Below are positions 1-28,191 of a stretch of 28,191 bases of DNA, one piece after another. Position numbers and translations under genes: made by a program. The DNA is from a virus, in the IMG/VR virus record IMGVR_UViG_3300027917_000149, positions 1 through 28,191 of that record; one strand, given 5' to 3'. The notes beneath the pieces were generated by a model that was not told where the DNA came from, did no database searches, and saw only the letters and a program-made list of their open reading frames with translations. Within the stretch, counting starts at the first letter, position 1, and every line of letters begins with the position of its first letter.

Positions 1-1
1 C

Positions 2-826
2 CGTGCTTGTAAAAAAATGGATCCATATTTTCCGGATCTAAAAAACTTTAAAGAATATCGAGAACCATTTCTTGGTGGTGGAAGTGTTGCAATTCATGTC
101 GCAAAAAAGTATCCACACCTGGATATGTGGGTGAATGATTTTTATAATCCTCTGTATAATTTCTGGTCAATTCTTCGTGATGAATCACAGGAATTGTATG
201 AAGTTTTGAAAGGATACAAAGAAGATCTTGGAGATGTTCCAGATAAAAGCGATGCTACCCCAGCAGAACTAGAAGCATACTATGAAAAAGGTAGAGAACT
301 TTTCAATGAAATGAAGGTTCAACTCAATCATCCAGAAGCAGAAGACTTCTATCGTGCAGTTGCTTTCTACATTATCAACAAGTGTAGCTTCTCTGGTCTT
401 ACCGAAAGTTCTTCTTTTTCTGGACAAGCAAGTGTTAGTAACTTCTCTATGAATGGTATCGAAAAAATCCCCGAGTATGGCAAGTTGATCAAAGATTGGA
501 AAATTACTAACTTGTCTTATGAACAACTCCTTACTGATGACAAAGAGTGCTTTACCTACCTTGATCCCCCCTACGAGATCGGAAGTAATCTTTATGGTCG
601 GAGAGGATCTATGCACAAAGGATTCGACCACGACACCTTTGCTAGCGATTGTGATCGTTTTGTCGGTCATCAACTTATATCTTACAATTCGTCGCAACTA
701 ATCAAAGATAGGTTTACTGATTGGAATGCTGCCGAGTATGACCTTACTTATACTATGAGGTCTGTTGGTGAATATATGAGAGAGCAGAAAGAACGCAAAG
801 AACTATTACTTTTTAATTATGATTGA
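2..826 (+). CDS. dam: DNA adenine methyltransferase (Dam/D12 class), 5' end cut by window edge
   Basis: Predicted N6-adenine DNA methyltransferase that transfers methyl groups from S-adenosylmethionine to adenine in phage DNA. The AdoMet-binding motif is REPFLGGGSVA near the start, and the catalytic motif is DPPYE in YLDPPYEIGSN, both typical of the D12 (Dam) class. The frame is open to the window edge, reading RACKK before the first ATG at 17. Family members normally carry a YPGGKS-type segment just before the FLGGG motif, so the true start is probably upstream and the gene is partial here; a start at 17 is possible but would remove part of the cofactor site. The 3' end overlaps gp62 by 8 nt, so the two are probably co-transcribed. 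It may protect phage DNA from restriction or mark it for other processes. Class assignment is firm; target sequence is unknown. Confidence 0.88.
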   Translation, partial: RACKKMDPYFPDLKNFKEYREPFLGGGSVAIHVAKKYPHLDMWVNDFYNPLYNFWSILRDESQELYEVLKGYKEDLGDVPDKSDATPAELEAYYEKGRELFNEMKVQLNHPEAEDFYRAVAFYIINKCSFSGLTESSSFSGQASVSNFSMNGIEKIPEYGKLIKDWKITNLSYEQLLTDDKECFTYLDPPYEIGSNLYGRRGSMHKGFDHDTFASDCDRFVGHQLISYNSSQLIKDRFTDWNAAEYDLTYTMRSVGEYMREQKERKELLLFNYD

Positions 827-1202
827 ACTTAAAGATTGGTTGAATTCAATTAATGATACTAAAAAAAATCTCATAGACGAAGATCCATCTCTTAAAAGCG
901 AATACCCACCATATATTATCAATAGATGCCTCTCTGGGCATTTAGATTGCATCTTATTTGCCAATGAAATGAATAAGCATCCTCATCTAGACAAGGATCT
1001 TCAATATTCATTTCTTATAAATACCTTGAGGAAAAAGAAGAGATTCTCTCCCTGGCTCCGTAAGGATAGTGTAAAAGATTTGGAATGTGTTAAGAAATAC
1101 TATGGTTATAGTAATGAAAAAGCATCCCAGGCTTTAAAGATCCTTAGAAATGATCAAATAAATTGGATCAAACAACGACTTGATACTGGCGGATTAAAAT
1201 GA
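819..1202 (+). CDS. 62: Clamp-loader small subunit, T4 gp62-like
   Basis: Predicted small subunit of the sliding-clamp loader. With gp44 ATPase it loads the gp45 clamp onto primer-template DNA for gp43 polymerase. Length is 127 aa, shorter than T4 gp62 (about 187) but typical of cyanophage gp62. Recognisable segments are LKDWLNSIN at the N terminus, YPPYIINRCLSGH near residue 30, and KKKRFSPWLRK near residue 75. The ATG at 819 overlaps the methyltransferase stop, and the 3' end overlaps regA by 4 nt (ATGA). The order 62-regA-43 is as in T4. The gp44 partner would be expected upstream, outside the window. Confidence 0.9.
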   Translation: MIELKDWLNSINDTKKNLIDEDPSLKSEYPPYIINRCLSGHLDCILFANEMNKHPHLDKDLQYSFLINTLRKKKRFSPWLRKDSVKDLECVKKYYGYSNEKASQALKILRNDQINWIKQRLDTGGLK

Positions 1203-1636
1203 CAAACCAAACTATTGAACCTCAAGTAAATTGGTCTCCCGATATGATGGTAGAAGTTACCCTTAGGGAACCAGACGATTTCTTAAAAGTAAGAGAAACC
1301 CTTACAAGAATTGGTGTAGCATCAAGAAAAGAAAAGAAGTTATACCAAAGTGCTCACATTCTTCACAAACAAGGAAGATATTACATCACTCATTTTAAGG
1401 AACTGTTTGCTCTTGATGGTAAACATGCAAATCTTACAGTGAACGATGTTCAACGTAGAAATCGCATCATTCGTCTTCTTTCTGATTGGGGTCTTGTAGA
1501 AGTAGTCAGTGAGGATAAGATTATGGATATTGCCCCATTGAATCAAATCAAGGTTATTGCATATAAAGAAAAAAATGAGTGGATTCTTGAGCAAAAATAT
1601 AATATCGGTGTTAAGAAAAGACTTGTTGCTGAATGA
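1199..1636 (+). CDS. regA: Translational repressor RegA
   Basis: Predicted RegA, the T4-type protein that binds ribosome-binding regions of early phage mRNAs and blocks their translation. The protein is 145 aa (T4 RegA is about 122). The motifs VEVTLREPDDFLKVRETLTRIG, read in pieces, and the central basic HILHKQGRYYITHFKELF segment match the family. It starts at the ATGA overlap with gp62, so it is likely translated by coupling, and it ends 24 nt before a strong terminator at 1661. In T4, RegA represses its own mRNA and those of clamp-loader genes; the same autocontrol is inferred here. The identification is confident. Confidence 0.92.
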   Translation: MTNQTIEPQVNWSPDMMVEVTLREPDDFLKVRETLTRIGVASRKEKKLYQSAHILHKQGRYYITHFKELFALDGKHANLTVNDVQRRNRIIRLLSDWGLVEVVSEDKIMDIAPLNQIKVIAYKEKNEWILEQKYNIGVKKRLVAE

Positions 1637-1660
1637 GTTAGGTTATTACTACAATATTTT

Positions 1661-1686
1661 GGGGGGTTTCAACACCCCCCTTTTTT
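1661..1686 (+). terminator. Intrinsic terminator after regA
   Basis: A perfect 7-bp stem GGGGGGT/ACCCCCC (1661-1667 with 1674-1680) with loop TTCAAC is followed directly by six T. It closes the dam-62-regA transcription unit and separates it from hsp20. Confidence 0.92.
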
Positions 1687-1696
1687 ATGAAAGTAT

Positions 1697-1702
1697 TATA
1701 AT
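1697..1702 (+). promoter_or_regulatory. Possible -10 element upstream of hsp20
   Basis: A perfect TATAAT lies 11 nt after the regA terminator and 61 nt before the hsp20 start. No TTGACA-like -35 is found at 16-18 nt upstream (that interval falls in the terminator stem), so this is weaker than the other promoters in the window. hsp20 follows a strong terminator and needs some promoter of its own. Confidence 0.3.
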
Positions 1703-1762
1703 TAGTAGTGGATGCCGAAAGGATCCACACAATCAAATCTCGCTTCAAAAGGAGAAGTACAT

Positions 1763-2206
1763 ATGAGTAACCTCACTACCTGGCGTTTAAACACGTCCGA
1801 TCTTCCAGCACTCTTTGATAAAATTCAAAAGTATGGACTTGGTTATGATGATTATTGGTTTGACAAATTCCGTAGTCTCCATGAGTCTACATCCAATTAT
1901 CCACCTTATAACTTAGTTCAGTTAAGCAATGTTGAATCGAAACTCGAAATCGCTCTCGCAGGGTTTAAGAAAGCAGAAGTCTTTGTATACACGCAAGACG
2001 GAAAACTCTTTGTGGAAGGACAAAAAGAAGATAAAGAAACAGAATCCACCTACGTCCACAAAGGATTGGCTCAACGATCTTTCACCAGATCTTGGACAAT
2101 CTCAGATGATACGGAAGTTAGATCAGTTGAATTTGAGGATGGGTTATTGAGTATTGTTCTTGGTAGAATTGTTCCCGAAACACATAAGAGAGTGGACTGG
2201 CTCTAA
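1763..2206 (+). CDS. hsp20: Small heat-shock protein Hsp20 (alpha-crystallin family)
   Basis: Predicted small heat-shock chaperone that holds unfolding proteins in a refoldable state; common in T4-like cyanophages. The 147-aa protein has an N-terminal arm (1-45) and an alpha-crystallin domain (about 46-140) with YPPYNLVQ, AGFKKAEVFVYTQDGKL, GLAQRSFTRSWTI and FEDGLLSIVLGRIVPE, the usual strand order. The start at 1763 is chosen for the AAAGGAG site 8 nt upstream; an in-frame upstream ATG at 1712 lacks one. The gene sits alone between two terminators (1661 and 2247), so it appears to be its own transcription unit. Role in protecting host photosystem or phage assembly proteins is inferred. Confidence 0.92.
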   Translation: MSNLTTWRLNTSDLPALFDKIQKYGLGYDDYWFDKFRSLHESTSNYPPYNLVQLSNVESKLEIALAGFKKAEVFVYTQDGKLFVEGQKEDKETESTYVHKGLAQRSFTRSWTISDDTEVRSVEFEDGLLSIVLGRIVPETHKRVDWL

Positions 2207-2222
2207 ATATAGTGGGCTACCC

Positions 2223-2239
2223 CCGACGACTATCGTCGG
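2223..2239 (+). promoter_or_regulatory. Stem-loop between hsp20 and its terminator
   Basis: Perfect 7-bp inverted repeat CCGACGA/TCGTCGG around a CTA loop, 16 nt after the hsp20 stop. It has no T tract, so it is not itself a terminator. It may stabilise the hsp20 mRNA 3' end or assist the hairpin that follows. Confidence 0.6.
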
Positions 2240-2246
2240 CGCACAC

Positions 2247-2290
2247 GGAGGGGAACTGGCAAAATCCAGTTGACACCCCTCCATTTTTTT
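2247..2290 (+). terminator. Intrinsic terminator after hsp20, overlapping a promoter
   Basis: Outer stem GGAGGGG (2247-2253) with CCCCTCC (2276-2282), inner stem AACTGG (2254-2259) with CCAGTT (2266-2271), a GACA bulge at 2272-2275, then a run of seven T (2284-2290). The 3' arm contains the TTGACA of the next promoter. Confidence 0.88.
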
Positions 2291-2298
2291 GTTAAAAT
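2270..2298 (+). promoter_or_regulatory. Sigma70-type early promoter for the polymerase operon
   Basis: TTGACA at 2270-2275, 17-nt spacer, TAAAAT at 2293-2298. Start of transcription is expected near 2305, 15 nt before the first gene. The -35 lies in the 3' arm of the hsp20 terminator and the terminator T tract forms most of the spacer, so the two elements are fused. It likely drives 2320 through gp43 and onward. Confidence 0.8.
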
Positions 2299-2319
2299 GA
2301 ACAGAGGTATTTAAAGAAC

Positions 2320-2682
2320 ATGACTGTACAAGTTGTTTTGCTAAAATCTGGAGAACAGATTATATCTGATGTTAATGGAATGTTCAGCAAGGAAAATGAT
2401 GAACTCGTTAAGTATCAACTTAATAAACCGTGTCAGGTCATTATTAATGGGGAATTTCGCGTTACGGAACCTCAGGAAGAACCAAAGGAAAATCAAATGA
2501 GTGTTTCTCTCTATCCTTGGCCAGCATTAACTGATGATCTACAAGTAGAAGTGTTTGTTTCCGATACTATAACTAGGGTAAATCCATCGGCAAGTCTTAA
2601 AGAAATGTATGAAACGCAGGTATTGAACAATGAAGGAAGAAAAGAAGCAACCGAATCTGATAATGATGGTTCTGCTGACTAA
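2320..2682 (+). CDS. Small Sm-like-fold candidate protein, copy 1
   Basis: A 120-aa protein of unknown function. It begins VQVVLLKSGEQIISDV, has a central YQLNKPCQVI, a PWPALTDD segment, then VEVFVSDTITRVNPSASLKEMYE, and ends in an acidic tail. This order (start strand with LxxGE, K/NPC strand, PW loop, strand before NPS, then helix) resembles an Sm/LSm-like family known from cyanophages; one such protein of putative cyanophage origin has a solved structure. If right it may form rings and bind RNA, but that is inference. It is the first gene after the promoter at 2270 and overlaps the next, related gene. Sure it is a gene; fold moderately likely; function unknown. Confidence 0.75.
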   Translation: MTVQVVLLKSGEQIISDVNGMFSKENDELVKYQLNKPCQVIINGEFRVTEPQEEPKENQMSVSLYPWPALTDDLQVEVFVSDTITRVNPSASLKEMYETQVLNNEGRKEATESDNDGSAD

Positions 2683-2923
2683 TGGTCAGTTGTTGATTAC
2701 AGAAATTGAAGAGATTCCTGGTGCTGATATTGGTGAGAGAGATTGTAAACTCACCAATCCTTGCTTAATGAACCAGTCCAGTGCAAATATTGATGGACCT
2801 TGGATGCAAGATTATGCACCACCAGGTCACAACTGGTTTGAAATTCATTCAGACCAGATTGTGACAATGTTTAAACCCAGAGCAACACTCCTAGAAAAAT
2901 ACGCCGAAGAACTTATCAAATGA
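2663..2923 (+). CDS. Small Sm-like-fold candidate protein, copy 2
   Basis: An 86-aa protein related in layout to the gene before it: MVLLTNGQLLITEI, then CKLTNPCLMN, a PWMQDYAPPGH loop, HSDQIVTMFKPRATLLEKYAEE at the end. The LLxxG start, the NPC strand, the PW loop and the terminal P(R/S)AxLxExY helix occur in the same order in both, so I read them as tandem paralogues. The start at 2663 (or 2666) is chosen because it places the first strand at the N terminus as in copy 1. An upstream in-frame ATG at 2630 gives 97 aa and would overlap copy 1 by 53 nt. The stop overlaps the gp43 start by 4 nt (ATGA), so translation is probably coupled to the polymerase. Confidence 0.72.
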   Translation: MMVLLTNGQLLITEIEEIPGADIGERDCKLTNPCLMNQSSANIDGPWMQDYAPPGHNWFEIHSDQIVTMFKPRATLLEKYAEELIK

Positions 2924-5433
2924 GGTTTTACACTAACGTGAAAATGATCGGGAATCGTTTCCTGGTCCGTGGTTATGAAAATGGTGAAAGCGTTAAGTTT
3001 AAAGAAGAATATTCTCCAACTTTATTTGTAAAATCTAATAAAGAAACTGAGTATAAAACTCTTGAGGGGGAGTATGTTAAAGCAGTTCAACCCGGTTCCG
3101 TGAAAGAATCACGGGACTTTCTTAATGAGTATAAAGGTGTTCATAATTTTCCTATCTATGGGCAGGAAAAATTTATCTATCAATACATCTCTGACAAATA
3201 TCCAGAAGATGAAATAAAATTTGATATTAGTAAAATCAAAGTTTATACGATTGATATTGAAACCACAACAGAGCAAGGATTTCCAGATCCTAAAGAATGT
3301 ATCGAAGAAATTCTTCTGATTACAATTCAGGATTATAATACAAAGCAGATTATAACGTGGGGAGTTCATCCATTTGATAATAAGCAAGATAATGTTCAAT
3401 ATATTCAATGTAAATCCGAACAAGATCTTCTTAATAAATTTCTAGTTTATTGGGAAAATAATATTCCTGATATTGTTACTGGTTGGAACATTGAGTTTTT
3501 CGATGTTCCATACATTTGTGGTCGTCTTCAAAGAGTTCTGGGAGAAAAGAGAGCAAAAAGTTTTTCTCCTTGGGGATTAGTAACCAGAGAAGAAGTTGAG
3601 ATTTTTAATAAAACACAAGTCAAATATGATCTTGGTGGGTTATCTCAACTTGACTATCTCGCCATGTATAAAAAGTTTACTTATAAGGCACAAGAATCTT
3701 ATCGACTAGATTATATTGCAAGTGTTGAACTTGGTCAGAAAAAACTTGATCACTCCGAGTTTGATACATTTAAAGATTTCTATACCAATGGATGGCAAAA
3801 GTTCGTCGAATATAACATTATTGACGTAGAACTTGTTGACAGATTGGAAGAAAAAATGAAACTTATCGAACTTGTTTTGAAGATGTCATTTGATGCAAAG
3901 GTAAACTTTGAAGATGTTTTCTATCAAGTTCGCATGTGGGATGCTATTATATACAACTTTCTGAAGAAAAAGAACATTGTTATTCCACCAAATAAGAAAG
4001 AAGAAAAGGATGAAAAGTATGAGGGTGCTTATGTTAAAGAACCTATTCCGGGATCTTATGACTGGGTGGTGTCTTTTGACCTCAACTCCCTATACCCTCA
4101 CCTCATTATGCAATACAATATCTCGCCAGAAACTCTTCTGGATGAGAGGCATCCAACGATAAATGTTAATAAGGTTTTGAATAAAAGTTTGGACCTTAGC
4201 GAATATTCAGATTATGCTGTGTGTGCTAATGGTGCTATGTTCCGCAAGGATATTCATGGATTCCTTCCTGAATTGATGGAAAAGATATACCAAGAGAGGA
4301 AGGGGTATAAGAAAAAAATGCTCCAGGTCGAGCAAGAATATGTTAATACCAAAAATCCCGAGTTATTGAAAGAGATTGCTAAGTGGAATAACTTCCAGAT
4401 GGCACGTAAGATTCAACTGAACTCTGCTTATGGTGCTGTTGGAAATCAGTATTTTAGATATTACAAGATTGAAAATGCCGAAGCAGTTACTCTTTCTGGA
4501 AAGGTTTCTATTCAGTGGATTATGAACGCAGTCAATCAATATCTGAATCAAATTCTAAAAACTGGAGATACTGATTATGTGATTGCTTCTGACACTGACT
4601 CCCTTTATATTACATTAGGTCCTTTGGTTGATAAAGTTTTTAAAGGTAAAGAGAAAAATACCGAAAAGATCGTCAACTTTATTGATAAAGCATGTAAAAC
4701 ACAGTTTGAAGATTACATTGAAAAATCTTATACTGAGTTGGCAGATTACGTAAATGCCTATGATCAGAAGATGGTCATGAAACGAGAGTGTATTGCTGAA
4801 CGTGGAATCTGGACTGCAAAGAAAAGATATATTCTTAGTGTTTGGAATAGTGAAGGCACTAGTTATCTCAATAGTGGATATAAGTTGAAGGTTAAGGGCA
4901 TGGAATCTGTCAAGTCATCAACTCCAGGTGTTTGTCGTGAAATGTTGAAAAGTGCTTATAAGATTTTGTTGGAAGGAACAAACGATGAAGTGATCGAATA
5001 TATTGAAAAATGTCGTGAACGATTTAATCAATGTTCAGTCGAAGAAGTTTCTTTCCCCAGATCTATCTCAGATGTGGTAAAATGGAGATCATCATCCACC
5101 ATTTATCTTAAAGGAACTGGAAAAGGATGTCCTATTCATGTCAGAGGAGCACTTCTCTTCAACCACCATATTAAAGAGAACAATCTGACTCATAAATACT
5201 CACTGATTCAAAATGGGGAAAAAGTCAAGTATTGCTATTTGAAAATGCCAAACCCTATACATGAGAATGTAATTACATTTATTCAAGATTTTCCTAAAGA
5301 ACTTGGGTTGAATAATTACGTTGATTATGACATTCAATTTACTAAAGGATTTCTTGATCCTCTCAAGATTATTTTAAATGCAATTGGATGGGAATCTGAA
5401 AAAACTGCGTCACTGATGGATTTTTTTGCATGA
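2920..5433 (+). CDS. 43: Replicative DNA polymerase, family B, T4 gp43-like
   Basis: Predicted phage replicative DNA polymerase with 3'-5' proofreading. At 837 aa it is slightly shorter than T4 gp43 (898). Exonuclease motifs: DIE at 112-114, NIEFFD at 190-195, and Y298-x3-D302 in YNIIDVE. Polymerase motifs: A, DLNSLYP at 387-393; B, KIQLNSAYG at 497-505; C, SDTDS at 557-561. All catalytic acidic residues are present. The final residues LMDFFA look like a clamp-binding tail for gp45, as in T4. It overlaps the Sm-like gene upstream and a 43-aa gene downstream by ATGA-type junctions, so it sits in one operon with uvsX and gp41. No sign of an intron or split. Confidence 0.98.
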   Translation: MRFYTNVKMIGNRFLVRGYENGESVKFKEEYSPTLFVKSNKETEYKTLEGEYVKAVQPGSVKESRDFLNEYKGVHNFPIYGQEKFIYQYISDKYPEDEIKFDISKIKVYTIDIETTTEQGFPDPKECIEEILLITIQDYNTKQIITWGVHPFDNKQDNVQYIQCKSEQDLLNKFLVYWENNIPDIVTGWNIEFFDVPYICGRLQRVLGEKRAKSFSPWGLVTREEVEIFNKTQVKYDLGGLSQLDYLAMYKKFTYKAQESYRLDYIASVELGQKKLDHSEFDTFKDFYTNGWQKFVEYNIIDVELVDRLEEKMKLIELVLKMSFDAKVNFEDVFYQVRMWDAIIYNFLKKKNIVIPPNKKEEKDEKYEGAYVKEPIPGSYDWVVSFDLNSLYPHLIMQYNISPETLLDERHPTINVNKVLNKSLDLSEYSDYAVCANGAMFRKDIHGFLPELMEKIYQERKGYKKKMLQVEQEYVNTKNPELLKEIAKWNNFQMARKIQLNSAYGAVGNQYFRYYKIENAEAVTLSGKVSIQWIMNAVNQYLNQILKTGDTDYVIASDTDSLYITLGPLVDKVFKGKEKNTEKIVNFIDKACKTQFEDYIEKSYTELADYVNAYDQKMVMKRECIAERGIWTAKKRYILSVWNSEGTSYLNSGYKLKVKGMESVKSSTPGVCREMLKSAYKILLEGTNDEVIEYIEKCRERFNQCSVEEVSFPRSISDVVKWRSSSTIYLKGTGKGCPIHVRGALLFNHHIKENNLTHKYSLIQNGEKVKYCYLKMPNPIHENVITFIQDFPKELGLNNYVDYDIQFTKGFLDPLKIILNAIGWESEKTASLMDFFA

Positions 5434-5561
5434 TAGAATTACCCATAGACAAACAAGAATTTGATATTATTCTTAAGTTACTTGAGAAACATAAAGGAGA
5501 TCATTGGAGTCTATGGTCAAAAATATGGTCTTATAAAATGAACGTGTTAAACAAGGAGTAA
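5430..5561 (+). CDS. 43-aa hypothetical protein between gp43 and uvsX
   Basis: Begins at the ATGA overlap with the gp43 stop and ends just 2 nt before the uvsX start. It reads MIELPIDKQEFDIILKLL and continues with a Trp-rich middle (HWSLWSKIW). No known domain is visible. Tight coupling to gp43 and to uvsX, whose ribosome-binding site (AAGGAG) lies inside its last codons, supports it being translated. A small ORF at this position is, from memory, common in cyanophages, but the function is unknown. Confidence 0.65.
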   Translation: MIELPIDKQEFDIILKLLEKHKGDHWSLWSKIWSYKMNVLNKE

Positions 5562-5563
5562 TT

Positions 5564-6568
5564 ATGGATTTTCTTAAAGATATTATTAAAGAAGTTGGTG
5601 ATGAGCACACTAAGTTAGCTGCTGAGATTGATGAAACTGAAACATTTGTTGATACAGGTTCATACATTTTTAATGCACTGGTTTCAGGCAGTCTATTTGG
5701 CGGTGTATCTGGGAATAAGATTACTGCTATTGCTGGAGAGTCTTCTACTGGAAAGACTTTCTTCAGTCTCGCCGTTGTTAAGAATTTTCTCGATACCAAT
5801 CCCGATGGGTATTGTCTCTATTTTGATTCTGAGGCAGCTATCAACAAGTCACTTTTAGAGAGTCGTGGAGTTGATTTAAATCGAACTGTTGTTGTTCCCG
5901 TGGTGACTATTGAGGAGTTCCGTGGCAAGGCACTCAAGATGGTTGACATGTACTTAAAAAAACCTGAAGGAGAACGCAATCCTTGCATAATGGTCTTAGA
6001 CTCTTTAGGAATGCTCTCAACTGAGAAGGAGATCACTGACGCACTCAACGACAAACAAGTCCGTGACATGACCAAATCGCAACTGGTCAAGGGTGCTTTC
6101 AGAATGCTTACTTTGAAGTTGGGACAAGCAAAAATCCCCATGATCGTAACCAATCACACTTATGACGTTATCGGTGCTTATGTTCCTACAAAAGAAATGG
6201 GTGGTGGTTCTGGTCTCAAGTACGCCAGTTCTACTATCATTCATCTCAGCAAGAAAAAAGAAAAAGATGGAACAGAAGTCATTGGAAATGTTATCAAAGC
6301 AAAGACTGCTAAGTCGCGTTTGAGTAAGGAAAATAAAGATGTTGAAGTTCGTCTGTATTACGATGAGCGTGGTCTTGATCGATATTATGGTCTTCTTGAA
6401 CTCGGTGAACTTGGAGGTTTATGGAAAAACATTGCTGGACGTTATGAAATAGATGGCAAAAAAGTATACGCCAAGGCAATTTACAAAGAACCTGAGAAGT
6501 ATTTTACTTCCGAGGTAATGGAAAAACTCGATGTGATTGCTCAAGGTGAATTTAAATATGGACAGTAA
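5564..6568 (+). CDS. uvsX: RecA-like recombinase UvsX
   Basis: Predicted strand-exchange protein for recombination-dependent replication and repair. The 334-aa protein has Walker A GESSTGKT (58-65), Walker B IMVLDSLG (142-149) and an L2-like loop MGGGSGLKYASS (212-223), as in T4 UvsX and RecA. A strong AAGGAG site lies 6 nt upstream of the ATG. It follows gp43 in the same operon; its last codons overlap the next gene by 11 nt. It would load on gp32-coated single strands with UvsY, which is not seen in this window. Confidence 0.96.
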   Translation: MDFLKDIIKEVGDEHTKLAAEIDETETFVDTGSYIFNALVSGSLFGGVSGNKITAIAGESSTGKTFFSLAVVKNFLDTNPDGYCLYFDSEAAINKSLLESRGVDLNRTVVVPVVTIEEFRGKALKMVDMYLKKPEGERNPCIMVLDSLGMLSTEKEITDALNDKQVRDMTKSQLVKGAFRMLTLKLGQAKIPMIVTNHTYDVIGAYVPTKEMGGGSGLKYASSTIIHLSKKKEKDGTEVIGNVIKAKTAKSRLSKENKDVEVRLYYDERGLDRYYGLLELGELGGLWKNIAGRYEIDGKKVYAKAIYKEPEKYFTSEVMEKLDVIAQGEFKYGQ

Positions 6569-7103
6569 AGATTTTATTTTACAGATAGATGATGCTTTTT
6601 CTCAGCATTCTTGCCAGCAGATAATAAATTTATTTGGAAATAATCCTGGGAAAGAAAGAATAGAGCAAGGTGGTGCTCCCAACTTTACTCAATTAAATAT
6701 TAGTCAACATCTTCCAGATTTGGTTGATCCTATATCTGCAAGCGTCGTTAGTCATTTGGAACAGTATGAGGAAAAGTTTGAGAAGTTTACTGCATTTTTT
6801 CCGGAAGATATATGTCTTGAAGAATTTCGTATAAAGTGCTATGATTCTGCAAGGAGAGATCGATTCGACCTTCATGTTGATGTGACGGATCAAGATTCGT
6901 CTGTTAGAATGCTTGCGTTTCTCTATTATTTAAATGATGACTTTACTGGAGGACTAACTATTTTTCCGGATCACGATTTGATAGTTACTCCTAAAACAGG
7001 ATCAGTAATTATATTTCCACCTACTTGGCAGTATCCCCATAAAGGGACACCTGTAAGAACAGGTAAAAAATACATCTTGTCAACCTACTTGCATTATTAT
7101 TGA
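6558..7103 (+). CDS. 2-oxoglutarate/Fe(II)-dependent dioxygenase (prolyl 4-hydroxylase-like)
   Basis: Predicted non-haem iron oxygenase using 2-oxoglutarate and O2. The 181-aa protein keeps the full iron and cosubstrate set: H106-x-D108 in DLHVD, distal H161 in YPHKG, and K171 ten residues later, the spacing used by prolyl 4-hydroxylases to bind 2-oxoglutarate. The GGxTIFPDHD and GSVIIFPP strands are typical. Start at 6558 overlaps uvsX by 11 nt; an upstream in-frame TTG at 6537 would lengthen the overlap with no benefit. The stop overlaps the gp41 start. Such oxygenases recur in cyanophages, but the substrate (protein, nucleic acid or metabolite) cannot be told from sequence. Its place inside a replication operon hints at a nucleic-acid-linked role; that is inference. 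Confidence 0.88.
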   Translation: MDSKDFILQIDDAFSQHSCQQIINLFGNNPGKERIEQGGAPNFTQLNISQHLPDLVDPISASVVSHLEQYEEKFEKFTAFFPEDICLEEFRIKCYDSARRDRFDLHVDVTDQDSSVRMLAFLYYLNDDFTGGLTIFPDHDLIVTPKTGSVIIFPPTWQYPHKGTPVRTGKKYILSTYLHYY

Positions 7104-8488
7104 TGGAAAAGATTGAATACCTGATTCTCAGGAACCTTATATTTAATGAAGATTACTTAAAAAAAGTTCTTCCTTTTATTCATGAAGAATATTTTCAGGA
7201 CAAGGATCAAAAAGTATTGTTTTTAATTATTAAAAAATTTGTTGATGAATATAGTAAACAACCAACAAAAGAAATACTTTCTATTGAAACTGAAAACCGT
7301 GGTGATTTAAATGAAGATGAATTTAAGACCATCATTCATCTTATCAACTCTTTTGAAGAAGTTGATGTTGAATTTGGATGGTTAATTAATACTACGGAGC
7401 AGTGGTGTAAAGACCGTGCTCTTTTTAATTCGATTATGGAGGCAGTTAATCTTTACGAATCTAATAAAGATAGAGGACTAATTCCAACCAAGATACAAGA
7501 TGCATTAGCAGTTAGTTTTGACAGCAGTATTGGACACGATTACTTAGAAGACACTGAAGAAAGATATGAATTTTACAATACTAAAGAGGAGAGGATTTCT
7601 ACTGGCATTGAACTTCTTGACAAAATTTATGACGGGGGGTTTGCTCGTAAAACTCTTAATATCGCGCTTGCTGGTACTGGCGTCGGCAAGTCTCTATTCA
7701 TGTGCTGTGTGGCTAGCTCCGTCTTGCTCTCAGGGAGGAACGTACTCTACATTACAATGGAAATGGCAGAGAAAAAGATTGCTCAGAGAATTGACGCAAA
7801 TTTAATGAATGTTGACATTAAAGAACTTAAAAAACTCCCTAAGTCAAAGTTTCAAAACAAAGTTAATAGTTTACAACAAAAAACTAATGGAAAACTTATA
7901 ATTAAGGAATATCCTACTGCATCTGCTCATGCAGGTCATTTTAGAAATCTTCTTAATGATTTGGCGCTTAAAAAATCATTTTATCCTGATATTGTCTTCG
8001 TTGATTACCTTAACATTTGTGCTTCCTCTCGGTATAGGGCAGGAAGTAACGTTAATACTTATACTTATATCAAAGGAATTGCTGAAGAAATTAGAGGGCT
8101 CGCCGCAGAATTCAATGTACCTTTCGTTTCAGCCACTCAAACTACTCGGAGTGGTTCTATTAGCTCTGACCCTGACCTTACTGACACTAGTGAGTCCTTT
8201 GGACTCCCTGCTACTGCTGATACTATGTTTGCCCTTATTAGCAGTGAACAACTGGAAGAACTTGGACAGATAAAAGTAAAACAACTTAAGAATCGTGATG
8301 GTGATTTGAATTACTATAGAACCTTCTGTGTGGGGGTTGACAGATCCAAGATGAGGTTGTATGATTTGGAGGAGTCTGCACAAGTAGGACTTTCTGATTC
8401 TGGGCAGAATCTTGATGTGGAGTTTAATTTTGGGGAGAAGACAACATCTAAAATGAAAGAAAAGTTTGGAGGATTTGATTTTGAATAG
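7103..8488 (+). CDS. 41: Replicative DNA helicase, T4 gp41/DnaB-like
   Basis: Predicted hexameric 5'-3' helicase that unwinds DNA at the fork and works with gp61 primase. The protein is 461 aa. The N-terminal helical domain (1-145) is followed by a RecA-type core with Walker A GTGVGKS (191-197), the ITMEM segment (217-221) and Walker B PDIVFVDYLN. The C terminus ends FGGFDFE. ATG at 7103 overlaps the oxygenase stop (TGATG); a TTG at 7100 is a less likely start. The last 150 nt carry a promoter (8337-8365) and the ribosome-binding site of the next gene. Confidence 0.96.
   Translation: MEKIEYLILRNLIFNEDYLKKVLPFIHEEYFQDKDQKVLFLIIKKFVDEYSKQPTKEILSIETENRGDLNEDEFKTIIHLINSFEEVDVEFGWLINTTEQWCKDRALFNSIMEAVNLYESNKDRGLIPTKIQDALAVSFDSSIGHDYLEDTEERYEFYNTKEERISTGIELLDKIYDGGFARKTLNIALAGTGVGKSLFMCCVASSVLLSGRNVLYITMEMAEKKIAQRIDANLMNVDIKELKKLPKSKFQNKVNSLQQKTNGKLIIKEYPTASAHAGHFRNLLNDLALKKSFYPDIVFVDYLNICASSRYRAGSNVNTYTYIKGIAEEIRGLAAEFNVPFVSATQTTRSGSISSDPDLTDTSESFGLPATADTMFALISSEQLEELGQIKVKQLKNRDGDLNYYRTFCVGVDRSKMRLYDLEESAQVGLSDSGQNLDVEFNFGEKTTSKMKEKFGGFDFE
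8337..8365 (+). promoter_or_regulatory. Sigma70-type promoter inside the end of gp41
   Basis: TTGACA at 8337-8342, exactly 17 nt, TATGAT at 8360-8365. It has the same form as six other sites in the window. Transcription from about 8372 would express the 8481 gene, mazG and the 9375 gene apart from the helicase, ending at the 9521 terminator. Confidence 0.65.
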
Positions 8489-8819
8489 GTATGTTGAGCA
8501 AGAGTGGTATTCTGTCATCTATAAAGCAACCGGAGAAAAGAAATGTGATTGTGGATGGGAATGTGATGCCATGATGATTGTTTCAATGAATCCAGAAAAA
8601 CTTACTTATGTAAAGAGCAATAATCATCTTATGGGACAAGTAGTTGATGTTACACCTCCACCAGCACTTCCCACCAATGAAATAGTTGATCTTGGTGGGA
8701 AGTGGGATGATCCAATCCCAGAAGGTATTGACCCTTATAATCTTAGGGGAAGACAACCTATGGAATCAGTTAAAAAGAAACTAAAACCAAGTGAACTAAA
8801 GGAGTTTAAACCGGAGTAA
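8481..8819 (+). CDS. Hypothetical protein with a TTG start
   Basis: A 112-aa protein with no domain I can name. Features: CDCGWECDAMM near residue 25 (three Cys in a short stretch, possibly metal binding), a Pro-rich centre (TPPPALP), DLGGKWDDPIP, and a Lys-rich C-terminal part. No ATG fits; the TTG at 8481 is preferred because GGAGGA at 8468-8473 lies 7 nt upstream and the start overlaps the gp41 stop by 8 nt. A further in-frame TTG at 8466 lacks such a site. It is followed 4 nt later by mazG, with which it is likely co-expressed. Confidence 0.72.
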   Translation: MNRYVEQEWYSVIYKATGEKKCDCGWECDAMMIVSMNPEKLTYVKSNNHLMGQVVDVTPPPALPTNEIVDLGGKWDDPIPEGIDPYNLRGRQPMESVKKKLKPSELKEFKPE

Positions 8820-8823
8820 AATT

Positions 8824-9378
8824 ATGCCAATGAATACTGCAGCAATCCAACAAGGTGGACGTGCCCCGGAACCACAAAGACCTCAGGGATTTCAAAGTGA
8901 GCGACCTCAAATTGTTATTACAAAAGAAGAGCAACCAGATCAAAGTGTAAAATATACTATGACACAAGAAATGAGATCTGTTGATCCAGAACGATACATT
9001 GAGTTTGTAAGTGAAGTAACAAGTGCAGAAAGCACTGACTTTGCATCTCTTCTTAAGAGAATGACTCAACTTGAAGTTGACGGGGCAAATGTTCCTAAAC
9101 TTCTAACCGCCGCTGCTGGACTCTGTGCTGAATCTGGTGAGTTTACTGAGGTAGTGAAGAAAATCACTTTCCAAGGTAAACCATATAATGAAGAGAATAT
9201 CTTTCATATGAAACGTGAGTTAGGTGATATTCTTTGGTATGTTGCCCAAGCATGTATGGCACTCGACACTGGTTTCGATGAACTCATGGAAATGAACGTT
9301 GACAAACTCAAAGCACGTTATCCTGGTGGAGAATTTGATGTCCACTATTCTGAAAATCGTAAGGAGGGAGATGTATGA
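8824..9378 (+). CDS. mazG: MazG-like nucleotide pyrophosphohydrolase
   Basis: Predicted NTP pyrophosphohydrolase of the all-alpha MazG family. The metal-binding set is E103-xx-E106 in AESGEF and E132-xx-D135 in RELGDILWY, correctly spaced, and the C-terminal NVDKLKARYPGGEFD is typical of cyanophage MazG. Family activity is hydrolysis of NTPs or dNTPs to monophosphates. In cyanophages it was proposed to lower host (p)ppGpp, while later work favours dGTP/dCTP hydrolysis for recycling host DNA. The first 45 or so residues are Pro/Gln-rich and outside the domain. GGAG precedes the ATG. The 3' end overlaps the next gene by ATGA. Confidence 0.93.
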   Translation: MPMNTAAIQQGGRAPEPQRPQGFQSERPQIVITKEEQPDQSVKYTMTQEMRSVDPERYIEFVSEVTSAESTDFASLLKRMTQLEVDGANVPKLLTAAAGLCAESGEFTEVVKKITFQGKPYNEENIFHMKRELGDILWYVAQACMALDTGFDELMEMNVDKLKARYPGGEFDVHYSENRKEGDV

Positions 9379-9506
9379 GCACTCGTCAATTTGTAACCAA
9401 GTCTGGAGATACTTGGGAATGGGAAGAAACTAAAGAAGTTATTAAAGCAGTGAAAGATTATTGGAAAGTTGTAAAAGAAAATCAATCTAAAACGTTAGAC
9501 AAATGA
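9375..9506 (+). CDS. 43-aa hypothetical protein after mazG
   Basis: Starts at the ATGA overlap with mazG behind a strong AAGGAGGGAG site inside the mazG end. It reads MSTRQFVTKSGDTWEWEETKE onward in part, with Trp and many Lys/Glu, likely one helix. It ends 14 nt before a strong terminator, so it is the last gene of the early block. No known family recognised. Confidence 0.68.
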   Translation: MSTRQFVTKSGDTWEWEETKEVIKAVKDYWKVVKENQSKTLDK

Positions 9507-9520
9507 GAATATAAGTACTG

Positions 9521-9549
9521 CCCCTTCTAAATAATAGAAGGGGTTTTTT
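9521..9549 (+). terminator. Strong terminator closing the replication block
   Basis: Perfect 9-bp stem CCCCTTCTA/TAGAAGGGG (9521-9529 with 9535-9543), loop AATAA, then six T. It divides the early replication genes from the virion genes. The next ATG (9556) is only 6 nt after the T run. Confidence 0.94.
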
Positions 9550-9555
9550 ATTGCT

Positions 9556-10116
9556 ATGCCTCGATATAATAGAAGCCGATCTTCTTTTTTGAAAGAAATT
9601 GGAAGATTAGATAAGATAAATCGAGTTGCACAGGAAACTTCTTGGGATGATACAAATGTATCGTACAATGTTGGTGATCGAAGAACAACTGAAGTTAAAA
9701 CTTCGGTAAATGATTTTGTTGGTGAAATTGAATCGGTTGAGGATAATCCGAGACCGGCAAATATAATGGAAAGGTTAATCGAGTTAAGTGAAAACTCTTT
9801 TCTTGAAACACCTCAGCAAAACATGTATAAATTAATTGAGATACTGGATGAAAGAACGTATGGATATCCTCAACCAGGAGATATTTTTACATTCATTTAT
9901 CGAGCAAAAACTCCAAAGTTAATTTATGATATGCACCCTGTTACTAGGATAACCCAAATAGGAGCAAATAGTTTTTGGGGATGGAATTATCATCTTAATA
10001 TGATAAGACAATATAAAGGTGGTGATGGTAGAATCCTCAGTAATTTTTATAAAATAGATGAGGATGAGTTGCCAGTAGTTCTTTCAATTAATACTAAGTT
10101 ATTGTTAAAAACATAA
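9556..10116 (+). CDS. Putative virion-associated protein
   Basis: A 186-aa protein without a recognised domain. The N-terminal third is polar; the C-terminal two-thirds has PGDIFTFIYRAKTPKLIYDMHPVTRI and FWGWNYHLN, a pattern that reminds me of small proteins found among structural genes of T4-like cyanophages. It follows the block terminator almost directly and is not preceded by a clear ribosome-binding site or a TATAAATA promoter. It leads into two genes with internal-head-protein N termini, so a virion role is suggested by position. Function remains a guess. Confidence 0.6.
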   Translation: MPRYNRSRSSFLKEIGRLDKINRVAQETSWDDTNVSYNVGDRRTTEVKTSVNDFVGEIESVEDNPRPANIMERLIELSENSFLETPQQNMYKLIEILDERTYGYPQPGDIFTFIYRAKTPKLIYDMHPVTRITQIGANSFWGWNYHLNMIRQYKGGDGRILSNFYKIDEDELPVVLSINTKLLLKT

Positions 10117-10117
10117 A

Positions 10118-10711
10118 ATGAAAAGTTTTTCAAATTTCCAAACAGAGGCAAAAAAATCACTTGCTGGATTTCATGCAAAACGATTGGGATTAAAGTATGA
10201 TAAAAGAACAGGTGGGTATGTTGGAAGACATACTGGGGAATTTGTAGCAAAATCGGTTGATGGCAATTTAAAATTTTATAATCAGAGTCAACAAATTGGA
10301 AAAAAAGATCCAAAACAGATTAGAGGTAATCGGTTTCCTAATGATGTTGCTTCTGATCACAGACCAAATAATCCTCTAAGAACCGAAGAGCAAATAAAGG
10401 AACTGAGAGAAAGATATATTGCCAAAGAAGTATTTTTAGAAGGTGATTGGGTAAAAAGTATTGCAAACGGAATGGTTGGTAAAATCATTCGTAGGGGAAC
10501 TAACTATCTCATTTGTGTGACTGAAAATGATGAAATGTTCAAACCATGGGTTCATGATGTAGTTGAATGGACTGAGGTATCTGGAGTTCCTGCAGACCAA
10601 AGGTTAGTCGGAACAGATGCTCATAGAGAATATGTTGCCAAGATGGCAGGCACTGAAGGAATAAGGAACTTCATAAATAAGTACAGGGCAAAGAGAGTAA
10701 ATAAGAAATGA
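10118..10711 (+). CDS. Putative internal head protein with capsid-targeting-like N terminus (1)
   Basis: A basic 197-aa protein. It begins MKSFSNFQTEA, which matches the shape of the T4 capsid-targeting leader (MKTYQEFIAEA in IPIII and relatives) that directs internal proteins into the prohead and is cut after Glu by gp21. The P3 residue here is Gln rather than the preferred Leu/Ile, so cleavage is less sure. The middle has a KOW-like stretch, EGDWVKSIANGMVGKIIRRGTNY in part, and the C-terminal end is Lys/Arg-rich. It sits directly before a second protein with the same leader (ATGA overlap). I infer packaging with DNA and possible injection into the host; no enzyme function is visible. Confidence 0.66.
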   Translation: MKSFSNFQTEAKKSLAGFHAKRLGLKYDKRTGGYVGRHTGEFVAKSVDGNLKFYNQSQQIGKKDPKQIRGNRFPNDVASDHRPNNPLRTEEQIKELRERYIAKEVFLEGDWVKSIANGMVGKIIRRGTNYLICVTENDEMFKPWVHDVVEWTEVSGVPADQRLVGTDAHREYVAKMAGTEGIRNFINKYRAKRVNKK

Positions 10712-11025
10712 AATCCTATCAGCAATTTCTTTCTGAAGCAGTAAATATTGCTGGAGATTTTAATGGAAATCTCTACATCAATAGTTCAGAACCAGAACCT
10801 CAACAAGTCGGGGAAGATTATGTTGCTGATTTTGTTTGGGAAGGAAGTATCTACAGAATGGAATTAGTTTCCACCGGAATGCCATCTAAGATTGACATTG
10901 CAGAAAGATTACAAATAGAGTATCCTGGGGCAATCGTTCATCAGATTTATCCAGCAACGCAGAAAGCAAATATTCAAGTATCGGATACTAAGAGATATCA
11001 TCCAGGTAAACTAGAGTGGTTGTAA
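10708..11025 (+). CDS. Putative internal head protein with capsid-targeting-like N terminus (2)
   Basis: A 105-aa protein opening MKSYQQFLSEA, very close to the T4 internal-protein leader and with an ideal gp21-type site L-S-E before Ala. After the leader comes a short domain with GDFNGNLYINSS, YVADFVWEGSIYRMEL and IVHQIYPATQK, probably mostly beta. Start overlaps the previous gene by 4 nt. A CATAAATA at 10672-10679, 28 nt upstream, could be a weak late promoter. It ends 3 nt before the large structural gene. Function after cleavage is unknown. Confidence 0.68.
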   Translation: MKSYQQFLSEAVNIAGDFNGNLYINSSEPEPQQVGEDYVADFVWEGSIYRMELVSTGMPSKIDIAERLQIEYPGAIVHQIYPATQKANIQVSDTKRYHPGKLEWL

Positions 11026-11028
11026 GTT

Positions 11029-12612
11029 ATGGCACAGTGGCGTAAGAATATACAGGATTATCTCGACCAAGAGAGAACTCTGCATGAAGTCTACATGCAG
11101 TGCGATGAGTATGGGCAAATAATTTCTCCGAGTGCTTGTGGTGAATCAGCATTCGGAGAAACTGTTGCCGTTACTCTTACTCCAAAGGTTCAGGCAGATG
11201 CCATCTATGGATTAGATCCAACAACCTTTGAAATCTTTAATTATTCCAATAGTGGCATTGCTACTCATGAGAGTAACATGTTTAAGGTTAGTGCTGGAAC
11301 CGACGCAAACTCTTATGGTGTTATTAGAAGTAATACTTTTATAAGATACCGTCCTGGTCAAGGTGTGGTATCAAGATTTACAGCATCATTCTCTGAAAAT
11401 CCAATAGGATTTACTCAGAGAGTAGGACTATTTAATCAGGAAAACGCAATTCAGGTTGGATATAATACTGACGGTAAGTTTGGCGTTCTTCGTGCCACTG
11501 GTGGTAAAGCACATATTCATAGAATTACCTTTACAGCACTCGCAAATGGTGATGTAACTGTTACTCTTAATGGAATACCATTCACTACTGTTACATTATC
11601 TGGTGGAAGTGTTGCTGCTAATATCTCCCAACTGGTTAAAGGATTAAGACAACAGGCACTCTTTAATGCTCTGTATATCGCAGAGTATGATCAGACAACT
11701 CTCAGTGTTCTTTCTACATCTCTTGGAGCACAGAACGGAACATTCAATGTTACCAGTACTGCTACAGTAACATTCACAAGTGCTCATTTACAACAAGGTG
11801 TAGCACAGACAGAATATTGGACTCCACAAGAAGAGTTTAACTTAGATAAACTTGATGGCACTGGATACTCTGGTATTACACTAGACCCATCCAAACTAAA
11901 TGTATATCAAATTAACTTCCGTTGGTTGGGTGCTGGTGAACAGAGATATGCGATTGAGAATCCTCTGAATGGGGATATGATGTTTTTCCATCATGACCAT
12001 TATACCAATCGAAATACAGTTCCACACTTAGACAATCCATCACTGAAACTTGGATATGTTGCTGCTAATATTACTGGTGCTACAAGTGGTGTTGTGACCA
12101 CCAGAGGTGCCTCAATGATGGGTGCTGTTGAAGGTATTACCGCACAAACTAGACATTCATACTCAGCATCAGGTTCAAGAACTGATTCAATGAACACTCC
12201 TGGAAATTTGTATCATATTTTGTCTATTAAGAATAAACTTATCTTCCAGAACAAAGCAAATACAAGAGATACTGTTGTTAAGAGAATTACTGCTTCTGTA
12301 AATACTGTCGGTGATCCTGCTACTGTTTATGTCTATTTAAATTCAAATCTGACCAATAATTTAAACTGGATAAGTGGCAATGAGTTTAATTCTACTCTGA
12401 TTGCTACTCGGGACTCTACTGGATTGTTTTCTTTACCAATACAATCTCGGGCACCAATCGCAACATTCTTTGTTACTAGTGGAGATACTTTGAATGTTGA
12501 TGTGTCTGATTTTGGTATTAATATTCCACCAAATAGTTATCTGACAATTGCCATGTCGTCAACATCCAACATGAATGCCGCAAAGTCTGCAGTGATTTAT
12601 GTGGAAGATTAA
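11029..12612 (+). CDS. Large virion structural protein (surface/fibre-like)
   Basis: A 527-aa protein rich in Thr, Ser, Asn and Gly with alternating beta-type segments, as expected for a phage surface or fibre-type protein. After a short helical N terminus (MAQWRKNIQDYLDQ) come FIRYRPGQGVVSRFTASFSE and RVGLFNQENAIQVGYN, the His-rich MMFFHHDHYTNRN near residue 320, and SLKLGYVAANITGATSG. The C terminus resembles a beta sandwich. I recall similar proteins annotated as structural in cyanomyoviruses, but I cannot place it in a named family or say where on the virion it sits. No signal peptide or membrane segment. Confidence 0.65.
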   Translation: MAQWRKNIQDYLDQERTLHEVYMQCDEYGQIISPSACGESAFGETVAVTLTPKVQADAIYGLDPTTFEIFNYSNSGIATHESNMFKVSAGTDANSYGVIRSNTFIRYRPGQGVVSRFTASFSENPIGFTQRVGLFNQENAIQVGYNTDGKFGVLRATGGKAHIHRITFTALANGDVTVTLNGIPFTTVTLSGGSVAANISQLVKGLRQQALFNALYIAEYDQTTLSVLSTSLGAQNGTFNVTSTATVTFTSAHLQQGVAQTEYWTPQEEFNLDKLDGTGYSGITLDPSKLNVYQINFRWLGAGEQRYAIENPLNGDMMFFHHDHYTNRNTVPHLDNPSLKLGYVAANITGATSGVVTTRGASMMGAVEGITAQTRHSYSASGSRTDSMNTPGNLYHILSIKNKLIFQNKANTRDTVVKRITASVNTVGDPATVYVYLNSNLTNNLNWISGNEFNSTLIATRDSTGLFSLPIQSRAPIATFFVTSGDTLNVDVSDFGINIPPNSYLTIAMSSTSNMNAAKSAVIYVED

Positions 12613-12631
12613 ATCAAAACTTTAATAAATT

Positions 12632-12639
12632 TATAAATA
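12632..12639 (+). promoter_or_regulatory. T4-type late promoter
   Basis: TATAAATA, the exact T4 late consensus read by gp55-bearing RNA polymerase, 28 nt before the ATG at 12668 in the gap between two structural genes. Confidence 0.8.
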
Positions 12640-12667
12640 AATACAAGGCAAATCATCCTATAATAAC

Positions 12668-15490
12668 ATGTCATCCAATATCGCTAAAGATCTTTATGAG
12701 GCATATCTTAATGAGATGGAACCTCAGTTAGGTAAGAAGAAAGAAGGTGGTAGTGAAGGTGGTGGAGTATCCTCACCTGACGAAGCTGCTGCTAAGAGAA
12801 TCCGTCAGGCAGTTTACGACATTAGATATCGTGCAAGAAGAGAAGATATCGATGTAAGTCAGGCATATTCTCAATATATGTCTAATACCTCAATGGCAGC
12901 AAATGAGAAATCTGCTGTTAGAGATAAACTGGGTCTTGGCACTGGTGGACAAGCAGGTGGACAAGCAGAAGAATTTGAGTATGTTGATGAGGATGCAAAA
13001 CCAGGAGAGCGTTATCTCCGTGTTAAACCTCAAAGAGGAACAGGTGAAAAGGAGTATGTAAGAAAATTTGATCCTAAAAATCCTCTTCATCGTCAAAAAG
13101 CGGCAAGATTGAGAGCAAAAGGTATTTCTGCAACTCAAACAAGTCATGGTGATCCTTATGATATGGATCATTCAAAAGGTGCTGGTGAAAAGTATGAGAA
13201 AAAGTATGGTCCAGCAAATGGTAAAAATACAAAAGGTGATCTTGACAAAGATGGAACAGTAGAACCAGATCGTCATGAGTATGCTGGTGTGAAGGATAAG
13301 GCCATCAAGAAAGCGATGGCAAAGAAAGGAACTAAGAAAGAATCTTTCTCCGATTGGAGAGAAGAGATTCGTGAAGTAGTTGAAAAGGCAAATGCCATCA
13401 AACAAAAAGATGATCAGATCAAAGAAAAAGCAGTTCATAATACAATCAAAGTAAATCCTGACATTCCCATCAAGGAACTCGCAGATAATCTCGGTGCAGA
13501 ACTTGTAGAATCTGTTGATCTTGGTGAAGATTTTGAAGAGATGGTTGCAGACTATGCAACTGAGTATTTCTTTGCTGAGGGTTTGAATGAGAATGGAATC
13601 GACATTCTGATTGAAGACATCGGTGTTGATGACTTTGTTGATTATGTTTTAGATCTGTTTGAAGAGTTTGAAGAGGAAGTTCTTACTGAAGCAAGAAGAA
13701 GTGGTCGTATTGAACCAACTACAAAAACTGGAAAGGATGTTGGATCATTAAAGGGTGGTGCAAAAACAGCAGCAATTAAGCGTCTTCGTGGCGAAAAGGC
13801 AAAGAGAAGAGAAGCAGAAGCATCTGCATCTGCAGAAAAACCATCCGGATTGACTGCTGCACTTAAGAGTCAGTCTGAAAAAGCAAAAGTTGCTAAGGGT
13901 CTGAAGAAAGCATCAACTGAGAAAAAAGTTGAAAAAGCAAAGGCAGCACAAGCACCTGCTGCGAATAAGTCATCTGAAGGAACTAAGAAGGAGGTTAAGA
14001 AGGGAATTCTCGGTGCAATCAGAGACAGAGCAGCAAAAGACACTGAGCAACTCAAGAAGTCTTGGCAGACTGCTAGAGAAGTTGGTAAGAAGCATGAGAG
14101 AAACGTAGCAAGAGCAGCAGGAACTGCTGCTGGAGTTGCTGTTGGTGCTGCTAAGGCAGTTCATCGTGCTGGTCAGGAAGCAGGTAGGAGTGAGGCAGGT
14201 AAGAGAGTTAAGGCAACTCTCTCAAAGGCAGGTAAAGCTGCTGCTGCAGGTGCTGCTGCTGGTGCTAAGAAAGGTGAAACCAATACCGCAGCAGGTCGTG
14301 CAGGTCGTGCAGTTGGAACCTTTATTAAAAAAATGAAGGAAGATTATGAACTCTGGATTGATGAACTGATTGATGAGGGTTACGATGTATGGGAGTATGA
14401 TGAGTTTTATCTCGTCGAAACTTATCTTCCGGAAGATCTCGATGAGGGACTTGGAACTGCTTTGAGAGGAATGCTTACCTCAAGAAGTCAGAAGGAAAGA
14501 GTTGCTGCTGCCAAAGAAAGAATGGCAAAGCATCGTGAAGCAATGGCAAAAGGAGAAACTTCTCCTTATGTTGCTCAGAGAAAGAAACCATCAACTCCAA
14601 TCAAAAAACCAAACACTTCTGCAAGAGATCCTTGGTCAGGTAATCCCGAGACTGACAAAGCATGGGCAAAGAGATCAGCATCAACCCCTCATGCATACAA
14701 AGGAACTCACGAAGAGTTTGAAGAGTGGATGGAAGCAATTCTTGCCGAAGGACTTGATATTGATGAGAATATGCTCTTCCTGATTTATGAATCAAGTCTT
14801 GCTGAAGAAATGATGGTCATTTCTGAAAAGGTTGAAATGGATGGTGTTGACGATAACGGCAATACAAAATGCTGGAAAGGTTATGTTAAAAAAGGCACTA
14901 AAGTAAAGGGTGGTAAGGAAGTTAACAACTGTGTGAAGGCAGAGGAAACAAAACTTGATTCTATTATTTCTCGAATAAGAGATACTGAAGAAGTTGATGA
15001 GGGTGTAGCATCTGCTGCTAGAGTTGCTGGTAAATTGGCAATGAGAGCACTTACATCAAAAGCAGCAAAAAAAGCTGCTAAGAAGGTTGGTAAGTCAGCA
15101 CTTGCTGGTGCTACTGCTGGTGCTGCAGAGAGAGCGGGAGAAGCTGCTTACGACACTACAAGAAACATTGGTAAAAAGAAAGAGACTGAATGTGAAGAGT
15201 TTGTTAGTGAACTGAATCGTTATGAAAAAGAAACTGGTAAAGATTACAGAACTGGAAAAAAATCAACTCCAGGAGGAACTTGGAAAGATGATCCCGTAAT
15301 GAAGCATATGAATAAAGTAATGGGTAGTAGTAGAATGGGAGTTCAACCAAGGGGCAAAAAGAAAGTTCCTGGTCAAAAACCACCTGCTGCTGGTGAATAC
15401 GGTGGTCCAATGTCCCCTGCACAAAAAGTTGCAAGGCGTCGTGCCAATGCTCAAAGAGCAATAGATAATATGTCTTCAAGATTTGATTGA
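12668..15490 (+). CDS. Very large modular head/scaffold-like protein (940 aa)
   Basis: Probably a prohead-core or internal virion protein. It alternates acidic helical modules containing EG(Y/L/I) with basic Ala/Lys-rich segments. Acidic modules: about 285-340 (ATEYFFAEGL, YVLDLFEEFEE), 558-595 (WIDELIDEGYDVWEY), 682-722 (EEWMEAILAEGLDIDE). Basic histone-H1-like segments: about 360-555 and 780-840, with runs such as AAGTAAGVAVGAAKA and KAAKKAAKKVGK that could bind DNA. There is a DLDKDGTVEP loop at 191-200 and a two-Cys segment KCWKGYVKKGTK at 734-745. Gp21-type sites (L-x-E) occur at 14-16, 339-341, 692-694 and 711-713. It shares the N-terminal LYEAY motif and module type with the 577-aa protein at 22476. 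It follows a TATAAATA promoter. The call as a head protein is inference from composition and context. Confidence 0.7.
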   Translation: MSSNIAKDLYEAYLNEMEPQLGKKKEGGSEGGGVSSPDEAAAKRIRQAVYDIRYRARREDIDVSQAYSQYMSNTSMAANEKSAVRDKLGLGTGGQAGGQAEEFEYVDEDAKPGERYLRVKPQRGTGEKEYVRKFDPKNPLHRQKAARLRAKGISATQTSHGDPYDMDHSKGAGEKYEKKYGPANGKNTKGDLDKDGTVEPDRHEYAGVKDKAIKKAMAKKGTKKESFSDWREEIREVVEKANAIKQKDDQIKEKAVHNTIKVNPDIPIKELADNLGAELVESVDLGEDFEEMVADYATEYFFAEGLNENGIDILIEDIGVDDFVDYVLDLFEEFEEEVLTEARRSGRIEPTTKTGKDVGSLKGGAKTAAIKRLRGEKAKRREAEASASAEKPSGLTAALKSQSEKAKVAKGLKKASTEKKVEKAKAAQAPAANKSSEGTKKEVKKGILGAIRDRAAKDTEQLKKSWQTAREVGKKHERNVARAAGTAAGVAVGAAKAVHRAGQEAGRSEAGKRVKATLSKAGKAAAAGAAAGAKKGETNTAAGRAGRAVGTFIKKMKEDYELWIDELIDEGYDVWEYDEFYLVETYLPEDLDEGLGTALRGMLTSRSQKERVAAAKERMAKHREAMAKGETSPYVAQRKKPSTPIKKPNTSARDPWSGNPETDKAWAKRSASTPHAYKGTHEEFEEWMEAILAEGLDIDENMLFLIYESSLAEEMMVISEKVEMDGVDDNGNTKCWKGYVKKGTKVKGGKEVNNCVKAEETKLDSIISRIRDTEEVDEGVASAARVAGKLAMRALTSKAAKKAAKKVGKSALAGATAGAAERAGEAAYDTTRNIGKKKETECEEFVSELNRYEKETGKDYRTGKKSTPGGTWKDDPVMKHMNKVMGSSRMGVQPRGKKKVPGQKPPAAGEYGGPMSPAQKVARRRANAQRAIDNMSSRFD

Positions 15491-15507
15491 TTTCAAACCT
15501 TCTATTT

Positions 15508-15515
15508 AATAAATA
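15508..15515 (+). promoter_or_regulatory. Late-type promoter variant
   Basis: AATAAATA (one change from TATAAATA) in the gap before the 63-aa membrane protein, 38 nt upstream of its ATG. Confidence 0.55.
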
Positions 15516-15553
15516 GTCATAGTTATTATGATTCACAAATTAGGAGGTAAATC

Positions 15554-15745
15554 ATGGAACTTGCAGTAATCTGGGCATGGATTGTAGCTAATGAAGCTGC
15601 TCTCGCAACAATTCTTTTAATTGTCTCCGAACTTATGGGGGCGAATACGAAGTTTAAATCGAATGGAATCATTTCTTTCATTCTGCTTCAACTTCAGGAA
15701 TTTGCTAAGAAGAAAGGTGCAGTAGATCCAACACCTGAAGACTGA
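15554..15745 (+). CDS. Small single-span membrane protein
   Basis: A 63-aa protein with a strong ribosome-binding site (AGGAGG) and a hydrophobic segment from about residue 3 to 28 (LAVIWAWIVANEAALATILLI), then ANTKFKSNGIISFILLQLQEF, a second weaker hydrophobic or amphipathic helix, and a charged tail PTPED. Possible roles include a holin-like lysis protein or a small virion or membrane protein; the sequence alone does not decide. It has its own late-type promoter upstream and a terminator downstream, so it is a one-gene late unit. Confidence 0.72.
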   Translation: MELAVIWAWIVANEAALATILLIVSELMGANTKFKSNGIISFILLQLQEFAKKKGAVDPTPED

Positions 15746-15753
15746 TTGGATCG

Positions 15754-15761
15754 TATAAATA
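15754..15761 (+). promoter_or_regulatory. T4-type late promoter upstream of a terminator
   Basis: Exact TATAAATA, 9 nt after the stop of the 63-aa gene. Unless transcripts read through the hairpin at 15776, it would make only a very short RNA. A second exact copy lies at 15808. Confidence 0.5.
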
Positions 15762-15775
15762 AAATACATTTCGAT

Positions 15776-15808
15776 GGGGAGATATAAAAATCAAACTCCC
15801 CTTTTTTT
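15776..15808 (+). terminator. Terminator after the small membrane protein
   Basis: GGGGAG (15776-15781) pairs with CTCCCC (15796-15801) around a 14-nt AT-rich loop, followed by seven T (15802-15808). The last T is also the first base of the next TATAAATA. Confidence 0.75.
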
Positions 15809-15815
15809 ATAAATA
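15808..15815 (+). promoter_or_regulatory. T4-type late promoter fused to terminator T tract
   Basis: Exact TATAAATA whose first T is the end of the terminator T run. It lies 34 nt before the ATG at 15850 and likely drives the 268-aa structural gene. Confidence 0.78.
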
Positions 15816-15849
15816 TCTTTATAGATCCTAAAATTACGGAAGAAGAAAC

Positions 15850-16656
15850 ATGGCACTCTGGGGTAATAATGATAATGTATCATCTGCGGGCATTGTAACC
15901 TGCGATTATACGACTACAGATTCTGAAGGTAATGTAATTGTAAATGGTTGGTTAACTGAGTTTGGTGCAGTTGGATCCGCAAAGACTGGCGATGTAATCC
16001 GATTCGGTCTCAGAGATCCTTATGATGCAAATGCAGTCTATATGGGTGATGCTGTAATCGTTTCTATTGCTGGAACACAACAGCTTTCTATTGCTTCCAC
16101 TCACGGACTTAGTGGAGTTGCAATCGCAGGAACAGACTTCTCAATTAGTGAACTTCCAGTTTATACTGTAGAAGACAGAAGTTATAGCACTGTAAATGAT
16201 GCAGATGCGACAATTAAAGCTTTAGGTGTTACTGCTTTAGCAACTGGTGACACCGTTATCGGTGATGATTATATCATTGTTTCGACTACTGGACTTGACG
16301 TACAAGTTGGCGATTATGTTTTAAACGATGGAAGCAATATTCGTATTGACGCAATCGGTGCAGGAGCAACATCTGTAGAGTTAGTATCTGCACTTACTGC
16401 TGATGTTGATACTGGCGATACTGTTGAGTTTAGAAGACTTACTGGTGGTTATGATAAGTATGTTTATGGAGTAGCAGGAGCCGGAGTTACTGCTTCTACG
16501 AAGACTATCTATCAGGTGTCACATGCTGGATGGGTTGGAGTTACTACATATATTGACACACATGGAACTCTGAGAGTGAAGTCCGAAACTCTTGTTGCTT
16601 CATCTGGAATTCAAACTGGCAACTCTCCATTGTATGATGAAAATCCATACGTTTGA
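15850..16656 (+). CDS. Conserved cyanomyovirus structural protein
   Basis: A 268-aa Gly/Thr/Val-rich, beta-type protein. The opening MALWGNNDNV and the segments GDVIRFGLRDPYD, YMGDAVIVSIAGTQQLSIAST and ELPVYTVEDRSYS are familiar from a virion protein family widespread in T4-like cyanophages. A repeat of the TGDTV type occurs (ATGDTVIGDD, DTGDTVEFRR). The last third has YGVAGAGV, YQVSHAGWVGVTTYIDTHGTLRVKSETLVASSG read in parts. Position on the virion is unknown. It has a strong late promoter, suggesting abundant late expression, fitting a structural role. Confidence 0.75.
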   Translation: MALWGNNDNVSSAGIVTCDYTTTDSEGNVIVNGWLTEFGAVGSAKTGDVIRFGLRDPYDANAVYMGDAVIVSIAGTQQLSIASTHGLSGVAIAGTDFSISELPVYTVEDRSYSTVNDADATIKALGVTALATGDTVIGDDYIIVSTTGLDVQVGDYVLNDGSNIRIDAIGAGATSVELVSALTADVDTGDTVEFRRLTGGYDKYVYGVAGAGVTASTKTIYQVSHAGWVGVTTYIDTHGTLRVKSETLVASSGIQTGNSPLYDENPYV

Positions 16657-16666
16657 TGAATGATTT

Positions 16667-17050
16667 ATGTTATTTGATGAACTGAATGAAAATAATTTTT
16701 TATTATTTGCAATAAAGAATTATAGAAATCCTCAAGCAGTTACTGAAGAGGATTTCTATAAGGACTTAAATCATTTTAAATATATAAAAAGATTATTAAA
16801 AAGATATAAAAAAGATGGGGAGTTGAGGTGTAACCTACTTATTATACATTTTATAATTTTGTATAATATTTTTGGAGATGCTGCAACTCCCATGCTTTTT
16901 TACAAAGTTGAACAAGATTTATGGTCTTGTGTAAAGACATTTATTGTATTTTTGAATAAATTACCGCCTACACCTAGATGTCACATTCATGATATTCCAT
17001 TTGATGTTGAATGTCTTCGTCAGTTAAAAGAGTTATCAAAAGAAAGATGA
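16667..17050 (+). CDS. Conserved hypothetical protein (127 aa)
   Basis: Unknown function. The protein has FLLFAIKNYRNPQAVTEEDFYKDL read in part, KYIKRLLKRYKK, then a hydrophobic stretch LLIIHFIILYNIFGDAATPMLFYKV and KTFIVFLNKLPPTP. This set of motifs recurs in T4-like cyanophages near structural genes, by my recollection, always unassigned. The hydrophobic stretch contains His and Asn and is more likely a buried helix than a membrane span. The gene starts 11 nt after the structural protein and overlaps the next by ATGA. Confidence 0.75.
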   Translation: MLFDELNENNFLLFAIKNYRNPQAVTEEDFYKDLNHFKYIKRLLKRYKKDGELRCNLLIIHFIILYNIFGDAATPMLFYKVEQDLWSCVKTFIVFLNKLPPTPRCHIHDIPFDVECLRQLKELSKER

Positions 17051-17250
17051 ATATTGATAAACTTATTTCCATTATCAGAGAAAATATGGTTGTAGGTTCT
17101 GGCGGTTTTACTGGATCGTCTCCTGCTGAAGGACCAACTGCCGGGTTTGACCCTTTGATGAGTTTTAAAAATAAGAAAAAAGGAAGTATTGATTTTCGTA
17201 AAGTTCCTAAGAACTATAAGAGTTGGGTAAAGTCTTTAAAAAATAAATAA
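17047..17250 (+). CDS. 67-aa hypothetical protein
   Basis: Starts at the ATGA overlap with the previous gene. An N-terminal helix MNIDKLISIIREN is followed by a Gly/Ser/Pro-rich middle (GSGGFTGSSPAEGPTAGFDP) and a basic C terminus KKKGSIDFRKVPKNYKSW. Small late proteins with a helix, an SxGxIAG-like flexible part and a Lys-rich tail are frequent in cyanomyovirus structural regions. An earlier in-frame ATG at 17011 would overlap the upstream gene by 40 nt and is less likely. Function unknown. Confidence 0.68.
   Translation: MNIDKLISIIRENMVVGSGGFTGSSPAEGPTAGFDPLMSFKNKKKGSIDFRKVPKNYKSWVKSLKNK
17242..17249 (+). promoter_or_regulatory. Late-type promoter variant
   Basis: AATAAATA overlapping the end of the 67-aa gene, 26 nt before the ATG of the coiled-coil membrane protein at 17276. 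The region is AT-rich, so chance occurrence is possible. Confidence 0.4.
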
Positions 17251-17275
17251 TAATATAAATTAAAAAAACAATCTC

Positions 17276-17755
17276 ATGTTTGGGAATCCTAGTGTAAGAA
17301 GATCTGATCTTGCCAAACTTGATGTTCTTGAGACCAAATTTGAGATGTACGAAAATCTTTCCAAGTCCATGTTAGAAAAATTGGACGGAGCAGTAACGGC
17401 AATTCAAGAAAATAGTAATAAGATTGCTCTTGTTTTAGAGAAGCATGATAATAGAATTGCTATGAATGAAAAGTTTGATCAAGAACAAATAGAAAGAATA
17501 AAAGACGTTAGGCAAGAAATAATTTCAGTTAAAGCATCAAATACTTTAGAACATGCACAAGTTGTGGAGAAGATTGAAAGTTTAGAATTAAGAATGGAAT
17601 CATTTTCAAAATGGAGATGGCAAGCAACTGCTATTATTGGATTTTTGGTATTTCTTGCTACAATAGGACCAGATTTACTTCAACTTTTTGAAAAATTTAA
17701 TCATAATCATTCTAACCACATTTCAAATGTAACTACTTTTGTGGAAAAAATGTAA
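17276..17755 (+). CDS. Coiled-coil protein with one C-terminal membrane segment
   Basis: A 159-aa protein. Residues about 10-112 are heptad-rich and charged (LETKFEMYENLSKSMLEKLDG, VVEKIESLELRME), predicted as a long coiled coil. A single hydrophobic span follows at about 117-134 (ATAIIGFLVFLATIGPDLL), then a short His/Asn-rich tail. This layout resembles XhlA/holin-accessory-like and spanin-like phage proteins, but no diagnostic motif is seen. With the small membrane protein at 15554 it is one of two candidates for the phage's holin function; the lysozyme-domain gene lies 7.5 kb away. Membrane topology prediction by eye is good; role uncertain. Confidence 0.68.
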   Translation: MFGNPSVRRSDLAKLDVLETKFEMYENLSKSMLEKLDGAVTAIQENSNKIALVLEKHDNRIAMNEKFDQEQIERIKDVRQEIISVKASNTLEHAQVVEKIESLELRMESFSKWRWQATAIIGFLVFLATIGPDLLQLFEKFNHNHSNHISNVTTFVEKM

Positions 17756-17761
17756 TAAATA
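17754..17761 (+). promoter_or_regulatory. Late-type promoter variant
   Basis: AATAAATA overlapping the stop of the membrane protein gene, 20 nt before a possible 44-aa ORF at 17782. Confidence 0.35.
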
Positions 17762-17771
17762 TTACAAGGTA

Positions 17772-17787
17772 TGGCATTTAAATGCCA
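17772..17787. repeat. 16-bp perfect palindrome
   Basis: TGGCATTTAAATGCCA is a perfect two-fold symmetric sequence in the intergenic region before the primase gene. It has no T tract after it, so it is not a terminator. It could be a binding site for a dimeric regulator, and it spans the start codon of the possible 44-aa ORF. Confidence 0.7.
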
Positions 17788-17916
17788 ATGAAAAAAATTA
17801 AAGATAGTAAAAAAATAAATTACTATAAGTTATTAAAATTAACGAATACTATCCTAAAATGGACATCAGAGATAACTGCCGAGTGCTGTAAGAACGCAGT
17901 TGACAAAGGGTTCTGA
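17782..17916 (+). CDS. Possible 44-aa basic protein upstream of primase
   Basis: An open frame from ATG 17782 (or 17788) reading MPMKKIKDSKKINYYKLLKL, continuing with TILKWTSEITAECCKNAVDKGF. It is Lys-rich with one amphipathic helix. No clear ribosome-binding site precedes it. The early promoter at 17900 lies in its last codons. It would fill an otherwise empty 195-nt gap in a tightly packed genome, which favours it being real. Confidence 0.42.
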   Translation: MPMKKIKDSKKINYYKLLKLTNTILKWTSEITAECCKNAVDKGF

Positions 17917-17924
17917 GTGCTGTA
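17881..17924 (+). repeat. Direct repeat GAGTGCTGTA bracketing the primase promoter
   Basis: Two exact 10-bp copies at 17881-17890 and 17915-17924, 34 bp apart start to start. The second runs into the -10 element and the first lies just upstream of the -35. An operator pair is possible; coincidence in coding sequence is also possible. Confidence 0.45.
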
Positions 17925-17928
17925 GGAT
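17900..17928 (+). promoter_or_regulatory. Sigma70-type early promoter for primase and nrdAB
   Basis: TTGACA at 17900-17905, 17-nt spacer, TAGGAT at 17923-17928. Transcription is expected from about 17935, 16 nt before the primase ATG. It likely serves gp61-nrdA-nrdB up to the terminator at 22422. Confidence 0.7.
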
Positions 17929-17950
17929 GTGCTCATGCCCGAGGTTTACT

Positions 17951-18919
17951 ATGGATCACGTTGATGTAAAGTACATCATGCTTTTGAGTTCTCGCTTAGA
18001 AAAGTTTAAAAAAGTAAAAATAGATACTTATAACTTCCGTTGTCCGATATGTGGAGACTCTAAAAAGAATCGGACAAAAACTAGAGGTTATTTGTATGGA
18101 ATTAAAAATAATACCAATTACAAATGCCACAATTGTGGAGTTAGTATGTCCTTCAATAATTTTTTGAAGGACTTGGATGTAAATCTACACAAAGAATATG
18201 TATTTGAGAAATACAAAACTGGTGCAACTGGAAAAAACTTCACAGCAGAAACACCTAAGTTTGAATTTAAAAAACCAGAATTTAAAAAAAAGTTAAACCT
18301 ACCTAAAGCAGTAGAAAATGAAAGTGCAAAGGAATACTTAGAAAGTCGAAATTTAAACCCTTATAAATTTTATTACACTCCCAATTTTAAAAGATGGACA
18401 AATTCTCTTCAAAAAACTTTTGACAATACTTATTATGATGAGGAGAGAATTGTAATTCCACTTTTTTATAAGAAAGAATTAGTTGGATTTCAAGGGAGAT
18501 CCATCGGTCCAAGTAAAGTAAAATATATTACTATTATGTTGGACGAAGATGCACCAAAAATTTATGGACTTGATGAAGTTGATGAAAACGAAACAATTTA
18601 CATTACCGAAGGTCCTTTCGACTCAACCTTTATTAAAAACTCTATTGCTATGTGTGGGGCCGATATTGATATTAGCTCGTTTGGTTGGAGCAATATTGTT
18701 TACATCTATGATAACGAGCCACGTAATAGAGAAATCTGTAACAGAATCTCAAAAACCATTGATAGAGGGGAAAAGGTAGTTATATGGCCCGATAACGTAT
18801 TTGAAAAGGACATTAATGACATGATTCTTGCTGGACGAGATGTTCAAAATATGATAGAATATAATTCCTACAAAGGATTAGAAGCAAAACTTAAGTTTAT
18901 TAACTGGAAGAAAGTATGA
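17951..18919 (+). CDS. 61: DNA primase, T4 gp61-like
   Basis: Predicted primase that makes RNA primers on the lagging strand together with gp41 helicase. The 322-aa protein has an N-terminal zinc ribbon with C31-xx-C34 (CPICGDS) and C59-xx-C62 (CHNCG), and a Toprim-type core with ITEGPFDS (E220) and YIYDNEP, plus KDINDMI near residue 287. ATG 17951 (MDHVDVKY) matches the usual cyanophage gp61 start and lies just after the predicted transcription start, with GAGG 6 nt upstream. A longer TTG start at 17900 would lie in the promoter -35 and is rejected. It overlaps nrdA by ATGA. Confidence 0.95.
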   Translation: MDHVDVKYIMLLSSRLEKFKKVKIDTYNFRCPICGDSKKNRTKTRGYLYGIKNNTNYKCHNCGVSMSFNNFLKDLDVNLHKEYVFEKYKTGATGKNFTAETPKFEFKKPEFKKKLNLPKAVENESAKEYLESRNLNPYKFYYTPNFKRWTNSLQKTFDNTYYDEERIVIPLFYKKELVGFQGRSIGPSKVKYITIMLDEDAPKIYGLDEVDENETIYITEGPFDSTFIKNSIAMCGADIDISSFGWSNIVYIYDNEPRNREICNRISKTIDRGEKVVIWPDNVFEKDINDMILAGRDVQNMIEYNSYKGLEAKLKFINWKKV

Positions 18920-21213
18920 GTAACGGAACTAGCGTTGTCAAGAGGAACGGCAAAATTGAACCTCTTGATTTAGATAAAATGCATCTGATGGTAGATGAAG
19001 CAACTAAGAATCTTGCAGGAGTATCTGCAAGTCAAGTTGAAATGAAATCGGGAATTCAATTTTATGATGGTATTACTACGAAAGAAATTCAGGAAATTTT
19101 AATTCGTAGTGCCAGTGATTTGATTGATTTGGATCATCCTAATTATCAATATGTTGCTGCTCGACTTCTTTTGTTTTCTATTCGTAAACAACTTTATGGA
19201 AAGATGAGGGAACTTCCCCATCTTGAAGAGCACATTATTAATTGTGTTTCTAAAAAACTTTACGATTCTGATATCTTTAATAAGTATTCAAAGGAAGAAA
19301 TTGAAAAAGCAAATAGTTACATCGAACATGATCGTGATTATTTGTTTACATATGCTGGACTTCGCCAAGTAGTAGATAAATATTTGGTCCAGGATAGAAG
19401 CAATGGTGGAGTTTATGAAACTCCTCAATACATGTATATCATGGTTGCTTTGACTATGTTTGCTAACTATCCTAAAGAAAAAAGAATGTCATATGTAAAG
19501 AGGTATTATGACGCAATCAGCAAACACAAAATCAACATTCCAACCCCCATCATGGCGGGAGTGCGAACTCCACTTCGACAATTTGCTAGCTGTGTTCTTG
19601 TTGATGTTGATGACACCCTCGATAGCATCTTTACTTCTGATATGGCTATTGGCAGATACGTTGCACAAAGGGCGGGCATCGGTATCAACGCAGGCAGAAT
19701 CCGTGGCATCAACAGTAAAATCCGAGGTGGAGAAGTACAGCATACAGGTGTTATCCCTTTCCTCAAAAAGTTTGAAGCAACTGTCAGATGCTGCACTCAA
19801 AATGGCATCCGAGGTGGATCAGCGACTGTCCACTTCCCAATCTGGCACCAAGAAATCGAAGACATCCTGGTACTGAAAAACAATAAAGGTACGGAGGATA
19901 ATCGTGTTCGTAAACTTGATTACTCAATTCAAATTACTAAAATCTTTTATCAAAGATTTATTGAGGGGGGTGACATTACGCTCTTCTCCCCGCATGATGT
20001 ACCTGGACTTTATGATTCTTTCGGGACAGATCGATTTGATGATCTATACGTTTCGTATGAAAAGGATCCCTATATTAAGAAGAAGGTTATTTCGGCTCAA
20101 GAACTCATTTTCTCGCTTCTTAAAGAACGCGCTGAAACGGGTAGGGTTTACATTATGAATCTTGATCATTGTAATTCCCATAGTTCTTTTAAAGATAAAG
20201 TTGAAATGAGTAATCTTTGCCAAGAAATTACTCTTCCAACTTTCCCCCTTCAGCACATTGACGAAGATCACGGTGAAATCGCACTTTGCATCCTTTCTGC
20301 TATTAATGTTGGTAAAGTAAGGTCGGATGAAGAACTTGAGGAACTTTGTGATCTTTCAGTTCGTGGTCTTGAGGAATTAATTGATTACCAAGATTATCCA
20401 GTAAGAGCAGCAGAGATTGCTACAAAGGCACGTAGATCCCTTGGAATCGGTTTCATTGGTCTTGCTCACTATCTTGCTAAACTAGGTTTCAATTATGATT
20501 CTCAGGAGGCATGGGATGCAGTCCATGGTCTTTCTGAATCCTTCCAGTATTATTTGCTTAAGGCATCTAATCAAATCGCAAAAGAAAAGGGACATTGTGA
20601 ATATTTTGGACGAACTAAGTATGCTGACGGAATTCTTCCAATCGATACATATAAAAAAGACGTAGACGAAATTTCATCGATTAATCTTCAACATGATTGG
20701 GAATCCCTTAGAGCATCCATCCTGGAGCACGGTCTCCGGCACTCAACACTGTCCGCACAAATGCCTTCGGAGAGCAGTTCCGTTGTGTCAAATGCCACAA
20801 ATGGAATCGAACCTCCTAGAGACTACTTGTCCGTTAAGAAATCAAAGAAAGGTCCACTCGTCCAGATTGTCCCACAATATTCATCTCTTAAAAATCATTA
20901 TACGCTCCTTTGGGACATGGAGTCTAATCGTGGTTATATTAATGTTGTTGCTGTAATGCAAAAATTCTTTGATCAGGCAATTAGTGGGAACTGGAGTTAC
21001 AATCCAAGAAACTATCCAAACAATGAAATTCCTATTTCTGTAATGGCACAAGATTTCTTGAGTACCTATAAATTTGGTTGGAAGACCAGTTATTATCAAA
21101 ATACTTATGATATGAAATCTGATGAAATTGAGCATAAAGAAGATACTTTGAGTTCACTTTTAGATGAAATTATGGCCTCCGACGAGGAGGATTGTGAGAG
21201 TTGCAAAATTTAA
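18916..21213 (+). CDS. nrdA: Ribonucleotide reductase class Ia, large subunit
   Basis: Predicted alpha subunit of aerobic ribonucleotide reductase, which turns ribonucleoside diphosphates into deoxy forms for phage DNA synthesis. The 765-aa protein starts with an ATP-cone-type domain (about 5-95). Catalytic residues align with E. coli NrdA: redox pair C226 (FASCVLVD) and C458 (IALCILSA), thiyl Cys C435 with N433 and E437 in SNLCQEI. A Tyr pair for radical transfer is in SYYQNTYD, and the mobile C-terminal pair is C760/C763 in CESCKI. Complete, so likely active. It overlaps nrdB by 13 nt if that starts at 21201. Confidence 0.97.
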   Translation: MSNGTSVVKRNGKIEPLDLDKMHLMVDEATKNLAGVSASQVEMKSGIQFYDGITTKEIQEILIRSASDLIDLDHPNYQYVAARLLLFSIRKQLYGKMRELPHLEEHIINCVSKKLYDSDIFNKYSKEEIEKANSYIEHDRDYLFTYAGLRQVVDKYLVQDRSNGGVYETPQYMYIMVALTMFANYPKEKRMSYVKRYYDAISKHKINIPTPIMAGVRTPLRQFASCVLVDVDDTLDSIFTSDMAIGRYVAQRAGIGINAGRIRGINSKIRGGEVQHTGVIPFLKKFEATVRCCTQNGIRGGSATVHFPIWHQEIEDILVLKNNKGTEDNRVRKLDYSIQITKIFYQRFIEGGDITLFSPHDVPGLYDSFGTDRFDDLYVSYEKDPYIKKKVISAQELIFSLLKERAETGRVYIMNLDHCNSHSSFKDKVEMSNLCQEITLPTFPLQHIDEDHGEIALCILSAINVGKVRSDEELEELCDLSVRGLEELIDYQDYPVRAAEIATKARRSLGIGFIGLAHYLAKLGFNYDSQEAWDAVHGLSESFQYYLLKASNQIAKEKGHCEYFGRTKYADGILPIDTYKKDVDEISSINLQHDWESLRASILEHGLRHSTLSAQMPSESSSVVSNATNGIEPPRDYLSVKKSKKGPLVQIVPQYSSLKNHYTLLWDMESNRGYINVVAVMQKFFDQAISGNWSYNPRNYPNNEIPISVMAQDFLSTYKFGWKTSYYQNTYDMKSDEIEHKEDTLSSLLDEIMASDEEDCESCKI

Positions 21214-22418
21214 GTAGTAAAACTAACAATAAGCAAATGCAATACGATTTTAAAGTTTCCGAAGAATCTTCGACTAAAATCCAAGGGATGACAGTTTTTA
21301 ACACAAATGTTGTTGATACTAAAAAGCAATACATGTTTTTTGGTCAACCTCTCGGAATCCAAAGATATGATACATTTAAATATCCGGTATTTGATAAGTT
21401 AACCACTCAACAACTTGGATTTTATTGGAGACCAGAAGAAGTTTCACTGCAAAAAGATCGTGGAGATTATCAAACACTTCGTCCAGAACAAAAGCATATC
21501 TATACAAGCAACCTCAAGTATCAGATTATGCTTGACTCCGTACAAGGCCGTGGTCCTGGGATGGCTTTTATGCCATACTGTTCATTACCTGAACTTGAGT
21601 CTTGCATGAATATTTGGCAAACCATGGAAATGATTCATAGTAGGTCATATACTTACATCATAAAAAACGTATATTCCGATCCTGCTGAAGTTCTGGATAA
21701 GATTGTAACTGACGATAAAATTCTTGAACGAGCAAAAAGTGTTACTGAATCTTATGATGAATTTATTAATTCTGCACAACACTATGGAAATTCAAATGAT
21801 TGGAAACATGCTCTTGAAGGAGTTGACTATGCAAAACTTTCTTTGAATGACGTTAAACGAAAACTCTACAGAGCAGTCGCAAACGTCAACATTTTAGAGG
21901 GTATACGATTCTATGTTTCGTTCGCATGTTCATTTGCATTTGGTGAACTCAAACTCATGGAAGGAAGTGCTAAAATTATATCCCTCATCGCAAGAGATGA
22001 AAACCAACACCTAGCAATCACTCAAAACATTCTTAATAAATGGAAAGATGGTGATGATCCTGAAATGAAGCAAATTGCTAAAGAGGAGGAAGAATGGGTT
22101 TACACCATGTTTAAACGTGCTGTAGATGAGGAAAAGAAGTGGGCAGATTATCTGTTTAAGGATGGAAGCATGATTGGTTTGAATGATAAACTCCTTCAAC
22201 AGTATGTCGAATGGATTGCAAATCGTAGGATGAAATCCATTGGACTTAAACCAATTTATGATATTGCTGCAAACAATAATCCACTTCCTTGGACACAGCA
22301 TTGGATTTCTTCCAAGGGTCTTCAAGTTGCACCACAAGAAACTGAAGTTGAATCTTATGTGATTGGTGGAATTAAGCAAGATGTTAGTAAAGATACTTTT
22401 AGTGGGTTTAAACTTTGA
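21201..22418 (+). CDS. nrdB: Ribonucleotide reductase class Ia, small subunit
   Basis: Predicted beta subunit that holds the diiron centre and the tyrosyl radical needed by NrdA. In the 405-aa reading: D112 (MLDSVQGR), E143 and H146 (MEMIHSRSY), radical Tyr Y150, and the later ARDENQH pair, matching E. coli D84, E115, H118, Y122, E238 and H241. The C terminus ends FSGFKL, the peptide that docks on NrdA. Start is uncertain: TTG 21201 has a strong GAGGAGG about 10 nt upstream inside nrdA; ATG 21237 and ATG 21288 (MTVFN) are alternatives with poorer sites, the last being where similarity to other NrdB proteins begins. A strong terminator follows directly. Confidence 0.96.
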   Translation: MQNLSSKTNNKQMQYDFKVSEESSTKIQGMTVFNTNVVDTKKQYMFFGQPLGIQRYDTFKYPVFDKLTTQQLGFYWRPEEVSLQKDRGDYQTLRPEQKHIYTSNLKYQIMLDSVQGRGPGMAFMPYCSLPELESCMNIWQTMEMIHSRSYTYIIKNVYSDPAEVLDKIVTDDKILERAKSVTESYDEFINSAQHYGNSNDWKHALEGVDYAKLSLNDVKRKLYRAVANVNILEGIRFYVSFACSFAFGELKLMEGSAKIISLIARDENQHLAITQNILNKWKDGDDPEMKQIAKEEEEWVYTMFKRAVDEEKKWADYLFKDGSMIGLNDKLLQQYVEWIANRRMKSIGLKPIYDIAANNNPLPWTQHWISSKGLQVAPQETEVESYVIGGIKQDVSKDTFSGFKL

Positions 22419-22421
22419 TTC

Positions 22422-22446
22422 AGAGGGGCAATGCCCCTCTTTTTTT
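22422..22446 (+). terminator. Terminator after nrdB
   Basis: Perfect 8-bp stem AGAGGGGC/GCCCCTCT (22422-22429 with 22433-22440), loop AAT, followed by six T. The T run continues into the late promoter. Confidence 0.94.
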
Positions 22447-22459
22447 ATAAATATAAATA
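22446..22459 (+). promoter_or_regulatory. Two overlapping T4-type late promoters
   Basis: Exact TATAAATA at 22446-22453 and again at 22452-22459, sharing two bases. The first T belongs to the nrdB terminator tract. They lie 16-22 nt before the ATG at 22476. Confidence 0.8.
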
Positions 22460-22475
22460 AACGTTTTTTGGAAAA

Positions 22476-24209
22476 ATGAATCCTATTAATCTTTTTGAAG
22501 CGTATCACAGCATTTATAACGAAGAATTTATTTTGACCGAAGAGTATGATGCGATTGATCAACTTTCGGATGAAGAACTTCTTGCAATTCTTGAAGAAGT
22601 TATTGAAGAAGAAGGATATGATATTGATGAGTCTGTTGAATATATTGAAGAATTGACTAGTTCTGGATTGGATTGGGAAGTTAGATATAGAAAAGAAAGA
22701 CTTAAGAAAGCAGCAGCAAAGGCAAAGGATCTTGCAGGTAAAGTAGGATCTGCGGCAAAGAGAGTTGCAAAAAAAGGATATGAGGCAGTAAAGAGTGAGG
22801 TTAAAAAGCGTGGATTGAAGGATGCCGCGAAGAGTCTCCTTTCAAAAGGACTTCGTAAGGGAGCAGCACTTGCCCGTAAGGCAGCATCAAAGTTAGAACC
22901 GACCAAAGAAGCACCTAAGGCAGAAGCACCTAAGGCAGAAGCACCTAAGAAAGCAAAGGTTACTGGTGGAGGAACTAGAGCATCTGATAGACCAGAGGGA
23001 CACAAAGACGGTCCAAGAACAGCAAAGACCTACAGAGGTGATGGTGTTGGACGTAAAGAGGCAGTTGGTAAAACTGTAAAGGCAGCAGCGGCAGAAAAAG
23101 TTAAAGCTGCTAGAAAACCTGCACCATATAGAGGTGCTGGTGCTGGAAGTAAGGAAACTGCATCTTCCGGTGGAATTTCATCGAAAGGTGGAGAAATGGG
23201 AGCAGAAGGTAAGAAGGGAACTGCACTTCCTGCTGCTAAAAAGACAAAAGGTGGTAGATTGCCTAATAAGGGCAACTACTCAATGAGAAGAGATATGCAT
23301 AATAGAAAACTTGCCAAGAAACTTGGTGAGGACTATGATGCACTCGCAGAATACATCCTTGATGACATTATGGAGCAAGGATATGCTGATACTTATGAAG
23401 AGGCACTTGTAATCCTTGAGAGCATGACTGATTATGAGATCGGTGATATTGCAGAAGATTTTGTCCTTCTTTCTGAAGAGATTGAAATGGATGAAGCAAC
23501 CGCAATGGCAAAGCGTGGTCTCGATGAACCAGCAATTCGTAATCAGATTGCAAAAGACACTGCAAAAAATACATCTGGAAGTGGTGCAGCAGCAGATAGA
23601 GCAAAAGCACTTGCTGGTAGAGAAACATATGGTGATGCTGACACGAAACATCAACGCGGTGATTTTGCCCGTAAGAGAATGATTGCTCATCGTAGAGCAA
23701 CTTCAACGGATACGAGTCTGCGTGGATACGGTCATCAGTCCAATGATCCCGCAGTGAAGGCAAAACAGGCAGCAAGGGGGGCACAAAGAGGAAGTGCATC
23801 CTTAACACCTGCAGAAAGAAAGCAACTTAATATGGGTGAAGAATTTGATACCTTTGATGTAGTCCTTGAGTATCTTTATGTTGAAGGATACGCAGAAAGT
23901 ATGGAAGATGCAGAATCAATCATGGTATATTTGGAACCAGAAGCAGTCGAAGCAATTGCAGAATCTGGTTGGCATCGTCGTAATCCAGATAAGATTGGAA
24001 CCTCTGCAGATCCCGATATGCGTATGAGTAGAACATCATCAGTACCAAGAAATTCTGCTGCTAGTAAATCTCCAGAGAGAACACCTGCAGAGAGAAAGTC
24101 TGACAGAAGAGTTGTTTATGATTATTATGGAAAATCCGGTAGAGAAGAAGCCATCAAGAGAGCAAAAGCAGAGAGAGATGCTGCAAGAGAGAGAAGAAGA
24201 AATCGTTAA
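22476..24209 (+). CDS. Modular head/scaffold-like protein (577 aa)
   Basis: Similar in design to the 940-aa protein at 12668. It opens MNPINLFEAYHSIYNEE (compare DLYEAYLNE there), then alternates acidic EGY modules with basic Ala/Lys-rich stretches. Acidic modules: 26-60 (EEVIEEEGYDIDES), around 290-335 (DDIMEQGYADTYEEA, DYEIGDIAEDF) and around 450-490 (LEYLYVEGYAESMEDAE). Basic stretches: 70-165 with a 15-bp tandem repeat, 180-270 and the last 80 residues ending RERRRNR. Candidate gp21 cut sites of L-x-E type include 20-22. It has tandem late promoters, fitting a virion protein made in quantity. I infer an internal head or prohead-core role with DNA contact; no catalytic motif is seen. Confidence 0.7.
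   Translation: MNPINLFEAYHSIYNEEFILTEEYDAIDQLSDEELLAILEEVIEEEGYDIDESVEYIEELTSSGLDWEVRYRKERLKKAAAKAKDLAGKVGSAAKRVAKKGYEAVKSEVKKRGLKDAAKSLLSKGLRKGAALARKAASKLEPTKEAPKAEAPKAEAPKKAKVTGGGTRASDRPEGHKDGPRTAKTYRGDGVGRKEAVGKTVKAAAAEKVKAARKPAPYRGAGAGSKETASSGGISSKGGEMGAEGKKGTALPAAKKTKGGRLPNKGNYSMRRDMHNRKLAKKLGEDYDALAEYILDDIMEQGYADTYEEALVILESMTDYEIGDIAEDFVLLSEEIEMDEATAMAKRGLDEPAIRNQIAKDTAKNTSGSGAAADRAKALAGRETYGDADTKHQRGDFARKRMIAHRRATSTDTSLRGYGHQSNDPAVKAKQAARGAQRGSASLTPAERKQLNMGEEFDTFDVVLEYLYVEGYAESMEDAESIMVYLEPEAVEAIAESGWHRRNPDKIGTSADPDMRMSRTSSVPRNSAASKSPERTPAERKSDRRVVYDYYGKSGREEAIKRAKAERDAARERRRNR
22908..22949 (+). repeat. 15-bp in-frame tandem repeat, about 3 copies
   Basis: GAAGCACCTAAGGCA is repeated at 22908 and 22923, with a third copy from 22938 that diverges in its last bases. 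It encodes EAPKA units in a basic linker of the 577-aa protein; copy number is likely to vary between relatives. Confidence 0.85.
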
Positions 24210-24235
24210 CAAATGAAGATATTTGAATAAAATTT

Positions 24236-24243
24236 GATAAATA
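24236..24243 (+). promoter_or_regulatory. Late-type promoter variant
   Basis: GATAAATA directly before a G-run hairpin and 26 nt before the ATG at 24270. Confidence 0.5.
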
Positions 24244-24269
24244 GGGGGGAGTAATACCCCTCTATTTTT
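24244..24269 (+). terminator. Probable terminator after the 577-aa gene
   Basis: A run of six G (24244-24249) can pair with CCCC (24257-24260), with flanking A-T pairs, and is followed within 4 nt by five T. It is weaker than the others. The next ATG follows the T run with no gap. Confidence 0.55.
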
Positions 24270-24431
24270 ATGTCAAGTAACGGAGTGAACAAAGAAGAAT
24301 TAAAAGTTCGGGTAATGAGGTTGAAAAGAGCAGTAGATAATGAAGGACCAGATGTATGGAAGGGAGAAAGAGCACTTGCTCATAAATACCTCAATAAAGT
24401 TTTAGATATTCTTGATGAATACAGGTATTGA
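24270..24431 (+). CDS. 53-aa hypothetical protein
   Basis: Reads MSSNGVNKEELKVRVMRLKRA onward in part and ends KVLDILDEYRY. It is one or two charged helices, and similar ELKVRV...LNKVLDIL proteins are common in cyanophages by my recollection. The ATG abuts the T run of the terminator, so no ribosome-binding site is present. It overlaps the nuclease gene by 17 nt. Function unknown. Confidence 0.62.
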   Translation: MSSNGVNKEELKVRVMRLKRAVDNEGPDVWKGERALAHKYLNKVLDILDEYRY

Positions 24432-24861
24432 CTATGAAAATCCGTGGTGCTATGATAACGGATATTTTACTAGTGATGATATTGGAGACTACTTTGGTTT
24501 TGTTTATAACATTACCAATCTCACAAACGAACGACAATATATTGGTAGAAAATATTTTTGGTCTTTTAGAAAACCAAAAGGAAAGAGTAGAAAAGTAAAA
24601 ATAGAATCTGATTGGAAAAAATACTATGGATCTTGCCCAGAACTTAAAGAAGATATTGAAAAATACGGCAAGGGAAATTTTAAAAGAACTATCCTCTCTT
24701 TACACGGAACTAAAGGAAGAGTCAACTTTGAAGAAACACGACAACTCTTCCTCAACGGAGTCCTCACCGAATCCCTTGACAATGGAGAACCTGCCTACTA
24801 CAATAGCAACATCCTCAGCAGGTACTTCCGAAAAGACTACTATGGAAAAGATTGTGATTGA
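24415..24861 (+). CDS. GIY-YIG-like endonuclease candidate
   Basis: A 148-aa protein with GFVYNITNLTNERQYIGRKYFWS (in parts) near residues 28-50, a variant of the GIY-YIG signature (GxxY...YIG). Basic KPKGKSRKVKIESDWKKYYGS follows, then FKRTILSL and FEETRQLF with a candidate catalytic Glu. Such stand-alone nucleases are frequent in T4-like cyanophages and may act as homing or host-DNA-degrading enzymes. No intron is associated. ATG 24415 is used; the TTG at 24412 is less likely. A CATAAATA at 24381 might be a late promoter. It overlaps genes on both sides. Confidence 0.7.
   Translation: MNTGIDYENPWCYDNGYFTSDDIGDYFGFVYNITNLTNERQYIGRKYFWSFRKPKGKSRKVKIESDWKKYYGSCPELKEDIEKYGKGNFKRTILSLHGTKGRVNFEETRQLFLNGVLTESLDNGEPAYYNSNILSRYFRKDYYGKDCD
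24776..24804 (+). promoter_or_regulatory. Sigma70-type promoter inside the nuclease gene
   Basis: TTGACA at 24776-24781, 17-nt spacer, TACAAT at 24799-24804, 37 nt before the ATG at 24842. Likely serves the 81-aa gene. Confidence 0.62.
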
Positions 24862-25087
24862 TTCTACCGAAGAGGTAATTATTTGGGTTGTCAATAAAAT
24901 CAACGAATTGATTGAAGAGGATACTGAAGAATCTAGAAAAAACGCAATGTCTATGATTGAAGAGTATCAAGAATGGATTGATGCACTTCAAGATGATGGA
25001 GAAATAGATTACACTACTATTGCTGATAAGAATAATAAAGGGTGGACTGAAGAACAGGAAATCGACATACAAGACCCTTGGGCTTGA
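24842..25087 (+). CDS. Acidic 81-aa hypothetical protein
   Basis: Reads MEKIVIDSTEEVIIWVVNKI and continues with INELIEEDTEESRKNAM and EEYQEWIDALQDDGEIDYTT. It is strongly acidic, a possible DNA mimic or regulator, but no family is recognised. The start is chosen because the upstream part of the frame shadows the nuclease and a promoter (24776) lies just upstream. It overlaps the nuclease by 20 nt. The early-type promoter suggests it is made early, unlike its late neighbours. Confidence 0.62.
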   Translation: MEKIVIDSTEEVIIWVVNKINELIEEDTEESRKNAMSMIEEYQEWIDALQDDGEIDYTTIADKNNKGWTEEQEIDIQDPWA

Positions 25088-25112
25088 CAAATTCTAAATA
25101 ATAACTTATTAT
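25084..25112 (+). promoter_or_regulatory. Sigma70-type promoter facing a terminator
   Basis: TTGACA at 25084-25089 (overlapping the stop of the previous gene), 17-nt spacer, TATTAT at 25107-25112. Predicted start of transcription is about 25119, the first base of a terminator hairpin. Confidence 0.72.
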
Positions 25113-25118
25113 GTGCAG

Positions 25119-25142
25119 ACCTGTCGAAAGGCAGGTTTTTTA
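25119..25142 (+). terminator. Terminator hairpin with GAAA tetraloop
   Basis: ACCTGTC (25119-25125) pairs with GGCAGGT (25130-25136), one G-U, around a GAAA tetraloop, followed by a T run. It ends transcripts from the 81-aa gene or attenuates the promoter at 25084. Confidence 0.82.
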
Positions 25143-25181
25143 TTATGAGTCTTTGACTTGATTTTAGAGCCGTGGAAAGTG

Positions 25182-25196
25182 CCTTTTGCGAAAAGG
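25182..25196 (+). promoter_or_regulatory. Short stem-loop in the lysozyme gene leader
   Basis: CCTTTT/AAAAGG perfect 6-bp stem with loop GCG, 43 nt before the start at 25240, in an otherwise uncoded 95-nt stretch. Role unknown. Confidence 0.4.
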
Positions 25197-25239
25197 GTGT
25201 ACCCCCTTTCTATACGGATGTAGAGTTCAATTAAAATTA

Positions 25240-25872
25240 ATGCTTAAAACCCTTACAAGTTTAACCGTATCACTTCTTGGTGCGGTTGTAACATCAGCGG
25301 CAACACTGCCAACACCGGGATTTGCTACTTCAACTAATAATCCACCAATCGAAGAAACTAAATCCCAGGAGACAGCGACCAAAGAGGTTGCTCCCGAAAT
25401 GCCTAAAGTAAAACGGTTTGTTTGTAACGGATGTAATGCTAATGAAATAAAAACATTAGAGTTTTTACAAGAACGTGGAATAAAAGACAAAAATGCTCTT
25501 GCAACCATCATGGGCAATATTAGGCAAGAATCTGCATTTGTTCCTAATATTTGTGAAGGTGGTGCCAGAACATCATATCGTGGATGTGGAAGAGGTTATG
25601 GACTCATCCAATGGACTTCTGCGAATCGTTACCATGGATTGGGTCAACATGCTGTTAGTATTGGTGGCAATCCCTCTTCACTTGACACTCAATTGAAGTT
25701 CATGTTACATGAGGGAGACTGGAAAATGATTGAACCTCAAATGAAAACACCTGGCAAGACAATTAATCAGTATATGATGCTTGCTAGTAAATGGATTCGT
25801 TGGGGTCATCATGGTGCTAGAACCAATTATGCATATGATTACTCTAAACGATTTGTATTAGTGGAAAACTGA
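25240..25872 (+). CDS. Exported lysozyme-domain protein (putative endolysin or tail lysozyme)
   Basis: A 210-aa protein. Residues 1-29 look like a signal peptide (LKTLTSLTVSLLGAVVTSA, cleavage near TSA or GFA), followed by a Glu/Thr/Pro linker. Residues about 65-205 match the phage tail lysozyme (Phage_lysozyme2-type) pattern: ALATIMGNIRQESAFVPN with likely catalytic E97, RGYGLIQWTSANRY at 118-131, and LKFMLHEGDW. Family members cleave peptidoglycan. With a signal peptide it would be exported by the host Sec pathway and could act as a lysis enzyme; a structural or superinfection role is possible. ATG 25240 is preferred over an upstream in-frame TTG at 25186. Five Cys after the signal could form disulphides in the periplasm. 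Confidence 0.8.
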   Translation: MLKTLTSLTVSLLGAVVTSAATLPTPGFATSTNNPPIEETKSQETATKEVAPEMPKVKRFVCNGCNANEIKTLEFLQERGIKDKNALATIMGNIRQESAFVPNICEGGARTSYRGCGRGYGLIQWTSANRYHGLGQHAVSIGGNPSSLDTQLKFMLHEGDWKMIEPQMKTPGKTINQYMMLASKWIRWGHHGARTNYAYDYSKRFVLVEN

Positions 25873-25879
25873 ATAAATA
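25872..25879 (+). promoter_or_regulatory. Late-type promoter variant
   Basis: AATAAATA overlapping the last base of the lysozyme stop codon; transcription would start near 25885, inside the terminator 5' arm, 20 nt before cpeT. Confidence 0.5.
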
Positions 25880-25881
25880 TG

Positions 25882-25905
25882 GGAGAGTGATACTCTCCTT
25901 TTTTT
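25882..25905 (+). terminator. Terminator after the lysozyme gene, abutting cpeT
   Basis: Perfect 7-bp stem GGAGAGT/ACTCTCC (25882-25888 with 25892-25898), loop GAT, then seven T. The cpeT ATG begins at the next base. Confidence 0.92.
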
Positions 25906-26376
25906 ATGTCTAAATTACTAACTGATTTTAAAGAAAAACTTATAGGTCTTTATCATAATCGAAACCAAGCATATAGTCATCCACAGCAGTGGGCACACAT
26001 ATACGTTGAATTTAAAGAAACTGAAGATGGAAATATCCACTCAAAGAGTTGGTATGCCGTAGAGGGTTCAAGTAAACCATATCGTGATACTTTGCTGAAA
26101 GTAAAAGAAGAGGGGAAAACTATAATCGTTACTCCGGTGAATAATATTACAAATACTGAATCTTGTGATATTGTCTTTGAAAAATATGGTGAGTATTGGA
26201 TAGGAGAAAATGAGAAATGTATTATTCCCGATAAGAATACTTACGTTTCAACATCACTCAAATTTGATGGAAAAAACTATTTTTCAAGAGATGCTGGATA
26301 TGATTTACAAAGTGATAGATTTCTTTGGGGTAAGGATAAACATGAAGGTCATTTCCACTTCATAAAAACAAAGTAA
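25906..26376 (+). CDS. cpeT: CpeT-like phycobiliprotein lyase
   Basis: Predicted member of the CpeT/CpcT family, chromophore lyases or chaperones that help attach bilins to phycobiliproteins in cyanobacterial light harvesting; an auxiliary metabolic gene known in cyanophages. The 156-aa protein has LIGLYHNRNQAYSHPQQWAHI in parts at the start, SKSWYAVEG, a central ESCDIVFEKYGEYWIGE, and YVSTSLKFDGKNYFSRDAGYDL then RFLWGKDKHEGHF at the end, matching the family layout of a short beta barrel. It supports a host with phycobiliproteins. The ATG directly follows a terminator T run, so there is no ribosome-binding site. Whether it attaches bilin or acts as chaperone is unknown. Confidence 0.88.
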   Translation: MSKLLTDFKEKLIGLYHNRNQAYSHPQQWAHIYVEFKETEDGNIHSKSWYAVEGSSKPYRDTLLKVKEEGKTIIVTPVNNITNTESCDIVFEKYGEYWIGENEKCIIPDKNTYVSTSLKFDGKNYFSRDAGYDLQSDRFLWGKDKHEGHFHFIKTK

Positions 26377-26667
26377 ATGGAAAATCTTCCAGAAAATTCA
26401 AAAGAAGTTGTAGATAGTATTTCTAAAACTAAATTATTGAAAGTTGAAGATGAATCTGGATCTATAACTTTAGAGGCACATAATCAAGTAAATATTCAAC
26501 CAAATGGAACTCCATTTGGGGCAAAGTTGAAGTTGGAAACAAATGGTTCTATAACACCAACTCTAACATTTGATACTAAAAAAATGAGAGAGAAAATTCA
26601 AAAAACAGAACCATCTCAATCCATCAACAATGCTCTAGAGGAGTATTTTAAAAATGAAAATAGTTGA
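26377..26667 (+). CDS. Hypothetical protein (96 aa)
   Basis: Starts on the base after the cpeT stop. Polar and charged, with a beta-like centre (GSITLEAHNQVNIQPNGTPF, LKLETNGSITPTLTFDTKK in parts) and a C-terminal helix ending EEYFKNENS. No family recognised. Overlaps the next gene by 14 nt, so it belongs to the small-gene operon running from cpeT to 27714. Confidence 0.65.
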   Translation: MENLPENSKEVVDSISKTKLLKVEDESGSITLEAHNQVNIQPNGTPFGAKLKLETNGSITPTLTFDTKKMREKIQKTEPSQSINNALEEYFKNENS

Positions 26668-26983
26668 ATACTTAAAGCAAATAAATTGGTTTGATCAAGA
26701 AAGTAAATTTAATATACTTCATTTTAAATTTGGTAAAGAACGCAAACCAATCACACACTACATGAAAATTGGAGTGATATTAAGATTATCTTTAAATGTT
26801 CTATCATTTCTTCCTGGTGTTGATGAAGAAAGAATGTTTAATTTGATCGATGAAGCACAACTTCATCTTGGTGTTGATTTATTAAATGATTATATCATTC
26901 AAGATAAGGAATTACTTACCTATAGAATTCGTAGAAGAGTTCAAAAAGCAATAGAAGAGTATAAATCTAAAAATGAGAGTTAA
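26654..26983 (+). CDS. Hypothetical protein (109 aa), related to the next gene
   Basis: A helical 109-aa protein. The end DKELLTYRIRRRVQKAIEEYKSK matches the pattern PELLDYKVKRDVDRAISDYKKE in the gene that follows, so the two share a domain. It overlaps both neighbours (14 nt and 11 nt). No known function. Confidence 0.66.
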   Translation: MKIVEYLKQINWFDQESKFNILHFKFGKERKPITHYMKIGVILRLSLNVLSFLPGVDEERMFNLIDEAQLHLGVDLLNDYIIQDKELLTYRIRRRVQKAIEEYKSKNES

Positions 26984-27566
26984 CATTCTTGGGAAACAGT
27001 CTCTTGCTTCTGCAATTATTGTTGCAGGAGTAAACTGGGTTCGATTTTGGTTAAAAAGTAAAACTGGAATTGAGTTGGAAGAAAATATTATTTGGAAAAT
27101 ATATTATGAATTTGATAGATTTTCTGAAAGATTGAAACTTCAGAAGATGATTGAAAGTGTGGATGAAGAGGAATTTTTTAAATTTCTTGATGAATTTATT
27201 GAAGTTGTTGATGATGAGACTGTGAAGAATCCAAAGATACTTGAAAATAGACAACTTCTTTGGGAAATTTTTAAAGTCTTAAAGGAGTTATCTAAGAAAG
27301 GGTGGGTAAGAGATAATCCTGTTACTGACGAGGTTAAATACCAGATAAATAAGAAAATAAATGAAACACCGGAATTACTTGATTACAAAGTAAAACGAGA
27401 TGTTGATAGAGCAATATCCGATTATAAAAAAGAATCGGAAAAGATTCATAAACCAGAACCTGAAATAAAACCTATATTCACTGAAACTCTTGAAGGTGAA
27501 ACACTTTTAGGAGGTGAAATGCGATTAAGAGCACCTTGGATTAACGAAGATGGATCAACAAGATAA
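26973..27566 (+). CDS. Hypothetical protein (197 aa), related to the previous gene
   Basis: Starts inside the end of the previous gene. Mostly helical and charged; residues about 1-28 are mildly hydrophobic (ASAIIVAGVNWVRFWLK). The region about 118-152 has the ELLxYKxxRxVxxAIxxYK motif shared with the preceding protein. A Pro/Glu-rich C-terminal tail (KPEPEIKPIFTETLEG) looks flexible. No family recognised; a partner role with the 109-aa protein is a guess. Confidence 0.66.
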   Translation: MRVNILGKQSLASAIIVAGVNWVRFWLKSKTGIELEENIIWKIYYEFDRFSERLKLQKMIESVDEEEFFKFLDEFIEVVDDETVKNPKILENRQLLWEIFKVLKELSKKGWVRDNPVTDEVKYQINKKINETPELLDYKVKRDVDRAISDYKKESEKIHKPEPEIKPIFTETLEGETLLGGEMRLRAPWINEDGSTR

Positions 27567-27714
27567 AGAAGCACTTGACAAAGCGTATTCGGACATGATA
27601 AAAAGTTTATTTCAAAATTATGTTTTGGATCAAGACTTCAATAAGTTAAAGAGAGGTTTGACACATCTTAAAAAATCAAGAGATACCGTCTCAGATCTCC
27701 TTCAAGGGGGTTGA
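27550..27714 (+). CDS. 54-aa hypothetical protein
   Basis: Overlaps the previous gene by 17 nt. Reads MDQQDKEALDKAYSDMIKSL then FQNYVLDQDFNKLKRG and ends DLLQGG; helical. Similar short EALDKAY...FQNYVL proteins are found in cyanophages, by my recollection. Its stop overlaps the -35 of the tRNA promoter, so the gene abuts the tRNA array. Function unknown. Confidence 0.66.
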   Translation: MDQQDKEALDKAYSDMIKSLFQNYVLDQDFNKLKRGLTHLKKSRDTVSDLLQGG

Positions 27715-27739
27715 CATCCCAGAGATCTTGTGGTATTCT
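27711..27739 (+). promoter_or_regulatory. Sigma70-type promoter of the tRNA array
   Basis: TTGACA at 27711-27716, 17-nt spacer, TATTCT at 27734-27739, preceded by TGG (extended -10). Overlaps the end of the 54-aa gene. Start expected near 27746, 30 nt before tRNA-Tyr. Confidence 0.8.
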
Positions 27740-27750
27740 ATAGAAGTGGT

Positions 27751-27766
27751 CGAGGGAACAACCTCG
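27751..27766 (+). promoter_or_regulatory. Leader hairpin before tRNA-Tyr
   Basis: CGAGG/CCTCG stem (27751-27755 with 27762-27766), loop GAACAA. It sits at the 5' end of the expected precursor, perhaps aiding processing. Confidence 0.55.
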
Positions 27767-27775
27767 CATCAAGTC

Positions 27776-27857
27776 GGGTAGGTGTCCGAGTGGTTAATGG
27801 AAACGGACTGTAAATCCGTCGGCTCCGCCTTCGGGGGTTCAAATCCCTCCCTGCCCA
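27776..27857 (+). tRNA. tRNA-Tyr (GTA)
   Basis: 82-nt type II tRNA. Acceptor GGGTAGG with CCTGCCC (one G-U), anticodon stem ACGGA/TCCGT with loop CTGTAAA and anticodon GTA at 27810-27812, long variable arm GGC-TCC-GCC, T arm GGGGG-TTCAAAT-CCCTC, discriminator A. The gene gives CC but not the final A of CCA (next base T). A long variable arm is expected for bacterial tRNA-Tyr. Confidence 0.96.
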
Positions 27858-27862
27858 CCTTA

Positions 27863-27934
27863 GGGTCTGTAACTCAATGGTAGAGTAACGGGCTTTTAAC
27901 CTGGAAGTTGTGGGTTCGAGTCCCACCAGACCCA
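27863..27934 (+). tRNA. tRNA-Lys (TTT)
   Basis: 72 nt. Acceptor GGGTCTG/CAGACCC, D stem ACTC/GAGT, anticodon loop CTTTTAA with anticodon TTT at 27895-27897, T arm GTGGG-TTCGAGT-CCCAC, discriminator A; CCA is not encoded. It reads AAA/AAG, and Lys AAA is heavily used in this window. The anticodon stem has an A-G mismatch at its base. Confidence 0.95.
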
Positions 27935-27935
27935 T

Positions 27936-28018
27936 TGCCGTGGTTCAAACCTTATGATAGAATCCAGTGGGGCATCTGTCGGACAGGTTTGATTTAGATT
28001 CACAACCACACGGCACCA
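27936..28018 (+). ncRNA. Structured tRNA-sized element ending in CCA, not a standard tRNA
   Basis: An 80-nt element between tRNA-Lys and the next promoter. Its ends pair perfectly, TGCCGTG (27936-27942) with CACGGCA (28009-28015), and are followed by CCA. Internally CAAACCT (27946-27952) pairs with AGGTTTG (27985-27991). GAATC (27960-27964) in the enclosed loop can pair with GATTC (27997-28001) outside it, a possible pseudoknot. No D arm, anticodon arm or T arm can be drawn, so it is not a normal tRNA. T4 encodes two small stable RNAs of unknown function in its tRNA cluster; this may be a comparable RNA or a tRNA decay product. No start codon-led frame fits. Confidence 0.5.
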
Positions 28019-28019
28019 C

Positions 28020-28048
28020 TTGACAATCAAATCCTTTTGTGGTATGAT
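28020..28048 (+). promoter_or_regulatory. Second sigma70-type promoter within the tRNA array
   Basis: TTGACA at 28020-28025, 17-nt spacer, TATGAT at 28043-28048, preceded by TGG (extended -10). It begins 2 nt after the CCA of the structured element and drives tRNA-Arg and what follows. Confidence 0.8.
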
Positions 28049-28055
28049 TGTCTCA

Positions 28056-28077
28056 TCGGTCCTCTACCGAACTCGGT
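28056..28077 (+). promoter_or_regulatory. Mutually exclusive leader hairpins before tRNA-Arg
   Basis: TCGGT (28056-28060), ACCGA (28066-28070) and TCGGT (28073-28077): the middle segment can pair with the left one (loop CCTCT) or with the right one (ACCG/CGGT, loop AACT), but not both. An outer CCTC (28061-28064)/GAGG (28087-28090) pairing favours the right-hand form. Confidence 0.5.
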
Positions 28078-28097
28078 GAACTAAGTGAGGATCTTTT

Positions 28098-28174
28098 GTC
28101 TCAGTAGCTCAGTTGGATAGAGCATCTGCCTTCTAAGCAGTTGGTCGGGGGTTCAAGTCCCTCCTGAGACGCCA
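28098..28174 (+). tRNA. tRNA-Arg (TCT), CCA encoded
   Basis: 77 nt with CCA. Acceptor GTCTCAG/CTGAGAC, D stem GCTC/GAGC, anticodon stem CTGC/GCAG with loop CTTCTAA and anticodon TCT at 28132-28134, T arm GGGGG-TTCAAGT-CCCTC, discriminator G, then CCA at 28172-28174. It reads AGA/AGG; AGA is the dominant Arg codon in many genes here. Confidence 0.96.
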
Positions 28175-28191
28175 GGGGAATTAGCTCAGTT
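28175..28191 (+). tRNA. Start of a further tRNA, cut by window edge
   Basis: GGGGAAT followed by TAGCTCAGTT is the acceptor strand and D-arm start of a tRNA immediately after the CCA of tRNA-Arg. The anticodon is outside the window, so identity is unknown (a GGGG-type acceptor would suit Ala, among others). Confidence 0.8.

What the first reader, a model, noticed from the sequence alone, without database searches (positions are those of the whole stretch)
27936..28018. An 80-nt structured RNA ending in CCA sits inside the tRNA array but is not a recognisable tRNA
Seen: perfect 7-bp terminal pairing (TGCCGTG/CACGGCA) followed by CCA, an internal 7-bp pairing (CAAACCT/AGGTTTG), and a GAATC/GATTC pairing that would cross it as a pseudoknot. 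The element is tRNA-sized and lies between two true tRNAs, with its own boundaries set by tRNA-Lys and by a promoter that begins 2 nt after CCA. It lacks D, anticodon and T arms. Known: T4 carries two small stable RNAs of unknown role in its tRNA cluster. Inferred: a cyanophage stable RNA processed by host tRNA enzymes at its CCA end. A decayed tRNA is the main alternative, but the compensated stems argue against random decay.
Basis: partly seen in the sequence, partly recalled or inferred. Interest (0 to 1): 0.66.

Follow-up and report, generated by a model that had tools for sequence, protein, structure and literature searches.

The report
Structured RNA gene in cyanophage tRNA arrays
Between the tRNA genes of this cyanobacterial virus lies an 80-base RNA gene that is not a tRNA; about 100 virus contigs carry it with the same folded shape, one close set of virus isolates gained or lost it in an RNA-only cassette, and it often sits next to a known RNA antitoxin, which makes it a good candidate for an RNA the virus uses against host defences.

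Summary
The element is real and is not a tRNA or the relic of one. It is an 80-nt RNA gene (27936-28015, +) of a family that matches nothing in Rfam. I found 101 copies in 100 records (52 distinct sequences): three isolated cyanomyoviruses of different groups, where it is unannotated, and IMG/VR contigs. None was found in GTDB genomes or plasmids. A terminal helix P1 and a rod P2-P3 are supported by compensatory changes (11 pairs changed on both sides; 96% of cells paired, against 30-40% when partners are slid). The encoded CCA is nearly unique to this copy (2 of 101). The GAATC/GATTC pseudoknot is not conserved; a loop/joint complementarity (GUGGG/YUCAC) is kept in every copy but could be chance (14% of shuffles). 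Copies abut tRNAs of at least eight specificities or follow promoter-like sequences. In phage S-RIM8 the element lies in a 325-nt protein-free cassette present in one isolate and absent from near-identical ones. Orphan abiF RNAs (an RNA-antitoxin family), without a detectable toxin gene, sit in the same arrays. Best reading: a trans-acting phage RNA that binds a host protein, most likely a counter-defence decoy or antitoxin. The family is well established; the function is inferred.

The parts
27936..28015 (+). 80-nt structured non-coding RNA element (whole gene, model R1)
   Evidence: R1 score 102 bits, E 1e-26 (the window copy is one of the rows the model was built from); alignments A2/A3
27936..27942 (+). 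P1 5' strand (TGCCGTG); first base not always paired
   Evidence: P1 97% of cells paired, two pairs with changes on both sides
28009..28015 (+). P1 3' strand (CACGGCA); last A invariant even where the pair is broken
27945..27952 (+). P2 5' strand
   Evidence: five of eight pairs with changes on both sides
27985..27992 (+). P2 3' strand
27956..27961 (+).
   Evidence: two of its pairs rank first among all column pairs by mutual information; 99% paired
27975..27980 (+). P3 3' strand (TCTGTC)
27962..27974 (+). L3 apical loop with near-invariant CAGTGGGGC
27993..28008 (+). J2/1 joint, near-invariant ATTTAG..TCACAA (the leading T pairs in P2); its TTCAC (27999-28003) can pair with GTGGG of L3 (27967-27971), in the same molecule or another
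   Evidence: 100% of cells pair in all copies, but 14% of column shuffles do as well
27711..27739 (+). sigma70-like promoter TTGACA-N17-TATTCT ahead of tRNA-Tyr, tRNA-Lys and the element
   Evidence: read from sequence
27776..27859 (+). tRNA-Tyr(gta)
27863..27934 (+). tRNA-Lys(ttt), no encoded CCA; one base separates it from the element
28020..28048 (+). promoter TTGACA-N17-TATGAT directly after the element
   Evidence: read from sequence; TTGAC within 8 nt downstream in 54 of 101 copies
28058..28093 (+). second small hairpin element, in the slot where related phages carry abiF RNA; not itself an abiF match
   Evidence: fold -14.1 kcal/mol, z -1.7; shared with L022; no RF03085 match at E<=10
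28098..28174 (+). tRNA-Arg(tct)

Best explanation
It is a phage gene for a small structured RNA that acts in trans. Shown: a conserved fold of a short closing helix (P1), a rod P2-P3 of about 14-17 bp whose base-paired sequence is largely free to vary, and near-invariant unpaired segments (GU at positions 8-9, apical loop CAGUGGGGC, 3' joint AUUUAG..UCACAA). Inferred: the 5' end is set by 3' trimming of the upstream tRNA or, in some copies, by a promoter starting at P1; the 3' end is set by exonuclease trimming up to P1 or by RNase P cutting at the next tRNA. Inferred: the invariant loop and joint are docking surfaces for a host protein. The most likely role is counter-defence: an RNA decoy or orphan RNA antitoxin that keeps a host ribonuclease or other toxin inactive, in the way orphan abiF RNA in the same arrays is expected to act. 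I put the RNA family at about 0.95, action in trans at about 0.8, and the counter-defence role at about 0.4.
For: RNA gene: 101 copies, 52 distinct sequences. Covariation: 11 pairs with changes on both sides, 77 such cells against 27 in shuffles, 96% paired against 30-40% slid. An unbiased scan of column pairs ranks P3 pairs first. L126 and a second copy in L132 replace the rod by a different or extended, fully paired 17-bp helix. It does not look protein-coding: copies differ by single-base indels. Trans action: it is followed by a promoter box (54 copies) or by a tRNA within 12 nt (28), not by one conserved gene, and it abuts at least eight kinds of tRNA; contig L132 has two copies. Exchangeable cargo: in S-RIM8 a 325-nt insert with no annotated protein gene, between tRNA-Thr and tRNA-Ala, occurs in one isolate and not in others with 99.8-100% identical flanks. 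Counter-defence by association: abiF RNA (RF03085) lies in the same arrays in 12 of 27 tested IMG/VR records carrying the element, often in the next slot, and no Abi_2 toxin gene is found in any of 31 records; abiF RNA neutralises its toxin by direct binding (PMC12373285); phage TE escapes ToxIN with a pseudo-ToxI RNA (PMC5086642).
Against: No expression data. No toxin or other partner is identified, and no host homologue was found. The abiF neighbourhood is association only, and the other 15 of the 27 IMG/VR records tested, as well as S-RIM8, S-RIM32 and DSL-LC03, show no abiF match. The presence of the element does not follow the isolation host in S-RIM8: two isolates named for WH8101 differ in it. 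A type III antitoxin is usually a repeat array next to its toxin; this is a single unit. Many records are fragments, so absence of a toxin gene is weak evidence.
Confidence: 0.45

Rival explanations
1. Trans-acting RNA that binds a host or phage protein for a purpose other than counter-defence (for example RNA polymerase, an RNase or the translation apparatus), as a phage sponge or regulator.
For: Same structural evidence. The many copies show long-term maintenance. Non-defence auxiliary genes and regulatory RNAs (wcaG) occur in the same phages.
Against: Patchy presence among close relatives fits an accessory, host-dependent role better than a core regulatory one.
Confidence: 0.22
2. Processing or stability element of the tRNA array: a folded spacer that guides RNase P, RNase Z or exonuclease cuts for neighbouring tRNAs.
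For: Starts -1 to 2 nt after the tRNA end in 73 copies; 28 have a tRNA starting within 12 nt downstream.
Against: Some copies have no upstream tRNA and start directly after a promoter-like site (L045, L049, L100). Most tRNAs in the same arrays have no such spacer. A spacer would not need invariant loops.
Confidence: 0.12
3. Base-pairing regulatory RNA that uses the invariant loop GUGGGGC or the joint UCACAA against host or phage mRNAs.
For: Invariant unpaired segments.
Against: Not tested against targets here. The loop and joint are complementary to each other in every copy, so they may be occupied.
Confidence: 0.1
4. Cis-acting element such as a terminator, antiterminator, riboswitch or ribozyme at the end of tRNA units.
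For: Often the last unit before a new promoter box (54 copies).
Against: 28 copies have a tRNA starting within 12 nt downstream and no one gene follows consistently; no U-tract; no Rfam riboswitch or ribozyme match of any weight.
Confidence: 0.08
5. Decayed tRNA with accidental pairings.
For: tRNA size, two-base linker after a 7-bp end helix, CCA in this copy.
Against: Fold and loops conserved in 52 distinct sequences with compensatory changes; CCA not conserved; no tRNA arms.
Confidence: 0.01

Closest known systems
abiF RNA (RF03085), RNA antitoxin of the AbiF/Abi_2 HEPN toxins
   Same: Small structured RNA carried without a detected toxin gene in the tRNA arrays of the same cyanophages, often in the neighbouring slot
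   Different: 37 nt, different fold and sequence; the element does not match RF03085, and no partner toxin is known
T4 stable RNAs C and D (species 1 and 2)
   Same: Non-tRNA small RNAs in the tRNA cluster of a T4-superfamily phage
   Different: 139 and 119 nt; RNA C keeps a T-arm-like sequence and RNA D ends in CCA; model R1 finds nothing in the T4 genome at E<=10
ToxI / pseudo-ToxI (type III antitoxin RNA and its phage mimic)
   Same: Possible mode of action: phage-borne RNA mimic that blocks a host toxin (PMC5086642)
   Different: Repeat of 34-36 nt folded as a pseudoknot (PMC12373285, PMC5772629); here a single 80-nt unit with an unproven loop-joint pairing
wcaG and manA RNAs of cyanophages (RF01761, RF01745)
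   Same: Structured RNAs of cyanophages, unknown mechanism (PMC2864571)
   Different: Proposed cis-regulators upstream of genes; no match to the element in Rfam

Membership tests
tRNA | Cloverleaf with D, anticodon and T arms | tested here: not met
   No ARAGORN call, no RF00005 match at the element even at E<=10; conserved fold is a single rod closed by P1
tRNA | CCA end | tested here: not met
   Encoded CCA in 2 of 101 copies; CCA added after transcription is not testable here
T4 RNA C / RNA D | Homology in sequence and structure | tested here: not met
   R1 finds nothing in the T4 genome at E<=10
T4 RNA C / RNA D | Stable RNA accumulating in infected cells | not testable with these tools
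   needs Northern blot or small-RNA sequencing
abiF RNA (RF03085) | Match to the covariance model | tested here: not met
Type III RNA antitoxins | Tandem repeats next to a toxin gene | tested here: not met
   Single unit between tRNAs; no Abi_2 gene in 31 records; other toxin families were not searched
Type III RNA antitoxins | Folded pseudoknot bound by a toxin | tested here: inconclusive
   Loop-joint complementarity in all copies, chance 14%; binding not testable
Any Rfam 15 family (ribozyme, riboswitch, tmRNA, 6S and so on) | Covariance-model match | tested here: not met
   the only sub-threshold match overlapping the window copy is permuted tmRNA, 10.8 bits, E 5.8

The most novel reading that the evidence does not exclude
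Cyanophage tRNA arrays act as islands for RNA-only counter-defence genes. This 80-nt RNA is a widespread member: an orphan RNA inhibitor of an unknown cyanobacterial defence toxin, exchanged between phages in protein-free cassettes together with orphan abiF RNAs, odd tRNAs and several further small structured RNAs.
Probability: 0.35. Interest if true: 0.85.

Novelty: new variant of a known kind. Interest (0 to 1): 0.62.

Why it matters
Here is an unrelated RNA family in the same kind of place with strong covariation, a natural presence/absence set of isolates (S-RIM8), and a neighbour (orphan abiF RNA) whose mechanism is known. That makes the question 'what do extra RNAs in phage tRNA clusters do?' directly testable, and suggests that anti-defence functions carried by RNA rather than protein may be overlooked because annotation of these regions lists only tRNAs.

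Tried and rejected
Rfam at permissive thresholds on three copies: only chance matches. CCA-end processing: rejected as a family feature. Host link in S-RIM8 (isolate name WH8101): rejected, since a second WH8101-named isolate lacks the element. Two collection scans used a pattern mis-spaced by one base; repeated correctly. Plasmids: no match. Loop-joint pseudoknot: kept as possible only; 14% of column shuffles give as good a helix, and in copies with a continuous 17-bp rod (L126, L132) the 5-6 nt linkers look short for an intramolecular pairing, so pairing between molecules, or none, is as likely (own inference). The promoter-like sites before the L049-type copies overlap the end of an upstream ORF, and L057 lacks a good -35, so they are called promoter-like only.

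Full report
What is in the sequence. At 27936-28015 on the + strand lies an 80-nt element. One base separates it from tRNA-Lys (27863-27934), and four bases (CCAC) separate it from the -35 box of a promoter (TTGACA 28020-28025, N17, TATGAT 28043-28048). ARAGORN and Rfam do not call it. Alone, it folds at -29.1 kcal/mol, z -3.5.

It is a conserved family. BLAST of the element finds S-RIM32, S-RIM8 and DSL-LC03, three cyanomyoviruses of different groups, at 81-90% identity, with no annotation under the match. Pattern scans of IMG/VR bring the total to 101 copies in 100 records, 52 distinct sequences, all on stretches that hold at least one tRNA. The count depends on the patterns used, so it is a lower bound. 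An exact but degenerate pattern finds none in one genome for each of 84,980 prokaryote species, and BLAST finds none in plasmids. A covariance model built from the family (R1) finds the element only in the three known isolates among twelve phage genomes, T4 included.

Structure. P1 (columns 1-7/74-80), P2 (10-17/50-57) and P3 (21-26/40-45) pair in nearly every copy. On the 47-row alignment, 96.1% of cells pair, against 30-41% when partners are slid by 1-3 columns; 75 cells have changes on both sides, against 27 in shuffles. With the most divergent copies added, 11 pairs show changes on both sides. That second alignment is fitted to the model, so it leans towards the structure; the first, made by MAFFT, does not. 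Ranking all column pairs by mutual information puts two P3 pairs first. In L126 the rod has a different sequence, and in the second copy of L132 it is extended; both are continuous 17-bp helices with the same loops. Seven diverse copies fold alike. The unpaired parts are the most conserved: GU at columns 8-9, CAGUGGGGC in the loop, AUUUAG..UCACAA in the 3' joint. One subfamily has GA opposite GA in the middle of P2, which could form tandem sheared pairs (read; inference).

What fails. GUGGG of the loop and YUCAC of the joint are complementary in all copies, including one where G-U becomes A-U (L047), but 14% of column shuffles give such a helix, so it stays open. CCA follows the element in only 2 of 101 copies.

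Setting. Seventy-three copies start between -1 and 2 nt after a tRNA end, and the upstream tRNAs have at least eight specificities. Several of the other copies sit near contig ends or after degenerate tRNAs. A group of copies instead follows TTGAC...TAAAAT-like sequences placed so that transcription would start at P1; in L100 the site differs (TTGACA-N17-TATTAT) and appears independent. In the L049 type these boxes overlap the end of an ORF, so they are promoter-like only. Downstream there is either a tRNA within 12 nt (28 copies) or a TTGAC box within 8 nt (54). In the window, the order read from the sequence is promoter (27711-27739), tRNA-Tyr, tRNA-Lys, element; then a new promoter, a small hairpin (28058-28093) and tRNA-Arg.

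Gain and loss. Megablast of the S-RIM8 region shows that only KX349286 covers it in full; the other S-RIM8 records and KBS-M-1A match both flanks at 99.8-100% and lack the middle. Comparison with six of them gives an insert of exactly 325 nt between tRNA-Thr and tRNA-Ala. It holds a leader-like stretch, an odd tRNA-like gene, the element, and a further small element; no protein gene is annotated in it. A protein-free block that phages gain or lose whole suggests that its RNAs are the cargo (inference).

Neighbours and function. abiF RNA (RF03085) occurs in 12 of 27 tested IMG/VR records with the element, often between the element and tRNA-Arg, and in S-CREM1, which lacks the element; none of the 31 records tested has an Abi_2 toxin gene. 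abiF RNA neutralises its HEPN toxin by direct binding (PMC12373285); a phage escaping ToxIN did so with a pseudo-ToxI RNA (PMC5086642). The arrays hold further recurrent non-tRNA elements. I therefore propose a trans-acting RNA with invariant docking surfaces on a variable rod, most likely a decoy or antitoxin against a host defence protein. The family and fold are shown; expression, ends, partner and role are inferred.

Novelty. No Rfam family matches. Extra RNAs in phage tRNA clusters are a known kind (T4 RNA C and D), and abiF RNA in a cyanophage has been reported (PMC9964418). This family, its fold and the cassette behaviour did not turn up in the papers searched; the library holds only open-licence papers.

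Noticed in passing
L045, L046, L049, L051, L091, L094, L100, L103, L104, L109, L112 and others; also S-CREM1: Orphan abiF RNA (RF03085, RNA antitoxin) inside cyanophage tRNA arrays with no Abi_2 toxin gene found in the record.
   Followed up: partly
window 28058-28093 and L022: Small hairpin CGGTCCTCTACCGAACTCGGTGAACTAAGTGAGGA between promoter and tRNA-Arg, in the slot where others have abiF RNA.
   Followed up: partly
L002, L061, L062, L063, L076: Another recurrent stretch of about 80 nt, GGGTAYAACAAGGAACGTTGTATTAAAT...ATCGTAGATTATCGTRG...GCCC, beside tRNAs; looks structured.
   Followed up: no
L004:3083-3135, L063, L078, L123, L054, L064: Recurrent element of about 53 nt, GATAGAGGGTAAGYCWCTGTTATATCC..GAGGTATATYACRCTTACTCCATC, in the same arrays.
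   Followed up: no
L050, L082, L096, L101; and L057, L060, L077: Two further leader-like stretches after tRNA-array promoters (AACTGCGRCACTCYCCTTC... and AAGTCCTCTAACACTT...).
   Followed up: no
L004:2927-3000, L003:2926-2998 and 34 other loci: Odd tRNA-like gene called tRNA-Leu(CAA) or unknown, about 73 nt and without the long variable arm expected of tRNA-Leu; in several loci directly upstream of the element.
   Followed up: no
L005:2374-2563, L007:2809-2994, L056:882-1071, L083:6336-6525: Group I intron (RF00028) that appears to interrupt a phage tRNA-Leu (the sequence breaks at CCAGACTT), just downstream of the element; L056 also has a cyanobacterial tmRNA match at 7596-7848.
   Followed up: partly
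L132:9395-9473 and 12809-12888: Two diverged copies of the element in one contig.
   Followed up: yes
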